From Actinocatenispora comari (GTDB taxonomy: Bacteria > Actinomycetota > Actinomycetes > Mycobacteriales > Micromonosporaceae): DNA of 64,000 nt. The stretch spans positions 63,025 through 127,024 of the forward strand of contig NZ_BOPO01000007.1 of assembly GCF_017312725.1 (NCBI RefSeq), written 5' to 3'. The notes under the pieces were generated by a model. The model had not been told where the DNA came from, did no database searches, and saw nothing but the letters and a program-made list of their open reading frames with translations. Positions 1 through 64,000 of this stretch are shown here, one piece after another. The translations under genes and the position numbers were made by a program. The stretch's first letter is position 1, and every line of letters begins with the position of its first letter.

Positions 1-106
1 CGCCGCTCCCTCCCGGGTGGGAGCCCGCGCGGCGCCGTCGCCGGAGCTTTCCGGCACCCCGGCCGGTCCCGCGCACGATCCGGGCCCGGTGTGGTGAGCT
101 GAGCAG

Positions 107-1024
107 ATGGCGAAGGTGGAAACGCTCGGACTGGTGCTGCACCCCACCCGGGACGTGACGTCGGTGGTGTCGGCGGTCCTCGGCTGGTCGGCCGACCATG
201 GCGTCGCGGTACGGGTCGGCGCCGCGGACGCCGACCGCGCCGCCGGTGCGCGGGCGGTACCGGAAGACGAACTCGCCGGCAGCGACGCGATCCTCAGCAT
301 CGGCGGCGACGGAACGATGCTCGGCGCGCTGCGGCTGGTGTCCGACGACCCCCGACCGGTACTCGGGGTCAACATGGGCAAGCTCGGCTTCCTCGTCGAG
401 ATCGAACCGCCGGAGCTCGTCACCGCGCTGGACCGGCTCGCGGCCGGTGACGTGACCCTCGAACATCACAGCTGCCTGCGCGTCACCTCCGGGGACTCCT
501 CCCGGATGGCGTTCAACGACCTGGCGCTGTCCCGCCGCCCCGGTGACGGCACGGTCAACGCGATCCTCACCATCGACGACCAGCAGTACGGGTACTTCCG
601 GGCCGACGCGGTGATCATGGCCACGGCGACCGGCTCCACCGCGCACAGCTACTCGGCCGGCGGGCCGCTGCTGTCCCCGGTGACCGACGCGGTGGTGATC
701 ACCCCGGTCGCGCCGATGTCCGGGATCAGCCGTCCGCTGGTGCTCGGCGCCGGCGAGCGGGTCGAGTTCTCCCTGCTCTCCGACGTGGGGAGGCCGGTGA
801 TCGAGGCAGACGGCCAGGTGCTGGGCGAGCTGGAACCCGGCCGGACGGTACGGGCCGAGCTGCGCCGGGACGCCGGCCTGGTGGTGCGGCTGGACGTCCG
901 CCGGCACCGGCAGCGCAGCCAGGCGAAGCTGAGCCTGCTCGACCTGCCGTTGCTGCCCGACCAGCTGCGCGAACTGCTGCCCCCGCAGGTCCGGGACCAG
1001 CTGGCGCGCCGCGAGTCACCGTGA
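107..1024 (+). CDS. nadK: NAD kinase
   Basis: ATP-dependent NAD kinase making NADP in the cytoplasm; 305 aa, normal length. Visible family signatures are GGDGT at residues 66-70 (phosphate/ATP site), a NMGKLGFLVE stretch just after it, an ND motif in the middle, and TGSTAHSYSAGG near residues 175-187 (NAD-binding). The ATG has only a weak Shine-Dalgarno upstream. In many actinomycetes nadK lies between tlyA and recN; here the next gene is mqnC, so this may be a relocated or second copy (from general knowledge, not checked). The first 106 bases hold no recognisable gene end. A short inverted repeat GCTCCC/GGGAGC at 5-24 may be the terminator of an upstream gene outside the window. Confidence 0.93.
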   Translation: MAKVETLGLVLHPTRDVTSVVSAVLGWSADHGVAVRVGAADADRAAGARAVPEDELAGSDAILSIGGDGTMLGALRLVSDDPRPVLGVNMGKLGFLVEIEPPELVTALDRLAAGDVTLEHHSCLRVTSGDSSRMAFNDLALSRRPGDGTVNAILTIDDQQYGYFRADAVIMATATGSTAHSYSAGGPLLSPVTDAVVITPVAPMSGISRPLVLGAGERVEFSLLSDVGRPVIEADGQVLGELEPGRTVRAELRRDAGLVVRLDVRRHRQRSQAKLSLLDLPLLPDQLRELLPPQVRDQLARRESP

Positions 1025-1135
1025 CCGTCGCCCCGCGTACCGCCCGTTCGGGCCGTCGTGACGGGCCGTGGGCGGGGGCGTGATCCGCGCCCCGGTGCAG
1101 CGGTGACCGGTGCGGCGACGCGTACCCTCGGGGTC

Positions 1136-2323
1136 GTGACTGAGCACCGGGAGATCGACGAGATTCTGCAGCGTGCGGCGGACGGCGGGCGGATCACGCC
1201 CGAGGAGGCGCTGCTGCTCTACACCGACGCGCCGTTCCACGCGCTGGGCTCGGCGGCCGACACCGTGCGGCGCCGGCGCTACCCGGACGACATCGTCACG
1301 TACATCATCGAGCGCAACATCAACTACACGAACGTCTGCCTCACCGCGTGCAAGTTCTGCGCGTTCTACCGGGCGCCGAAGCACGCCGAGGGCTGGGTGC
1401 GCAGCCTCGACGACATCCTGGCCCGCTGCGCCGAGACCGTGGAGCTGGGCGGCACCCAGATCATGTTCCAGGGCGGCCACCACCCGGACTTCGGCGTGGA
1501 GTACTACGAGGAGCACTTCGCCGCGATCAAGAAGCACTACCCGCAGCTGGTGATCCACTCGCTCGGGGCCAGCGAGATCGTGCACATGGCGAAGATCTCC
1601 GGGGTGTCCACCGAGGAGGCGCTGCGCCGCATCCACGCCGCCGGGCTCGACTCGCTCGCCGGCGCCGGCGCGGAGATCCTTCCGGCCCGGCCGCGTACCG
1701 CGATCGCGCCGCTCAAGGAGTCCGGCGAGCGGTGGCTCGAGGTGATGGAGCAGGCGCACCGGCAGGGCATCGAGTCGACCGTGACCATGCTGATGGGTAC
1801 CGGGGAGACGAACGCGGAGCGGATCGAGCACCTGCGGATGATCCGGGAGGTACAGGACCGGACCGGTGGTTTCCGGTCGTTCATCCCGTACACGTACCAG
1901 CCGGAGAACAACCACCTGAAGGGCCGCACCCAGGCGACCAACCTGGAATACCTGCGGCTGCTCGCGGTGGCCCGGCTGTTCCTGGACAACGTGCCGCACC
2001 TGCAGTCGTCCTGGCTGACCACCGGCAAGGACGTCGGCCAGCTGTCGCTGCACATGGGCGTCGACGACCTCGGCTCGATCATGCTGGAGGAGAACGTCAT
2101 CTCCTCCGCCGGCGCCCGGCACCGCTCCAACCTGCTGCAACTGGTGTGGATGATCCGCGACGCGGACCGGATCCCGGCCCAGCGCGACACGCTGTACCGG
2201 CACCTGCGGGTGCACCGCACCCCGGCGGACGACCCGACCGACGAGCGGGTGCACTCGCACGTCTCGTCGATCGCGCTGGACCCGGGCGAGCGCACCAGCC
2301 TCGACCTCGCCGACGCCACCTGA
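1136..2323 (+). CDS. mqnC: Cyclic dehypoxanthinyl futalosine synthase (MqnC)
   Basis: Radical SAM enzyme of the futalosine route to menaquinone, converting dehypoxanthinyl futalosine to the cyclic form. The CxxxCxxC cluster ligands sit at residues 68, 72 and 75 (CLTACKFC). FQGGHHPDFG, the SLGASEIVHM stretch and the C-terminal SWLTTGKDVGQLSLHMGVDD are typical of MqnC. I chose the GTG at 1136 (395 aa). The frame is open further upstream, but a -10-like TACCCT lies about 8 nt before this GTG, suggesting a leaderless transcript, and the family N-terminus (short acidic helix) fits. It sits with menG, a MenJ-like reductase, nuo and a polyprenyl synthase, so the locus couples quinone synthesis and use. 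MqnA/D/E are not in the window. Confidence 0.93.
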   Translation: MTEHREIDEILQRAADGGRITPEEALLLYTDAPFHALGSAADTVRRRRYPDDIVTYIIERNINYTNVCLTACKFCAFYRAPKHAEGWVRSLDDILARCAETVELGGTQIMFQGGHHPDFGVEYYEEHFAAIKKHYPQLVIHSLGASEIVHMAKISGVSTEEALRRIHAAGLDSLAGAGAEILPARPRTAIAPLKESGERWLEVMEQAHRQGIESTVTMLMGTGETNAERIEHLRMIREVQDRTGGFRSFIPYTYQPENNHLKGRTQATNLEYLRLLAVARLFLDNVPHLQSSWLTTGKDVGQLSLHMGVDDLGSIMLEENVISSAGARHRSNLLQLVWMIRDADRIPAQRDTLYRHLRVHRTPADDPTDERVHSHVSSIALDPGERTSLDLADAT

Positions 2324-2327
2324 TCCA

Positions 2328-2361
2328 CCGTCCACAGGGTTGTCCACAGGCGTTGTCCACA
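2328..2361 (+). other. Cluster of three DnaA boxes
   Basis: Three direct nonamers: CCGTCCACA at 2328-2336, TTGTCCACA at 2340-2348 and TTGTCCACA at 2353-2361. The last two are exact matches to the preferred actinomycete DnaA box; the first matches the core TCCACA. Spacing is 12-13 bp, all in the same orientation, in the gap right after the mqnC stop. No dnaA, dnaN or AT-rich unwinding element is nearby, so this is not obviously oriC. Confidence 0.6.
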
Positions 2362-2445
2362 GGTTGGGCGGCGTCCTTCCCAGATCGCCGATCCGTCGCT
2401 AGGTTTCCTCCTGCCCGTGCTGTCCGTGCCCGGAAGGTGGAAACG

Positions 2446-4323
2446 ATGGCTGCTGGCTGGCGACGTCGTGAGGTCGTGTCCGGGCTTGCCGCGGCCCTGG
2501 TGACGGTGGGGTCCGGGGTCGTGGTGGGGTCCGGGGTGGCCCATGCCGCCGGCGGGCACGACCGGCAGCTCGCGTACGACGCGGCGCTCTACCTGATCGG
2601 CGCCCCCGACCACGCCGGCGCGCAGGAGTTCGACACCGACGCCGGCGAGCTGACCTCGGTCAGCGTGTTCCTGGTCAGCAACGCCTCGGTCGGCTCCGTC
2701 GACGTCTCGGTGCGCACCGCGGTGGACGATCCGGGCAGTGCCGTCGGCGCCGGCCACGTCGACCTCGCCGAGCTCGGCGGTTCCGGCATGGGCTGGGTGC
2801 GCGTGCCGGTGTCCGCCACCGTCGCCGCCGGGCAGACCTACTACCTGGTCGTTTCGGTGTCCGGTGCGGACGACAAGGTCGTCTGGCAGGGCACCCGGTC
2901 CGCCGCCGGTGGCGCGCTGCCCAGCTGGAACTACGACGAGCCGTACTGGGGCGGCTGGCACCGGGAGACCGGCCGGCACCTGGCGTTCGGCGTGAACGAC
3001 GCGGTCGACTGCGCCGCCGACAACACCTGCTACAAGCACTTGCCGGCGAGCGAGTTGTCGGTCACCACCGCCGGCCTGCTCGGCAACGCCGACCACGTGG
3101 TCGCGCTCAGCCCGCTGGAAGCGGCCGGCGCGTCGTACGTGCCGGGCAGCTCCGTGCTGCGGCTGCCGGACGGCCGGCTGCGCTACCTGCCGACCGGCGC
3201 CACCGCCCCGGCCACCGTGCCCGCGAACGATCCCGGTGCCGCGGCGGCGATCCGGGAGAGCCGGGCCTGGCTCGCCGCCGGTACGGTGCCGGGCCGCACC
3301 CCGCAGCAGCGCGAGATGTCCGCCCGCGCGCTGCTCGACATGCGGCTGCTGACCCAGCGCAACGGTGCCGTCGCCGCCGCGTGGTACGGCGCCTGGACCT
3401 ACTCCTGGCCGCGCGACTCCAGCTTCGTCGCCGCCGCGCTGCTGCGCACCGGGCACCTCGCCGAGGCGTACCGGATCCTGGCCTTCGACGCGGCCACCCA
3501 GCGGGCCGACGGCACCTGGGAGGCGCGTACCACGCTGGACGGCGCCGGCCCGCCGGACGGCCGGCAGTGGCAGCTGGACGCGAACGGCTGGGTGCCGTGG
3601 GCGGTCTGGCAGTGGCTGCGCGCCGGCGGCGACCCGCACCGCACGAAGGCGCTCTACCCGGCCGTGGGCAAGGCGGCCGATTACGCCGCGGCCAGCCTGG
3701 ACGCGAACGGCCTGCCGCCGGCGAGCCCCGACTACTGGGAGATCGGTACCGACGCGCCCAACCTCGGCACCGCGGCGCCGCTGCTCGCCGGGCTGCGCGC
3801 GGCGACCGACCTGGCGCGCCGGTTCGGTCAGGCCGGCGACGCCCGGCGCTGGCAGCGCGCCGCCGACCGGCTGACCGACGGCATCGCGGCCACCTTCGGC
3901 CGCAACGGCTACCAGCGCACGGTCACCGACGGCAGCGGCGCCGACTCGGCGATCGCGTTCCTCGCCCCGCCGTTCTCGATCGCCCCGGCCGGGCTGGGCC
4001 CGGCCCTGCAACACAGCTTCGACCTGCTGCGCCGGCCCAACGGCGGCGTCGTACCGGGCGAGTCGTGGACCGGTGCGACCACCTGGACGCCGGAGACGAT
4101 GTTCTTCGCGCTGGCCTGGGCCAGCACCGGGGAGCGGGCCAGGGCCGCCGACCTGGTCGACTGGCTGGCCGACCACCGCACCGGGCTCGGCGCGTTCCCG
4201 GAGCAGCTGACCGCCGCCGGCTACCCGGCCTCGGTCGCCCCGTTGGCCTGGACCGACTCGCTCGCCGTGCTCACCCTGGCCCAGCTGGACGGCCACCGCA
4301 TGCCGGTCCCGCCGCACCGCTGA
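2446..4323 (+). CDS. Secreted GH15-like (glucoamylase-type) six-hairpin protein
   Basis: 625 aa. An arginine-rich start, then a hydrophobic stretch ending in AHA near residue 33, looks like a signal peptide, possibly Tat (RRRE). Residues about 40-200 look like a beta-sandwich module with no family I can name. The C-terminal half resembles the (alpha/alpha)6 barrel of glycoside hydrolase family 15: WPRDSS near residue 320, a PDYWEIG stretch near 428 that could carry the general acid, and a C-terminal PEQLTAAG...PLAWTDS that resembles the second catalytic Glu region. The substrate is unknown; alpha-glucan or a related glycoside is likely. The ATG at 2446 follows a GGAAGGTGG Shine-Dalgarno-like stretch. 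It appears monocistronic. The 3' end runs into a tandem repeat. Confidence 0.75.
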   Translation: MAAGWRRREVVSGLAAALVTVGSGVVVGSGVAHAAGGHDRQLAYDAALYLIGAPDHAGAQEFDTDAGELTSVSVFLVSNASVGSVDVSVRTAVDDPGSAVGAGHVDLAELGGSGMGWVRVPVSATVAAGQTYYLVVSVSGADDKVVWQGTRSAAGGALPSWNYDEPYWGGWHRETGRHLAFGVNDAVDCAADNTCYKHLPASELSVTTAGLLGNADHVVALSPLEAAGASYVPGSSVLRLPDGRLRYLPTGATAPATVPANDPGAAAAIRESRAWLAAGTVPGRTPQQREMSARALLDMRLLTQRNGAVAAAWYGAWTYSWPRDSSFVAAALLRTGHLAEAYRILAFDAATQRADGTWEARTTLDGAGPPDGRQWQLDANGWVPWAVWQWLRAGGDPHRTKALYPAVGKAADYAAASLDANGLPPASPDYWEIGTDAPNLGTAAPLLAGLRAATDLARRFGQAGDARRWQRAADRLTDGIAATFGRNGYQRTVTDGSGADSAIAFLAPPFSIAPAGLGPALQHSFDLLRRPNGGVVPGESWTGATTWTPETMFFALAWASTGERARAADLVDWLADHRTGLGAFPEQLTAAGYPASVAPLAWTDSLAVLTLAQLDGHRMPVPPHR

Positions 4324-4415
4324 CGCGCCACCCGGCCCCGCATGCCGGTCCCGCCACCGCGGACGCGCCATCGGGCCCCCACGCCAGTCCCGCCGCACCG
4401 CTGACGCGGCGGGCC
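4299..4415. repeat. Tandem repeat (39-42 bp, three copies) over the 3' end of the GH15-like gene
   Basis: The unit starts at 4299, 4341 and 4380. The first copy is the last eight codons plus stop of the GH15-like gene and some 3' flank; the other two are imperfect copies in the intergenic region. The coding end and its flank have thus been duplicated. The rest of the 4324-4650 gap holds one possible tiny ORF and a GC-rich hairpin. Confidence 0.7.
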
Positions 4416-4478
4416 GGACCGCTCGGCCGGGATGTGGGCGAGCACCGGTTGCCGCGGTCGGTGGGTTAGGTTGTGCCG

Positions 4479-4535
4479 ATGACTACCGGGACGGCGTCAC
4501 GCCACGCACGGATCGGTGACCCGGTGCCGTTCTGA
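4479..4535 (+). CDS. Possible 18-residue leaderless ORF / leader peptide
   Basis: ATG at 4479 is preceded by a -10-like TAGGTT (4467-4472) with 6 nt between, the spacing seen at other leaderless starts here. It reads MTTGTASRHARIGDPVPF and stops at 4535. A GC-rich inverted repeat (about 4537-4562) follows, and then the dienelactone hydrolase start at 4651. The order short ORF, hairpin, gene is what an attenuator would look like, but the peptide has no obvious run of a regulatory amino acid. It may be chance. Confidence 0.2.
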   Translation: MTTGTASRHARIGDPVPF

Positions 4536-4650
4536 GCGCCGGCCGGGCCGGCGCCGGCCCGCCGTTCGATCCGGGATCCCGCGCGGCCGCGCGGGCTCCG
4601 CCTCCGTCGTGTTGATCACGGGCTCACCATCAACCACGACAGGAGAATCC

Positions 4651-5385
4651 ATGCCCAGCACGATGTTGCAGATTCCCACCGAGGACGGCGTGGCCGACGC
4701 GTTCGCCGCCGTCCCCGACCACGGCGGGCCGCACCCGGGGGTGCTGATGTACCCGGACGGCTTCGGCATCCGGCCGGTGGTGCGCGAGCTGGCCGGCGAG
4801 CTGGCCGGTCACGGGTACCACGTGCTCGTGCCCCACTTCCTCTACCGGCACGGCCCGACCCCGGTGATCGACCTGCCCGAGCACATCGATGCGGATGCGC
4901 GGGCTCGGGTCATGGGGCAGCTGATGCCGTTGCTCGGTACGCACACCGCTGACCGCTCGCGCCGGGACGCCGCCGCCTACCTCGCGTTCCTCACCGCGCA
5001 GCCCGGGGTCGCCGCCGGCCCGGTCGCCGTCACGGGGTACTGCATCGGGGGACTGCTGGCGATGCGCACCGCGGCGGCGCACCCGGACCGGGTGGCGGCG
5101 GTGGCCGCGTTCCACGGCCCGGTGGGTGCCGACGGGCCCGACCTGTTCGCGCCGCTCACCGCCGAGGTGCTGCTCGGCCACGCCGAGAGCGACCTGACCC
5201 CGGACGCGCTGGACGAGCTCAACGGGGCGCTGGGCGCTGCGGGCGTCAGCTACGTCTCCGAGATCTACCCCGGTACCGTCCACGGCTTCACGATGTCGGA
5301 CACCGACGCCTTCAGCGCCAGCGGGCTGCGCCGCCACTGGGACCGCCTGATCCCGTTCCTGCACCGCACCGTCGGCACCGGCTGA
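4651..5385 (+). CDS. Dienelactone hydrolase family protein
   Basis: Cytoplasmic alpha/beta hydrolase of the dienelactone hydrolase family, 244 aa, the usual size. The GYCIGG nucleophile elbow carries the characteristic cysteine in place of serine. A candidate catalytic Asp lies in HAESDLTPD and the His in VHGFTMSD. A clear AGGAGA Shine-Dalgarno about 6 nt before the ATG decides the start; the frame is open upstream without initiation signals. The substrate is unknown. It stands alone between repeats, with an inverted repeat GTTGAT/ATCAAC at about 4612-4636 just upstream that could be an operator. Confidence 0.85.
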   Translation: MPSTMLQIPTEDGVADAFAAVPDHGGPHPGVLMYPDGFGIRPVVRELAGELAGHGYHVLVPHFLYRHGPTPVIDLPEHIDADARARVMGQLMPLLGTHTADRSRRDAAAYLAFLTAQPGVAAGPVAVTGYCIGGLLAMRTAAAHPDRVAAVAAFHGPVGADGPDLFAPLTAEVLLGHAESDLTPDALDELNGALGAAGVSYVSEIYPGTVHGFTMSDTDAFSASGLRRHWDRLIPFLHRTVGTG

Positions 5386-5440
5386 CCCGGCCGGCGCGGC
5401 CCCCACCCGGCCGAGGACCGGCGCAGCCCGTGACGCCGGC

Positions 5441-5620
5441 GGCCGAAGCGGGCCACCATGCGGGCGGCCGAAGCGGGCCGCGGACGCCGGCGGTCGAAGC
5501 GGGCCACCATGCGGGCGGCCGAAGCGGGCCGCGGACGCCTACGGCCGAAGCGGGCCACCATGCCGGCGGTCGATGCGGGCCGCGGACGCCGGCGGCCGAT
5601 GCGGGCCGAGGACGCCGAGG
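5441..5620. repeat. 51-bp tandem repeat, about 3.5 copies
   Basis: Each 51-bp unit is two half-units of 25 and 26 bp beginning GGCCGAAGCGGGCC or close variants, at 5441, 5466, 5492, 5517, 5543, 5568 and 5594. It occupies much of the 5386-5733 gap after the dienelactone hydrolase gene. Being a multiple of three it is open in several frames on both strands, but codon use, lack of initiation signals and low complexity argue against coding. The rest of the gap shows nothing else. Confidence 0.8.
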
Positions 5621-5733
5621 GTCGCGGTCCCGGCACGCCGGTAGCTGGCCTCTCGATCTGGACATCGGACCGCCGGCAGGACAGTATCGGGCGGTGTCGG
5701 CGAAGTTCGCGTAGCGGGCGAAGGAGGACGGCC

Positions 5734-7056
5734 GTGGCTGGACGGTTCGCGTTACGGGCGGCGGCGGGCGCGGCGGTGCTCGCGGTGGCCGTCGTCGTCC
5801 CGGCGGTACCGGCGGCCGCGCAGGACGCCGCGGGTGCGCCGGGCGGCGCGGCGGGGCAGCGCGGCCCGGCGCGACTCGCCGTGCAGGCCGGGCCGGGCGC
5901 CGTGACCAGGCACTGGGTGACCGGGTGGGCGGCGAGCTCGACCACGGCAGCGAAGGACGCCAGCGGCTGCCCGGCGTTCAGCGGGCTGCACGACCAGACC
6001 GTCCGTACCGTGACCACGGTCTCGGCCGGCGGCAACGAGGTGCGGATCGACGTGACGAACCGGTTCGGCACCGCGCCGTTGCACGTCGGCCGGGCCACCG
6101 TCGCGGTACGCGGCGCGACCGCCGACGCGGTGCCGGGCACGATGCGCCGGCTCACCTTCCACGGCCACGGTGCGGTGACCGTGCCGGCCGGCGCCAGCCT
6201 GCGCAGCGATCCGGTGCGCCTGGCGGTGCCGGCGCTGCAGCAGCTGGCGGTCAGCGTGTACCTGCCGGACGCGACCGGGCCGGTCACGCAGCACCCGTGG
6301 GGTCGGCAGGGCGCGTACCTCGCCAGCGGTGATCGGGCCGGCGACCCGGCGGCCACCGGGTACCAGGTGCTGAGCTGCTCGATGTTCACCGACCGGGTCG
6401 AGGTGCGGGCGACCGGGCGGGTCACCGGCACCGTGGTGACGCTGGGCGACTCGATCACCGACGGCACCACCTCGGTGCGCGGCACCATCTTCAGCTGGCC
6501 GGACGAGCTGGCGCAGCGGCTGTCCGGCCGGGCCGGTCGGACGCTGTCCGTGGCCAACGCCGGGATCAGCGGCAACGAGGTCCTCGTCGACCGGGTCCCG
6601 GTCCAGTACGGCGAGAGCGCGCTGCACCGGCTGGACCGGGACGTGTTCGGCGTGACCGGGGTGCGCACGATGATCCTGCTGGAGGGGATCAACGACATCG
6701 GCGCGGACAGCGCGTCCGCGGCGGAGCTGATCGCCGCGGACCGGCGCATCATCGCGGCCGCGCACGCCCGCGGCATCCGGGTCGTCGGCGCCACGCTGAC
6801 CCCGTTCGTCGGCTCGAACGCGAAGTTCGGCGGCGACTACGGCACCGCGTACGGGGATGCGCAGCGGCGCGCGCTCAACGACTGGATCCGTACCGGCGGG
6901 GCGTTCGACGCGGTCGTCGACTTCGACCGGGTGGTCGCCGACCCGGCCGACCCGAGCCGGATGCTGCCGGCGTACGACAGCGGCGACCACCTGCACCCGG
7001 GCGTCGCCGGCTACCAGGCGATGGGCGACGCCGTCGACCTCTCCCTGCTGACCTGA
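5734..7056 (+). CDS. Secreted SGNH/GDSL hydrolase, copy 1
   Basis: 440 aa. An N-terminal signal peptide (hydrophobic Ala/Val core ending PAAAQD near residue 29) indicates export. A beta-rich N-terminal region (WVTGWAASSTTA...) precedes the SGNH esterase core: GDSITDG near residue 239 (nucleophile Ser), GISGNE (block II Gly), EGINDIG (block III Asn) and SGDHLHP near 415 (catalytic Asp/His). These are the four SGNH blocks in order. The GTG at 5734 has GAAGGAGGA just upstream, settling the start against the longer open frame through the repeat. A close paralogue follows immediately. Likely an extracellular esterase or lipase; substrate unknown. Confidence 0.88.
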   Translation: MAGRFALRAAAGAAVLAVAVVVPAVPAAAQDAAGAPGGAAGQRGPARLAVQAGPGAVTRHWVTGWAASSTTAAKDASGCPAFSGLHDQTVRTVTTVSAGGNEVRIDVTNRFGTAPLHVGRATVAVRGATADAVPGTMRRLTFHGHGAVTVPAGASLRSDPVRLAVPALQQLAVSVYLPDATGPVTQHPWGRQGAYLASGDRAGDPAATGYQVLSCSMFTDRVEVRATGRVTGTVVTLGDSITDGTTSVRGTIFSWPDELAQRLSGRAGRTLSVANAGISGNEVLVDRVPVQYGESALHRLDRDVFGVTGVRTMILLEGINDIGADSASAAELIAADRRIIAAAHARGIRVVGATLTPFVGSNAKFGGDYGTAYGDAQRRALNDWIRTGGAFDAVVDFDRVVADPADPSRMLPAYDSGDHLHPGVAGYQAMGDAVDLSLLT

Positions 7057-7095
7057 CGGACGCTGGCGTCCGGTCGGCAGCGGGGCGCGCTCGCC

Positions 7096-7176
7096 GCGCG
7101 CCGTGCCGTCCGGGCGCTGCGCGCCGTGCCGTCCGGGCTCCGCGCGCCGTGCCGTCCGGGCGCCGCGCGCCGGGGC
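7096..7176. repeat. 23-bp tandem repeat, four copies
   Basis: Units start at 7096, 7119, 7142 and 7165, core GCGCGCCGTGCCGTCCGGGC; the fourth copy is decayed. It lies directly behind the first SGNH hydrolase gene. The unit is not a multiple of three, so it is unlikely to be coding. Confidence 0.75.
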
Positions 7177-7249
7177 CGCCGGGGGGCCGGTCGGTCCCGA
7201 ATGCCGGCATGGATCTGGACAAGGCGTGTTCACAACGACATGATCCCTT

Positions 7250-7271
7250 GTTATCGATATCGGAAGATAAC
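7250..7271. promoter_or_regulatory. Candidate operator upstream of SGNH hydrolase 2
   Basis: Inverted repeat GTTATC-N10-GATAAC, unusually AT-rich for this window and ending 14 nt before the GTG start of the second SGNH hydrolase. The position between promoter and start suits a repressor site. The cognate regulator is not identifiable here. Confidence 0.4.
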
Positions 7272-7285
7272 GAGAGGATCCCGTC

Positions 7286-8539
7286 GTGCTGCGAAGAACT
7301 GCGATCCGTACCCTGCTCGGAACCCTGGCCGTGGTCCCCGCCGTGCTGGCCCCGATCGCGGTGGCCGCGCCGGCGAACGCCGGGCCCCGACCGCACTGGG
7401 TGGCGGCCTGGGAGGCGAGTTCGACCCAGGCGTCGACCGACGCGGCCGACTGCCCCGCCCATACCGGGCTGACCGACCAGACCGTGCGCGACGTGCTGAC
7501 CGCCGCCACCGGCGGCGACCGGGTCCGGATCCGGCTGACCAACGTGTTCGGCACGACGCCGTTGCACGTCGGGCGGGCCACCCTCGCGCTGCGCGGTGCC
7601 GGCGCCGACACCGTGCCCGGCACGACCCGGGGCGTCACCTTCCACGGGCGGCGCGCGGTGACGATCCCGGCCGGCGAGCGGATCGTCAGCGACCCGGTCC
7701 GGCTGTCCGTACCGGCGCTGCACCAGCTGGCGGTCAGCGTCTACCTGCCCGACGCTACCGGCCCGGCCACCCAGCACCCGCGCGGCCTGCAGGACAGCTA
7801 CCTCGGCGCGGGCGACGCCACGTCGGCCGGTGCCGGCGGGTACGACACGACGATCGACTGTTCGCTGTTCCTCGACGCGGTGGACGTGACCGCCGCGCAC
7901 CGGGTCGCCGGTACCGTCGTCACGCTCGGCGACTCGATCACCGACGGCACCGCGTCCACCCGCAACACCGACAGTCGCTGGCCGAACGGCCTGGCCCGCC
8001 GGCTCGACGCCCGACCCGGCCGCACCCTGTCGGTGGCGAACGCCGGCATCAGCGGCAACGAGATCCTCCAGGACCGGGTACCGGTGCGGTACGGGCCGAG
8101 CGCGCTGCACCGGCTGGACCGCGACGTGTTCGAGGTGGCCGGGGTGCGTGACGTGATCGTGCTGGAGGGCATCAACGACATCGGTGCGGCGTCCGCCACC
8201 GCCGAGCAGCTGATCGCCGGGGACGAGCAGTTGATCGCCCGCGCGCACGCGCACGGGGTGCGGATCATCGGCGCCACGCTGACGCCGTTCGGCGGCTCGA
8301 ACGGGCAGTACGGCGGCGACTACGGGACCGCGTTCGGCGAGCAGCAGCGGCAGGCGCTCAACCAGTGGATCCGGACCAGCGGCGCGTTCGACGGGGTGAT
8401 CGACTTCGACCGGGCCACCGCCGATCCGAGCGACCCGAGCCGGCTGCTGCCGGCGTACGACAGCGGTGACCACCTGCACCCGAGCGACGCCGGCTACCGG
8501 GCGATGGCGGACGCGATCGACCTGTCCCTGCTGCGCTGA
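7286..8539 (+). CDS. Secreted SGNH/GDSL hydrolase, copy 2
   Basis: 417 aa, clearly paralogous to the gene just upstream: the same WV.AWEASST start of the mature protein, GDSITDG near residue 215, [17 protein letters not shown] and [13 protein letters not shown] signal peptide ends near ANAG at about residue 32. The GTG at 7286 has GAGAGGA upstream. The two copies share motif order and long colinear stretches, so they arose by tandem duplication, but copy 2 has its own AT-rich promoter region with an inverted repeat. It lacks the roughly 20-residue Ala/Gly-rich linker that follows the signal peptide in copy 1. Likely a second extracellular esterase. Confidence 0.88.
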
Positions 8540-8745
8540 GAGGCGGTCGGGGGGCCTTCGATCGGGCGAGCGGGTGGACGGGCCCGGCGCAGCCGATCGC
8601 GAGGTCCCCCGCAGCCCCTGCGGCCCGCCTGCCGGCGTCGACCGCGGGAGGGCACTCGGCACCGCCTTCGGTGACCGACCGCTCCGGGTACTCGATGTTC
8701 GACCGTCCGGCGCGGGTGCCGGTGCGGTCTGCGAGAGTGGTCGAC

Positions 8746-9453
8746 GTGATCGAGTCTCCTGTGGGCCGGGCGGGCCTGGACAAGCAGCCGCACGAGGTGG
8801 CCGCGATGTTCGACGGCGTCGCCGACCGGTACGACCTGACCAACACCGTGATGACCTTCGGCATGGACCGGTGGTGGCGGCAGGCGACCCGGCGGGCGTT
8901 GCGGCTCGGGCCGGGCGACAGATGCCTCGACCTGGCGGCCGGGACCGGGGTGTCGACCGTCGAGCTGTCCCGGTCGGGCGCGACGGTGGTGGCGGCGGAC
9001 TTCTCCCAGGGCATGCTGCGGACCGGCCGGCAGCGTGGCCGCTCGGTACCGATGGTGGCCGGTGACGCGATGGCGCTGCCGTTCGCCGACCACAGCTTCG
9101 ACGCGGTGACCATCTCGTACGGGCTGCGCAACGTCGCCGACATCGACGCGGCGCTGGCCGAGATGGCCCGGGTGACCCGGTCGGGCGGCCGGCTGGTGGT
9201 GGCGGAGTTCAGCCACCCCACGTTCGCTCCGTTCCGGTTGGTGTACGAGGAGTACCTGATGGCGGCGTTGCCCCGGGTCGCCCGGCGGGTCTCGTCCAAT
9301 CCGGATGCGTACGTCTATCTCGCCGAGTCGATCCGGGACTGGCCGGGGCAGGCGGAGCTCGCGCACCGGATCGGTACCGCGGGTTGGGGTCAGGTCGCGT
9401 GGCGCAATCTTCTGGACGGGATCGTGACGCTGCACCGCGCGGTCCGGCCGTGA
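8746..9453 (+). CDS. menG: Demethylmenaquinone methyltransferase (MenG/UbiE family)
   Basis: SAM-dependent C-methyltransferase for the last ring-methylation step of menaquinone. The N-terminal [20 protein letters not shown] is the actinobacterial MenG signature; the SAM motif DLAAGTGV follows, then [15 protein letters not shown] and the C-terminal [18 protein letters not shown] chose GTG 8746 (235 aa) because homology begins right after it and a GAGAG stretch sits 8 nt upstream; GTG 8737 or an earlier start at 8671 cannot be excluded. The last eight codons and stop are duplicated immediately downstream. It pairs functionally with mqnC and the MenJ-like gene. Confidence 0.9.
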
Positions 9454-9501
9454 CGGACCGGATGTGACGCTGCATCGCGCGGTCCGGCCGTGACGGACCG
9501 G
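9421..9501. repeat. 40-bp tandem duplication of the menG 3' end
   Basis: 9421-9461 (last codons, stop and flank of menG) is repeated almost exactly at 9462-9501, with one substitution and one deleted base. Both copies contain the TGACGC...GGCCGTGACGGACCGG sequence. The second copy would re-encode TLHRAVRP and a stop, but it is separated from the gene by the first stop. Confidence 0.85.
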
Positions 9502-9656
9502 TGTGCGACGGTGCCGGCGCGGCCGGCGGACCGTACCCGTGTGCGGGGCGGCGTCCCGGTGATGACATGGTGAGGGGGAACCGCAGGTCGCATCGACGTG
9601 GATGCGCGGTCCGCGGTTCGTGGGGGCAGGGCGGCCGCGGGCTGCTCCGGGTCGAA

Positions 9657-9672
9657 GTTAGGTAGGCCTAAC
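9657..9672. promoter_or_regulatory. Candidate iron box (IdeR/DmdR-type)
   Basis: GTTAGGTAGGCCTAAC is a perfect 6-bp inverted repeat with a 4-nt centre. Aligned from 9658, 13 of 19 bases match the IdeR/DmdR consensus TTAGGTTAGGCTAACCTAA, mostly in the left half and right core. It lies just upstream of, and may overlap, the -35 region of the menJ-like promoter. Confidence 0.4.
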
Positions 9673-9696
9673 CGGCCGTGCTCCCGCTGTCCGTCC

Positions 9697-9702
9697 TAGA
9701 CT
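9697..9702 (+). promoter_or_regulatory. Likely -10 element of the menJ-like gene
   Basis: TAGACT fits the actinobacterial TANNNT -10. It sits between the iron-box-like site and the Rex-like operator, which would then cover roughly +6 to +24. No convincing -35 is visible. Confidence 0.4.
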
Positions 9703-9714
9703 CGGCATCGGCGC

Positions 9715-9732
9715 TCGTGAAAGTCTTCACAA
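9715..9732. promoter_or_regulatory. Rex operator (ROP site)
   Basis: TCGTGAAAGTCTTCACAA matches the Rex consensus TTGTGAA-N4-TTCACAA at 13 of 14 fixed positions. Rex is the NADH/NAD+-sensing repressor known from Streptomyces to control respiratory genes. The site lies just behind the -10 and 44 nt before the GTG of the MenJ-like gene that leads into nuoA-N. Confidence 0.75.
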
Positions 9733-9775
9733 GCGGCCCGATCGCCCCCATCGATCGTTCGTTTGAGAGGTCATC

Positions 9776-11161
9776 GTGACCGACGCCGGCAGTGCCCGCC
9801 ACGAGGCGGCACCGGCCGCGACCGCGGCCGACGCCGCTGCCGTGACCGCAACCGTCGCCGAGGAGAAGCCGCTCGGCTCCGCCGAGGAGACCGGCGGCTC
9901 CGCCGACGTGATCGTCGTCGGCGCCGGCCCGGGCGGCTCGGCCGCCGCCTACTACCTGGCGCAGCACGGGCTCGACGTGCTCCAGCTGGAGAAGAGCGAG
10001 TTCCCCCGGGAGAAGGTCTGCGGCGACGGGATGACCCCCCGTTCGGTCAAGCAGCTGATCAAGATGGGCGTCGACATCGACGCGCCGGGCTGGGTGCGCA
10101 ACCGCGGCCTGCGGGTCATCGGCGGCGGCATCAAGCTGCAGCTCGACTGGCCCGACCTGGCCAGCTACCCCGAGTTCGGGCTGACCCGGACCCGGCTCGA
10201 CTTCGACGAGATCCTGTCCGCCCGGGCGGTCGGCGCCGGCGTGCGGCTGCGTACCTCGACCACCGTCACCGGGCCGATCACCAACACCGCCGGCCGGGTC
10301 GTCGGGGTCACCGCGACCGTCGGCAAGGACAAGAAGCCGGTCGAGTTCCGCGCCCCGCTGGTGATCGCCGCGGACGGGGTGTCCGGCCGGTTCGCGCTGT
10401 CGCTGGGCATCGCGAAGCGCGACGACCGGCCGATCGGCGTCGCGGTGCGGCGCTACTACGACAGCCCGTCCCGCACCAACGACGACTACCTGGAGTCCTG
10501 GCTGGAGCTGCGGGACGGCCGGGACAGCAGCAAGGACACCCTGCTGCCCGGGTACGGGTGGATCTTCGGTCTCGGTGACGGCCGGGTCAACGTCGGCCTC
10601 GGCGTGCTCAACTCGTCGGCCAGCTTCGGCCAGGCGAACTACCGCACCATGCTGACCGACTGGCTCGCCGGCACCCCGGACGAGTGGCAGCTCAACGACG
10701 AGCAGTACGCGACCGGGCCGGTGCGCGGCGCCGCGCTGCCGATGGGGTTCAACCGGGTGCCGCACTACACCCGCGGGGTGATGCTGATCGGCGACACCGC
10801 CGGCATGGTCAACCCGTTCAACGGCGAGGGCATCGCGTACGCGATGGAGTCCGGCGAGCTGGCCGCCGACGTCGCCGCGCAGGCGCTGTCCGCGCGGTCC
10901 GGCCCGGCCCGCGAGCGGATGCTCCGGTGGTACCCGCGCGAGCTGTCCCACCGGTACGGCGGCTACTACCGGCTGGGCGGCTGGTTCGTGAAGCTGATCG
11001 GCAACCCGGACGTGATGAAGCTCTGCACCCGGCACGGCATGCCGCACCCGATGCTGATGCGGTTCGTACTCAAACTGCTGGCAAATCTCACCGACCCTCG
11101 TGGGGGTGACGCGATGGACCGGATCATCAACACGCTGACCCGCGTCGCGCCCGCGGTGTAG
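9776..11161 (+). CDS. Geranylgeranyl reductase family protein (MenJ-like)
   Basis: FAD-dependent reductase, 461 aa. After a low-complexity Ala-rich N-terminus (about 43 residues) comes the dinucleotide motif VGAGPGGSAAA (residues 48-58), then the family signature EKSEFPREKVCGDGMTPRSV and the second FAD motif GDTAGMVNPFNGEGIAYAMESGE. In mycobacteria the MenJ member of this family saturates one isoprene unit of the menaquinone tail; position between menG and nuo supports that role here (inference). GTG 9776 has GAGAGG about 7 nt upstream. Upstream sites suggest Rex and perhaps iron control, and the gap to nuoA is 135 nt, so read-through into nuo is possible. Confidence 0.85.
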   Translation: MTDAGSARHEAAPAATAADAAAVTATVAEEKPLGSAEETGGSADVIVVGAGPGGSAAAYYLAQHGLDVLQLEKSEFPREKVCGDGMTPRSVKQLIKMGVDIDAPGWVRNRGLRVIGGGIKLQLDWPDLASYPEFGLTRTRLDFDEILSARAVGAGVRLRTSTTVTGPITNTAGRVVGVTATVGKDKKPVEFRAPLVIAADGVSGRFALSLGIAKRDDRPIGVAVRRYYDSPSRTNDDYLESWLELRDGRDSSKDTLLPGYGWIFGLGDGRVNVGLGVLNSSASFGQANYRTMLTDWLAGTPDEWQLNDEQYATGPVRGAALPMGFNRVPHYTRGVMLIGDTAGMVNPFNGEGIAYAMESGELAADVAAQALSARSGPARERMLRWYPRELSHRYGGYYRLGGWFVKLIGNPDVMKLCTRHGMPHPMLMRFVLKLLANLTDPRGGDAMDRIINTLTRVAPAV

Positions 11162-11296
11162 GGCCGGATCGCGGGCCCGGCGCACCCCCGATAGCAGGGC
11201 GGACGCCGACCCGCAATAGGGTGAGTCGGTTTTGAAGAGATCGCAATAGGTGGACGTGCGCGCCCTCGCGGTGCGCCGGGAACTGGAGACAAGGCG

Positions 11297-11656
11297 ATGT
11301 CGATCGCGCCGTACGTGCCGATTGCGGGGCTGTTCGTCCTCGGCGGCCTGTTCGCGCTCTTCTCCTGCACGATCGCGCCGTTCGTCGGCCCGAAGCGTTA
11401 CAACCGGGCGAAGATGGAGGCCTACGAGTGCGGGATCGAGCCCGCTCCCGCGCCGACCGGCCGGTTCCCGGTCAAGTACTACATCACGGCGATGCTGTTC
11501 ATCGTCTTCGACATCGAAATCATCTTCCTGTACCCGTGGGCCGTGTCGTACGACATGCTCGGCTTCTTCGGCTTCGTGGAGATGGTGCTGTTCATCGTCA
11601 CGGTGTTCATCGCGTACGCCTACGTGTGGCGACGCGGTGGGCTGGACTGGGACTGA
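11297..11656 (+). CDS. nuoA: NADH-quinone oxidoreductase subunit A
   Basis: 119 aa membrane subunit of complex I with three hydrophobic helices. The family motif YECGIEP after the first helix, and the region [22 protein letters not shown] forming helix 2, are typical. ATG 11297 is preceded by GGAGA. It heads the operon nuoA-nuoN, 14 genes in canonical order; nuoB follows after 14 nt. The preceding 135-nt gap holds two direct copies of CGCAATAGG 30 bp apart but no clear promoter. Confidence 0.96.
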
Positions 11657-11670
11657 GGGGGCGTGACGAC

Positions 11671-12354
11671 ATGGGCCTAGAAGAGAACCTGCCCGGCATC
11701 CTGCTGGTCTCGGTCGAGAAGCTGGTGAACGTCGTACGCCGGTCGTCGATGTGGCCGGCGCAGTTCGGCCTGGCCTGCTGCGCGATCGAGATGATGACCA
11801 CCGGCGCGGCCCGCTACGACACCGGCCGCTGGGGCATGGAGGTGTTCCGCGCCTCGCCGCGGCAGGCCGACCTGATGATCGTCGCCGGCCGGGTGAGCCA
11901 GAAGATGGCCCCGGTGCTGCGCCGCATCTACGACCAGATGGCCGACCCGAAATGGGTGCTGTCGATGGGCGTGTGCGCGAGCTCCGGCGGCATGTTCAAC
12001 AACTACGCCATCGTGCAGGGTGTGGACCACGTCGTACCGGTGGACATGTACCTGCCGGGCTGCCCGCCGCGGCCGGAGATGCTGCTCGACGCGATCCTCA
12101 AGCTGCACGAGAAGATCATGCACGAGCCGCTGGGCGAGAAGCGCCGGCTGGAGCTGGCGGAGAAGGCGCTGACCGAGCCGGCGCCCGCGGTGCGGCCCGG
12201 CACGATGCCGTCGAGCTACCGGTACAACAAGGCGAAGCGCCGGCAGTGGACCGCCGCCGCGGCCGAGGGCCGCGAGGAGCAGCTGCGGATCGAGAACTGG
12301 ATGCACGAGAACGACGACAAGGCGCCGGTGGCGCGCGACCGGTGGAAGGGATAG
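11671..12354 (+). CDS. nuoB: NADH-quinone oxidoreductase subunit B
   Basis: 227 aa hydrophilic subunit carrying the N2 [4Fe-4S] cluster next to the quinone site. Ligands are visible at Cys36-Cys37 ([10 protein letters not shown]), Cys102 (GVCASSGG) and Cys131 (PGCPPRPE). The C-terminal 70 residues are charged and longer than in E. coli, as is common in actinomycetes. ATG 11671 was chosen by homology; the frame is open upstream through nuoA. Confidence 0.96.
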
Positions 12355-12356
12355 TC

Positions 12357-13241
12357 GTGGCCGACGAGAAGCTTCCGCATCCTGCGGAGGACAAGCCGTC
12401 CGCCGACGCCAAGCCCGCCGGCGAGCGGATGCCGCAGAGCACGGACGTGTCCGAGGGCCCGGCCGACGAGAAGGTCTACCCGGGCCACGCGGCGGCCGGC
12501 GAGCCGGATCCGTTGCCGGTCAAGCACCCGACCGACAGCATCGACCGGCTGCAGGCCACCGACGACCTGGACGAGATGGTCTCCGGTGGCGGCGCGCCGA
12601 CCAGCAATCCGGTGCAGCACGGCATGTTCGGCGTGATCGGCTCCGGCGACACCTCCGGGATGGGCGGGCTGGTGCGCCGCCGCCCGACCGCGGCACCGGC
12701 GGAGCGGCCGTACGGGTCCTACTTCGACGAGACGGTCGACGCGCTCGCCGCGGCGTTCCCGCAGTTCGACGCCGCGGTCGAGGCGGTCACCGTGGACCGC
12801 GACGAGCTGACCATCCACATCCGGCCCGAGTTCATCGCGCAGGTCTGCCAGACCATGCGGGACGACCCGGCCCTGCGGTACGAGTTCTGCTCCGACGTGT
12901 CCGGCACCGACTACCTGGGTGAGGCGCGGCGGCTGCACGTCACGTACCACCTGCTGTCGATGACGTTCCGGCGCCGGGTGCGGCTGGAGGTCGCGGTGAG
13001 CGTCGACGACCCGCACGTGCCGTCGGTGACGAAGGTGTACCCGACCGCCGACTGGCAGGAGCGGGAGACCTACGACATGTACGGCGTGATCTTCGACGGC
13101 CATCCCAACCTGACCCGGATCCTGATGCCGGACGACTGGGAGGGCCACCCGCAGCGCAAGGACTACCCGCTGGGCGGGGTTCCGGTGGAGTACAAGGGCG
13201 CCGAGATCCCACCGCCGGACGAGCGGAGGCAGTACAAGTGA
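12357..13241 (+). CDS. nuoC: NADH-quinone oxidoreductase subunit C
   Basis: 294 aa peripheral-arm subunit. The first 120 residues or so are a charged, Pro/Gly-rich extension (actinobacterial type). The conserved 30-kDa domain is in the C-terminal half, with [20 protein letters not shown] and the RKDYPLGG end. GTG 12357 begins two nucleotides after the nuoB stop. The stop overlaps the nuoD start (GTGA). Confidence 0.95.
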
Positions 13242-14590
13242 CCGAGCATTCAACGTCGAGCCGGGCTTCGGCCAAGGACCCGTTCGCGGCGACCGCGCGG
13301 GACACCACCGAGGGCAAGGTCTACACCGTCACCGGCGGCGACTGGGACACCATCGTCGGCTCCGACGACCCGCTGCACCACGAGAAGCTGGTCATCAACA
13401 TGGGCCCGCAGCACCCGTCCACGCACGGCGTGCTGCGGCTGGTGCTGGAGATGGAGGGGGAGACGGTCACCGACGTTCGTCCGGTGATCGGCTACCTGCA
13501 CACCGGCATCGAGAAGAACATGGAGTACCGCACCTGGACGCAGGGCTCCACGTTCGTCACCCGCGCCGACTACCTGTCGCCGGTGGCCAACGAGACCGTG
13601 TACTGCCTGGCGGTCGAGAAGCTGCTCGGGGTCGAGATCACCGAGCGGGCCCGGCTGATCCGGGTGCTGATGCTGGAGCTCAACCGGATCGCCTCGCACC
13701 TGGTCTGGTTCGCCACCACCGGCATGGAGCTCGGCGCCACCACGATGATGATCATCGGGTTCCGTGAGCGCGAGATGATCCTGGAGATCTTCGAGCTGAT
13801 CACCGGGCTGCGGATGAACATGGCGTACGTGCGGCCCGGCGGCGTCGCGCAGGACGTCACCCAGGACGCGATCGACGCGATCCGCGAGTTCCTCAAGGTG
13901 ATGCCGAAGCGGCTCAAGCAGTACGAGAACCTGATGAACGGCCAGCCGGTGCTGCACGCCCGTACCAAGGGCGTCGCCTACCTGGACGTGTCGGGCTGTC
14001 TCGCGCTGGGCGTCACCGGCCCGGTGCTGCGCTCCGCCGGTCTGCCGTGGGACCTGCGCAAGACCATGCCCTACCTGGGCTACGACGAGTTCGACTTCGA
14101 GGTGCCGACCGAGACCACCTGCGACGTGTACGGGCGCTGGATGGTCCGGTGGCACGAGTGCCAGGAGTCGCTGAAGATCGTCCAGCAGGTGCTGGACCGG
14201 CTGGAGCCGGGCCCGGTGATGGTCGAGGACAAGAAGATCGCGTGGCCGGCGCAGCTCGCGATCGGTACCGACGGGATGGGCAACTCGCTGTCCCACGTCG
14301 CGAAGATCATGGGCCAGTCGATGGAGGCCCTGATCCACCACTTCAAGCTGGTCACCGAGGGCTTCCGGGTACCGGCCGGCCAGGTGTACACGTCGATCGA
14401 GTCGCCGCGCGGCGAGATCGGCTGCCACGCCGTGTCCGACGGCGGCACCCGGCCCTACCGCGTACACGTGCGCGAACCCAGCTTCGTGAACCTGCAGGCG
14501 CTGCCCGCGATCTCCGAGGGCGGCCTGCTCGCCGACGTGGTCGCCGGTGGCGCCTCTCTGGACCCGGTCATGGGTGGGGTTGATCGTTGA
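13238..14590 (+). CDS. nuoD: NADH-quinone oxidoreductase subunit D
   Basis: 450 aa, 49-kDa subunit forming the quinone pocket with Nuo[16 protein letters not shown] carries the quinone-site His; [12 protein letters not shown] and the C-terminal [16 protein letters not shown] are family hallmarks. The first 45 residues are non-conserved. GTG 13238 overlaps the nuoC stop by four bases, implying translational coupling. This is the only nuoD in the window, although a second set of other subunits occurs at 53-64 kb. Confidence 0.96.
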
Positions 14591-15291
14591 TGTCGTACGA
14601 AGAGCTGGACACCGAGGAGAACCGGGGTCGCGCGGCCGAGATCAGGGCGCGCTTCCCGGAGGGGCGGGAGCGCTCCGCGCTGCTGCCGCTGCTGCATCTG
14701 GTGCAGTCGGTGGAAGGCAAGGTGACGCCGGACGGCATCCGGTTCTGCGCCGAGCAGCTCGGCATCACCCGGGCCCAGGTCGGCGCCGTGGCCACCTTCT
14801 ACACCATGTACAAGCGTGGCCGGACCGGCAACCACCTGGTCAGCGTCTGCACCAACACGCTGTGCGGGATGATGGGCGGCGACAAGACCTACCAGGCGTT
14901 GTCGAAGCACCTCGGGGTGGGGCACGAGGAGACCACCGAGGACGGCACGATCACGCTGGAGCACGCCGAGTGCCTGGCCGCCTGCGACTACGCGCCGGTG
15001 CTGACCGTCGACTACGAGTTCTACAACAACGTCGACGAGGCCAAGGGGCTGGAGATCGTGCAGCGGCTGCAGGCCGGCGAGGTGCCGCACCCGGACCGGG
15101 GTGCGGAGCCGGCCGGGCTGGCCGGCATCGGCGAGCAGCTCGCCGGGTACGGCGACGGCCGGCCCGGTGCGGTCGCCGACAACGCGACCGGCGAGCCGAC
15201 GCTGCGCGGCATCCGGCTGGCCGCCGACAACGACATCTCGGTGCCGGGCTTCGACCCGAACACACCGATCCCCTCGAAGGAGGGTAAGTAG
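14590..15291 (+). CDS. nuoE: NADH-quinone oxidoreductase subunit E
   Basis: 233 aa thioredoxin-like [2Fe-2S] (N1a) subunit of the NADH module. Ligands are Cys87, Cys92, Cys128 and Cys132 (VCTNTLC and ECLAACDYAP). A 70-residue C-terminal tail is not conserved. ATG 14590 shares its A with the nuoD stop (TGATG). Confidence 0.95.
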   Translation: MSYEELDTEENRGRAAEIRARFPEGRERSALLPLLHLVQSVEGKVTPDGIRFCAEQLGITRAQVGAVATFYTMYKRGRTGNHLVSVCTNTLCGMMGGDKTYQALSKHLGVGHEETTEDGTITLEHAECLAACDYAPVLTVDYEFYNNVDEAKGLEIVQRLQAGEVPHPDRGAEPAGLAGIGEQLAGYGDGRPGAVADNATGEPTLRGIRLAADNDISVPGFDPNTPIPSKEGK

Positions 15292-15293
15292 GC

Positions 15294-16607
<1,314 letters not shown>

Positions 16608-16608
16608 C

Positions 16609-19203
16609 ATGACCGTCACGCAGCAGAAGGACGGCGAGATCGTCGAGACGGTCACGCTCACCATCGACGGCATCGAGACCACCGTGCCCAAGGGCACCCT
16701 GGTGATCCGGGCCGCCGAGGCGCTGGGCATCGCGATCCCGCGGTTCTGCGACCACCCGCTGCTCGACCCGGCCGGCGCCTGCCGGCAGTGCCTGGTCGAG
16801 GTGGAGGGCCAGCGCAAGCCGATGACCTCCTGCACCACCACCTGCACCGACGGCATGGTGGTGAAGACGCAGTTGACCTCTCCGGTGGCCAGGAAGGCCC
16901 AGGAGGGGATCATGGAGTTCCTGCTGATCAACCACCCGCTGGACTGCCCGATCTGCGACAAGGGCGGCGAGTGCCCGCTGCAGAACCAGGCGATGTCCAA
17001 CGGCCGGTCGGACTCCCGGTTCGTGGAGGAGAAGCGGAAGTACCCGACGCCGCTCGCGATCTCCACCCAGGTGCTGCTCGACCGGGAGCGTTGCGTGCTG
17101 TGCCAGCGCTGCACCCGGTTCTCCGAGGAGATCGCCGGCGACCCGTTCATCGACCTGATGGAGCGCGGCGCCGCCGAGCAGATCGGCGTCTTCTCCGACA
17201 CGCCGTACCTCGAGGGCGACCACGCCGCGACGAACACCTCCGGCGACCCGTTCAACTCGTACTACTCCGGCAACACCATCCAGATCTGCCCGGTCGGCGC
17301 GCTGACCGGCTCGGACTACCGGTTCCACTCCCGGCCGTTCGACCTGGTGAGCACGCCGTCGATCAACGAGCACGACGCCGGCGGCGACGCGATCCGGGTC
17401 GACCACCGGCGCGGCAGCGTGATGCGCCGGCTGTCCGGTGAGGACAGCGCGGTCAATGAGGAGTGGATCAGCGACAAGACCCGGTTCGCCTTCCGGTACG
17501 CCAACGGCAGCGACCGGCTGGTCTACCCGCGGGTCCGGGACGAGGACGGCACGCTGCGCGAGACCAGCTGGTCCGAGGCGCTGCTGGTGGCGGCCGAGGG
17601 GCTCGCCGCCGCCCGGGACAACGGCGGGGTCGGGGTGCTGACCGGCGGCCGGGTCACCGTCGAGGACGCCTACGCGTACGCGAAGTTCGCCCGGGTGGCG
17701 CTTGCCACCAACGACGTGGACTTCCGGGTGCGACCGCACTCGGCCGAGGAGACCGCGTTCCTGGCCGACTACGCGGCCGGGGTCAGCCCGAACAACGGCG
17801 GCGTGACCTACACCGACGTCGAGCAGGCGCCGGCGGTGCTGCTGGTCGGCCTGGAGGCCGAGGAGGAGGCGCCGTCGCTGTTCCTGCGGCTGCGCAAGGG
17901 AAACCGCAAGCACGGCCTGCGCCTGTTCTCGGTGCAGCCGTTCGCGAGCCCGGGCGTGACCAAGGCGAACGGCACCCTGCTGCCGGTCGTACCGGGCGGC
18001 GAGGCGGAGCTGCTGACCGCGCTGGCCGGCGACGCGATCGGGCCGTCCGCGGAGGCCGAGCAGGCCCGTTCCGCGGTGCGTACCGACGGGGCGATCATCC
18101 TGGTCGGCGAGCGGCTGGCGGCGGTGCCCGGCGGGCTGTCCGCGGCGGCGCTGCTGGCCGACACCACCGGCGCCCGGCTGGCCTGGGTGCCGCGCCGGGC
18201 CGGTGACCGCGGCGCGGTGGACGCCGGCTGCCTGCCGACGCTGCTGCCGGGCGCGCGGCCGGTCTCGGATCTGAGCGGCCGGGTCGAGCTCGCCTCGTAC
18301 TGGGGGGTCGACTCGCTGCCGTCCGCGCCGGGCCGCGACACCGCGGAGATGCTGGTCGCGGCGGCCACCGGGCAGCTGGCCGGGCTGGTCGTCGGCGGCG
18401 TCGACCCGGGCGACCTGCCCGACCCGGCCGCCGCCGAGCAGGCGATGGAGGCGGTCGGCTTCCTGGTCTCGCTGGAACTGCGGGACGGCTGGGTGCCGCA
18501 GCACGCGAACGTGGTGTTGCCGGTGGCGCCGGTCGTCGAGAAGGCCGGTTCGTTCCTGAACTGGGAGGGCCGGCTGCGGATCTTCGACACGGTGCTGTCC
18601 ACCGGCGCGATGACCGACGCCCGGGTGCTGAACTCGATCGCCGACGAGATGGGCATCGCCCTCGGCACCGGCGACCCGCGGCGGATCCGGGCCGAGCTGG
18701 CCGGGCTGCCGGCGCACGAGGTGCGGCCGACGCCGCCGAGCTACCCGGCCGCCGAGCTGCCGAAGCCCGACGCCGGGCAGGCCGTGCTGGCCAGCTGGCA
18801 CCACCTGCTCGACCTGGGCAGCCTGCAGGACAACGCGGAGTTCCTGGCCGGTACGGCCCGGCCCGCGGTGGTGCGGCTGTCCGCGGCGACCGCGGCGGAG
18901 ATCGGCGCGCAGGACGGCGCGCAGGTCACCGTCTCGACCGAGCGCGGCGCGATCACGCTGCCGCTGCGGATCAGCGCGATGCCCGACCGGGTGGTGTGGC
19001 TGCCGACGAACTCGGCCGGCAGCACCGTCCGCCGCACCCTCGGCACCGACGCGGGCGCGGTGGTGTCGATCCGTACCGACGGCGGTGCCCGGCAGGCCGG
19101 CGACGGCGCGGGGCACGGCACCGGTGACGGCGCGGGGCACAGTACCGCCGACGGCGCAGGGCACGGAGCCCGGCACGCGCAGTCCACAGAGGAGGACCAG
19201 TGA
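16609..19203 (+). CDS. nuoG: NADH-quinone oxidoreductase subunit G
   Basis: 864 aa, the largest peripheral subunit. It has an N-terminal [2Fe-2S] domain ([20 protein letters not shown]), the His/Cys cluster [17 protein letters not shown], two [4Fe-4S] motifs ([10 protein letters not shown] ... ICPVGALT), and then a molybdopterin-oxidoreductase-like region. That region is probably structural, as in other NuoG. The C-terminus ends in a 24-bp in-frame repeat (about 19098-19170) encoding [12 protein letters not shown] octapeptides. The stop overlaps the nuoH start by GTGA. Confidence 0.95.
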
Positions 19204-20585
19204 ACACCTCCGGCCTCGTACGGCTGGCCGAGGCGGGGCAGCCCGCTGGGTTCGGGCACGACGTCTGGTGGATCGTCCTGATCAAGGTCGTCGCCGCGTT
19301 CGTGCTGCTGTTGCTGCTGACCCTGTTCGCGGTCGTGTTCGAGCGCAAGGTGATCGGCGCGTTCCAGGTGCGTCCCGGGCCGAACCGGAAGGCGCGCGGC
19401 TTCGGCTGGCTGCAGTCGCTGTTCGACGGGTTGAAGCTGGCGTTCAAGGAAGAGATCATTCCCGCGCTGGCCGACAAGCCGGTCTACTTCATCGCGCCGG
19501 TCATCTCCGGCGCGGTCGCGTTCATCTCGTTCGCGGTGATCCCGATCGGCGCGCAGGTCAGCCTGTTCGGGCACACGACCATGCTGCAGGTCGGCGACGT
19601 GCCGGTGGCGGTACTGGTGGTGCTCGCCGCGTCGTCGATGGCGGTGTACGGCACGGTGCTCGCCGGCTGGGCCTCCGGCACCAGCTGGCCGCTGCTCGGC
19701 GGGATGCGCGCCGCGGCGCAGATGATCTCGTACGAGGTCGCGATGGGGCTGTCGATGGTCGCGGTGTTCATGACCGCGCACTCGATGTCCACCTCGGAGA
19801 TCGTCAACGGCCAGATCAAGACCTGGTACTTCATCCCGCTGCTGCCGAGCTTCATCATCTACTTCATCTCGGCGCTCGGTGAGGGCAACCGGACCCCGTT
19901 CGACCTGCCGGAAGGCGAGTCGGAGCTGACCGGTGGCTACCTCACCGAGTACTCGTCGTTCAAGTTCGCGATGTTCTACCTGGCCGAGTACATCGCGATG
20001 GTGACGATCTCCGCGCTGTGCGTGACGCTGTTCTTCGGTGGCTGGCGCGCCCCGTGGCCGATCTCGCTGTGGGACGGCGCGAACTCCGGCTGGATCACCA
20101 TCGTCTGGTTCCTGGCCAAGACGATCATCTTCATGGGCGTACTGGTGTGGATCCGGGCGACGCTGCCCCGGGTGCGCTACGACCAGCTGATGTCGCTGGG
20201 CTGGAAGGTCCTCATGCCGGTCAACCTGGTGTGGATCCTGATCCTCGCCGGGCTGCGGCTGACCGCACGCAACTACGACCAGACCCGCTGGCTGGTGCTG
20301 GCCGGGATCGTGGTCACGTTGCTGCTGCTGGTGCTGCTCTGGCCGGAGAAGGAGAAGGACGAGAAGACCCAGGCCAAACGCAGGGTCGACACCGGCGTCG
20401 GCGGGTATCCGACCCCACCGGTCGACCTGGTCGTGCCGCCGAACCCGCACCTCAAGCGGATCGAGGCACAGCGCGAGGCGGCCACCGTCGGCGCGCCCAG
20501 CGGTACCAGCGAATCGCCCGGTGCGGCCGGCGGCAGTGGCTCGGCCGGTACGGGCTCGGCCGGTACGTCCGGCAAGGAGGAATGA
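19200..20585 (+). CDS. nuoH: NADH-quinone oxidoreductase subunit H
   Basis: 461 aa membrane subunit at the junction of the two arms, with about eight or nine helices. Recognisable are [16 protein letters not shown], the [20 protein letters not shown] loop facing the quinone channel, and [14 protein letters not shown]. The C-terminal extension of about 100 residues is Gly/Ser-rich and hydrophilic. GTG 19200 is coupled to nuoG. Confidence 0.95.
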
Positions 20586-20588
20586 GTC

Positions 20589-21173
20589 GTGTTCGAACCC
20601 ATCAAGGGTTTCGGGGTCTCCCTCGCGAACATGTTCAAGCCGCATGTGACCGAGAAGTACCCGGAGAAGATGCGGCCGACGGCACCCCGGTACCACGGCC
20701 GGCACATCCTGAACCGGCACCCGGACGGGCTGGAGAAGTGCGTCGGCTGCGAGCTGTGCGCGTGGGCCTGCCCGGCCGACGCGATCTACGTCGAGGGTGC
20801 CGACAACACCGACGAGGAGCGCTACTCGCCCGGTGAGCGGTACGCCGGGACGTACCAGATCAACTACCTGCGCTGCATCTTCTGCGGCCTGTGCATCGAG
20901 GCCTGCCCGACCCGTTCGCTGACCATGAGCAACGAGTACGAGCTGGCCAACGACAGCCGGCAGGACCTGATCTTCACCAAGGAGCAGTTGCTGGCGCCGC
21001 TGCTGCCGGGCATGGAGCAGCCGCCGCACCCGCTGCGGCTGGGCGACGACGAGCAGGACTACTACGTCGGCGCCATGCAGAACCCGGGCGCCTCGGCCGG
21101 CGCGGAGTACTCGCCGCAGCAGGAGAGCGCCCGCGAGACCGCCGCGAAGCAGGGCAACGGAGGTGCGGCATGA
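20589..21173 (+). CDS. nuoI: NADH-quinone oxidoreductase subunit I
   Basis: 194 aa ferredoxin-like subunit with N6a/N6b clusters: Cys51/54/57/61 ([12 protein letters not shown]) and Cys96/99/102/106 ([12 protein letters not shown]). GTG 20589 lies three bases after the nuoH stop; GGAGGA at the nuoH end is the likely Shine-Dalgarno. The hydrophilic tail is about 80 residues. The stop overlaps the nuoJ ATG. Confidence 0.95.
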
Positions 21174-21982
21174 CGCACGTGCTCGCCCACCCGCTGGCCA
21201 CCCACCTGCTCGCGGTCGCCAGCCCGGGCGCCATGGGTACCGGCGAGAAGGTGTCGTTCTGGGTGCTCGGGATCATCGCGCTGGGCTGCGCGATCGGCAT
21301 GGTCGCCGCCCGCAACGCGATGCACTCGGCGTTGTTCCTCGTGGTGACCATGTTCTGCCTGGGGATCTTCTACATCATCCAGGCCGGACCGTTCATCGGC
21401 ATGGCGCAGATCATCGTGTACACCGGCGCCATCATGATGCTGTTCCTGTTCGTGCTGATGCTGATCGGACGGGACGTCTCCGACTCGCTGATCGAGACGC
21501 TGCGCGGGCAACGTACCGCCGGCATCCTGATCGGCCTGGGGCTGGCGCTGCTGCTCGGCTCCGGCCTGGCCCGCGGCCTCGGCGCGGTCGACGCCCGTGG
21601 TCTGGAGACGGCGAACAACGCGAACGGCGGCAACGTGCCGGGCCTCGCCGCGCTGGTGTTCACCCGGTACGTGTTCGCGTTCGAGGTCACCTCGGCGCTG
21701 CTGATCACCGCCGCGGTCGGCGCGATGGTGCTGGCGCACGTCCAGCGCCGGGGCGAGAAGAAGACGCAGAAGGAACTGTCCCGGGAGCGGTTCGCCGAGG
21801 GCAGCTACCCGGCGCCGAAGACCGGCCCCGGCGTGTTCGCGCACAGCAACTCGGTGGCCACCCCGGCGATCCTGCCGGACGGTACGAAGTCGGCGCGGAG
21901 CATCTCGCCGCTGGTGCCGCCGCGCGAGCTGACCGCCGAGGACACCCGGCCCAAGGACACCCTCACCGGAGGCGACCAGTGA
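21170..21982 (+). CDS. nuoJ: NADH-quinone oxidoreductase subunit J
   Basis: 270 aa, five predicted helices followed by an 85-residue hydrophilic tail. The conserved helix 3 reads [21 protein letters not shown], and the early [14 protein letters not shown] is typical. ATG 21170 overlaps the nuoI stop (ATGA), and its own stop overlaps the nuoK GTG, so J and K are coupled. Confidence 0.94.
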
Positions 21983-22278
21983 CCCCGACCTACTACCTGG
22001 TGCTCTCCGCGGCGCTGTTCTGCATCGGCGCCGTCGGCGTGCTGATCCGCCGCAACGCCATCGTGGTGTTCATGTGCATCGAGCTGATGCTGAACGCGGG
22101 CAACCTGTCGCTGGTCACGTTCGCCCGGATCAACGGCAGCCTGGACGGTCAGATCATGGCGTTCTTCGTGATGGTGGTGGCCGCCGCGGAGGTCGTGGTC
22201 GGGCTTGCGATCATCATGTCGATCTTCCGGACCAGGCGCTCCGCCTCCGTCGACGACGCCAACCTGCTGAAGTACTGA
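21979..22278 (+). CDS. nuoK: NADH-quinone oxidoreductase subunit K
   Basis: 99 aa, three helices. It carries the conserved membrane Glu residues in [12 protein letters not shown] and in [15 protein letters not shown], both needed for proton translocation in the family. GTG 21979 lies inside the nuoJ stop, with GGAGGCGACCA just upstream. Confidence 0.95.
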
Positions 22279-22287
22279 GGAATTTCG

Positions 22288-24219
22288 ATGACTGAGCCGG
22301 CACTGGCTGAACAGGTGCATTACGCGACGGCGAGCGGTGCGCTGTCGAGCGTGTGGCTGCTGATCGCCATCCCGTTGGCGAGCGCCGTGGTGTTGCTGCT
22401 GGCCGGACGCAGGTCCGACCGGTGGGGGCACATCCTCGGCTGCGCCAGCATCGGCGCCTCGTTCGTCCTCGCGGTCTGGTACTTCTTCGCGCTGCGCGGG
22501 CTGGGACACAAGGCGGTGTCCGAGCACCTCGGCAGCTTCATCCAGGTCGGCGGCTACAAGGTCGACTGGGGCATCCTGTACGACCCGCTGTCCGCGACCT
22601 TCGCGCTGCTGATCACCGGCGTGGGCTTCCTGATCCACGTGTACGCGATCGGCTACATGAAGGAGGACCCGGGCCGGCGCCGCTTCTTCGGGTACTTCAA
22701 CCTGTTCGCCGCGGCGATGCTGCTGCTGGTGCTCGGCAACAACTTCCTGATGACGTTCATCGGATGGGAGGGCGTCGGCGTCGCGTCGTACCTGCTGATC
22801 TCCTGGTACCAGGACCGGCCGAGCGCGGCGACCGCCGGCAAGAAGGCGTTCCTGATGAACCGGGTCGGTGACGCCGCCTTCCTGGTCGCGATGTTCCTGA
22901 TGTTCGGCTACCTGGGCAGCACCGACTTCGCCACCGTGTTCAACGGGGTGGGCGCGCTGCCGCACGGGGTGACCCTGGCGATCGCGCTCTGCCTGCTCGG
23001 CGGTGCCTGCGGCAAGTCCGGCCAGTTCCCGCTGCAGGCCTGGCTGCCGGACGCGATGGAGGGCCCGACCCCGGTGTCGGCGCTGATCCACGCCGCGACG
23101 ATGGTCACCGCCGGCGTCTACCTGATCGCCCGCGCGCACCCGATCTTCGACGCCACCACGATCGGCTCCACCATCGTGGTCGCGGTCGGCGCGTTCACCC
23201 TGCTGCTCGGGTGCATCATCGGTTGCGCGAAGGACGACATCAAGCGCGTCCTGGCGTACTCGACGGTCAGCCAGATCGGCTACATGTTCCTCGCCGTCGG
23301 CCTCGGCGGCGGCGCCTACGCGCTGGGCATCCTGCACCTGCTGGCCCACGGCTTCTTCAAGGCCGGCCTGTTCCTCGGTGCCGGCTCGGTGATGCACGGG
23401 ATGAAGGACCAGACCGACATGCGCCGCTTCGGCGGCCTGTGGAAGTACATGAAGGTCACCTGGATCACCGTCGGCCTCGGCTTCCTGGCCATCATCGGCA
23501 TCCCGCCGCTGTCCGGCTTCTTCTCCAAGGACCCGATCATCGAGGCGGCGTTCGCCCGCGGCGGCTGGCAGGGCTGGGTGTTCGGCCTGGCCGCCCTGCT
23601 CGGCGCCGGGCTGACCGCGTTCTACATGACCCGGTTGTTCGTGCTGACGTTCCACGGCAAGAAGCGGTGGACCGACGACATCGAGCACCCACACGAGTCG
23701 CCGGCGGTCATGCAGGTACCGATGATCCTGCTCGCGATCGGTTCGGTCGCGGCCGGCGGCCTGCTGGTGTACGGGGGGTTCACCGACTGGCTGGAGCCGG
23801 TGTTCGGCACCACCGAGGTGCCGGAGGCGGTGCACTACAGCAAGGCGCTGATGACCGGCATCAGCATCGTCGTGGTGCTGCTCGGCGTCGTGATCTCCTG
23901 GCTGCTGTTCCGCCGCGGTACCGCGGAGACCGAGCAGCCGGCCCGGACCGCGATCGTCCGCGCCGCCCGGGAGAACCTGTACGGGGACGTCCTCAACGAG
24001 ACGCTCTTCGAACTGCCCGGCAAGCTGCTGACCCGGGCGGCGGTCTTCATGGACGGCAAGGGCGTGGACGGCATCGTCACCGGCCTGGCCGCGATCGTGG
24101 GCGGCAGCTCCAGCCGGCTGCGCCGGCTCCAGACCGGTTTCGTCCGGTCGTACGCATTGACGATCCTCGGAGGTGCGCTCGTCGTGGTGGCAGCGCTGAT
24201 GGCGGTGAAGCTCGGGTGA
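22288..24219 (+). CDS. nuoL: NADH-quinone oxidoreductase subunit L
   Basis: 643 aa antiporter-like subunit with about 16 helices. GWEGVGVASYLLISWYQ, the Lys-containing discontinuous helix region KSGQFPLQAWLPDAMEGPTPVSALIHAATMV and LAYSTVSQIGYMFLAVG are classical. The 52-nt gap to nuoM is the largest inside the operon after nuoA and contains GAGCGA/GAAGCGA-type short repeats. Confidence 0.96.
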   Translation: MTEPALAEQVHYATASGALSSVWLLIAIPLASAVVLLLAGRRSDRWGHILGCASIGASFVLAVWYFFALRGLGHKAVSEHLGSFIQVGGYKVDWGILYDPLSATFALLITGVGFLIHVYAIGYMKEDPGRRRFFGYFNLFAAAMLLLVLGNNFLMTFIGWEGVGVASYLLISWYQDRPSAATAGKKAFLMNRVGDAAFLVAMFLMFGYLGSTDFATVFNGVGALPHGVTLAIALCLLGGACGKSGQFPLQAWLPDAMEGPTPVSALIHAATMVTAGVYLIARAHPIFDATTIGSTIVVAVGAFTLLLGCIIGCAKDDIKRVLAYSTVSQIGYMFLAVGLGGGAYALGILHLLAHGFFKAGLFLGAGSVMHGMKDQTDMRRFGGLWKYMKVTWITVGLGFLAIIGIPPLSGFFSKDPIIEAAFARGGWQGWVFGLAALLGAGLTAFYMTRLFVLTFHGKKRWTDDIEHPHESPAVMQVPMILLAIGSVAAGGLLVYGGFTDWLEPVFGTTEVPEAVHYSKALMTGISIVVVLLGVVISWLLFRRGTAETEQPARTAIVRAARENLYGDVLNETLFELPGKLLTRAAVFMDGKGVDGIVTGLAAIVGGSSSRLRRLQTGFVRSYALTILGGALVVVAALMAVKLG

Positions 24220-24271
24220 GCGAGCAGAAGCGAACAACCCGTGTGACATCCGAGCGAAGCGAGGCGCGGTC

Positions 24272-25831
24272 GTGAACAACTTCCCGTTCCTGTCGGTGCT
24301 GACCGTGGCGCCGGCGGTGGGCGCGTTGGTGGTGGCGTTGCTGCCGCGCAGCAACCCGCGGCTGGCCAAGATCGTGGCGCTGGTCTGGTCGCTGGCGTTG
24401 CTGGCGATCACGGCGGTCATGTGCGTGACGTTCAAGGCGAACGGCCCGCGGTTCCAGTTCCGCGAGTCGTACCCGTGGATTCCGGCCTGGGGCATCCGGC
24501 TCACCGTGCAGGCGGACGGCATCGCGCTGGTGATGCTGGGCCTGGTCGCGGTGCTGGTGCCGATCGTGATCGCGGCGAGCTGGCACGACGCGGACAAGAC
24601 CAAGCGCTCGGTGAACAACTACTTCGCCCTGCTGCTCGCGCTGGACGCGACGATGATCGGCGTGTTCGCCGCCGCGGACGTGTTCCTGTTCTACGCGTTC
24701 TTCGAGGTCATGCTCATCCCGATGTACTTCCTCATCGGGTCGTTCGGTGGCGCCCGACGGCAGTACGCGGCGGTCAAGTTCTTCCTGTACTCGCTGTTCG
24801 GCGGGCTGTTCATGCTGGCCGCGGTGATCGGGCTGTGGGTCGTCGGCGGGCACACCCTGGACTGGAACGCGCTGAGTCACATCTCCATGTCCACCAGTAC
24901 GGGCAGGTGGCTGTTCCTCGGGTTCTTCCTGGCGTTCGCGATCAAGGCGCCGTTCTTCCCGTTCCACACCTGGCTGCCGGACGCCGGTGGTGCCGCCCCC
25001 GCCGGGGCCGCGGCGCTGCTGGTCGGCGTGCTGGACAAGGTCGGCACGTACGGGATCCTGCGGTTCTGCTTCTCGCTGTTCCCGGAGGCGACCCGGTTCT
25101 TCGCGCCGCTCGGGCTGGCGCTCGCGGTGGTCGGCATCATCTACGGCTCGCTGCTCGCGGTGGGCCAGAACGACCTGAAGCGGCTCGTCGCGTACACCTC
25201 GATCGCGCACTTCGGTTTCATCGGCATCGGGATCTTCGCGTTCACCAGCCAGGCCGGGACCGGCGCCGTGCTCTACATGCTCAACCACGGCCTGTCCACC
25301 GGTGCGCTGTTCCTGATCGTCGGGATGCTGGTGCAGCGGCGCGGCTCGGCCAACATCCGTGACTTCGGCGGCGCGGCCAAGCTGGTACCGGTGCTCGCCG
25401 GCTGCTTCCTGGTCGTCGGGTTCTCGTCGCTGGCGCTGCCGGGCACCTCGCCGTTCGTCAGCGAGTTCCTGGTGCTGCTCGGCACGTTCAGCACGCACAA
25501 GGCGTTGGCGATCGTGGCCACCTCGGGCGTGATCCTGGCCGCCGGCTACATCCTCTGGATGTACCAGCGGACCATGCAGGGCAACCTGAACCCGGAGCTG
25601 TCCACCTCGTCCGGCTTCAAGCACGACCTGACCGGCCGGGAGAAGTGGGTGGTGGCGCCGCTGATCGCGCTGATCTTCATCCTCGGCGTCTACCCGAAGC
25701 CGGTGATCGACGTGATCAGCCCGGCGGTCGCGGCAACCATGCACGACGTCGGCAAGAGCGACCCGGTGCCGGCGACCCGCGCCGTGGACAACGGGTCCGG
25801 CGGCTCTAGCGCGGTAGGAGACAACAAGTGA
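24272..25831 (+). CDS. nuoM: NADH-quinone oxidoreductase subunit M
   Basis: 519 aa antiporter-like subunit with about 14 helices. The conserved Glu sits in FYAFFEVMLIPMYFLIG, and the central region includes AIKAPFFPFHTWLPDAG and LVAYTSIAHFGFIGIG. GTG 24272 has only GAGG about 7 nt upstream. The stop overlaps the nuoN start. Confidence 0.95.
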   Translation: MNNFPFLSVLTVAPAVGALVVALLPRSNPRLAKIVALVWSLALLAITAVMCVTFKANGPRFQFRESYPWIPAWGIRLTVQADGIALVMLGLVAVLVPIVIAASWHDADKTKRSVNNYFALLLALDATMIGVFAAADVFLFYAFFEVMLIPMYFLIGSFGGARRQYAAVKFFLYSLFGGLFMLAAVIGLWVVGGHTLDWNALSHISMSTSTGRWLFLGFFLAFAIKAPFFPFHTWLPDAGGAAPAGAAALLVGVLDKVGTYGILRFCFSLFPEATRFFAPLGLALAVVGIIYGSLLAVGQNDLKRLVAYTSIAHFGFIGIGIFAFTSQAGTGAVLYMLNHGLSTGALFLIVGMLVQRRGSANIRDFGGAAKLVPVLAGCFLVVGFSSLALPGTSPFVSEFLVLLGTFSTHKALAIVATSGVILAAGYILWMYQRTMQGNLNPELSTSSGFKHDLTGREKWVVAPLIALIFILGVYPKPVIDVISPAVAATMHDVGKSDPVPATRAVDNGSGGSSAVGDNK

Positions 25832-27396
25832 GCACCGGCGACGTGCTGGCGGCGCAGATCTCGGCGCCGCATATCAACTACGGTGCGATCGCGCCGCTGC
25901 TGATCGTGCTGGGTGTCGGCGCGCTCGGCGTCCTCGCCGAGGCGGCCCTGCCGCGCGCCTACCGCTACCTGGTGCAGGTGCTGCTGACCCTGGCGGCGCA
26001 GGTCGCGGCGCTGGTCATCGTGATCGTCGAGGGCGTCCGGCACTACGCGTCGAACCCGACGCTGACCGCCAACGACGCGCTCGCGGTGGACGGCCCGGCG
26101 CTGTTCCTGCAGGGTTCGATCCTGATCCTGGGCATCCTCGCCACGCTGCTGATCGCCGACCGGCGGCTGGAGCGGGGCGGCGCGTTCGTCGCCGAGGCGG
26201 CGGTCGTCGCCGGCACCGAGGCGGACGCCAAGCAGGCCCGGCACCAGCCGAGCCAGACCGAGGTGTTCCCGCTGACGCTGTTCGCGCTCGGCGGCATGAT
26301 GCTGTTCTGCTCGGCGAACGACCTGCTCACCATGTTCGTCGCGCTGGAGGTTCTGTCCCTCCCGCTGTACCTGGCCTGCGGGCTGGCCCGCCGGCGCCGG
26401 CTGCTGTCCCAGGAGGCGGCGGTCAAGTACTTCCTGCTCGGCGCGTTCGCCTCGGCCTTCTTCGTGTACGGCATGGCCATGCTCTACGGCTTCGCCGGCA
26501 CGGTGGAGCTGCACGGCATCGCGACCGCCGCGCTGTCGTCGAACAAGAGCGACCTGCTGATGTTCGTCGGCCTGGCGATGCTCGCGATCGGCCTGCTGTT
26601 CAAGGCCGCCGCGGTCCCGTTCCACGTGTGGACCCCGGACGTGTACCAGGGCGCCCCGACGCCGATCACCGCGCTGATGGCGTCCTGCACCAAGATCGCC
26701 GCGTTCGGCGGCATCCTGCGGGTGCTGTACGTGGCGTTCCTGGACAGCCGGTGGGACTGGCGCCCGGTGCTCGCGGTGATCGCGGTCGCGACGATGCTCA
26801 TCGGCGCGGTCCTCGCGGTGACCCAGACCGACATCAAGCGGCTGCTGGCGTACTCGTCGGTGGCCAACGCCGGGTACGTGCTGACCGGCGTGCTGTCGAT
26901 GCAGAAGTCCGGCATCACCAGCTCGCTGTTCTACCTGGTCGCGTACGGGTTCACGGTGGTGGCGGCGTTCGGCCTGCTGACCCTGGTCCGGGACGCGGAC
27001 GGGGAGGCGACCCACCTGTCCCGCTGGGCCGGGCTCGGGCGCAAGTCGCCGCTGCTCGCCGGGACGTTCGCCTTCCTGATGCTCTCCTTCGCCGGTATCC
27101 CGCTGACCAGCGGGTTCACCACGAAGTTCGCGGTGTTCGGCGCGGCCCTGGACGGCGGCCAGACCGCCCTGGTGATCTTCGGTGTGATCTCCAGCGTGCT
27201 GCTCGCCTTCCCGTACCTGCGCGTCATCGTGCTGATGTACCTGCAGGAACCGGCCGAGGACGCGCCCACCGTGGCGGTGCCGGGCGCGATGACCGCGACC
27301 GCGCTGGCCCTCGGTACCGTCGCGACCCTGGTGTTCGGCCTGGCGCCGAGCCTGGTGCTGCACGTGGCGCAGGGCGCGGCGACGTTCGTCGGTTGA
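25828..27396 (+). CDS. nuoN: NADH-quinone oxidoreductase subunit N
   Basis: 522 aa, last subunit of the operon, an antiporter-like protein with about 14 helices. LEVLSLPLYLACGLARR, the Lys helix AAAVPFHVWTPDVYQGAPTPITALMA and LLAYSSVANAGYVLTGV are typical of NuoN. GTG 25828 is embedded in the nuoM stop (GTGA), with TAGGAG upstream. A strong hairpin follows four bases after the stop. Confidence 0.95.
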   Translation: MSTGDVLAAQISAPHINYGAIAPLLIVLGVGALGVLAEAALPRAYRYLVQVLLTLAAQVAALVIVIVEGVRHYASNPTLTANDALAVDGPALFLQGSILILGILATLLIADRRLERGGAFVAEAAVVAGTEADAKQARHQPSQTEVFPLTLFALGGMMLFCSANDLLTMFVALEVLSLPLYLACGLARRRRLLSQEAAVKYFLLGAFASAFFVYGMAMLYGFAGTVELHGIATAALSSNKSDLLMFVGLAMLAIGLLFKAAAVPFHVWTPDVYQGAPTPITALMASCTKIAAFGGILRVLYVAFLDSRWDWRPVLAVIAVATMLIGAVLAVTQTDIKRLLAYSSVANAGYVLTGVLSMQKSGITSSLFYLVAYGFTVVAAFGLLTLVRDADGEATHLSRWAGLGRKSPLLAGTFAFLMLSFAGIPLTSGFTTKFAVFGAALDGGQTALVIFGVISSVLLAFPYLRVIVLMYLQEPAEDAPTVAVPGAMTATALALGTVATLVFGLAPSLVLHVAQGAATFVG

Positions 27397-27399
27397 TCC

Positions 27400-27431
27400 G
27401 GCGGCCACCGGCGGGCCCGCCGGTGGCCGCC
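27400..27431 (+). terminator. Hairpin terminator of the nuo operon
   Basis: A perfect 32-base palindrome beginning just after the nuoN stop, able to form a very stable GC stem. No U-run follows, as is common for actinomycete terminators. Confidence 0.7.
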
Positions 27432-27525
27432 TCGGCCGCTGCCGCCACCCGCGGCCCGCGGCCAGGCGCCCGTTCCGTACGGGGCGCCGAGGCTGTTGGG
27501 CCCTCGTGATCGGCTCGCTCGATCC

Positions 27526-27544
27526 GAGGCCCGACGGCCTCTTT
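27526..27544 (+). terminator. Second small hairpin with T-tract
   Basis: GAGGCC-CGAC-GGCCTC followed by TTT. It lies in the 27397-27668 gap, which holds no gene, and may back up the nuo terminator. Confidence 0.45.
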
Positions 27545-27668
27545 GCGTGTGTGTGCTGGACGGCTTCCGACGGGCTCCACCGTTCGGGCAGTGAGGCGGT
27601 GTGGCATCGTGGGTGCCGTGGCGAGGACGACGCAGGCAGACCGTGTGGTCGCCGGTACGGAGGCGACG

Positions 27669-28655
27669 ATGGCCGCTGCCGAGCTGGACTTCGACGACGC
27701 CGAGCTGAGCTCCGCGTTGACCACCGGGCTGGGCGAGGTGGAGCAGGCGCTGCTGGCCGCCGTGTCCGGCGCCGACCCGTACGTCACGGAGATGGCCCGG
27801 CACCTCACCTACGCCGGCGGCAAGCGCACCCGGCCGCTGCTGGTGCTGCTCGGTGCGCACTTCGGCAAGCCGGACGTGCCCGAGGTGCTGCAGGCCGCCG
27901 TCGTCGTCGAGCTGACCCACCTGGCCACGCTCTACCACGACGACGTGATGGACGAGGCGTCGGTGCGCCGCGGCGCGCAGAGCGCCAACGCCCGGTTCGG
28001 CAACAGCGTCGCCATCCTGACCGGCGACTACCTGTTCGCCCGCGCCTCCGACATCGTCTCCGAGCTGGGGCCGGAGGCGGTGCGGATCCAGGCCCGCACC
28101 TTCGCCCGACTGGTACACGGCCAGATCCGCGAGACGGCCGGCCCGCGCGGCGCCGATCCGGTGCAGCACTACCTGGACGTGCTGGCGGAGAAGACCGGCG
28201 CGCTGATCGCCACCTCGGCCCGGTTCGGTGCCATGTTCGGTGGCGCCGACCCGGCGATGGTGGCCGCGATCGCCGAGTTCGGCGAGACGTTCGGGATGGC
28301 GTTCCAGCTGTCCGACGACCTGCTCGACATCGCCTCGGACACCGACCAGTCCGGCAAGACCCCCGGTACCGACCTGCGCGAGGGCGTGCTGACTCTCCCG
28401 GTGCTGTACGCGCTGGGGTCCGACGACCCGGACAGTCGCCGGCTCGCCGAGATCGTCCAGGGTCCGGTCACCGACGACGAACTGCACGCCGAGGCGTTGA
28501 CGCTGCTGCGCGACTCGGTCGGGATGGACCGCGCCCGCGCCACCGTCCGCGACTACGCCGACCGCGCCCGCGCCCAGCTGGAGGCGCTGCCGGACGTTCC
28601 CGCCCGAGCCGCTCTCGACCATCTCTGCTCCCACGTCGCCGCTCGCACCCGCTGA
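27669..28655 (+). CDS. Polyprenyl (all-trans) diphosphate synthase
   Basis: Prenyltransferase of the GGPPS/HepPS/OctPS family, 328 aa, making the long isoprenoid chain that becomes the menaquinone tail. Early GGKRTRPLLVLL binds IPP; the first Asp-rich motif is in YHDDVMDEASVRRG (about residues 89-102), and the second is LSDDLLDIASDTDQ (about 215-228). ATG 27669 has an excellent GGAGG 5 nt upstream; a leaderless GTG at 27618 is the alternative. Location behind nuo and in the same block as mqnC/menG/menJ supports the quinone role. Chain length cannot be read from sequence by eye. Confidence 0.9.
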   Translation: MAAAELDFDDAELSSALTTGLGEVEQALLAAVSGADPYVTEMARHLTYAGGKRTRPLLVLLGAHFGKPDVPEVLQAAVVVELTHLATLYHDDVMDEASVRRGAQSANARFGNSVAILTGDYLFARASDIVSELGPEAVRIQARTFARLVHGQIRETAGPRGADPVQHYLDVLAEKTGALIATSARFGAMFGGADPAMVAAIAEFGETFGMAFQLSDDLLDIASDTDQSGKTPGTDLREGVLTLPVLYALGSDDPDSRRLAEIVQGPVTDDELHAEALTLLRDSVGMDRARATVRDYADRARAQLEALPDVPARAALDHLCSHVAARTR

Positions 28656-28696
28656 CCTGCCGTCTCGGCCTGCGGTGGCCGGGGTGTCCGCGGTCT

Positions 28697-28710
28697 GGCA
28701 AGCGCTTGCC
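28697..28710. promoter_or_regulatory. Perfect 14-bp palindrome between convergent genes
   Basis: GGCAAGCGCTTGCC resembles LacI-family operators (central AAGCGCTT). It lies 42 bp past the polyprenyl synthase stop and 19 bp from the end of the next gene, so it controls no obvious promoter; it could also fold as a tight hairpin. Confidence 0.3.
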
Positions 28711-28728
28711 GCCCGGACGGTTCGATGA

Positions 28729-29514
28729 TCAACGGGGCGGGTTGAGCCAGATGCGCAGAGCGGTCAGCGGGGTGCAGCCGGCGCGGACGGCGGCGGCGAG
28801 GTCGTCGCCGTGCTCGTACCCGACGACAGGAAGCGGCTCGAAGACCCGGTACGCGGTGGCGACGGCGCCGCGCCAGACGTCGGCGGGATCGCCGGTCGAC
28901 GCGTACAGGTTGCTGATGCCGACGCTGCCCGCGCTGCGGTTCGCCACCGCACCGCCGGTCACCGTGTCGCCGTCGTAGCGGGCGAGTACCGCGACGTCCG
29001 GGTCGGCGAGCAGCTCGGGCCGGAAGATCCCGGCGCCACCACCCCACGAAGCGACCCAGGCGGCCAAGGCGCCGGCATCGTCGATACGACGCCACCGCAG
29101 CTCATCCGCGGGGCGCGACACCGCGCCGTCCGCTGGGCGCCGAGCCGGATCGTCGGCGCGGTGCCGCTCCGGCCCGTCCGCGGGGCGGTGCGCTGGTTCG
29201 TCCGTGCCGGCGGCGGTGGCGCCGACCTCCCGGTACAACCAGGTCGCCTCGATGATCGGCACGAAGCCAGCGGGGGACAGGTCGAGCGTGCCGAAACTGT
29301 CCTTGACCGAGCAGCCGGGCCCGGCGTCGATGCCGGCCAGCACCTCGTCCGCGGTGACCTCCGGGCGCAGCGTCACGGCGTCCGGATAGTACGGCGGGGT
29401 GCGCTCCCCGCAGCTCCACACCACGTCGGAGTCGTGGCTGGTCAGGCCGTGCGCGCGGCACATCGCTCGGCACCAGTCGGCGTTGTTGCGCGCCGCGAGC
29501 AGCGTTCTGTTCAC
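28729..29514 (-). CDS. GNAT-like protein, function unknown
   Basis: 261 aa from the GTG at 29514 (VNRTLLAARNNADWC...). An N-terminal Cys-rich stretch (WCRAMCRAHG) and an acidic N-terminal domain precede a low-complexity insert near residues 125-160 with repeated PADG-like units. The C-terminal domain (VAVLARYDGDTVTGGAVANR...GISNLYAS...GYEHGDDL) reads like a GNAT acetyltransferase fold. The frame is open upstream of 29514 but overlaps the divergent promoter region. I recognise no specific function. It is convergent with the polyprenyl synthase and divergent from an alpha/beta hydrolase. Confidence 0.65.
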   Translation of the reverse strand: MNRTLLAARNNADWCRAMCRAHGLTSHDSDVVWSCGERTPPYYPDAVTLRPEVTADEVLAGIDAGPGCSVKDSFGTLDLSPAGFVPIIEATWLYREVGATAAGTDEPAHRPADGPERHRADDPARRPADGAVSRPADELRWRRIDDAGALAAWVASWGGGAGIFRPELLADPDVAVLARYDGDTVTGGAVANRSAGSVGISNLYASTGDPADVWRGAVATAYRVFEPLPVVGYEHGDDLAAAVRAGCTPLTALRIWLNPPR

Positions 29515-29620
29515 CGCGCCATGTTCCCAGGCGCCCAGCCTGGACTCACCGCCTTTTCGGGCCCGGGCGGCTACAGTTGCCGGCCGGGGCGCGGCTTCGT
29601 TCCCGGAGAGGGGTCCGCGG

Positions 29621-30304
29621 ATGCAGCTGATCGACGTCGACGGAACGCGGCTGGCGCTGTCGGTGTGGGGTGAGCCGGCGGCCCCGCCGGTGGTGCTGCT
29701 GCACGGTGGCGGGTCCACCCGGTCCGCCTGGGACGCCACCGCACCGACGCTCGGCCGGTCGCATCGGGTGTACGCGGTCGACCTGCGGGGCTACGGCGAC
29801 AGCGACCGACCCGGGTCGTACTCGCTGGAGCTGATGCGCGACGACGTGGCCGGACTGATGGCCGAGCTGGGCGCGAGCCGGTTCTCGGTGGTGGGGCACT
29901 CCCTGGGCGGCACCGTGGCGTGGCTGCTGGCCCAGCGTCAACCCGACCGCGTCTCACACCTGGTGGTCGTCGACAGCGCGCCGCCCAGGGAACCGTTCGT
30001 CGTCGACCCCGGGCCGCGTCCCGACCCCGAGCCGCCGTACGACTGGGCTGCCACGGTGGCGGTGCTCGCCCAGCTGGCCGATCCGGATCCGGCCTGGTGG
30101 GCGGGGCTGGGCACGGTCACGGCGAGGACGCTGATCCTGGCCGGCGGCCCGAGCAGCCATGTGCCGCAACAGGTACTGGTCGACGCGCACGCCGCGGTGC
30201 CCGGCTCCCGGCTGGTCGAGATTCCCGTCGGCCACGACATCCACCGGGAGGCGCCGGACCGGTTCCTCTCCGAGGTCGTCCCCTGGCTGACGTCCCGGCG
30301 GTGA
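29621..30304 (+). CDS. Alpha/beta hydrolase
   Basis: 227 aa, compact alpha/beta hydrolase. It has an HGGG oxyanion region, DLRGYGDSDRP, the nucleophile elbow GHSLGG and a C-terminal His in VGHDIHREAP. The cap domain is short, so it is below usual size. ATG 29621 follows GGAGAGGGG. Substrate unknown. Immediately downstream lies a 77-bp tandem repeat array. Confidence 0.8.
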   Translation: MQLIDVDGTRLALSVWGEPAAPPVVLLHGGGSTRSAWDATAPTLGRSHRVYAVDLRGYGDSDRPGSYSLELMRDDVAGLMAELGASRFSVVGHSLGGTVAWLLAQRQPDRVSHLVVVDSAPPREPFVVDPGPRPDPEPPYDWAATVAVLAQLADPDPAWWAGLGTVTARTLILAGGPSSHVPQQVLVDAHAAVPGSRLVEIPVGHDIHREAPDRFLSEVVPWLTSRR

Positions 30305-30384
30305 CCTCGACGCGCGCCCCCGGGTCCGGTCGTCGTTCGCACGGCGGAGGTCCGGGTAGGTACCGGCGTCGGGTGCGCCCTGCC

Positions 30385-30615
30385 GGGGCCGCTCGCCGGG
30401 GCGTGGCCGGCTCGCGGGCTCGACCGGCAGCGCGCCGAACGTGGCCCGGCGCAGCCGTGCTGGGGCCGCTCGCCGGGACGTGGCCGGCTCGCGGGCTCGA
30501 CCGGCAGCGCGCCGAACGTGGCCCGGCGCAGCCGTGCAGGGGCCGCTCGCCGGGACGTGGCCGGCTCACGGGCTCGACCAGCAGCGCGGCGAACGTGGCC
30601 CGGCGCAGCCGTGCG
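30385..30615. repeat. 77-bp tandem repeat, three copies
   Basis: Units begin at 30385, 30462 and 30539 (GGGGCCGCTCGCCGGG...), the first two almost identical and the third slightly diverged. 77 is not divisible by three, so the same peptide appears in a different frame in each copy; this is non-coding. It occupies most of the 338-bp gap between the hydrolase and the DUF2127 gene. Confidence 0.85.
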
Positions 30616-30642
30616 TTCGCCTGCGGCGCATATTGTGCCGGC

Positions 30643-31392
30643 ATGGACTGGAACCTGCGTTCCTGCGCCCGGCACGGGCACGTCACGTACGCGCCGGACG
30701 AGGCGGAGCTGCGCGACCGGCTGCACGCCACGACGCCGCAGGGCGAGGCGTGGCGGTGCCTGCGCTGCGGCACGTACGCGATCGGGGCGGCCGCCGGCGC
30801 CGGACCGGCCGACCACGCCCCGCTGATCCCGCGCGGCGGCGCGATCCGGGACCGGCTGATCATCCGGATCCTCGCGGTGGAACGGTTCGTCCGCGGGCTG
30901 CTGATCGCCGCGGCAGCCGTGGCGGTCTGGTGGTTCCGCGACTCGCAGGCCAACCTGAGCCGGGTGTTCGAGTCGGACCTGCCGCTGGTGCGCCCGCTCG
31001 CCGACAAGTTCGGGTACGACCTGACCGACTCGCCGATCGTCGACGAGATCCGGAAAAGCTTCACGCTCAGCCACACCGTGCTGATCGTCATCGCCGCCGC
31101 CCTGCTGGCGTACGCGCTGATCGAGCTCGTCGAGGGCATCGGGCTGTGGCTGGTGAAGCGGTGGGCCGAGTACTTCACCGTGGTGGCCACGGCGGCGTTC
31201 CTGCCGCTGGAGATCTACGAGCTGACCGAGAAGGTCACCTGGCTGCGGATCGGCGCGCTGCTGTTCAACATCGCCGCGGTGATCTACCTGCTGATCACCA
31301 AGCGACTGTTCGGCCTGCGCGGCGGCGCCAAGGCCGCGCACGCCGCCCTCCTCGGCGACTCCCTCCTGGAGGTGGAACGCGCCGCAGTCTGA
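30643..31392 (+). CDS. DUF2127 family membrane protein
   Basis: 249 aa. An N-terminal segment with two Cys pairs (RSCARHGH...CLRCGTYA) looks like a small zinc-ribbon. Four hydrophobic helices follow: LLIAAAAVAVWWF, VLIVIAAALLAYALIELVEGIGLWL, YFTVVATAAFLPLEIYEL and IGALLFNIAAVIYLLITKRLF. The ELVEG and PLEIYE stretches are typical of DUF2127. ATG 30643 has TATTGT 6 nt upstream, suggesting a leaderless transcript. Function unknown. Confidence 0.8.
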   Translation: MDWNLRSCARHGHVTYAPDEAELRDRLHATTPQGEAWRCLRCGTYAIGAAAGAGPADHAPLIPRGGAIRDRLIIRILAVERFVRGLLIAAAAVAVWWFRDSQANLSRVFESDLPLVRPLADKFGYDLTDSPIVDEIRKSFTLSHTVLIVIAAALLAYALIELVEGIGLWLVKRWAEYFTVVATAAFLPLEIYELTEKVTWLRIGALLFNIAAVIYLLITKRLFGLRGGAKAAHAALLGDSLLEVERAAV

Positions 31393-31414
31393 CCCCCGCC
31401 GATCTCCTCCCTGC

Positions 31415-31564
31415 GGCACCATCCCGCGTCGCCCGTGAACTCGCGGCGCCAAGCTGCGTCGGTCGTGGTCTTGGTGCGCCAAGCTGGGTCGATCGGGGTC
31501 TTGAGGCGCCGAGCTGCGCCGATCGTGGACTTGGGGCGCCAAGCTGTGTCGAGCTGCGTCGAGT
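31415..31564. repeat. 30-bp tandem repeat, four clear copies plus a decayed one
   Basis: Units at 31445, 31475, 31505 and 31535 (GGCGCCAAGCTG...), with a degenerate copy at about 31415. On the minus strand the array reads as a ten-residue repeat (TQLGAPRPRS-like), but no start or gene signals support translation. It fills the gap between the DUF2127 gene and the convergent VOC gene. Confidence 0.75.
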
Positions 31565-31662
31565 TGCGACTTGCGGTCGGCGGTTCCTTGCCGACACGCC
31601 GAGACGACTCCATGATCGACGGGGCGGGCGCTGCGCCTCGATCGACGGTGCACCCGGCGCCG

Positions 31663-32055
31663 TTACGGCTGGTGCGTCGGCGGCAGCGGCTGCGCGATGA
31701 GGAAGCGGTAGCCCTCGATCTCGGCGTCGAACGCGGTCTCGCCCCAGGCCCGCTCGCTCAGCGGCGCGGTGACCACCCCGGCGTCCGCATGCCGGGCGTG
31801 GACCGGCTCGATCGGCTCGCTGACCGGCAGCCGCAGGTACACGGTGACGCCGGCGCCCCGGTGCGACCGGGACGCGGCCGGCAGGAACTGCTCGTCCGCG
31901 GTGCCGAGCAGCACCTCGGCATCGCCGAGCCCGACGCACGCGAGCCGGTCGTCCGAGTCGGGTGGTGTGGCGAACAACAGCCGCCAGCCGAGCCGCGTCG
32001 TGAACAGCTCGGCCGACCGGTACGGGTCGTCGCAGGCGAGAAAGACCGACAGCAT
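31663..32055 (-). CDS. VOC (glyoxalase/dioxygenase) superfamily protein
   Basis: 130 aa, the size of a two-module VOC monomer. LACDDPYRSAELFTTRLGWRLLF is the usual first beta-alpha-beta, the middle carries VTVYLRLPVSEPIEPVHARHADAGV, and the last strand is ...AEIEGYRFLIAQPL. Several metal-binding positions of glyoxalase I are not obvious, so it may be a binding protein. The ATG at 32055 has TAGGGT 6 nt upstream (leaderless). Confidence 0.75.
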   Translation of the reverse strand: MLSVFLACDDPYRSAELFTTRLGWRLLFATPPDSDDRLACVGLGDAEVLLGTADEQFLPAASRSHRGAGVTVYLRLPVSEPIEPVHARHADAGVVTAPLSERAWGETAFDAEIEGYRFLIAQPLPPTHQP

Positions 32056-32132
32056 GCCGCGACCCTAGACCGGGGCACCGACGATCCGGCCTCCCGCCGA
32101 ACGCGACTGGGCGGCCACTCGGGTACGGGCGA

Positions 32133-33062
32133 TCAGAGTTCGGCGGTCTCGGCGGCCTGGACGGTGACGGGCGTCAGGCGGCTGCGCCGGGCCTGGTGCA
32201 CCAGGTCGGCGGTGAAGACCGCCAGCGCGATCCACACCAGGACGAAGCCGATCAGCTCCGGCGCCGGCATCGGCTCGCCGTACAGGATCAGGCCGCAGCA
32301 CAGCTGCATCGTCGGCGTCAGGTACTGCAGGACTCCGATCGCCGTCAGCGGCAGCCGGTTCGCCGCGGACGCGAACGACAGCAGCGGCACCATCGTGACC
32401 AGCCCGCCGCCCACCAGCAGCAGCGTGTGCCCGACCGAGATCGTGCCGAACGTGCCGGTACCGGTCGCGGACAGGTAGACCAGGTAACCGGCGGCGGGCA
32501 GCGCCAGTAGCGCCGACTCGGCGAACAGGCCGCGCGCCGCCGGCAGCCGCAACGTCTTCTTCGTCAACCCGTACAGCCCGAACGACGCGGCCAGGGTCAG
32601 CGCGATCCACGGCGGCCGGCCGTAGTCGACGGTGATCACCACGACCGCGGCCAGCCCGAACACGATCGCCACCCACTGCAGCCGCCGCAACCGCTCCCGC
32701 AGGATCGCGACGCCGAGCAGGATCGACACCAGCGGATTGATGAAGTACCCGAGCGCGGTCTCGACCACGTGCCCCGAGTTGACGCCGTAGATGTACGTGC
32801 CCCAGTTGACCGCGATCAGCCCCGCCGCCGCGACCAGCTTCGCCACGGTACGCGGACGGCGCAGCACCCCGGCGATCCACCGCCACTGCCGCAGGATCAC
32901 CAGCAGCAGCGCGCAGCAGACCGCCGACCACAGGATCCGGTTCGCCAGGATCTCGACCGCGCCGGCCGGTCGCAGCAGCTTCCAGTAGATCGGGAACAGC
33001 CCCCACAACCCGTACGCGACCAGCCCGTACAGGTATCCGCGCCGCGTCTCGTCCACGCGCAC
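32133..33062 (-). CDS. rarD: RarD-type EamA/DMT permease
   Basis: 309 aa with ten predicted transmembrane helices in two EamA repeats. The start RRGYLYGLVAYGLWGLFPIYWKLL and the NWGTYIYGVNSGHVVETALGYFINPL stretch are characteristic of RarD (the protein linked to chloramphenicol sensitivity in E. coli; substrate unclear). The GTG at 33062 gives this length; a leaderless start at GTG 33056, 6 nt after TACGGT, is a good alternative. Confidence 0.85.
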   Translation of the reverse strand: MRVDETRRGYLYGLVAYGLWGLFPIYWKLLRPAGAVEILANRILWSAVCCALLLVILRQWRWIAGVLRRPRTVAKLVAAAGLIAVNWGTYIYGVNSGHVVETALGYFINPLVSILLGVAILRERLRRLQWVAIVFGLAAVVVITVDYGRPPWIALTLAASFGLYGLTKKTLRLPAARGLFAESALLALPAAGYLVYLSATGTGTFGTISVGHTLLLVGGGLVTMVPLLSFASAANRLPLTAIGVLQYLTPTMQLCCGLILYGEPMPAPELIGFVLVWIALAVFTADLVHQARRSRLTPVTVQAAETAEL

Positions 33063-33182
33063 ACCGTAAGCACCACAACGCTTCCCGGCCCTGACCGTGT
33101 GCCCGACCTCACCCGCCCCGTACCACCCCTCGGGACGAGCCTCAGCGGTCCTGACAGGAAGGCGCCGGATGGCCGTCGAGGC

Positions 33183-34664
33183 TCACGGCTCACGCCACCG
33201 AATCTCGTACTGCCCCGGCGGCCCCTCCAGCCCACTCGGCTGACCCGGCTGGGCCGGCTGCGTGGAGCCTGTCGCCGGCGGCGCGCCGGTCAGCGGCGTG
33301 GCCTGCACCGGACGAGCAGGTACGCCCGGTGGACCGTTCGACGGCTGTCCGGGAGACGCCGCTGCGCTGCCGTCCAGGCTTGCGCTCGGCGTCTGGCCTG
33401 GTCCGCGCGTGGGCTGACTGCCGGGCTGCCAGCCATCCTGCGCGACGGCCTTGCGGCGGCGGGCGCGGACGGCGAGCACGATGATCAGGACGATGATGAT
33501 CGCCAGTACGGCGGCACCGACCGCGATCCAGACACCGACGTTGCCGCTGCTGCTTGTCTCGGCGGGTGCCGCGGCCGCCTTCGACGAACTGCTGCCGGCG
33601 GCCGGCGCGTCGAGCTGCCCCAGCGGATTGCTCTTCACCGGGTCGACGTGCGCGGTGAGCGCCTTGACCGGATCGACGATCCCGTACCCGTACTGCGGGT
33701 TCCGCCCCGGCGCTCCCTTGTGATCGGCGGTCTTGATCAGCCGGTTGATCACGTTCGCCGCATCCAACGTCGGATACTTCGCCCGCACCAACGCCGCCGC
33801 CCCCGATACCAGCGCCGTCGCACTACTTGTACCGCCAGCCGTCTTGTACCCGGTTGTATCGCGCGGTCCCTTCTCCGGGTCCTCGACGGTTTTCGTGTCG
33901 GTGGTGAGTAGGTTCTCAGCCGGTGCAGTCAACGCTATTTCGGTACCCGGAACCGAACCCTTCCAATGTGCGCCTGACTGAGTCGATCCACCGACTGCGA
34001 CCACGCCGGGTAAACGTGCAGGGCTTGGTGTCTTTTCATCCTGACCCGTGTTGCCTGCCGCTGCGACGACCACGACATCGTGGTGTTCGGCATACGAGAT
34101 CGCGGCATGCAGTTTCGCGACGGTGCCACGGTCGGCGCGAGATTCATCGGCGCCGAGTGACAGATTGATGACTTTGGCGCCGTGATCGACCGCATAACGG
34201 ATAGCAGGGGTGATGTCTTTGAATAGAGTGTTGTCGGTTACGTTTTCCCCGCTCACGCACAGTGGCATCAGCTTAGCGCCAGGTGCGACGCCGAGGATAT
34301 GGCGAGGGTCCTTCCCGTTACCCGCGATCAAACCGGCCATGGCGGTGCCATGCCCATTTGGGTCCCACGTTGGTTCGATGTCTTGAGCAGTGCCGAAGCA
34401 TTTGCCCGCGACCAGCTGATCCTTCAATGCGGGACGGCTGCTGTCGATGCCAGAGTCGATGACTGCGATCGTGACGCCAGTGCCGGTGCTGATCCTCTGA
34501 GCCTGATGTGCCTGCAAGGCTTCGAGGTACCACTGCCCGTCCGGCGCCGCGTTCGCTGGCATGGCGCTGCCGAGGGCCACCAAGCAGCCAACGCTCGTGG
34601 CTGCCAACGCGGCGCGACGTCGGTACGCCTTGCCCGGGGGGGTGTGTGCGAACACGTCCGCCAC
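33183..34664 (-). CDS. mycP: Type VII secretion-associated serine protease, mycosin
   Basis: 493 aa subtilisin-like protease. A signal peptide ends near PANAAPDG. Catalytic residues are Asp in VIDSGID, His in NGHGTAMAGLI and Ser in GGTSSATALVSG, with the oxyanion Asn in AAAGNTG. A Ser/Ala linker leads to one C-terminal transmembrane helix (VGVWIAVGAAVLAIIIVLIIVLAV) and an unusually long Pro/Gly-rich cytoplasmic tail. GTG 34664 starts one base after the stop of the WXG/PPE-like gene, so it is coupled to it. Mycosins are membrane components of ESX/T7SS machines; no eccB-E genes are nearby. Confidence 0.92.
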   Translation of the reverse strand: MADVFAHTPPGKAYRRRAALAATSVGCLVALGSAMPANAAPDGQWYLEALQAHQAQRISTGTGVTIAVIDSGIDSSRPALKDQLVAGKCFGTAQDIEPTWDPNGHGTAMAGLIAGNGKDPRHILGVAPGAKLMPLCVSGENVTDNTLFKDITPAIRYAVDHGAKVINLSLGADESRADRGTVAKLHAAISYAEHHDVVVVAAAGNTGQDEKTPSPARLPGVVAVGGSTQSGAHWKGSVPGTEIALTAPAENLLTTDTKTVEDPEKGPRDTTGYKTAGGTSSATALVSGAAALVRAKYPTLDAANVINRLIKTADHKGAPGRNPQYGYGIVDPVKALTAHVDPVKSNPLGQLDAPAAGSSSSKAAAAPAETSSSGNVGVWIAVGAAVLAIIIVLIIVLAVRARRRKAVAQDGWQPGSQPTRGPGQTPSASLDGSAAASPGQPSNGPPGVPARPVQATPLTGAPPATGSTQPAQPGQPSGLEGPPGQYEIRWREP

Positions 34665-34665
34665 C

Positions 34666-36030
34666 CTATTCGATGAGGCCGGGGGTGGCCGGTTTCGCCC
34701 GGAAGATATCCTCATCGTCCTCGGTCAGCCACGTCTGGCGCTCATCACGCTGGCGGCTGGTTCCGTTGCCGCCGTGCGGCATCATCCCGACGCCGTTGCT
34801 TCCGCTCGCTCCGGTGGCGCCCGGCCGCGCAGCCGCCAACTTCGCTGTCGGAGTCGGAGCGGCTGGCCCTACCGGGCCGGCGGAAGGGCGGTTCCACCAG
34901 CCATCCTCTGGCACTGCGGTTGCCGGCACACTGGAGCCTCCGAACCCACCGCCGGTGCCAACCGCGCCGAAGCCCCCTGCCCCGCCAGAGCCGCCTGCGG
35001 TCGACCATGAGATGGGGAGCCGCGACCCATTGCCGCCAGATAGGCTGCTGCCGCCGACTGACCCCGCGCTGCTCGGATCCCCGTCGCCGGCCAATCGGAT
35101 TCCGTCGGTGACTGAGGATGGCGGCGATGGCATTGCTACATGCCTCGTCGCTGGCAGTGTGGCGTGGACGGCGCTCGCGCCCAAACCGGCGCCGCCCACC
35201 GCACCGAATGATCCAGCTCCATAACTCAGGTCAGAACCATCGCCACCACCCCCGGGATGTTGGCCGTCTCCGGTATGCTTTCCATCTCCGTCCGAACCGG
35301 TTGGATCGTGAAATTTCCCATACGGCTTCGGCAAGTCCTGAATCAGGACGGTGTAGTCCGTCGCTAGTTTGTCGTGGGCTTTGCTGGCGGTCTGTTGGTT
35401 CTTGTTGTACCAGTCTTCGATGGCGGCGTTGCGGACTGCTTCGTCGTGGGCAGAATAGTTCTTGTCGTCGTTGCGTTGCGTGCTGTAGCCGCTCGCCTTG
35501 GAGTATGTCCGCTCGCCGCTCGGGTTGACATGCTCCTCAAGTGCCTTGTTCAGGAAAGCGTAATCCGCATAGCCGCCGCGGTAGTTTTGGTAGTCGTCGT
35601 AGAGCATGTTTCCGTCGACGTTTGCTCCGTCGCCGCCGGTTCCGTTCTCGCCAGGAAGGCTATTGCCGGTGAAAACCGGTATCGGGATGGTGTGCGTTGC
35701 TTCCCTGATGGCGACACCGGTTGAGGTCAGCTTGTCGGCCATGACGTCATAGTTTTCCCGGAAGCCCGAAATCTCCTGCTGCAGCGTTGCCCAGTATCGA
35801 TGGCAAGCCTCCGCCGCGTCGCCCTTCCAGTTTTTGTCGAGGACCTTGTCCCAGATATCGCCGAGCTGGGTGCGGCAGTCGTCGAGCGCCTCCATGTACT
35901 TCTTCCATGGATGTGCCATGTCGTCCAGGACGTCAGCCCTGGCAGCGAGGGTGATCTGGCGGATCGGACGTTCCCATGGCAGATACTCGCCGGTTGGCCC
36001 GGCGCCGCCGTCGGTCGCGGCTGCTTCCAT
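34666..36030 (-). CDS. WXG100/PPE-like type VII secretion protein with Gly-rich tail
   Basis: 454 aa. The first 130 residues are helical with a WxG-type turn in LDKNWKGDAAEACHRYWATLQQEISGFRENYDVMADKL, typical of large WXG100/PPE-like substrates. A central hydrophilic region is followed by a long Gly/Ser/Pro-rich low-complexity tail that ends in TWLTEDDEDIF. Acidic tails of this form are common in actinomycete T7SS-associated proteins (general knowledge). It lies 11 bp behind the small Esx-like gene and directly ahead of mycP. Likely secreted or surface-associated; role unknown. Confidence 0.75.
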   Translation of the reverse strand: MEAAATDGGAGPTGEYLPWERPIRQITLAARADVLDDMAHPWKKYMEALDDCRTQLGDIWDKVLDKNWKGDAAEACHRYWATLQQEISGFRENYDVMADKLTSTGVAIREATHTIPIPVFTGNSLPGENGTGGDGANVDGNMLYDDYQNYRGGYADYAFLNKALEEHVNPSGERTYSKASGYSTQRNDDKNYSAHDEAVRNAAIEDWYNKNQQTASKAHDKLATDYTVLIQDLPKPYGKFHDPTGSDGDGKHTGDGQHPGGGGDGSDLSYGAGSFGAVGGAGLGASAVHATLPATRHVAMPSPPSSVTDGIRLAGDGDPSSAGSVGGSSLSGGNGSRLPISWSTAGGSGGAGGFGAVGTGGGFGGSSVPATAVPEDGWWNRPSAGPVGPAAPTPTAKLAAARPGATGASGSNGVGMMPHGGNGTSRQRDERQTWLTEDDEDIFRAKPATPGLIE

Positions 36031-36041
36031 GACAGGCCCTC

Positions 36042-36515
36042 CTACGCCTTCGTACTGGCAGTGCCGGTGAGGAGTTGTTGCATCATCTTCTTGGACAGGG
36101 CGGAGTTCTTGCCCTCGTTCTGCTCATAGAAGTCGGCCGCTCTGTCGAGCGCGCCGGACAGCCGCTTCAGCGCGTCGGCCAGCGACTTGCCGTCGTTGAG
36201 GGCCGACTGGTGTACGTCGTCGACGTGGTACTGCAGACGGTCTGCCTCGGTGAAGCGGCCGAACGGGTTGAGCCAGTCGGACGTCGCGCCCGAATGCTGC
36301 AACCCGTCCTGCTCCGCGATCGACTTGTCGTAGTCCTCGCCGCGGATGCGTTTACCGCGTTCGGTCGTCACCTTGTCGATGGTGGCCATCGAGTAGTTAC
36401 GCATCCCGTCCCGAAACTCGTCCATACCGCTGGTGAGATGCTTGATCGCGGTGCGGACCTGTTCCGCGGCTCGCCGCAGGTCCGCCGGGTAGACCTGTTG
36501 TGCGCCGTCGCCCAC
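36042..36515 (-). CDS. Small Esx/EspC-like protein
   Basis: 157 aa. The N-terminus YPADLRRAAEQVRTAIKHLTSGMDEF resembles the helical start of WXG100/EspC-like proteins, though a canonical WxG is absent. Near the C-terminus, DFYEQNE contains a YxxxE match to the T7SS export motif YxxxD/E. GTG 36515 has GGGAGG 6 nt upstream. With the adjacent WXG/PPE-like protein it may form a secreted heterodimer (inference). Confidence 0.6.
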   Translation of the reverse strand: MGDGAQQVYPADLRRAAEQVRTAIKHLTSGMDEFRDGMRNYSMATIDKVTTERGKRIRGEDYDKSIAEQDGLQHSGATSDWLNPFGRFTEADRLQYHVDDVHQSALNDGKSLADALKRLSGALDRAADFYEQNEGKNSALSKKMMQQLLTGTASTKA

Positions 36516-36608
36516 TGGAAACCTCCCGAAACCGTCAGGCCGAGCCGGAAGGCAACGTATCGCACTCGCACAACCACGCGCCGCGGCCCGGCTCGAACGA
36601 AGTGATCG

Positions 36609-38108
36609 CTAGGACCCTGAGGACAACAGGCTGACGAGGACGCCGAAGAGCCCCATGCCGGCGACGACGATCAGCAGGCCGAGGCCGATGTTGCGCACTT
36701 CTCGCCGCCGATTCGCACGCTGTACGTCGAGGGCCCACCAGGAAGGGAGCCGAGGCGTGTCCTTGTGGGGTGCTCGTGGCGGCCCACTGGGAGCCCGTTT
36801 GGCAGGTACCTGCTGCTCCGGAGAGCCGTCGCCCGACAGCGCAGCCGGCCATGGTGCAGGTTCGCCCCGAGCCGCGAGGGCACGGAGGGGCGGCGAGGGC
36901 ATCGTTTCGAGTCTGGCGTTCGATGGCACACCGGATGTGCCACCGAAGACGGGCGCGGCGTTCGGGGACGTGCTGGGGAACGTAGTTGGCGGGGGGAGGG
37001 TGCCGAGGCTGGGCGCGGCGACGACGGTGTTGGTAATCGGGGCGATCGGGGTGAGGGCGCCGGTGGCTACTACCAGTTCGGGGCGGTCGAGGGCGGTGGG
37101 GTTGACGTGGGTGGCGCGGAGCAGGGTCGTTGCCACCAACGGGATGCGGGAGGCGCCGCCTACCAGGAACAGCCCGGTGCCGTACGGGCCGATGCCGGCG
37201 CGGCGCATCAGCTCGGCGGTGAGCGTGGCCGCTTCGGTGAGGCGGGGCCGAGCCTTGGTTTCCAGCTCGCCGCGGGTGACGTGCACGTCGCGGTCGAGCA
37301 GCGGTACCTGCACCGGTGCGGTGGCCTGTCGGGACAGCATCTCCTTGGCCGTACGGGCGTCCTCCCACAACATGCGGGCCGCGCGGCGCTGCTGAGGGGT
37401 GCTCGGTGCCACCAGTTGCTGCCACGCGTCCTGCACGTCGTGTGGCAGCCCGTCGGCGATGCACTCGACGACCATCGCGTCGATGTCGAGGCCGCCCAGG
37501 TCGTCGCGCCCGTCGACGGCGACGACGTCGAATCCGTTGGGGCTACGGGCGACGATTGCGACGTCGAGCGTGCCGCCGCCGAAGTCGAACACCACGATGT
37601 GGCAGCTGGGGTTGATCGGGCTCTGCAGTACCTGGGTGTAGTAGATGGCGGCGGCGACCGGTTCAGCGACCAGTTCGGGCGTCGGGAGGCAAGCCTTGCC
37701 CGCGGCGTCGAGCAGCACCTGCTTGCGTACCGAGCTCCACTGCGCCGGGTGCGTCATGCGCAGCCGGTCCGGCGGCGCGCCTGCGGTGCGGACCGCCTCG
37801 GCGGACACCCGGGACAGCACCGCAGTGATGGCGTCCACGACCGGTACCTCGGTCGAGCCGAGCAGCAGCACCTGCTCGTCGACGCGGCGCTTCGGGTTCG
37901 GCTCGAACCGGGTCGGATCGAGCCGTGCCGTGTGCAATGAGTCCCGGCCGGTCAGCAGGCGGCCGGCGTCGTCCAACCACACCGCGGACGGCAGCAGCGG
38001 CGTCCCGTCGAACAGCAACGGTTCGGCCCGGCCGCTGCCGACCTGCACCACGGCGACCGTGTTGGAGGTGCCGTAGTCGACGCTCAGAATCACTTCACCG
38101 GCAGACAC
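36609..38108 (-). CDS. Hsp70-family ATPase with C-terminal membrane anchor
   Basis: 499 aa. The Hsp70/actin ATPase domain has DYGTSNTVAVV (phosphate 1), VVFDFGGGTLDVAIV (phosphate 2) and LFLVGGASRIPLV (adenosine). Instead of a substrate-binding domain it has a Pro/Ser-rich linker and one C-terminal helix (NIGLGLLIVVAGMGLFGVLVSLL), so it should be membrane-anchored with a cytoplasmic ATPase. The GTG at 38108 has TAGGAT 8 nt upstream, so the operon mRNA is probably leaderless. It heads the Esx-like/WXG/mycosin operon, which suggests a chaperone or motor role for those proteins (inference). Confidence 0.85.
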   Translation of the reverse strand: MSAGEVILSVDYGTSNTVAVVQVGSGRAEPLLFDGTPLLPSAVWLDDAGRLLTGRDSLHTARLDPTRFEPNPKRRVDEQVLLLGSTEVPVVDAITAVLSRVSAEAVRTAGAPPDRLRMTHPAQWSSVRKQVLLDAAGKACLPTPELVAEPVAAAIYYTQVLQSPINPSCHIVVFDFGGGTLDVAIVARSPNGFDVVAVDGRDDLGGLDIDAMVVECIADGLPHDVQDAWQQLVAPSTPQQRRAARMLWEDARTAKEMLSRQATAPVQVPLLDRDVHVTRGELETKARPRLTEAATLTAELMRRAGIGPYGTGLFLVGGASRIPLVATTLLRATHVNPTALDRPELVVATGALTPIAPITNTVVAAPSLGTLPPPTTFPSTSPNAAPVFGGTSGVPSNARLETMPSPPLRALAARGEPAPWPAALSGDGSPEQQVPAKRAPSGPPRAPHKDTPRLPSWWALDVQRANRRREVRNIGLGLLIVVAGMGLFGVLVSLLSSGS

Positions 38109-38116
38109 GATCCCGC

Positions 38117-38122
38117 ATCCTA
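38117..38122 (-). promoter_or_regulatory. -10 element of the T7SS-associated operon
   Basis: TAGGAT on the minus strand, 8 nt before the GTG of the Hsp70-like gene, matching TANNNT and placing transcription start at or near the start codon. Confidence 0.4.
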
Positions 38123-38217
38123 GGGCGCAACCACAACAACGCAGAGCGTCGCCATCGCCGGGCGGTCACCCGACACGGCCGCACGTCCCGGTCACGAACC
38201 GGTTTCGGCGGCGCTTC

Positions 38218-38481
38218 TCAGGCCAGGGTGTCGCACCTCATCGCGGCGGTGAAGGCGGCCCACGCCGACGGCCCGACCACGAGCACGGAGCCATCAGGGT
38301 CCTTGGAGTCCCGCACCGCGACGGCGGTCCCCGCATCCGCCACCTCGACGCAGTTGCCGCCCGTCTGAGAGCGAGCGCTCTTGCGCCATGCCACCGGAAC
38401 CGTCGAGACCTCGACGCAGTTGCCGCCGTTCTGAGATCGGCTGCTCTTCCGCCATCTGGCGTTGCTGAGGTCCGGGATCAT
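38218..38481 (-). CDS. DUF397 protein with duplicated motif
   Basis: 87 aa. DUF397 proteins normally have one W+KSS.S...NCVEVA core; this one has two, ARWRKSSRSQNGGNCVEVS and AWRKSARSQTGGNCVEVA, about 26 residues apart, then the usual VAVRDSKDP...PSAWAAF end. DUF397 genes typically accompany DUF5753/XRE regulators, and here the remnant of one lies 16 bp upstream. Function is unclear; the pairs have been proposed to be toxin-antitoxin-like. Confidence 0.85.
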   Translation of the reverse strand: MIPDLSNARWRKSSRSQNGGNCVEVSTVPVAWRKSARSQTGGNCVEVADAGTAVAVRDSKDPDGSVLVVGPSAWAAFTAAMRCDTLA

Positions 38482-38497
38482 TGTGGGCGGCTCCTAG

Positions 38498-38785
38498 TCA
38501 CTCGCGGTGCCGGGCAACCTCCTTGAGGAGAGCAACGGACTTCTGCCGGCTCAGCGCGGCGCCAAGGAGGTGTTGAAAGCTCAGGCTACAACGACGGAGA
38601 TCGTTGCTCTTCTCCAAGTAGAGGTTGCCGCCCTGTCCCTCGATGTAGACGACGGGGCTGTGCAGATCTTCTGGGAATTCGAAGATCACGAACGAACCGC
38701 GGGTCCCGGGGTAGCCGCCGTGCTCGAACGGGACGATCTGAATGAGGCGCACTGGACCGCTGGTCGATGCTCTGCCCGCTGCGCC
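38498..38785 (-). pseudogene. Truncated DUF5753-type XRE regulator (C-terminal remnant)
   Basis: The frame reads VRLIQIVPFEHGGYPGTRGSFVIFEF, then VVYIEGQGGNLYLEKSNDLRRCSLSF and ALSRQKSVALLKEVA, the C-terminal third of a DUF5753 (Scr1-type) regulator. About eleven more plausible codons precede the GTG at 38752 before an in-frame TGA. The N-terminal helix-turn-helix and most of DUF5753 (roughly 200 residues) are missing, and nothing in 38786-38974 supplies them. Translation of an 84-residue fragment from 38752 is possible. It is paired with the DUF397 gene as intact systems are. Confidence 0.7.
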
Positions 38786-38974
38786 TCACCTGGCTGTGAG
38801 CGCGCCCGTCCGGCGAGCCTGTCGGCGCCTCGGCGCTGGTGGAGCGGGGCGCGGCGATGGAGTTGGTAGCCCGTGCCGCGCCCCGCGGTGCCGCCCGGCC
38901 TTGGAGATACCGGGCGGCGCCGTGACCGAGGCTACCCGCCGGTGTACCGCGGAACCCGGTCGATGGTGGGCTGG

Positions 38975-39772
38975 TCAGCGGTTGCGGAGGTAGGTGGCGG
39001 TGGGGTCGTCGGCGGGGTAGAAGGACTCGATGGCGAGTTCGGCGACGGTGACGTCGAGCGGGGTGCCGAAGACCGCGGTGGTGGAGAAGAAGGACAGCTC
39101 GACGTCGCGGTAGCGGTAGCGCAGCGGGACGACGACGCTGCCCGGCCCGGCCATGTCGATCTCCGGTTCCGGGTCGGCGCAGGGGTAGTCGGCGAGTTCG
39201 CGGTACAGCTCGGCGAGGGCGACGTCGGCGGTGGCCTCGGCCTGGTGCCGGAGCCGGCCGAGCAGGTGGGCGCGCCACTGGCCGAGGTTCGCGATGCGCG
39301 GCGCCATCCCGTCCGGGTGCAGCGTGAGCCGCAGCGCGTTGGCGGGCGGTTCCAGCAGGTGCGCGGCGACGCCGTCGGTGAAGATCTCGATCGCCGGGTT
39401 GGCGTCGATCAGCGTCCAGGTCCGGTCGACGACGACCGCCGGGTACGGCCGGTGTCCGGCCAGCACCTGCCGCAGCGCCGAGCACACCGAACCGAGGTCC
39501 GGCGAGTTCAGGTCGTGCTCCGGGTACGCGGGGGCGTAGCCGCCGGCGAGCAGCAGCGCGTTGCGCTCGCGCAGCGGTACCTCCAGCCGTTCGGCCAGTT
39601 TGAGGATCATCTGGCTGGTCGGCCGGGACCGGCCGGTCTCCACGTAGCTGAGGTGGCGGGTCGAGACGTCGGCGGACAGCGACAGTTCCAGCTGGCTGAG
39701 CCGGCGGCGTTGCCGCCACTCGCGCAGCAGGCTGCCGACCGGCGCCGGCCGGTCTAGGACGTTCGTGGTCAT
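38975..39772 (-). CDS. XRE regulator with MmyB-like ligand-binding domain
   Basis: 265 aa. The N-terminal helix-turn-helix reads LLREWRQRRRLSQLELSLSADVSTRHLSYVETGRSRPT. A PAS-like MmyB domain follows, with LLAGGYAPAYPEHDL, VVVDRTWTLIDANPAI, and a C-terminal LRYRYRDVELSFFSTTAVFGTPLDVTVAELAIESFYPAD. ATG 39772 has TACCGT 7 nt upstream on the minus strand, so it is probably leaderless. It is divergent from an alpha/beta hydrolase with a perfect palindrome between them, the usual arrangement for a local repressor of this family. Confidence 0.88.
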   Translation of the reverse strand: MTTNVLDRPAPVGSLLREWRQRRRLSQLELSLSADVSTRHLSYVETGRSRPTSQMILKLAERLEVPLRERNALLLAGGYAPAYPEHDLNSPDLGSVCSALRQVLAGHRPYPAVVVDRTWTLIDANPAIEIFTDGVAAHLLEPPANALRLTLHPDGMAPRIANLGQWRAHLLGRLRHQAEATADVALAELYRELADYPCADPEPEIDMAGPGSVVVPLRYRYRDVELSFFSTTAVFGTPLDVTVAELAIESFYPADDPTATYLRNR

Positions 39773-39890
39773 GGCCGCCACGGTAGGCGAGGCGTCGTCG
39801 CGCCCGCCATGTCCGCGGAGATCGACGGCTCGCGTCGCAGCGCATCGCCACGCCGTGCCGGAGCGATGCGAGCGGTGGTGGCGCGGGGAC

Positions 39891-39907
39891 ATGACCTCGG
39901 AGGTCAT
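39891..39907. promoter_or_regulatory. Likely operator of the MmyB-type regulator
   Basis: ATGACCTC-G-GAGGTCAT, a perfect 8-bp inverted repeat with a single central base, in the 215-bp divergent region and 80 bp before the hydrolase start. Confidence 0.6.
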
Positions 39908-39987
39908 CGACGTCATGCGGCGGCTCGACCACAGTGGTGGCAGCACCGAGCCGGAACCACCGGCCGGTCCGATCCGAGGAGTACGAG

Positions 39988-40809
39988 ATGGCTTCCGTGA
40001 CCGCCACCGACGGCACCCGCCTCGCCTACGAGGAGTACGGCGTGGGCGCGCCGATCGTGTTCATCGCCGGCTGGTCGCTGTCGGCCGACATGTGGGAGCA
40101 CCAGGTGCCGCGGTTCGTCGCCGAGGGGTACCGCTGCGTCATGCTGGATCGCCGCGGCCACGCCCGGTCCGAGCGGCCGTCCGGCGGGTACGACCTGGAC
40201 ACGCTCTCCGACGACATCCACAGCCTGCTCACCGAGCTGGATCTGCGGGACGTGACGATCGTCGGGCACTCGTTCGGCGGTGTCGAGGTGGCGCACTACC
40301 TGGCCCGGCACGGCTCGGACCGGATCGCCCGGGCGGTGTTGCTGGCCGCCTGCCTGCCGTCGCTGAAGCGCAGCGCCGCGAACCCGGAGGGGGTTCCGCC
40401 GGAGGCGGTCGAGCTGACCATGGCGGAGCTGCGGGCCGACCGGCCGAAGTGGCTGTCCAAGAGCGCGCAGGCGTACTTCGCGACGCACCTGTTCAACGAC
40501 GTGTCGACGGCGTTGATCGACGACACGATCCGGCAGTGCCTGAACGTGGCGCCGATGGCGGCGTTCGCGGTCCAGGAGGAGTGCCTGAACGCGGCGCACG
40601 AGGACACCCTGCCGAACATCGACGTGCCGGTACTGGTGCTGCACGGCGCGGCGGACACGTCGGCGCCGGTGCACTTCACCGGTCGGCGCACCGCCGCGGC
40701 GATCCCCGGCTGCGTCTACCACGAGTACCCGACCGCCGGCCACGGCCTCTACGTCACGCACGCGGACGTCGTGAACACCGACATCCTCGACTTCGTCAAG
40801 GCCTCCTGA
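39988..40809 (+). CDS. Alpha/beta hydrolase (perhydrolase/esterase-like)
   Basis: 273 aa. FIAGWSLSADMWEHQ (oxyanion region), DRRGHARSERP, nucleophile elbow GHSFGG, Asp in LVLHGAADTSAPV and His in PTAGHGLYVTHAD form the expected layout. It resembles the bacterial non-haem chloroperoxidase/aryl esterase group. GAGGAGTACGAG gives the Shine-Dalgarno. It is divergently arranged with the MmyB-type regulator, which probably controls it, and is followed by a DUF1330 gene. Confidence 0.85.
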   Translation: MASVTATDGTRLAYEEYGVGAPIVFIAGWSLSADMWEHQVPRFVAEGYRCVMLDRRGHARSERPSGGYDLDTLSDDIHSLLTELDLRDVTIVGHSFGGVEVAHYLARHGSDRIARAVLLAACLPSLKRSAANPEGVPPEAVELTMAELRADRPKWLSKSAQAYFATHLFNDVSTALIDDTIRQCLNVAPMAAFAVQEECLNAAHEDTLPNIDVPVLVLHGAADTSAPVHFTGRRTAAAIPGCVYHEYPTAGHGLYVTHADVVNTDILDFVKAS

Positions 40810-40817
40810 CCCGCCGC

Positions 40818-40900
40818 ACCTCGAGCACCGGTCGTATCTCGAGCACCCGGCCTCTCTCGAGCACTGGTCCTACTTCGAGGACCGGTCCTCTCTCGAACGA
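40818..40900. repeat. 18-bp tandem repeat, about 4.6 copies
   Basis: Units start at 40818, 40836, 40854, 40872 and 40890 (core CTCGAGCACCGGTC, diverging). They lie directly behind the hydrolase stop and end at the Shine-Dalgarno of the DUF1330 gene. Confidence 0.75.
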
Positions 40901-40912
40901 AGGAGCACGATC

Positions 40913-41257
40913 ATGACCGGCTACGTGCTGGCCCGGCTGAACACTCCGGGGAAACTGCAGCCCGAGGTGTTCGAGTACCTGGAGCGCATCCAGGGCACGC
41001 TCGACCCGTACGGCGGGCGGTTCCTGATCCATGGCGGCAGGGCCGAGGTGAAGGAGGGCGGCTGGTCCGGCGACGTGATCCTGCTCGGTTTCCCGACCGC
41101 GCAGCACGCCCGCGACTGGTACGACTCCCCGGCGTACCAGCAGATCAAGCACCTGCGCAGCGACCACATCGGCGGTGACGTCCTGATCATCGAGGGCGAA
41201 CCGGCCGACCACGACTCCGCCGCCATGGCCGCGGCCCTCCGCGCCGCCCGCTCCTGA
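40913..41257 (+). CDS. DUF1330 / dimeric alpha-beta barrel protein
   Basis: 114 aa. GYVLARLNTPGKLQPEVFEYLERIQGTLDPYGGRFLIHGG, the VILLGFPTAQHARDWYDSPAYQQI stretch and ADHDSA near the end fit DUF1330, a dimeric alpha+beta barrel family of unknown enzymatic role. ATG 40913 follows GAAGGAG. It is probably co-transcribed with the preceding hydrolase. Confidence 0.8.
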   Translation: MTGYVLARLNTPGKLQPEVFEYLERIQGTLDPYGGRFLIHGGRAEVKEGGWSGDVILLGFPTAQHARDWYDSPAYQQIKHLRSDHIGGDVLIIEGEPADHDSAAMAAALRAARS

Positions 41258-41285
41258 GCGGCAGCCGCGACATCCGACCCGGTCA

Positions 41286-41364
41286 GCACGGCCAACATCC
41301 GGCCCGGCCAACATCCGGCCCGGCCAACATCCGGCCCTGCCAAGCTCCGGCCCGGCGACATCCG
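41286..41364. repeat. 16-bp tandem repeat, five copies
   Basis: Units at 41286, 41302, 41318, 41334 and 41350 (GCCCGGCCAACATCCG and variants), behind the DUF1330 stop. 16 bp is not a codon multiple. Confidence 0.8.
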
Positions 41365-41530
41365 GCCCGGTCGTCATGGCCGACATGCGGTCCGGTCGTC
41401 ACGGCCGGGGCGAGTGTGGTTGTCCGCAGTGCCCTTCGGTGGTGTTCCGCGCCTGGCCGGCGGTTTGCCGCAGTGACTCTGGGTTCGTCGGCTTCTAGCG
41501 TCGTTCGGGTCGGACGAGATCGAGGGGACC

Positions 41531-43069
41531 ATGACGACGAACACCATCACCCGGATGACCAGCGGATGGCCGATGCTCGCGGTCGGCGGCGCGCTGTCGC
41601 TGTTCGCGCTGCACGCGACGGGGGATCTGGCCCCGGCCGCGTGGCTGTACGGGATCGCGCTGATCCGGTTCTGCCGCACCGTACGGGTTCGCCGGGCCGT
41701 GCTCGGGGTGGCCGCGGTGACCGCGCTGGACGCCGCCTACTGGATGTACCAGGCCGACCTCGCCGCCTCGCCGGTCGTGCTGCTGGCGTTGGCGTTCGTG
41801 CCGCCGCTGACCGCGCCGTTCGTCGCCGACCGGCTGCTCGCCCGCCGGTTGCCGCCGCTGGCGGGGACCCTGGTGTATCCGGCGACGAAGGTGGCCTGCG
41901 AGTTCCTGGTCGCGTCGGTCACGCCGCTGGGCACGCTGTTCGGCGTGCTCGGCACCACCCAGCATGCGAACCTGCCGCTGCTGCAACTCGCCAGCGTCAC
42001 CGGGGTGTACGGGATCAGCTTCGTCGTCGCCTGGGCGGCCCCGGTGGCGAACCTGCTGCTCGAACGGCGCGGACCGCGGCCGGTCGTGGCGTACTCGGCG
42101 GTCCTGGCGGTGGTGCTCGGCGCCGGTGCGGTACGCCTCGCGTACGCCCCGGTCGACGGGCCCACCGTCCGGGTCGCCGGGGTCACCGCGTCGCGTGACG
42201 CGGTCGCCCGGCTCGGTGACCGGATCCGCCGGTACGACTCGGTGTCGGAGATGCTCGCCGAGGACCCGGCCACGATGCGAACGGCCTTCGAACCTGTCAA
42301 CGCCGACCTGCTGGCGGCGACGGCGCGCGAGGCGCGGGCCGGTGCCCGGATCGTGGTCTGGCCGGAGTCCGGGGCGCTGGCGGTCGACGACGGGGCCGGT
42401 CCGCTGCTCGACCGGGTCCGCCGGGTCGCCGTCAGCCATCGGGTGTACGTGCAGGTCGGCCTCACGACCTACTTCGCGGCGGCCCCGCAGGTGCGCAACC
42501 AGACGGTGTTGATCACCCCGACCGGGGGCACGGCCTGGACCTACGACAAGAGCCACCCGGTGCCGGTGCTGGAGCCGTACCGGGCGGGGCCGGGGGTGCT
42601 GCCGACCACGGACACGAGGTACGGCCGGTTGTCCAGCCTGATCTGCTACGACGCCGACTTCCCCGACCTGGCCAGGCAGGGTGGCCGGGACGGTGTGGAC
42701 ATCATGCTGATCTCGGCGAACACCTGGGCGGGCATCAAGCGGTTGCACGCGGAGAACGCGATCTTCCGCGCCGTGGAGAACGGGTACACCATCGTCCGGC
42801 AGGCCAGCCGGGGCCAGGCGAACATCGTCGATCGGCAGGGACACACCCTTGCCCTGGACGACTACTTCGACGCCGACCAGCAGACGGTCGTCGCGTCCGT
42901 GCCCGTCTCCGGTGTCCGCACCGTGTACGGGACGGTCGGTGACCTGTTCGCCTGGCTCGCCGTCGTCGTCGCGCTGGGTCTGCCGGTGTTCGCCGTGGCG
43001 CGGCGGCGCCGGGCGGGCCGGGGGCGACACGCCACCGCGGCCGGCTCGGCGGCGGTCGTACACCTCTGA
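41531..43069 (+). CDS. Apolipoprotein N-acyltransferase-like carbon-nitrogen hydrolase
   Basis: 512 aa. An N-terminal half with about six membrane helices, then a nitrilase-fold domain, then one last helix: the layout of Lnt. The catalytic triad is visible as Glu in VVWPESG, Lys in TYDKSHPVPVLEPY and Cys in LICYDADFPDL. Lnt proteins N-acylate lipoproteins on the outer face of the membrane; some actinobacterial paralogues act on other substrates, so the symbol is withheld. GAGGGGACC precedes the ATG. It is convergent with the small membrane protein, with a strong bidirectional terminator between. Confidence 0.8.
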   Translation: MTTNTITRMTSGWPMLAVGGALSLFALHATGDLAPAAWLYGIALIRFCRTVRVRRAVLGVAAVTALDAAYWMYQADLAASPVVLLALAFVPPLTAPFVADRLLARRLPPLAGTLVYPATKVACEFLVASVTPLGTLFGVLGTTQHANLPLLQLASVTGVYGISFVVAWAAPVANLLLERRGPRPVVAYSAVLAVVLGAGAVRLAYAPVDGPTVRVAGVTASRDAVARLGDRIRRYDSVSEMLAEDPATMRTAFEPVNADLLAATAREARAGARIVVWPESGALAVDDGAGPLLDRVRRVAVSHRVYVQVGLTTYFAAAPQVRNQTVLITPTGGTAWTYDKSHPVPVLEPYRAGPGVLPTTDTRYGRLSSLICYDADFPDLARQGGRDGVDIMLISANTWAGIKRLHAENAIFRAVENGYTIVRQASRGQANIVDRQGHTLALDDYFDADQQTVVASVPVSGVRTVYGTVGDLFAWLAVVVALGLPVFAVARRRRAGRGRHATAAGSAAVVHL

Positions 43070-43106
43070 TCGGCCGGGGTCGGCCGGAACCGGGGGCCTC
43101 CGAAGA

Positions 43107-43139
43107 CGTCCGCACAGCCACCTGGTGGCTGTGCGGACG
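43107..43139. terminator. Bidirectional hairpin terminator
   Basis: A 16-bp perfect stem (GTCCGCACAGCCACC and its complement plus one flanking pair) around a single central T, placed exactly between the convergent Lnt-like and holin-4-like genes. Confidence 0.75.
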
Positions 43140-43144
43140 CTGCG

Positions 43145-43531
43145 TCAGTCGTCGTTCTTGCCTTCGAGGCGGTCCGGGATCAGCAGGCTGAGCAGGAAGC
43201 TGACGATGGCGACGATCAGCGCGCCCCAGAATCCGGCCCAGAACCCGGAGACGTGGAAGGTGAGTCCGAGCTTGTCCGACAGGTAGCCGGCGAGCAGGAA
43301 CAGCAGCGCGTTGACCACGAGTGAGATCAGGCCGAGGGTCAGGATGTACAGCCCGCAGCCGATCACCTTGATGATGGGTTTGAGCACCGCGTTGATGATC
43401 CCGAAGATCACCGCAACGGCGAGCAGGGAGCCGACCTTGTGCCAGGTCGACCCGGTCAGCGAGATGCCGGGCAGCAGCGTCGACACCCACAGCGCCACGG
43501 CGTTGATGATGATCCTGATCAGTATGCGCAC
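43145..43531 (-). CDS. Small four-helix membrane protein, mycobacterial holin superfamily IV type
   Basis: 128 aa with four hydrophobic helices. The N-terminal ILIRIIINAVALWVSTLLPGISLTG and the GIINAVLKPIIKVI, TLGLISLVVNALLFLLAGYL motifs match the widespread Phage_holin_4_2 family. Despite the name these are mostly chromosomal housekeeping membrane proteins; no phage genes surround it. ATG 43531. Confidence 0.8.
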   Translation of the reverse strand: MRILIRIIINAVALWVSTLLPGISLTGSTWHKVGSLLAVAVIFGIINAVLKPIIKVIGCGLYILTLGLISLVVNALLFLLAGYLSDKLGLTFHVSGFWAGFWGALIVAIVSFLLSLLIPDRLEGKNDD

Positions 43532-43752
43532 GTCCTGATCGTCGCATGCCGCGACCAGCGTCGCCGGACAACCGTGTGGCGTCCGTCATACCGGCCGCCG
43601 GAATCATCGTCCGGCCCGGGCCGTTGTGATGAGCGGTCGGTGTGGTTCGAGTCCCCGGGCCTCACCTATTGCCTTCGCGGAATACCGCACCTTCGGGTGG
43701 CTGGAGCCCCGTTGTGCCACTCGCCGAGAGGCGACCGCCATGCCGACCACCC

Positions 43753-43786
43753 AGGCCGCCCCGGTCCACCAGGACCGGGGCGGCCT
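43753..43786 (+). terminator. Strong hairpin in the 340-bp gap
   Basis: A perfect 15-bp stem with loop ACCA followed by TTG. It lies in the 43532-43871 gap, which holds no gene I can support. An ATG at 43740 opens just ahead of the stem, so either a terminator or an attenuator ahead of the GNAT gene is possible. Confidence 0.55.
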
Positions 43787-43871
43787 TGTGTCGGCGGGCC
43801 GGTGTCCGGGTGGCCTCGTGCCCGGCGCAATGTCGGTTGTCGGCGGTGCGTGCGGCAGGCACGATGGGGCG

Positions 43872-44381
43872 GTGCTGGAGGTACGGGTACTGACCGGGGA
43901 CGACTGGCCGCAGTGGCGCGAGGTCCGGCTCGCCGCGCTGTCCGAGGCGCCGTACGCGTACGGCTCCACCTACGCCGACTGGGTCGACGCGGACGAGCGG
44001 CAGTGGCGTGACCGGCTCGACGGCCCCGGCTTCCACAACGTGCTGGTGCTGCTCGACGGTGCACCGGCGGGCATCGCCACCGGCATCCCGAGCGGGGAGC
44101 CCGGCGTCGCCGAGCTGATCTCGATGTACGTCTGCCCGGCCGCCCGTGGTCACGGCGTCGGCGACCGGCTGATCGACGAGGTCGCCGCCGCGGCGGCCGC
44201 GGCCGGCGCGCACACCCTGCGGCTCAACGTGACGCAGGGCAACGCGCACGCCGGGAACCTGTACGCGCGCAACGGTTTCCACGACGTCACCCCGAACCCC
44301 GATCCGGGCCGGAACGGCGTCCAGTACGAACGCACGATGGTGCGCCGGCTCGACCGGGCGCCCCGTTCGACCCTGGCCTGA
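43872..44381 (+). CDS. GNAT family N-acetyltransferase
   Basis: 169 aa from GTG 43872. EVRVLTGDDWPQWREVRLAAL, the central ELISMYVCPAARGHGVGDRLIDEV (acetyl-CoA motif A with the RGHGVG loop) and LNVTQGNAHAGNLYARNGF (motif B) identify the family. The frame is open further upstream but crosses the hairpin at 43753. CACGAT 7-8 nt before the GTG resembles the leaderless -10 spacing. Substrate unknown. Confidence 0.85.
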   Translation: MLEVRVLTGDDWPQWREVRLAALSEAPYAYGSTYADWVDADERQWRDRLDGPGFHNVLVLLDGAPAGIATGIPSGEPGVAELISMYVCPAARGHGVGDRLIDEVAAAAAAAGAHTLRLNVTQGNAHAGNLYARNGFHDVTPNPDPGRNGVQYERTMVRRLDRAPRSTLA

Positions 44382-44417
44382 CCGCCAGCACGCCGCGCCA
44401 CCGCCGGCGCGGCCGGT

Positions 44418-44969
44418 TCAGCCGGCCGGGTGCAGGGCGCGGAGAGCGGCGGACACCAGGGCGGCGCGGGTGACCGGGGACAGTTCCGCGGTACCGAGGT
44501 CGGTGACGGCGGCGAGCGTGCCGTGCTTGGCCGCGGCGTACGCGGCGTGGGCCCGCAGCCGCGCGTCCGCGTCGCCGGGTGGCGGAACCAGCGCCGCGGT
44601 GAGCGCCTCGTTGATGTCCCGGGACCGGTCGAGCAACCGTTCGCGCTGTGCCGCCTGTACCGACGGGTCGCCGTCGAGCATGCCGGCCATCGCGGACAGT
44701 TCGGCGGTCAGGTCGACCACCCGGCCCAGCAACTGCTCGGCGGTCAGCTCGGGTGCCTGCGTCACCAGCTCGTCGAAGCGCCGGGTCGGCGCGTCGAGCA
44801 GCGCCGCGAGGATCTCGTTCTTCGATCGGAAGTGGTGGTAGAGGGCGGCCTTGCTGGTGCCGAGCCGGCCGGCGAGGTCGGCCACCGAGGTGCCGGCGAA
44901 TCCGCGCTCGGTGAACAGCTCCAGCGCGCTGTCGAGGATGCGCTGCCGGGTCTGCGCCGCGTCCGCCAT
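44418..44969 (-). CDS. TetR family regulator
   Basis: 183 aa. The N-terminal helix-turn-helix is QRILDSALELFTERGFAGTSVADLAGRLGTSKAALYHHFRSKNEIL, a textbook TetR domain; the ligand domain is unremarkable. It is divergent from a SnoaL-like gene with a composite palindromic operator between, so it very likely represses itself and that gene. Confidence 0.92.
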   Translation of the reverse strand: MADAAQTRQRILDSALELFTERGFAGTSVADLAGRLGTSKAALYHHFRSKNEILAALLDAPTRRFDELVTQAPELTAEQLLGRVVDLTAELSAMAGMLDGDPSVQAAQRERLLDRSRDINEALTAALVPPPGDADARLRAHAAYAAAKHGTLAAVTDLGTAELSPVTRAALVSAALRALHPAG

Positions 44970-44988
44970 GCCGGGCAGCCTACTTGAC

Positions 44989-45040
44989 GACCGTTCGGTA
45001 GGTCCGGCAGAGTAGGCGACCTACCGAACGGTCGGTAGGT
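44989..45040. promoter_or_regulatory. Composite TetR operator
   Basis: GACCGTTCGGTAGGTC (44989-45004) is the exact reverse complement of 45018-45033. The right half is also part of ACCTACCG-N6-CGGTAGGT (45019-45040). Nested palindromes like this suggest two repressor dimers between the divergent starts. Confidence 0.75.
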
Positions 45041-45060
45041 AAGCATCGGAGGCGCACGAC

Positions 45061-45405
45061 ATGGACCGGGACGAGATGATCGGGCTCGCCCGCCGGATGT
45101 ACGCGGCGGCGAACCAGCACGACCTGGCAGCGGTGGACGAGATCTTCGCGGCGGACTTCCGCGGGGTCGGCATCACCGGGCCCGACCAGGTGAAACGGGC
45201 CTGGTCCGCGATGATCGAGCGGTGCCCGGACTTCCACGTCGAGCTGGTGGACGCGCTGGTGGACGGGGACCGGATGGCACTGCGCGCCACCGTCACCGGC
45301 GCCGAACTCGCCACCGGTACCGACGGCTACCTCACCGAATGGGTCCGCGTCGCCGACGGCAGGATCGCCGACCTCTGGGGCGTCACCAACGTCGCCCTCC
45401 GCTGA
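45061..45405 (+). CDS. SnoaL-like / NTF2-fold protein
   Basis: 114 aa. ARRMYAAANQHDLAAVDEIFAADFRGVGITGPDQVKRAW and the terminal YLTEWVRVADGRIADLWGVTN are typical of the SnoaL-like ester cyclase/NTF2 fold. GGAGG lies 8 nt before the ATG. Substrate unknown; probably regulated by the adjacent TetR protein. Confidence 0.85.
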   Translation: MDRDEMIGLARRMYAAANQHDLAAVDEIFAADFRGVGITGPDQVKRAWSAMIERCPDFHVELVDALVDGDRMALRATVTGAELATGTDGYLTEWVRVADGRIADLWGVTNVALR

Positions 45406-45452
45406 TCTGCCGCAGCGGTAGCGACCGACCTGTCGCGGCGGCGACGACACGG

Positions 45453-45520
45453 GCCGGCACCGTGGAACTGGCCGGCACCGTGGAACTGGCCGGCACCGCG
45501 GAACTGGCCGGCACCGTGCT
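45453..45520. repeat. 18-bp tandem repeat, nearly four copies
   Basis: Units GCCGGCACCGTGGAACTG at 45453, 45471 and 45489 with a partial fourth at 45507. They lie between the SnoaL-like stop and the bidirectional terminator. Confidence 0.85.
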
Positions 45521-45547
45521 GCCGGGCCGGCGGCGGCCGCGGACATG

Positions 45548-45584
45548 CGACGGGCCGGTCACCGCAGCGGTGACCGGCCCGTCG
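45548..45584. terminator. Bidirectional hairpin terminator
   Basis: A perfect 16-bp stem (GACGGGCCGGTCACCG and complement, loop CAG), extended by one C-G pair, between the convergent SnoaL-like and korB genes. Confidence 0.75.
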
Positions 45585-45597
45585 TTCGTCCGTCGGA

Positions 45598-46662
45598 TCA
45601 GACGATGGCCCAGGTGTCGCCGGAGTAGAGCAGCGAGTCGAGCTCGTCGTCCAGGCTCTTCCCGGTACGGGCCGCGTCCAGCTGGCCGCGCACGATCTCG
45701 TCGTACGACGGGCGGGGCACGTCACGCAGCACGCCCATCGGCGTGTGCAGCAGGTTCTCGCCGGGCAGCCGGGACAGCGCGAACGCGTACGACGGGTCGG
45801 GGTCGTGCGCGTCGTGCACCACGATGTCGGCCGGGTCGACCTCGGCGGTCTTCGCCACCGCGAGGCCGAAGCCGCGGCGCACCACGCAGTGCGCCCCGTC
45901 CGGCCCGAACGTGATCGGCTCGCCGTGCTCGACCCGGACCACCGCCTCGTCCCGGGTCTCCGGGTTCTTCAGCACCTCGAAGGCGTCGTCGTTGAAGATC
46001 GGGCAGTTCTGGTAGATCTCGATGAACGCGCTGCCCTGGTGCTCGGCCGCCGCGGACAGCACCGAGGTGAGGTGCTTGCGGTCGGAGTCGAGGGTGCGGG
46101 CGACGAACGACGCCTCCGCGCCGAGCGCCAGCGACACCGGGTTGAACGGTGCGTCGGCCGAGCCGACCGGCGTCGACTTGGTGACCTTGCCCAGCTCCGA
46201 GGTCGGCGAGTACTGCCCCTTGGTCAGGCCGTAGATCCGGTTGTTGAACAGCAGGATCTTGATGTTGACGTTGCGCCGCAGGGCGTGGATCAGGTGGTTG
46301 CCGCCGATCGAGAGGGCGTCGCCGTCACCGGTGATCATCCACACCGACAGGTCGGGCCGGGTGGTGGCGAGGCCGCTCGCGATCGCCGGCGCCCGACCGT
46401 GGATCGAGTGCATCCCGTAGGTGTTCAGGTAGTACGGGAAGCGGGACGAGCAGCCGATGCCGGAGACCACGACGGTGTTCTCCTGCCGGATGCCCAGCGT
46501 CGGCAGGAAGCTCTGGAACGCGGCCAGGATCGCGTAGTCACCGCAGCCCGGGCACCAGCGCACCTCCTGGTCGCTCTTGAACTGCTTCATGGTCTGCTTG
46601 CCCTCGGCCTTGGGCACCAGGTCCAGGGCGCGGCGGCCGTTCGGGGACACGGGCTCAGACAT
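45598..46662 (-). CDS. korB: 2-oxoacid:ferredoxin oxidoreductase, beta subunit
   Basis: 354 aa thiamine-diphosphate subunit. RWCPGCGDYAIL near the N-terminus carries cluster/TPP-domain Cys residues, with a further Cys in GIGCSSRFPYYL. The TPP motif is GDGDALSIGGNHLIHALRRN...NNRIYGLTKGQYSPTS. This is the KorB (2-oxoglutarate ferredoxin oxidoreductase) form found in actinobacteria. Its start overlaps the korA stop by 8 nt. Cytoplasmic; decarboxylates 2-oxoglutarate to succinyl-CoA and reduces ferredoxin. Confidence 0.92.
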   Translation of the reverse strand: MSEPVSPNGRRALDLVPKAEGKQTMKQFKSDQEVRWCPGCGDYAILAAFQSFLPTLGIRQENTVVVSGIGCSSRFPYYLNTYGMHSIHGRAPAIASGLATTRPDLSVWMITGDGDALSIGGNHLIHALRRNVNIKILLFNNRIYGLTKGQYSPTSELGKVTKSTPVGSADAPFNPVSLALGAEASFVARTLDSDRKHLTSVLSAAAEHQGSAFIEIYQNCPIFNDDAFEVLKNPETRDEAVVRVEHGEPITFGPDGAHCVVRRGFGLAVAKTAEVDPADIVVHDAHDPDPSYAFALSRLPGENLLHTPMGVLRDVPRPSYDEIVRGQLDAARTGKSLDDELDSLLYSGDTWAIV

Positions 46663-48517
46663 TCTTCACGATCTCCTCAAGCGCCGACTCCAGCTCACCC
46701 GCGGTGAACGGCAGCCCGCGCACCTTGTTGTAGCCGATCACGTCGATCAGGAACCGGCCGCGCAGCAGCTGCGAGAGCTGGCCCAGGTTCATCTCCGGTA
46801 CGACGACCTTGTCGTAGCCGCGCAGCATCGCCTCGGTGTTGGCGGGCAACGGGTTCAGGTGCCGCAGGTGCGCCTGCGCCACGTGGTGACCGTTGTCCCG
46901 GAGGCGGCGCACCGCGGCGCCGATCGGCCCGTACGTGGAGCCCCAGCCGAGCACCAGCACCCGCGCCTCGCCGGACGGGTCGTCGGCGACCAGATCCGGG
47001 ATGTCGCGCGCGATCGCGTCGACCTTCGCCTGCCGCAGCCGGACCATCGTGTCGTGGTTGGCCGGGTCGTACGAGATGTTGCCGGTGCCGTCGGCCTTCT
47101 CGATGCCGCCGATCCGGTGCTCCAGGCCCGGGGTACCGGGGATCGCCCACGGGCGGGCCAGCGTCTCCGGATCCCGCAGGTACGGCCAGAACGCGGTGCT
47201 GCCGTCGGGGTTCTCGTGGTTGTGCGCGGTGGCGAAGTCGACGGTGATCTCGGGCAGCTCCGCCACCTTCGGCAGCCGCCACGGTTCCGACCCGTTCGCC
47301 AGGTAGCCGTCGGACAGCAGCAGCACCGGCACCCGGTAGGTGACCGCGATGCGGGCCGCCTCGATCGCCGCGTAGAAGCAGTCGGACGGGGAACTCGCCG
47401 CGATCACCGCCGCCGGCGACTCGCCGTGCCGCCCGTACAGCGCCATGTTCAGGTCGGCCTGCTCGGTCTTGGTCGGCATCCCGGTGGACGGGCCGGCGCG
47501 CTGGATGTCGCAGATCACCAGCGGCAGTTCCTGCATCACCGCGAGGCCGATCGTCTCGCCCTTGAGCGCGACGCCGGGGCCGGAGGTGGAGGTGACGCCG
47601 AGCGCCCCGCCGTACGAGGCGCCGAGCGCGGCGCCGACCGCGGCGATCTCGTCCTCGGCCTGGAACGTCAGCACCCCGAACTTCTTGTGCTTGCTCAGCT
47701 CGTGCAGCACGTCGGAGGCCGGCGTGATCGGGTACGCGCCGAGGAACAGCGGCAGGCCGGCCCGCACGCTGGCGGCGATCAGCCCGTACGCCAGGGCGGT
47801 GTTGCCGGTGATGTTGCGGTAGGTGCCGGCCGGCAGCTTCGCCGGCTTCACCTCGTACCGCACCGCGAAGTCCTCGGTGGTCTCGCCGTAGTTCCAGCCG
47901 GCCTTCAGCGCGGTGACGTTCGCCTCGACCAGCTCCGGCCGGTTCGCGAACTTCTTCCGCAGGAACGCCTCGGTGCCCTCGACCGACCGGTTGTACATCC
48001 AGGACAGCAGGCCCAGCGCGAACATGTTCTTGGACCGCTCGGCATCCTTCTTGGAGATGTCGAAGCTCTCCAGCGCCTTCACGGTGAGCGAGGTCAGCGG
48101 CACCTCGTGCACCGCGTACGAGTCGAGGGTGCCGTCCTCGAGCGGGTTGGCGTCGTAGCCGACCTTGGTCAGGTTGCGCTTGGTGAACTCGTCGGTGTTG
48201 ACGATGATGTCCGCGGCCCGGGGCACGTCGGCCAGGTTCGCCTTGAGCGCGGCCGGGTTCATCGCCACCAGCACGTTCGGCGCGTCGCCGGGGGTGAGGA
48301 TGTCGTAGTCGGCGAAATGCAGCTGGAAGCTGGACACCCCGGGCAGGGTGCCGGCGGGGGCGCGGATCTCGGCGGGGAAATTGGGCAACGTGGAGAGGTC
48401 GTTGCCGAGCTGCGCGGACTCGGCGGTGAACCGGTCCCCGGTGAGCTGCATTCCGTCGCCGGAGTCGCCGGCGAACCGGATGACCACCCGATCCAGTTGT
48501 CGGACCTGCTTGGCCAC
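46655..48517 (-). CDS. korA: 2-oxoacid:ferredoxin oxidoreductase, alpha subunit (gamma-alpha fusion)
   Basis: 620 aa. The N-terminal gamma domain (VIRFAGDSGDGMQLTGDRF) is fused to the pyrimidine-binding alpha domain (FLGAYPITPASDVLHEL, FQAEDEIAAVGAALGASYGG, TSTSGPGVALKGETIG) and ends with the transketolase-C-like domain. GTG 48517 follows an excellent GGAGGT. In Streptomyces, korAB likewise neighbour a partial second nuo cluster (from memory), as they do here, which suggests the two functions are linked through ferredoxin. Confidence 0.93.
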   Translation of the reverse strand: MAKQVRQLDRVVIRFAGDSGDGMQLTGDRFTAESAQLGNDLSTLPNFPAEIRAPAGTLPGVSSFQLHFADYDILTPGDAPNVLVAMNPAALKANLADVPRAADIIVNTDEFTKRNLTKVGYDANPLEDGTLDSYAVHEVPLTSLTVKALESFDISKKDAERSKNMFALGLLSWMYNRSVEGTEAFLRKKFANRPELVEANVTALKAGWNYGETTEDFAVRYEVKPAKLPAGTYRNITGNTALAYGLIAASVRAGLPLFLGAYPITPASDVLHELSKHKKFGVLTFQAEDEIAAVGAALGASYGGALGVTSTSGPGVALKGETIGLAVMQELPLVICDIQRAGPSTGMPTKTEQADLNMALYGRHGESPAAVIAASSPSDCFYAAIEAARIAVTYRVPVLLLSDGYLANGSEPWRLPKVAELPEITVDFATAHNHENPDGSTAFWPYLRDPETLARPWAIPGTPGLEHRIGGIEKADGTGNISYDPANHDTMVRLRQAKVDAIARDIPDLVADDPSGEARVLVLGWGSTYGPIGAAVRRLRDNGHHVAQAHLRHLNPLPANTEAMLRGYDKVVVPEMNLGQLSQLLRGRFLIDVIGYNKVRGLPFTAGELESALEEIVKNV

Positions 48518-48761
48518 GGGCGGATTACCTCCATCTCGGCCGGGCCGGGGATCCGCGTTTCGGTGGGAGGACGGCCCGTTCCTCTTCCTGAGACCCTCAC
48601 GGTGCCTCTACCGCTGATGCTACGTCGGCGGGGTAAGGGTGTCCTATCGCGGTGGTCACGTACTGGATATCCCACTAACCCCGATGGGCCGGGGCGTCAC
48701 GTCAGCGAATCGTCATCTTCTCGGGCCGTCCGTCCGGCCCGGACGGCGCGATGCTGGAGGC

Positions 48762-50273
48762 ATGACGCATCGGTACCTGCGGGGCGCCGGCGCCGGGATC
48801 GCGGCCGCCGCGGCCGCCGTCGGCGTCTCCGAACTCGCGGCCGGGTTCGTCCGGCCCGAGTCCGCCCCGGTCGCGGCGATCGGCGCGGCCGCGATCCGGC
48901 TCACCCCGGCCGCGGTCAAGGACTTCGCGGTCGCCACGTTCGGTACCAGCGACAAGACCGCACTGCTGGTCGGCATCTACCTGGTGCTCGCGCTCGCCGC
49001 CGCCGGCGTCGGCGTGCTCGCCGGCCGGTACCGCCGGGTCGGCGCACTGTGCGTCGCCGGGTTCGGCGCGCTCGGCGTCGCCGCCGCGGTGACCAGGCCG
49101 GACGCCGGCATGCTCGACCCGCTGCCGTCGGTGCTGGCCGGCGCGGTCGGCGTCGGCGTGCTGCTGGTGCTGCTGCGGCCACCGTCGGAGCTGAGCCCCG
49201 CCGGGTACGAGCGGCGCCGGTTCCTGTGGCTCGCCGGCGGCTCGGTGGTCGCCGCGGCCGGCCTCGGCTACGGCGGACGTGCGTTGCAGCACAGCCGGTT
49301 CGCCGCGGCCCGGTCCCGGGCGGACGTGACGATCCCGCGGCCGGCGAGCCCGGCCCCGCCGGTACCGGCGGGCGCCGAGCTGGACGTGCCGGGCCTGGCG
49401 CCGTGGCGTACCAGCAACGCGACGTTCTACCGGATCGACACCGCGCTGACGATCCCGCAGGTGACGGCGGAGGGCTGGCAGCTGCGTATCCACGGCCGGG
49501 TGGCGCGTCCGCTGACGCTGAACTACCGGCAGCTGCTCGCCCGGCCGCTGGTCGAGCGGGACATCACGCTGTGCTGCGTGTCCAACCCGGTGGGCGGGCC
49601 GTACATCGGCAACGCGCGGTGGATCGGGGTGCGGCTGGCCGACCTGCTGCGCGAGGCGGGCGTGGACGACGCCGCCGACCAGCTGGTGAGCCGGTCGGCC
49701 GACGGCATGACCATCGGTACCCCGACGAAGACCGTCCTGGACGGCCGGGACGCGCTGCTCGCGGTCGCCATGAACGGCGAGCCGCTGCCGGTCAAGCACG
49801 GCTTCCCGGTGCGGATGGTGGTGCCCGGCCTGTACGGGTACGTGTCGGCCTGCAAGTGGCTGGTCGATCTGGAGCTGACCACGTTCGCCGACTACGACGC
49901 GTACTGGGTGCCGCGCGGCTACTCGGCCCGCGCACCGGTCAAGACCGAGTCGCGCATCGACACCCCGCGCGACGGTACGAGCAAGGCCGCCGGAAGGGTG
50001 CAGGTCGCCGGCGTCGCGTGGGCCCAGCACACCGGCATCGCCCGGGTCGAGGTGCAGGTCGACGACGGTGCCTGGCACGACGCGACGCTGGCCGACGAGC
50101 CGACCGCAGACACCTGGCGGCAGTGGGTGTACGGGTGGGACGCGGCACCGGGCACGCACGTGCTGCGGGTACGCGCCACCGACCGGTCCGGCTACCGGCA
50201 GACCCCCGAGCAGGTCGGCGAGGCACCGAACGGCGCGACCGGCTGGCACCAGGTCACCGTCACCATCCACTGA
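48762..50273 (+). CDS. Membrane-anchored sulfite-oxidase-family molybdopterin enzyme
   Basis: 503 aa. About five or six N-terminal hydrophobic helices (to residue about 170, ending RRRFLWLAGGSVVAAAGLGYGG) precede a periplasmic-type molybdopterin domain. The conserved cofactor Cys lies in ITLCCVSNPVGGPYIGNARWIGV, and VVPGLYGYVSACKWLVDLEL follows. The C-terminal Ig-like dimerisation domain is ...GIARVEVQVDDG.WHDA...TDRSGYRQT. The fold suggests oxidation or reduction of a small substrate outside the membrane; the substrate is unknown. It is divergent from korAB across a 244-bp region with no clear operator. Confidence 0.88.
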   Translation: MTHRYLRGAGAGIAAAAAAVGVSELAAGFVRPESAPVAAIGAAAIRLTPAAVKDFAVATFGTSDKTALLVGIYLVLALAAAGVGVLAGRYRRVGALCVAGFGALGVAAAVTRPDAGMLDPLPSVLAGAVGVGVLLVLLRPPSELSPAGYERRRFLWLAGGSVVAAAGLGYGGRALQHSRFAAARSRADVTIPRPASPAPPVPAGAELDVPGLAPWRTSNATFYRIDTALTIPQVTAEGWQLRIHGRVARPLTLNYRQLLARPLVERDITLCCVSNPVGGPYIGNARWIGVRLADLLREAGVDDAADQLVSRSADGMTIGTPTKTVLDGRDALLAVAMNGEPLPVKHGFPVRMVVPGLYGYVSACKWLVDLELTTFADYDAYWVPRGYSARAPVKTESRIDTPRDGTSKAAGRVQVAGVAWAQHTGIARVEVQVDDGAWHDATLADEPTADTWRQWVYGWDAAPGTHVLRVRATDRSGYRQTPEQVGEAPNGATGWHQVTVTIH

Positions 50274-50355
50274 CCTCCGCCCGGCCGGCAGCGGTCGGCT
50301 TTCGGCGGTGCGCGCTTGGTCACATCGGTGCGTGGGCTCTTGCTTTCCGGCCTTT

Positions 50356-50373
50356 ATCTAAAGATCTTTAGAT
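50356..50373. promoter_or_regulatory. Perfect 18-bp palindrome abutting the MFS start codon
   Basis: ATCTAAAGATCTTTAGAT, strikingly AT-rich against its surroundings, ending one base before the ATG at 50375. Probable binding site of the ArsR-type regulator encoded downstream. No Shine-Dalgarno is present, so the transcript is probably leaderless. Confidence 0.65.
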
Positions 50374-50374
50374 T

Positions 50375-51817
50375 ATGAGTCATAGCGAGAACGTGCCGCG
50401 CCGCGGCTCCTGGGGCGAGCTGCTCGGCCGCCGGTACCGCGGGGTCACCGTGGTGCTCAGCGGCGGCGTCGCGCTGTACGCGGTGAACGTCTACCTCACC
50501 ACCAGCCTGCTGCCCAGCGCCGTCGACGACATCGGCGGGATGAGCCTCTACGCCTGGGTGATGACCTCGTTCCTGGTCGCCTCGGTGTTCACCTCGATGC
50601 TGGTCAGTCGCACCGTGAACCGTCGCGGCCCGCGCGCGTCGTACTGGATCGCGCTGGCCCTGTTCGGAGCCGGCAGCCTGGTCGCGGCGTTCGCGCCGGT
50701 GATGGCGGTACTGCTGCTCGGCCGGGTGCTGCAGGGCCTCGCCGGCGGGCTGCTCGCCGGGCTCGGCTTCGCCGTCGTCCGCCAGGCGCTGCCCAGCCAC
50801 CTGTGGCAACGCTCGCTCGGGTTGATGTCCGCGATGTGGGGTGTCGGCAACGTCGTCGGCCCGATCCTCGGCGGCGTGTTCGCCCAGTTCGGGCAGTGGC
50901 GGCTGGCGTTCGTGCTGCTCGCGGTCGCCGCCGGCGGGGTGGCGCTGCTGGTGCGCCGGTCCATGCCGGCCACCACCGGTACCGGCACCGCCGGGCCGCT
51001 GCCGCTGGCCGCGCTGGTCTTCCTCAGCCTCGCCGCCGCCGCGGTCAGCGTCGCCTCGGTGGTACCCGGCCGGTACGCCGCCGCCGGCCTGATCGTCCTC
51101 GCGATCCTGCTGGTCCTGGCGTTCCTGCTGCGCGAACGGTCGGCCCGGGCCACCGTGCTGCCGGACGTCACGTACCGGCGTGGCGGCCTGCTCAAGTGGC
51201 TGTACCTGGCGGTCGCGGTGCTCGCCGTCGGCTCCACCGTGGAGACCTTCCTGCCGCTGTTCGGGCAGCGGATCGGGTCGCTGTCGCCGCTGCTCGCCGG
51301 GCTGCTCGGGGCGTCGCTGTCGTGGGGTTGGAGCCTCGCCCAGATCCTCTCCAGCGGCCTGACCGGGGTACGCGTCGCGCGGCTGCAGCGGCTCGCCGGC
51401 CCGCTGGTGCTCGGCGCCGGCCTCGCCGGGTACGCGCTGCTGCAGGCCACCGACCCCGGGCCGGGGCGCATCGTCGCCTGGTTCGTGGTGCTGCTGATCG
51501 CCGGTACCGGGATCGGCATGGCGTTCGCGCACTGGGTGCCGGCCGCGATGCGGGTCAGCCCGGACACCGCGGAGAGCAGCAAGGCCGCCGCCGGCGTCAA
51601 CACCACCCAGCTGATCGCCAACTCGTTCGGTTCCGCGCTCGCCGGGCTGCTGGTCGAGCTGGGCGGGCCGGGCGTGCTCGGCTCGGCCCGGCTGCTCGCC
51701 GGTGGGTACGCTGCGCTGTGCCTGGTCGGCGTCGTGGTCACCGCCATCGCACTGAGGACGGCAAGGAGGACGACCCGTGAGTCCGCAGTCCGCGAACAAG
51801 CGACCGCAGCCGTCTGA
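50375..51817 (+). CDS. MFS drug-efflux-type transporter
   Basis: 480 aa, 12-14 helices. The N-terminal GGVALYAVNVYLTTSLLPSAVDDIGG, a loop LVSRTVNRRGPRASYW (motif A-like) and LLGRVLQGLAGGLLAGLGFAVVRQALP resemble drug:proton antiporters of the DHA2/EmrB type. The 3' 41 nt overlap the start of an ArsR-rhodanese gene, making a two-gene operon behind the palindrome. Confidence 0.88.
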   Translation: MSHSENVPRRGSWGELLGRRYRGVTVVLSGGVALYAVNVYLTTSLLPSAVDDIGGMSLYAWVMTSFLVASVFTSMLVSRTVNRRGPRASYWIALALFGAGSLVAAFAPVMAVLLLGRVLQGLAGGLLAGLGFAVVRQALPSHLWQRSLGLMSAMWGVGNVVGPILGGVFAQFGQWRLAFVLLAVAAGGVALLVRRSMPATTGTGTAGPLPLAALVFLSLAAAAVSVASVVPGRYAAAGLIVLAILLVLAFLLRERSARATVLPDVTYRRGGLLKWLYLAVAVLAVGSTVETFLPLFGQRIGSLSPLLAGLLGASLSWGWSLAQILSSGLTGVRVARLQRLAGPLVLGAGLAGYALLQATDPGPGRIVAWFVVLLIAGTGIGMAFAHWVPAAMRVSPDTAESSKAAAGVNTTQLIANSFGSALAGLLVELGGPGVLGSARLLAGGYAALCLVGVVVTAIALRTARRTTRESAVREQATAAV

Positions 51818-52541
51818 GCCGACCGGCGGCGCGACGCCCACCGACGGCGGCACTGCCGACGCCGGCAGCGGCGAGACGTCCCGGCCGTGGCTGGACTCGG
51901 GCGTGTACGAGCAGCTCGCCCGGCTCGGCAAGGCGCTGTCCAACCCGGGCCGGATCCGGCTGCTCGACCTGCTGCTGCAGGGCGAGCACACCGTCGAGGA
52001 GCTCGCCACCGCGGCCCAGCTGCCGGTCAAGAACACCTCCGCGCAGCTCCAGCAGCTGCGGGCCGCGCAGCTGGTCGCCACCCGCCGCGACGGGGTACGC
52101 ATCCACTACCGGCTGGCGAGCCCGGCGGTGGTGGAGTTCGTCGGCCGGTTCGAGACGTTCGCCGAACGAACCCTGGCCGACCTGCAGGTGGAGCTGCGCG
52201 CCCTGTGGTCGCGACCCGGCGGCCTCGAACGGCTGACCGTCGACGAGCTGCGCGACCGGCTCAGCAGCGGCGACACCGTGCTGATCGACGTCCGGCCGGC
52301 CACCGAGTACGCCCGGGGGCACCTGCCCGGCGCGCTCTCGATGCCGCTGGCCACGCTGCGCGAACACCTCGACGAGCTGCCCGCCGACGCGGACGTCGTC
52401 GCGTACTGCGAGGGGCCGTACTGCTTTGCCTCCGCGCACGCGGTGCAGTACTTCGCCGATGCGGGCCGGTCGATCCGGCGGGTGGACGGCGGCCTCGCCA
52501 GCTGGGTGCGTACCGGCGGTGAGCTGGTCCGCGGCGACTGA
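51777..52541 (+). CDS. ArsR-type HTH regulator fused to a rhodanese domain
   Basis: 254 aa. After a 45-residue disordered start comes a winged helix (LGKALSNPGRIRLLDLLLQGEHTVEELATAAQLPVKNTSAQLQQLRAAQLVATRRDG). The C-terminal rhodanese domain has VLIDVRPATEYARGHLPGALSMPL and active-site loop CEGPYC, with Cys in the catalytic position. Such fusions may sense sulfane sulfur or reactive species through the rhodanese Cys. GTG 51777 lies inside the MFS gene (41-nt overlap), so the regulator is translated with the transporter it likely controls. Confidence 0.88.
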   Translation: MSPQSANKRPQPSEPTGGATPTDGGTADAGSGETSRPWLDSGVYEQLARLGKALSNPGRIRLLDLLLQGEHTVEELATAAQLPVKNTSAQLQQLRAAQLVATRRDGVRIHYRLASPAVVEFVGRFETFAERTLADLQVELRALWSRPGGLERLTVDELRDRLSSGDTVLIDVRPATEYARGHLPGALSMPLATLREHLDELPADADVVAYCEGPYCFASAHAVQYFADAGRSIRRVDGGLASWVRTGGELVRGD

Positions 52542-52559
52542 CGCGGGTCGGTGCGGGGG

Positions 52560-52790
52560 TCAGTGCGTACCGGGGATCTTGCTGGGCGCGCCCAGAAACC
52601 CCTGGATCAGGGCAAAGATGATGATTGCTACGATCGCCAGGATCGCGGCGATCATCTGCCGGCGGCGCACCCGCCGATGCTGCTCGTCGTCGCTCCTGCC
52701 GGCGCGGGCGCCCTGCGCTGCCTCGGCCCGCCGGTTTTCCGTGGCCGGTGCCTGGTCCGGCGCTCCAGTGTCGTCTGGCCTTGTGCTCAT
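52560..52790 (-). CDS. Small single-helix membrane protein
   Basis: 76 aa from ATG 52790 (GGAG 6 nt upstream). A hydrophilic, charged N-terminus (about 45 residues) precedes one helix, QMIAAILAIVAIIIFALIQGFLG. I recognise no family. It is convergent with the ArsR-rhodanese gene and divergent from nuoA2. Confidence 0.55.
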   Translation of the reverse strand: MSTRPDDTGAPDQAPATENRRAEAAQGARAGRSDDEQHRRVRRRQMIAAILAIVAIIIFALIQGFLGAPSKIPGTH

Positions 52791-52994
52791 CATCAGCTCC
52801 GGTGCGCGGCGGGACTGCTCCTGGGCGGCCGGGGCGCGAGGGGTGCTGGGGCGGGCCACGTGCTGGTGTCGGCCCACGCCACAGCGGCAGCGGGAGCCGC
52901 AAGGGCGGGGAACGGGGCCGTCAACACCGGTCCATCGTGCCACCCGCAGGCCAGTCGGCCCGGCGCGGAGTCGCCCGAACCGGTGATCTGGCCG

Positions 52995-53000
52995 TACCCT
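52995..53000 (+). promoter_or_regulatory. -10 element of nuoA2
   Basis: TACCCT, 7 nt before the GTG of nuoA2 at 53008. The same hexamer and nearly the same spacing occur before mqnC. Leaderless start likely. Confidence 0.4.
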
Positions 53001-53007
53001 CTGTGGC

Positions 53008-53379
53008 GTGTCTGGCTATCTCGGCTCGTACCTGACGCTCGGGATCGTGCTGCTGCTCGCGGCGGTGCTGTTCGGCGCGGCGTTCCTGGTGAACCGGACG
53101 CTGCGGCCACACCGGCCGAACCCGGGCAAGCTCACCACGTACGAGTCGGGGGTCGATCCGGTCGGCGGCGACTGGGCGCAGGCCGAGATCCGGTACTACG
53201 TCTACGCCTACCTCTACGTGCTGTTCGCGGTGGAGAGCGTCTTCCTGTTCCCCTGGGCGGTGGTGTTCGCCCGGCCGGGGTTCGGCCGCAGCACGCTGAT
53301 CGAGATGGTGGTGTTCGTCGCGGTCCTGCTGCTCGGCCTGCTGTACGCGGCGCGCAAGGGCGTACTGCGATGGACCTGA
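53008..53379 (+). CDS. nuoA2: Complex I-like subunit A, second copy
   Basis: 123 aa with three helices. [43 protein letters not shown] is the NuoA core; the first copy has YECGIEP at the same place, so the Cys of that loop is Ser here. It heads the second, incomplete nuo cluster and is followed by nuoB2 after 97 nt. Confidence 0.92.
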
Positions 53380-53476
53380 CCCCCCGACGCGCTCCGGCCC
53401 GGCGCGGCTCGGGACTCCGCGGCCCGGCTGGGCGGGGGCGGACGTGCCTGCGAGACTGGGGCCGAGGGGGTGCGCG

Positions 53477-54079
53477 ATGACCGGACCTGTCGCGTTGCCG
53501 GAGCCGCGACCGCGGGAGCGCGGTGGGCTGCCGGCGGTGCTCGGCGCGCCGATCCGGTTCGTGCTCAACTGGGGCCGGCGCTACTCGCTCTGGGTCTTCA
53601 ACTTCGGCCTGGCCTGCTGCGCGATCGAGTTCATCGCCGCCTCGATGGGCCGGCACGACTTCATCCGGCTGGGCGTCATCCCGTTCGCGCACGGGCCGCG
53701 GCAGGCCGACCTGATGGTCGTCTCCGGCACCGTCACCGACAAGATGGCGCCGGCGATCAAGCGGCTGTACGACCAGATGGCCGAGCCGAAGTACGTCATC
53801 TCGTTCGGCGCGTGCAGCAACTCCGGCGGGCCGTACTGGGACTCCTACTCGGTCACCAAGGGCGTCGACCAGATCATCCCCGTCGACGTGTACGTGCCGG
53901 GCTGCCCGCCGCGGCCGGAGGCGCTGCTGCACGGCATCCTGCGGCTGCAGGACAAGATCGCCCGCGAGCAGGCCGGCCTCGGCGGGGTACGCCGGGACGA
54001 CCCGCTGGGCGCCGGTGCCCGCCGCGCCGGCGGTACCGACGCCGCGACGCTCACCGCCGCCCCGGTCCGGCCGCACTGA
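53477..54079 (+). CDS. nuoB2: Complex I-like subunit B, second copy
   Basis: 200 aa. All N2-cluster ligands are present: Cys47-Cys48 ([10 protein letters not shown]), Cys113 (GACSNSGG) and Cys143 (PGCPPRPE), so it should carry a functional [4Fe-4S] cluster. ATG 53477 follows GAGGGGGT. It is clearly diverged from the first nuoB, with no long C-terminal charged tail. Confidence 0.93.
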
Positions 54080-54117
54080 CCCCTCGGGCACCGGCCCGCT
54101 CGCACTACGATCCGGGC

Positions 54118-54834
54118 ATGGGTGGTGAAGGGGCGGAGACCGGCGCGATGCTGGCCGAACGGTTCGGCGCCGACGCGATCGGTACCGACTCCGGCGGCGG
54201 CACGTGGGCCCGGCCCACCGTGGACGTGCCGGTCGGCCGCTGGGTGGCCGCGCTGTCCACCGCCCGCGACGAGCTCGGCTACGACTTCTTCGACTGGCTG
54301 TCCGCGGTCGACGAGGGCGCCGACGGGTTCCGGATCGTCGCGCACCTCTGGTCGGTCGCCGACCGGCGCGGCCTGCTGCTGCGCACCCTGGTACCGGCCG
54401 GTGAACCGGTCCTGGACAGCGTCGTCGCGGTGTACCCGGGGGCCGGCTGGCACGAGCGGGAGACGCACGAGATGTTCGGCGTCGGGTTCGCGGGCAACCC
54501 CGACCTGGCGCCGCTGCTGCTGCCGGACGGGTTCGAGGGGCATCCGCTGCGCAAGGACTTCGTGCTGGCCGCGCGGGTGGTGAAGGCCTGGCCGGGCGCG
54601 AAGGAGCCGGGCGGCGAACACGGCAAGCGCGCGCCGATGCGGCCCCCGGGGGTACCCGCCCCGGGCGAGTGGCCGGCACCCCCGCCCGCCGCCGAACCCG
54701 ACCCGACCGTCGGCCCGGACGCGCCCGGCACGGTGCTCCCGCCGGAGCCGCGTGCGGCGCTCCCGCCGGAACCGCCGGCGCTCCCGCCGGAACCGCCGGA
54801 TGCGGCGACGCCGCCGAGCGGGGAGGGCGAGTAG
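54118..54834 (+). CDS. nuoC2: Complex I-like subunit C, second copy
   Basis: 238 aa. The 30-kDa domain ERETHEMFGVGFAGNPDLAPLLLPDGFEGHPLRKDF is intact. A C-terminal Pro/Glu-rich tail repeats LPPEPP. ATG 54118 is preceded by TACGAT at 54106, a leaderless-type -10, so it may also be transcribed on its own. nuoH2 starts on the next base after the stop; there is no nuoD2 between them. Confidence 0.88.
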   Translation: MGGEGAETGAMLAERFGADAIGTDSGGGTWARPTVDVPVGRWVAALSTARDELGYDFFDWLSAVDEGADGFRIVAHLWSVADRRGLLLRTLVPAGEPVLDSVVAVYPGAGWHERETHEMFGVGFAGNPDLAPLLLPDGFEGHPLRKDFVLAARVVKAWPGAKEPGGEHGKRAPMRPPGVPAPGEWPAPPPAAEPDPTVGPDAPGTVLPPEPRAALPPEPPALPPEPPDAATPPSGEGE

Positions 54835-55794
54835 ATGCCGCTGTGGGCCGAGCTGGTGCTGCGCCTGGCCGGCGTGGTCGTGGCGTTCCTGGTGCTGCCG
54901 CTGGTCGTCGGGCAGATCGAGCACAAGGTGATGGCGCACATGCAGGGCCGGCTCGGCCCCATGTACGCCGGCGGTTTCCACGGCTGGGCGCAGCTCGTCG
55001 CCGACGGCGTCAAGTTCGTGCAGAAGGAAGAGGTGGTACCGGCCGCGGCCGACCGGCCGGTGTTCCGGGCCGCGCCGATCGTCGCGCTGCTGCCGTACCT
55101 GGTGGTCGTGCTGGTGCTGCCGCTCGGACCGGGGCTGGTCGGCCAGGCGCTCGACATCGGGCTGTTCCTGGTGCTCGCGGTGGTCGGGGTCGGCGTGGTC
55201 GCGGTGCTGATGGCGGCCTGGTCCAGCGCGAACAAGTACAGCCTGCTCGGCGGGCTGCGGGCGGCGGCGCAACTGCTCGCGTACGAGCTGCCGTTCGTGC
55301 TGGCCGCGGCGAGCGTCGCGATGGCGGCGGGCACCCTGTCGTTGAGCGGGATCGTCGAGGCGTGGCAGCCGTGGTGGCTGGCCTGGCAGCTGCCGGCGAT
55401 GCTGGTGTTCCTCACCGCCGGGATCGCGGAGCTGCGCCGGCCGCCGTTCGACATGCCGATCGCCGACTCCGAGCTGGTCTTCGGGTACATGACCGAGTAC
55501 ACCGGGCTGCGGTTCGCGCTGTTCCTGCTCGCCGAGTACGTCGGGATCGTGGTGGTCGCGGCGCTGACCACGGTGCTGTTCCTGGGCGGCTGGCGCGGCC
55601 CGTTCGACGAGCAGCTGGGCTGGCTGTGGACGCTGGTCAAGGTGCTGATCGTGGCGTTCGTGATCATCTGGGTCCGGGTCACGTTCCCGCGGCTGCGGGC
55701 CGACCAGCTGCAGCGGTTCTGCTGGCTGGTGTTGGTGCCGGTCTCGCTGGCCCAGCTCGTCCTCACGGTCGCCGTCCGCCTCGCCCTGAACTGA
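54835..55794 (+). CDS. nuoH2: Complex I-like subunit H, second copy
   Basis: 319 aa, eight helices. IEHKVMAHMQGRLGPMYAGGFHGWAQLVADGVKF and the quinone-side loop AELRRPPFDMPIADSELVFGYMTEY match NuoH. It lacks the Gly/Ser C-terminal extension of the first copy and ends like the E. coli protein. Confidence 0.92.
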   Translation: MPLWAELVLRLAGVVVAFLVLPLVVGQIEHKVMAHMQGRLGPMYAGGFHGWAQLVADGVKFVQKEEVVPAAADRPVFRAAPIVALLPYLVVVLVLPLGPGLVGQALDIGLFLVLAVVGVGVVAVLMAAWSSANKYSLLGGLRAAAQLLAYELPFVLAAASVAMAAGTLSLSGIVEAWQPWWLAWQLPAMLVFLTAGIAELRRPPFDMPIADSELVFGYMTEYTGLRFALFLLAEYVGIVVVAALTTVLFLGGWRGPFDEQLGWLWTLVKVLIVAFVIIWVRVTFPRLRADQLQRFCWLVLVPVSLAQLVLTVAVRLALN

Positions 55795-55875
55795 GCGCCC
55801 ACCGGCCTCCACCGCACCCTGTACCGTCCGGCAGCCGACGCGCCGCCGCCCGACCGTGTGGTTCCGGTGCGGCAA

Positions 55876-55906
55876 AAGGGCCGCGACCGGGTCGGTCGCG
55901 GCCCTT
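55876..55906. terminator. Hairpin terminator after nuoH2
   Basis: A 13-bp stem AAGGGCCGCGACC with its complement and loop GGGTC; on the minus strand it is followed by TTTT. The rest of the 55795-56172 gap has an AT-richer patch at about 55985-56015 (TTGACG at 55988, TAGCTG at 56009, 15-bp spacing) and TAATCT at 56125, candidate promoter elements for the next gene. Confidence 0.65.
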
Positions 55907-56172
55907 CCTGCACCCCCCGCAGGACTCGGCCCGGTTGCGCGGACCGGAGTGCAGAGACCGTAGCACCCACCAGGGACGTAGCGAAACTTGACGTCAGCAA
56001 ATTGCACATAGCTGCACGGCCGCGCGTAAGCGGGAAGGGCAGCGGGGTTATGTCCCGATCGCGGGGTGATCGCACCTCTCTGTCATCGGCCGTACGGCCG
56101 GTACCTGGCTGGTTTCGACCTGGCTAATCTGCGCAATCGCGCCGTTCACGAACTATCCAGGAGATCCCCACC

Positions 56173-58413
56173 TTGACCGATCCCGAGCGCCCGCAGCCCC
56201 CTGCGGACGCGGCAGAGCCGTCTGCCCAGAACCCCACCGCCACCCCGCCCGTACCGGCCGCATCCCCCACGCCGCCGGCGGCCGACGCACCGCCGCCGGA
56301 AGCCGTGCCGGCACCGTCCGCCCCGAGTACGTCGCCCGCCGGGGACGTGCTGGCGGCGCCACCAGGGTCGCCCGCGCCGCTCGGTCCGCCGCAGCAGCTC
56401 GGTGAACCGGTACCGTCCTTTCCCGGCGCGCCGCCGATGCCGGTCGGATCGCCCGGACCATACGGCCCGGGCGTACCGGAGACCGCCCCGGGAGCCGCGT
56501 CCGGGATGCCGCCGGTGCCGGGAGCGACGTCCGGCATGCCGGCCGGGGCGGGGACGCCGGCCGGGGCGGGGAGGCCTTTCGGGCAGCCGGGTACGCCCGG
56601 AACGCCGGGGCCGGGCGGCGCGGCGCCGGGCATCATGATCGGGCTGCCCGGGGATCCGCAGACCACGAACTGGCCGTACGGGTCGATGCCGGTGCCGCCG
56701 GCACCGAAGCGCCGCCGGCGCTGGCCGTGGGTGGCCGGTGCGGTCGCGCTGGTCCTGGTACTCGGCGCGGTCGCCGTCCCGCTGTACCAGCGGCTCACCC
56801 GCCCCACCCCCACCGAGCAGGTGCAGTCCGCGCTCGCCGCGCTCGAACACGCGCCCGCGATCCGGCTCACCGGAGAGTCGATCACGGCGGAGGGCACGCC
56901 GCAGCGGATCAGCCTGTCGCTGGCCGGGAAGCGCGCGTACGGGCAGGCCCGCGGCTCCGCCGGCAGCGCCGACGTGCTGGTCCAGCACGGCGTCACCTAC
57001 CTGCGCGGCGACCGCGCCTGGTGGCGGACCGCCGACGAGACGACGGCGCTCTACCTGTCCGGGCACTGGACGGCGCAGACGTCGGGGCTGTCCGTCGACC
57101 CGACCGAGCTCACCCAGACCGGGCTGGCGAAGTACCTCGGCAAGGGGTTGCGCGCGAACGCCGACCCGGACGCGCACGCGAAGCCGGCCGGCGCCGGGTA
57201 CCCGAGCGTGCTCGGCTCCACCGCGGTCACGCCGTACCGGCTGCCGAACGGCTCGGTGGTCTTCGTGACCGCCGCCTCCCCGTACACGCTGGTCGGGATC
57301 GACCGCGCCCCCGGCGCGGCGGACGGTGGTTACCTCGACCTGACCGTCGCCACGGTCGGCAAGGACAGCTTCACCTCCCGGTTCGCGAAGCTCGCCGGCG
57401 GTGTGCACGGCGATCCGACGACGCCCGCGCACTACGTCTACCACGACAGGCCGAAGCAGGGCACCTGCGATCCGTACTCCTGCACCGAGTCGGTACGGCT
57501 GGTGGCGGACGGCGGCGACACCGGCCGCGCGGGGCACGTCGTGGGGTTCTACAGCTCCGACGCGGCCGGCAAGCACATCGTCGGCACCTGCTCGGCGAAG
57601 CTGCCGAAGATCCGGCCGAACCACTCCGCCAGGGTCTCCTGCACCACGCGGTCGCAGTCCTGGCAACGCTGGGTGGCGACCGGAGCAAGCACGCACTACT
57701 GGGTCTGGATCCAGCCGCTCGACCCGGGGTACGTCGGCGACCATCCGAACCAGGTCATCAACGTCTTCACCGCGGGCGTCGACGCCAGTGACATGGGGCC
57801 CGACGACATCGTCCTGCAGTCGGAGGACGCGCTCGCCGTGACCGACCACCTGATCGCCGCGGACGCCTGGAAGGGCCGGGCCGCGGTCGATGCGGTACAT
57901 GCGATCTGCGATGCCGGCGCGCTGGGTGTGCTGCAGCCGCTGATCATGGCGGGGCACGTGCAACTCGACCAGGACGGCTTCGGCGACTGGTTCAACGACG
58001 AACACGTGTCTGCGGCGGTCGCGGCGAAGGAGCATGCGGCGGCCGGCTCGACCAAGCTGGCGCTCGGGTCGTGGCAGGACCCGAACGACCGGACCGTCAA
58101 GGCCGACCTGATCGACATCTCCGCGAAGACCACCGTCACCACCGGCCGGGTCACCACGACCCGGCGGACCCGCGGCGACATCGAGCAGGCCGCCGACCGG
58201 GCCCGCGCGGGTGCGGTGCCCGACGGGTTCGGGCGGCAGCTGCGGATCGCGGCCGGACCGGGCAGCGCGCTGTACTGGTCGTCGGCCGCCGACGTCGCTG
58301 CCGGCCTGCGCGCGGCCGGGGTGACCTCGGCGATGCTGCACGGCATCCGGCGCATCCGGGTCGTCACCGGCTTCGGTACGGCCACCCTCACCCCGAACCA
58401 GCTGCGCAAGTAG
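56173..58413 (+). CDS. Large membrane-anchored protein of unrecognised family, paralogue 1
   Basis: 746 aa from a TTG start with AGGAG 9 nt upstream. Residues 1-180 are a Pro/Ala/Gly-rich presumably cytoplasmic region; KRRRRW marks the inner side of one helix (about 184-205). The rest should be extracytoplasmic. Its first part (about 212-380) has a pattern like LppX/LprG-type beta domains (AIRLTGESI...LVQHGVTYLRGDRAWWRTAD). The C-terminal part has a CX4C pair (CDPYSC), SSDAAGKHIVGTC and a further Cys-Thr-Thr, shared with the next gene, then a helical region of unknown type. I cannot assign a function. It lies within the nuo2 cluster. Confidence 0.75.
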   Translation: MTDPERPQPPADAAEPSAQNPTATPPVPAASPTPPAADAPPPEAVPAPSAPSTSPAGDVLAAPPGSPAPLGPPQQLGEPVPSFPGAPPMPVGSPGPYGPGVPETAPGAASGMPPVPGATSGMPAGAGTPAGAGRPFGQPGTPGTPGPGGAAPGIMIGLPGDPQTTNWPYGSMPVPPAPKRRRRWPWVAGAVALVLVLGAVAVPLYQRLTRPTPTEQVQSALAALEHAPAIRLTGESITAEGTPQRISLSLAGKRAYGQARGSAGSADVLVQHGVTYLRGDRAWWRTADETTALYLSGHWTAQTSGLSVDPTELTQTGLAKYLGKGLRANADPDAHAKPAGAGYPSVLGSTAVTPYRLPNGSVVFVTAASPYTLVGIDRAPGAADGGYLDLTVATVGKDSFTSRFAKLAGGVHGDPTTPAHYVYHDRPKQGTCDPYSCTESVRLVADGGDTGRAGHVVGFYSSDAAGKHIVGTCSAKLPKIRPNHSARVSCTTRSQSWQRWVATGASTHYWVWIQPLDPGYVGDHPNQVINVFTAGVDASDMGPDDIVLQSEDALAVTDHLIAADAWKGRAAVDAVHAICDAGALGVLQPLIMAGHVQLDQDGFGDWFNDEHVSAAVAAKEHAAAGSTKLALGSWQDPNDRTVKADLIDISAKTTVTTGRVTTTRRTRGDIEQAADRARAGAVPDGFGRQLRIAAGPGSALYWSSAADVAAGLRAAGVTSAMLHGIRRIRVVTGFGTATLTPNQLRK

Positions 58414-58422
58414 GCATCGCCC

Positions 58423-60420
58423 GTGCCTGAAGGAGAGCAGGACACTCCGAAGCCGGACGTTCCGGCGCCCGCGGCGGCGCCGGACCCGGACGTCTCGGTG
58501 CCCGCGGCGGCGCCGGGCCCGGACGTTCCGGTGCCCGCGATGGTGCCGGAGCCGCCGGATGCGCCCGCCGCGGCGTCGCCACCGCCGCAGGCCCCTTCCG
58601 GGGCGTCCCCACCGCCGCAGGCGCCTGCCATGATGGCGGTACCGTCGGCGGCGCCTGCCGTGGTGGCGCCACCACCGGTGCTTCCGGTCGTGGTGAAGCG
58701 GCGGCGGAGGTGGCCGCTGTTCGCCGTGATCGCGGGCGTCGTCGCGCTCGCGGTGATCGGTACCGCGGTCGGGATTCCGCTGTACCGCAAGCTGACCGCG
58801 CCGCCGCCGACCGAGCGGGTGCTCGCCGCGGCCGCGGCGCTCGCCACCGCGCCGGCGCTGCACCTCACCGGCAGCGTGTGGCGGGCCGAGAACGGCTCGT
58901 TCGAGACGTTCGACGCCCGGGTCGGTGCCGACACCACCACGGCGGGCACCATCTCGATCGGCGGCGGCAGGGCGGACTTCCTCGTCGGCCCGCGGCTGGT
59001 CCGGCTGCGGGGCGATCGACGCTCCCTGCTGGCCATCGAGCCGGACGTGGCCGAGTACGGGGTCGGCACGTGGCTGGAGCTGGAGCCCGCGACGCTGAAC
59101 GTGGCGTTCTCGGAGCTGACGCCGCGCAACGTGGCCAACCGGATGCGGGACGGGCTGCGGGCGAACGGCTCCGGCAAGTACGCCGCGGTACCGGCCGACG
59201 GGTTCCCGACCCGGTTGGGCCGTACCGCGGTCACCCCGTACCGGCTGCCCACCGGTCGCGTCGCCTTCGTCACCGCCGACGCCCCGTACCGGCTGGTCGG
59301 GTTCACCGGGAAGTTCGGCATCAGCGTCGAGGGCGAGCTGACCGCCGAGATCTCCGTACTGACCAGCAAGCGGTTCGCGACCGACTACGCCACGCAGGAG
59401 CGTGCGGCCGGCGAGGCGCCGACGCAGCCGGCCCACTACCTGCCCGATCCGAGCAGCGAGAAGCGGGGCTCGTGCGACAAGCGGTTCTGCGCGGAGTCGG
59501 CGATCGTCTCCGCCGACGGTGGGGACACCGCCCGGCCCGGCCACGTCGTCGGCCTGTTCAGCAGCGACGCGGCCGGCAAACACGTCGTCGGTACCTGCCA
59601 GGCGAAGCTGCCGACGTTGGCACCCAACGGATCCGGGCGGGCCTGGTGCACGACGACGTCGGCGAGCTGGCGGAAGTGGGCTGCGGACGGCAAGACCTTC
59701 TGGTTCCGACTGATCCCGCTGTCGCCGGGCTGGCAGGGCGACGACGTGCACACCGTGCTGCACCTGCTTGGCACCGGGGCGCTGAACGACGACGTGGTGA
59801 CCGGGTACCAGCTGAGCTCGACGGGCCCGGGTGAGTTCTTCGGTGTGATGGACTCGCTGGTCGGGCAGGGTTGGTCGGCTGCCGCTGCCTGGCAGGCGAC
59901 CACGAATCTCGCCGACTCCGGGGCGCTCGGGATCGCGGCGCCGATGCTGCGCGCGGGGACGTTGTCGGTCGATCCGAAGGCCGGCCCGGGCGCTCTGGAG
60001 GCCGGGAGCCTGCCGTTCTACCGGGAGGCGCGGCGGCGGTACGAGGCGCACGGCGGCAAGCTCGCCGTGGGCGGCTACACCGACCCGTCCGGCACGCACC
60101 ACACCGGCCACCTGTACGACGTGACGCGGCGGCGGGTGGTCACCACGGTGCCGCTGACCGCCGACTCGATGCGCGGGCTGCGGAGCCAGTGGCCGGACGC
60201 GGTGGAACGGTGCCGCAACGCCAACGCACCCGAGGGGTTCGGCCGGGATCTCGTCCTGGTGGCCACGCCGCGCAGTCCGCTCTACTGGCTGGGCGCCGAC
60301 GACGTGGCGCGCACGTTGCGTGCGGCGGGCGTCGCCGGCAAGGACCTCGCCGGCATCGCGGCCCTCACCGTGGTGACCCGGACCGGCGCGGTCGCGGTGC
60401 GCGCGTCCGACCTGGGCTGA
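58423..60420 (+). CDS. Large membrane-anchored protein of unrecognised family, paralogue 2
   Basis: 665 aa, 9 bp behind paralogue 1 and with the same plan: a shorter Pro-rich N-terminus (1-90), KRRRRW, one helix (about 97-119), an LppX-like beta region, then the conserved block with CDKRFC, ADGGDTARPGHVVG, SSDAAGKHVVGTC and WCTTT. Four Cys are conserved between the two, suggesting two disulfides outside the cell. Near the C-terminus it ends PLYWLGADDVARTLRAAGV, matching ALYWSSAADVAAGLRAAGV in paralogue 1. Function unknown; a pair working together is likely. Confidence 0.75.
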   Translation: MPEGEQDTPKPDVPAPAAAPDPDVSVPAAAPGPDVPVPAMVPEPPDAPAAASPPPQAPSGASPPPQAPAMMAVPSAAPAVVAPPPVLPVVVKRRRRWPLFAVIAGVVALAVIGTAVGIPLYRKLTAPPPTERVLAAAAALATAPALHLTGSVWRAENGSFETFDARVGADTTTAGTISIGGGRADFLVGPRLVRLRGDRRSLLAIEPDVAEYGVGTWLELEPATLNVAFSELTPRNVANRMRDGLRANGSGKYAAVPADGFPTRLGRTAVTPYRLPTGRVAFVTADAPYRLVGFTGKFGISVEGELTAEISVLTSKRFATDYATQERAAGEAPTQPAHYLPDPSSEKRGSCDKRFCAESAIVSADGGDTARPGHVVGLFSSDAAGKHVVGTCQAKLPTLAPNGSGRAWCTTTSASWRKWAADGKTFWFRLIPLSPGWQGDDVHTVLHLLGTGALNDDVVTGYQLSSTGPGEFFGVMDSLVGQGWSAAAAWQATTNLADSGALGIAAPMLRAGTLSVDPKAGPGALEAGSLPFYREARRRYEAHGGKLAVGGYTDPSGTHHTGHLYDVTRRRVVTTVPLTADSMRGLRSQWPDAVERCRNANAPEGFGRDLVLVATPRSPLYWLGADDVARTLRAAGVAGKDLAGIAALTVVTRTGAVAVRASDLG

Positions 60421-60424
60421 CCAG

Positions 60425-60462
60425 CTTCGGTGGGGAAGCGCCACGGTGCTTCCCCACCGAAG
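60425..60462. terminator. Bidirectional hairpin terminator
   Basis: A perfect 15-bp stem (CTTCGGTGGGGAAGC and complement, 8-nt loop) between the paralogue pair and the convergent aldo/keto reductase. Confidence 0.75.
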
Positions 60463-60468
60463 GCGGGG

Positions 60469-61455
60469 TCAGGAGTGGCCGGAGATGGGCTTGGGCCGGT
60501 ACGGCTCGGCCAGCGCGGCGAGCTCGTCGGCCGACAGCGCCAGCTCGGTGGCGGCGATCGCGTCGTCGAGGTGGTGCGGCTTGGTGGCGCCGACGATCGG
60601 CGCGGTGACGGCCGGCTGGTGCAGCAGCCAGGCGAGCGCCACCTGCGCCGCCGGTACCCCGTGCGCGTCGGCGACGTCCGCGACCCGGTCGGCGACGGCG
60701 AAGTCGGTCTCGTCGTAGGAGTAGAACCGCAGGTTGCCCGGGTCGGTACGGGCCCGGACGGTGTGCTGGCCGTCCCGGCCGCGGTTGCCGGCGAGGAATC
60801 CGCGAGCCAGCGGAGACCACGGGATCACCCCGACGCCCTGGTCGGCGCAGAACGGGATCATCTCCCGCTCCTCCTCGCGGTACACCAGGTTGTAGTGGTT
60901 CTGCATGGACACGAACCGGGTCCAGCCGTGCGCGTCCGCGGTGTACTGCGCCTTCGCGAACTGCCAGGCCCACATCGACGACGCCCCGATGTAGCGGGCC
61001 TTGCCGGCGCGCACCACGTCGTGCAGCGCCGCCATCGTCTCCTCGATCGGCGTCTCCGGGTCGAACCGGTGGATCTGGTACAGGTCGATGTAGTCGGTGC
61101 CCAGCCGGCGCAGCGAGGCGTCGATCGAGTCCATGACGTGCTTGCGGGACAGCCCCCGGTCGTACGGCCCGTCGCCCATCGGGTTGCACACCTTGGTGGC
61201 GAGCACGTAGTCCTCGCGGTGCTGGAAGAAGCGGCGCAGCAGCCGGCCGGTGATCTCCTCGCTGACCCCGACCGAGTAGACGTCGGCGGTGTCGTAGAAG
61301 GTGATGCCGGCCTCGGCGGCGCGGCGCACGAACGGCGCGGCGTCGGCCTCCGGCAGTACCCACTCGCGCCAGTTGACCGGATCGCCGTAGCTCATCATGC
61401 CCAGGCACAGCCGGGACACCTTCAGCCCGCTGCCACCCAGTCGTACGTACTCCAC
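60469..61455 (-). CDS. Aldo/keto reductase
   Basis: 328 aa TIM-barrel oxidoreductase using NADPH. The start [24 protein letters not shown] is usual for the family. The tetrad is visible as Asp and Tyr in [10 protein letters not shown], Lys in LATKV and His in LYQIHRFD; the C-terminal [14 protein letters not shown] binds NADP. GTG 61455 has AAGGA upstream. Substrate unknown. It interrupts the nuo2 cluster on the opposite strand. Confidence 0.92.
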
Positions 61456-61547
61456 GGTGCGTCCTTCCCCCACGTGCACTGACCGGGCCCAGCCTAGGGG
61501 GTGTCCGGGAGTCGGCCGGCGGCCCGGTGCGGTGGCAGGATGGGGGG

Positions 61548-62081
61548 ATGGCGGGATCGGTACCGGGCAAGGGGCTCGCGAAGGGGCTGGCCACCACGCT
61601 CAAGACGATGGTGCGCCCGGCCGGCACGGAGCAGTACCCGGACGTGCAGCCGGAGCTGCCGCCCCGCTCGCGCGGCGTGATCGCGCTGCTCGCGGAGAAC
61701 TGCACCTCGTGCATGCTGTGCGCGCGGGAGTGCCCCGACTGGTGCATCTACATCGACTCGCACAAGGAGACGGTGCAGGTGGAGGGGGCGGCGCGGGCCC
61801 GGCAGAAGAACGTGCTGGACCGGTTCGCGATCGACTTCTCGCTCTGCATGTACTGCGGGATCTGCGTCGAGGTGTGCCCGTTCGACGCGCTCTACTGGTC
61901 GCCCGAGTTCGAGTACGCCGAGTACGACATCCGCGACATGGTGCACGAGTCGGACCGGCTCGGCGAGTGGATGCCGACGGTCCCGGCGCCGCCCGCGCAC
62001 GATCCGAACGGCGAGCCGGCCAAGGAGGTGACCGCCGCCGAGCGCGGCGGCCGCGGCCGCGTCTCCCGCCCGCCCCGCTGA
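61548..62081 (+). CDS. nuoI2: Complex I-like subunit I, second copy
   Basis: 177 aa. Two [4Fe-4S] motifs are complete: Cys52/55/58/62 ([11 protein letters not shown]) and Cys100/103/106/110 ([11 protein letters not shown]). [11 protein letters not shown] and the PRSRGVIAL stretch are NuoI-like. It is separated from nuoH2 by two unrelated genes and a convergent reductase, so it must have its own promoter; CAGGAT 8 nt before the ATG could be a -10. Confidence 0.92.
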
Positions 62082-62106
62082 CCCGTCGCGGCGCGCCGGG
62101 CCGTGC

Positions 62107-62778
62107 TCACTTCAGCAGCAGGGCGGTGAGCTCGTCCGGGGCGGTGAGCATCGCGTCGTGACCGGTGCCGATCTCGTCGACCGGCCAGCCGAACTCGCGC
62201 GCCCAGGTGCCGAACGGCATCCCGTTGTCGGGTACGCAGACGATCGCCCGGCACGGCAGCGCCTCGACCCGGCCGGTCAGCACGGTCGGCTCGGCGAACG
62301 TCCGGCGCGGCTGCGGCACCAGCCGCGGCGTCAGCCAGGCGATCTGCTCCGGGTCGTCCACCCCGACCATCCGCGGCGGCGGCACCGCGATCAGGCCGTC
62401 CGCGGTGTTGCGGTCCGCCCAGCGCCGGAACGGCTCGGGTGCCAGGTCGTCCATGCTGGCACCGTCCGGGCCGGCCCACGCGTCGACCAGGATCAGGTGC
62501 CCGACCCGCTCCGGCACCCGGTCCGCCGCCTGCCGCACGACCAGGCCCGCGTAGCTGTGCCCGACCAGTACCACCTCGGTCAGGTCCTCGGTGTTCAGCA
62601 GCGTGACCACGTCGTCGGCGTGCGTACCGAGCCCGACGTCGGGTCGCGGCTCGCCGCCGTCCAGGCCGGTCAGGGTCGGGGTGAGGACCCGGTGGCCGGC
62701 GGCGCGCAGCCGGTCGGCGACGTACGTCCAGCACCAGCCGCCGTGCCAGGCTCCCGCCACGAGTACGAACGTGGACAT
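62107..62778 (-). CDS. Alpha/beta hydrolase (EstC/methyl esterase-like)
   Basis: 223 aa. FVLVAGAWHGGWCWTYVADRLRAAGHRVLTPTLTGL is the start seen in EstC and plant-type methylesterase-like hydrolases. The nucleophile is in GHSYAG and the C-terminal His in GTGHDAMLT. ATG 62778 follows AGAGGTGGG. It is convergent with nuoI2 and divergent from nuoJ2. Substrate unknown. Confidence 0.85.
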   Translation of the reverse strand: MSTFVLVAGAWHGGWCWTYVADRLRAAGHRVLTPTLTGLDGGEPRPDVGLGTHADDVVTLLNTEDLTEVVLVGHSYAGLVVRQAADRVPERVGHLILVDAWAGPDGASMDDLAPEPFRRWADRNTADGLIAVPPPRMVGVDDPEQIAWLTPRLVPQPRRTFAEPTVLTGRVEALPCRAIVCVPDNGMPFGTWAREFGWPVDEIGTGHDAMLTAPDELTALLLK

Positions 62779-62900
62779 CGACCCACCTCTCGGTTCGACA
62801 GTCATCGAATCATACTCGCGGGACGTGAACATGGGTCGCCTGGTTGTCGCGCCACGCGGGGCGACACGGCAGGATGGATCACCATGGGCGGGTGGGAACC

Positions 62901-63512
62901 GTGACGGTCGCGGACGTACTGCTGGTGGCGCTCGGCGTGGTGACGCTGGGCGCCGCCATGCTGGTGGTCACCAGCCGGCACCTGGTGCGCGCCGGGTTGT
63001 GGCTGGTCGTCGCGCTCGGCGGGGTCGCCGGCTGCTACCTGGTGCTCACCGCCGAACTGGTCGCCTGGGTCCAGGTGCTGCTCTACGTCGGCGCCGTGGT
63101 GGTGCTGCTGCTGTTCGCGGTGATGCTGACCCGGGCACCGATCGGGCCCAGCCCGCAGCTCGACCGGCCCCGGGTGCCCGCCGCGCTGGTCGGCGGCGGC
63201 GCCGGTGTCGGGCTCGCCGCGCTGCTGGTCGACGCGTACCGGTGGAGTCACGTCGAGCAGCCGCCGCCCGGCACGGCGGAGCGGATCGGTGCCGCGGTGT
63301 TCCGGCAGTGGGTGCTGCCGTTCGAGGTGGTGTCGGTGCTGCTGCTGGCCGCGCTGGTCGGCGCGATCGTGCTGTCCACGCGCGCCGGCGACCGGTCGGC
63401 GGGGGCGCAGCCGCAGGGCGACCGGCCGGTGCGGACCCGCCCGCCGCTGGACCGGGCCCCGGACGACGGCGACCGGGTGTCCGACGAGCCGCGCGCCGGG
63501 CGGGGCCGCTGA
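62901..63512 (+). CDS. nuoJ2: Complex I-like subunit J, second copy
   Basis: 203 aa, five helices plus a hydrophilic tail. AELVAWVQVLLYVGAVVVLLLFAVMLT is the conserved helix 3 region of NuoJ. I chose GTG 62901; GTG 62892 is also in frame. A short upstream ORF (62884-62904) overlaps this start. The stop shares bases with the nuoK2 ATG (TGATG). Confidence 0.88.
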   Translation: MTVADVLLVALGVVTLGAAMLVVTSRHLVRAGLWLVVALGGVAGCYLVLTAELVAWVQVLLYVGAVVVLLLFAVMLTRAPIGPSPQLDRPRVPAALVGGGAGVGLAALLVDAYRWSHVEQPPPGTAERIGAAVFRQWVLPFEVVSVLLLAALVGAIVLSTRAGDRSAGAQPQGDRPVRTRPPLDRAPDDGDRVSDEPRAGRGR

Positions 63513-63940
63513 TGCATCCGGTGATCCCGTACCTGATCGCGGCGCTGCTGTTCGGCGTCGGCTGCTACGGCGTGCTGGTGCGGCGCAACGCGGTGCTGCT
63601 GCTGATGTCGCTGGAGCTGATGCTCAACGCGGTCAACCTGATCCTGGTGACCGCCGACACCAGCATCGTCGGCGTCCCCCGGTCCGGCCAGGTGTTCGCG
63701 CTGTTCGTGATCGTGCTGGCCACCGCCGAGGTGGGCGTCGGCCTCGCCGTGGTGCTGCGGTTCTTCCGGCTGCGCGGCAGCGTCGACACCGACCTGCTCG
63801 ACACCCGCCGCGCCGGCGACGGCGCCGGCGGCGCGGTGCGCGCCGAGGACACCGCCGGCGGCACCGCCGCCGGCCCGGAGACCGCGGCCGTGACCGCGGT
63901 GCAGGCGGACACCGACGGCGGTACCGGGGAGGTGCGGTGA
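63512..63940 (+). CDS. nuoK2: Complex I-like subunit K, second copy
   Basis: 142 aa. The three-helix core has both membrane Glu residues (MSLELMLNAVNL and LATAEVGVGLAVVL). A 45-residue Ala/Gly/Thr tail makes it about 40% longer than the first NuoK. It is coupled to nuoJ2 and to nuoL2 by overlapping stop/start codons. Confidence 0.92.
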   Translation: MHPVIPYLIAALLFGVGCYGVLVRRNAVLLLMSLELMLNAVNLILVTADTSIVGVPRSGQVFALFVIVLATAEVGVGLAVVLRFFRLRGSVDTDLLDTRRAGDGAGGAVRAEDTAGGTAAGPETAAVTAVQADTDGGTGEVR

Positions 63941-64000
63941 TGCTGTCCACGGCGCTGGCGATCCTGCTGCCCGCGGTGCCGGGTGCGGCCGGCCTGGCCG
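63940..64000 (+). CDS. nuoL2: Complex I-like subunit L, second copy (5' end only)
   Basis: ATG 63940 overlaps the nuoK2 stop (TGATG). The 20 visible residues (MLSTALAILLPAVPGAAGLA) are hydrophobic and run off the window. Identity as NuoL rests on position after nuoK2. Confidence 0.6.
   Translation, partial: MLSTALAILLPAVPGAAGLA

Follow-up and report, generated by a model that had tools for sequence, protein, structure and literature searches.

Two adjacent genes of Actinocatenispora comari, here called P1 and P2, lie inside a second, partial complex I (nuo2) gene cluster within the 64,000-nt stretch of DNA that was analysed (the window). They encode membrane proteins whose external part is predicted to combine an LprG-like domain with an Ig-like one and a C-terminal one; the last likely adopts a PD-(D/E)XK fold but lacks [EQ]xK. 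We tentatively regard them as non-catalytic binding proteins tethered to the envelope rather than as parts of complex I.

An earlier sequence-only reading had described two intact paralogues 9 bp apart between nuoH2 and nuoI2, each with KRRRRW ahead of a single hydrophobic helix, and the follow-up agrees: both open reading frames are intact and share the same frame, the proteins align at 39% identity, and a hydropathy window together with the P1 model places one hydrophobic segment at residue 186 in P1 and at residue 100 in P2 (Table 1). Since positive residues precede this segment, the tail of P1 would lie on the cytoplasmic side. The structure models are of P1 only, and the domain limits of P2 are taken from its alignment to P1.

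Table 1. Features of the P1/P2 locus, in window positions.
Feature	Position	Strand	Description or basis
Hairpin nuoH2/P1, terminator-like without T run	55876..55906	+	14-bp perfect stem; z -5.1
P1 CDS	56173..58413	+	746 aa, TTG start; open frame, upstream RBS-like AGGAG, homologues
P1 Pro/Ala-rich tail, predicted cytoplasmic	56173..56727	+	30% Pro; KRRRRW at end
P1 single hydrophobic (transmembrane) segment	56728..56784	+	hydropathy window; helix 11-34 of model
P1 LprG/LppX-like domain	56800..57417	+	model residues 35-240
P1 Ig-like domain, four invariant Cys	57430..57738	+	model residues 245-347
P1 C-terminal domain: helices, then core	57745..58410	+	models, fold match, motif check
P1 C-terminal alpha-beta-beta-beta-alpha-beta core, likely PD-(D/E)XK without [EQ]xK	57997..58410	+	model
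P2 CDS	58423..60420	+	665 aa, GTG start; paralogue of P1
P2 single hydrophobic (transmembrane) segment	58720..58776	+	hydropathy
P2 LprG/LppX-like domain	58789..59412	+	alignment to P1
P2 Ig-like domain	59413..59745	+	alignment to P1; Cys positions
P2 C-terminal domain	59752..60417	+	alignment to P1; His replaces first Asp of motif
Hairpin P2/convergent aldo/keto reductase, likely bidirectional terminator	60425..60462	.	15-bp perfect stem; z -6.1

The region behind the membrane segment had been described as LppX/LprG-like, and the P1 model bears this out with an LprG fold match over its first domain (model residues 37-239), the only strong structural match obtained. LprG-type domains are lipid carriers of the mycobacterial envelope. 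LprG itself has been described as binding triacylglyceride (PMC4709180). P1 shares this fold with the LppX_LprAFG lipoproteins (LprG, LprF, LppX; PF07161), but where those carry a lipid-on-Cys anchor P1 and P2 have a predicted transmembrane helix and lack an N-terminal lipobox Cys (their first Cys is residue 432 and 351, respectively), and an Ig-like and a further domain follow the LprG-like part. They also stay below Pfam detection: the PF07161 cut-off is not reached by the family, no Pfam family at all being found for P1 and P2 at E 1 or for any of the 13 members at E 5, and a PF07161 search of the own genome gave two rows below the cut-off and none above. Structure matches to RseB/MucB are likewise limited to the first domain of P1 (model residues 37-239), and the sigma and anti-sigma genes by whose adjacency RseB/MucB would be recognised are missing among the immediate neighbours of the pair, where nuo genes stand alongside one gene for an aldo/keto reductase and one for an alpha/beta hydrolase. 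The Cys-containing block noted earlier comprises four invariant Cys, which fall in the Ig-like domain of the P1 model.

The remark that no named family could be recognised also held. PADLOC gave no match for the P1/P2 family with single proteins or alignments, and NCBIfam returned sub-threshold rows over the membrane segment only, namely 'antisigma' in 6 of 12 members (best E 5e-6; P1 at 20 bits against a cut-off of 100) and 'Rv0361_Cterm' in 6 of 12 (best E 0.011), which on P1 cover construct residues 4-58 and 7-48, respectively, and so lie on the membrane segment plus the residues immediately after it. A PDB sequence search yielded two pilin rows (E 0.09 and 0.21; profile positions 42-124 and 42-81), so that neither single proteins nor alignments led to a family assignment through Pfam, NCBIfam, PADLOC or PDB sequences. 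PHROGs, searched with the C-terminal pieces of P1, P2 and the L076 protein described below and with the 215-aa frame next to it, gave two rows only (E 0.4-0.5), and BFVD gave no match at E 0.001. Among the open-access titles and abstracts searched, none describes a layout of LprG-like domain, Ig-like domain and toxin-like tail.

The long C-terminal region of the earlier reading is present, and the model and a motif check take it further: it is a separate domain, likely a PD-(D/E)XK fold without the catalytic motif. The P1 model shows the succession alpha-beta-beta-beta-alpha-beta, and one superfamily accounts for 30 of its 50 structural matches; the match is weak, and a toxin-nuclease-like (CdiA-CT-like) fold is likely on this modelling. 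P1 and P2 resemble the Tox-REase and CdiA-CT polymorphic toxins in this likely fold and in its C-terminal position behind a surface anchor, but the D-[EQ]xK motif of Tox-REase is incomplete in them: [EQ]xK is absent in 9/9 genes, no [DEQ]xK occurs in C-terminal residues 120-142 of any of the nine sequences, and none of the Lys residues in the nine C-terminal domains compared is invariant. The invariant polar residues are Asp 124 and Arg 189 (9/9 C-terminal domains), and the domain is under purifying selection (dN/dS 0.24 for the P1 pair, vs G002). Tox-REase toxins have an adjacent immunity gene, whereas no immunity-like gene follows the last copy of the family, the next gene being the convergent aldo/keto reductase in 4/4 genomes. 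Because the cutting motif is absent, P1 and P2 would probably serve as surface binders.

Full-length relatives so far found are confined to one genus. Two protein searches, each scoring about 8,000 candidates sharing most words, gave 8 and 10 proteins at E 0.001 with the own genes included, and the named homologues all belong to Actinocatenispora (A. sera, A. thailandica, A. rupis and an Actinocatenispora metagenome bin); a third search, with an alignment, added no members. Matches occur in 4 of 61 relative genomes and 1 of 56 genera. The stretch from nuoH2 to the convergent aldo/keto reductase gene beside nuoI2 holds two copies in the window, two in G002, three in G003 and one in A. rupis, and A. 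rupis has an extra copy, 31% identical, on another contig away from the nuoH2-nuoI2 junction, where it adjoins genes that by eye resemble sugar-transport and secreted-enzyme genes. An IS110-type transposase gene (L017 18337-19404) lies between nuoH2 and the third copy in G003, and a glucosaminidase-domain gene (L007 7473-9056) between nuoH2 and the single A. rupis copy at the junction. P1 and P2 form separate, well supported clades in the tree, so the duplication predates the split of the three species having the pair; long branches make it uncertain where the third G003 copy and the off-site A. rupis copy belong.

To look beyond the genus, 197 genomes of the class were searched with a profile, and 32 of them, the own genome among them, had matches at E 0.01. 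Among the matches listed, besides the own genome's two genes, none passes profile position 273 of 580, so that elsewhere this search detects no more than the membrane segment and the LprG-like part, with at most the beginning of the next part. Seventeen loci were read: seven encode LprG+Ig lipoproteins (L070-L075, L078), seven look like LprG-only lipoproteins (L077, L081, L083-L086, L088), one (L087) is by eye an unrelated LytR-type protein, and the remaining two are L082 and L076. The LprG+Ig lipoproteins, L080 included, share the LprG-like part, the Ig-like part and the four-Cys pattern with P1 and P2 but have a lipobox-like N-terminus and neither Pro-rich tail nor C-terminal domain; they were read and aligned, homology being tested for L070 alone. 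L080 (3783-4964; G000:C101), a 393-aa lipoprotein-like LprG+Ig protein of the own genome without the C-terminal domain, is possibly the founder form of the P1/P2 family. L082 (1820-3640; G228:C1) is a Ser/Thr kinase (kinase domain E 1.9e-38) with an LprG-like region behind a hydrophobic segment (P1/P2 profile match E 6.6e-7); the module therefore serves here as the ectodomain of a likely receptor, possibly a lipid-sensing receptor kinase.

The L076 protein, from a genome of the same taxonomic order, follows the same domain sequence as P1 and P2; together with the next gene it spans L079 6641-10416 (G189:C49). With 978 aa from its second likely start, it shares with them a Pro-rich tail (344 aa, 33% Pro), an arginine cluster, one hydrophobic segment, an LprG-like region (hhalign 96.6%), the four-Cys block behind it and a C-terminal tail. 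Unlike in P1 and P2, this last part contains YDIDV...FAYQAKEV, that is, D-x-D plus QxK, and a 215-aa frame on the same strand (L079 6641-7288; no Pfam over cut-off) follows with an ATGA overlap. Read by eye from the sequence, the two resemble a toxin and its immunity gene, the putative toxin being carried on an LprG anchor. Homology of the P1/P2 and L076 tails is not claimed, because comparing the C-terminal profile of P1/P2 with the tail of L076 by hhalign gave no significant alignment (P 0.42); tblastn of L076 residues 399-978 against 72,556 plasmids found no match. In the loci read, LprG+Ig occurs without a tail (7 loci), with the P1/P2 tail and, in L076, with a different tail.

The second nuo cluster comprises nuoA2, B2, C2, H2, I2, J2 and K2 as read up to the contig end, where the window also ends, with no nuoD-G between nuoC2 and nuoH2. 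Near it lies a 2-oxoacid:ferredoxin oxidoreductase pair (korA/korB-like; 45598-48517), and ferredoxin could feed the nuo2 enzyme. A second, partial nuo operon, in which nuoA and nuoH have a gene for a hypothetical protein between them, has been described from marine actinomycetes (PMC6676996). In the present locus, the 30- or 31-nt hairpin before P1 is near-identical in sequence in all three genomes having P1; since in G003 it lies between the third copy and P1 rather than after nuoH2, and no significant hairpin follows nuoH2 in A. rupis, it goes with P1. In 3/4 genomes a hairpin, differing in sequence from one to the next, also separates the last copy from the aldo/keto reductase; it is absent in G002. 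All were found by reading and folding, and they can be called terminators only provisionally because none of those read has a T run; no sigma-70 promoter or T-run terminator turned up when 53400-64000 was scanned for such patterns.

One option raised in the earlier reading was that the pair assist the complex I-like enzyme encoded by nuo2, and it speaks for such a role that copies are kept between nuoH2 and nuoI2 in 4/4 Actinocatenispora genomes despite divergence to about 40%. Several results argue against it, however, and leave it very improbable. nuoH2 is present in 58 of 61 family genomes (E 1e-60), and the junction was surveyed in the best 30 of these 58 loci, that is, in three Actinocatenispora and 27 of the 55 further genomes; none of the 27 has a P1/P2 match there, even at E 0.001 and without BLAST composition adjustment, which can hide an orthologue (P2 in L015). 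As a control, this search recovered every known copy in four control loci, and the other 40 loci yielded no match. The distance from the end of the nuoH2 alignment to that of nuoI2 is <=150 bp in 9 of the 27 and 647 to 5110 bp in 18, where other DNA fills the gap (by eye Uma2-like, SnoaL-like, MerR-like, protease-like, regulator-like and other genes), and the junction (window 55794-61527; loci L026-L067) is thus a variable slot in the family. The proposed check for co-occurrence with nuo2 came out at 0/27 at the junction beyond the genus, and the 4 of 61 relatives with a match anywhere are all of one genus. In addition, strong hairpins flank the pair, a divergent copy sits off the junction in A. 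rupis, and evolution is fast, P1 and P2 being about 84% identical between the window's genome (G000) and G002 as against 97-98% for nuoH2, nuoI2, the aldo/keto reductase and korA.

The other alternatives concern which domain does the work. It is quite possible, if less favoured here, that P1 and P2 handle or sense an envelope lipid or lipoprotein through the LprG-like domain, the C-terminal domain being a genus-specific alpha/beta addition unrelated to nucleases or toxins. The LprG fold as the only strong match, the weakness of the C-terminal fold match and the similar region behind the hydrophobic segment of the L082 kinase would support this, whereas the order of elements in the C-terminal model, the 30 of 50 matches in one superfamily and the canonical-looking motif of L076, which has the same layout, point the other way. 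That the pair are instead surface toxins still active through an atypical active site, cutting nucleic acid or another target with other residues, would fit the invariant Asp 124 and Arg 189 and the purifying selection on the C-terminal domain, but is very unlikely in view of the missing [DEQ]xK, invariant Lys and immunity-like gene.

If P1 and P2 are non-catalytic binders, the protein would enter the membrane with its tail inside and its domains outside, the Pro-rich tail being able to contact cytoplasmic partners. By analogy with LprG, the cavity of the first domain may hold a membrane or envelope lipid or a lipoprotein for docking or sensing, the Ig-like domain might act as a disulfide-braced spacer, and the C-terminal domain would bind an external partner, such as an incoming toxin, its immunity protein or an envelope ligand, rather than cut nucleic acid. 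The pair could descend from surface-displayed toxins, as a branch that was disarmed, or had never been armed, within a surface-anchored layout; elsewhere in the order this layout would carry a nuclease-like tail with an immunity-like gene downstream.

For the family at large, the variable nuoH2-nuoI2 slot cautions against taking a gene's position as a sign that it belongs to complex I. On a more speculative and rather doubtful view, actinomycetes would possess an undescribed class of membrane-tethered polymorphic toxins built from an LprG-like lipid dock, an Ig-like stalk and a swappable C-terminal toxin, with L076 and its overlapping immunity-like gene as an armed member and the Actinocatenispora pair as a disarmed surface decoy or self-recognition receptor that diversifies in a nuo2 cargo slot. 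More generally, an LprG-type module placed next to the membrane in a tethered protein whose tail is toxin-shaped would connect the handling of lipids with contact-dependent conflict among filamentous Gram-positive bacteria.
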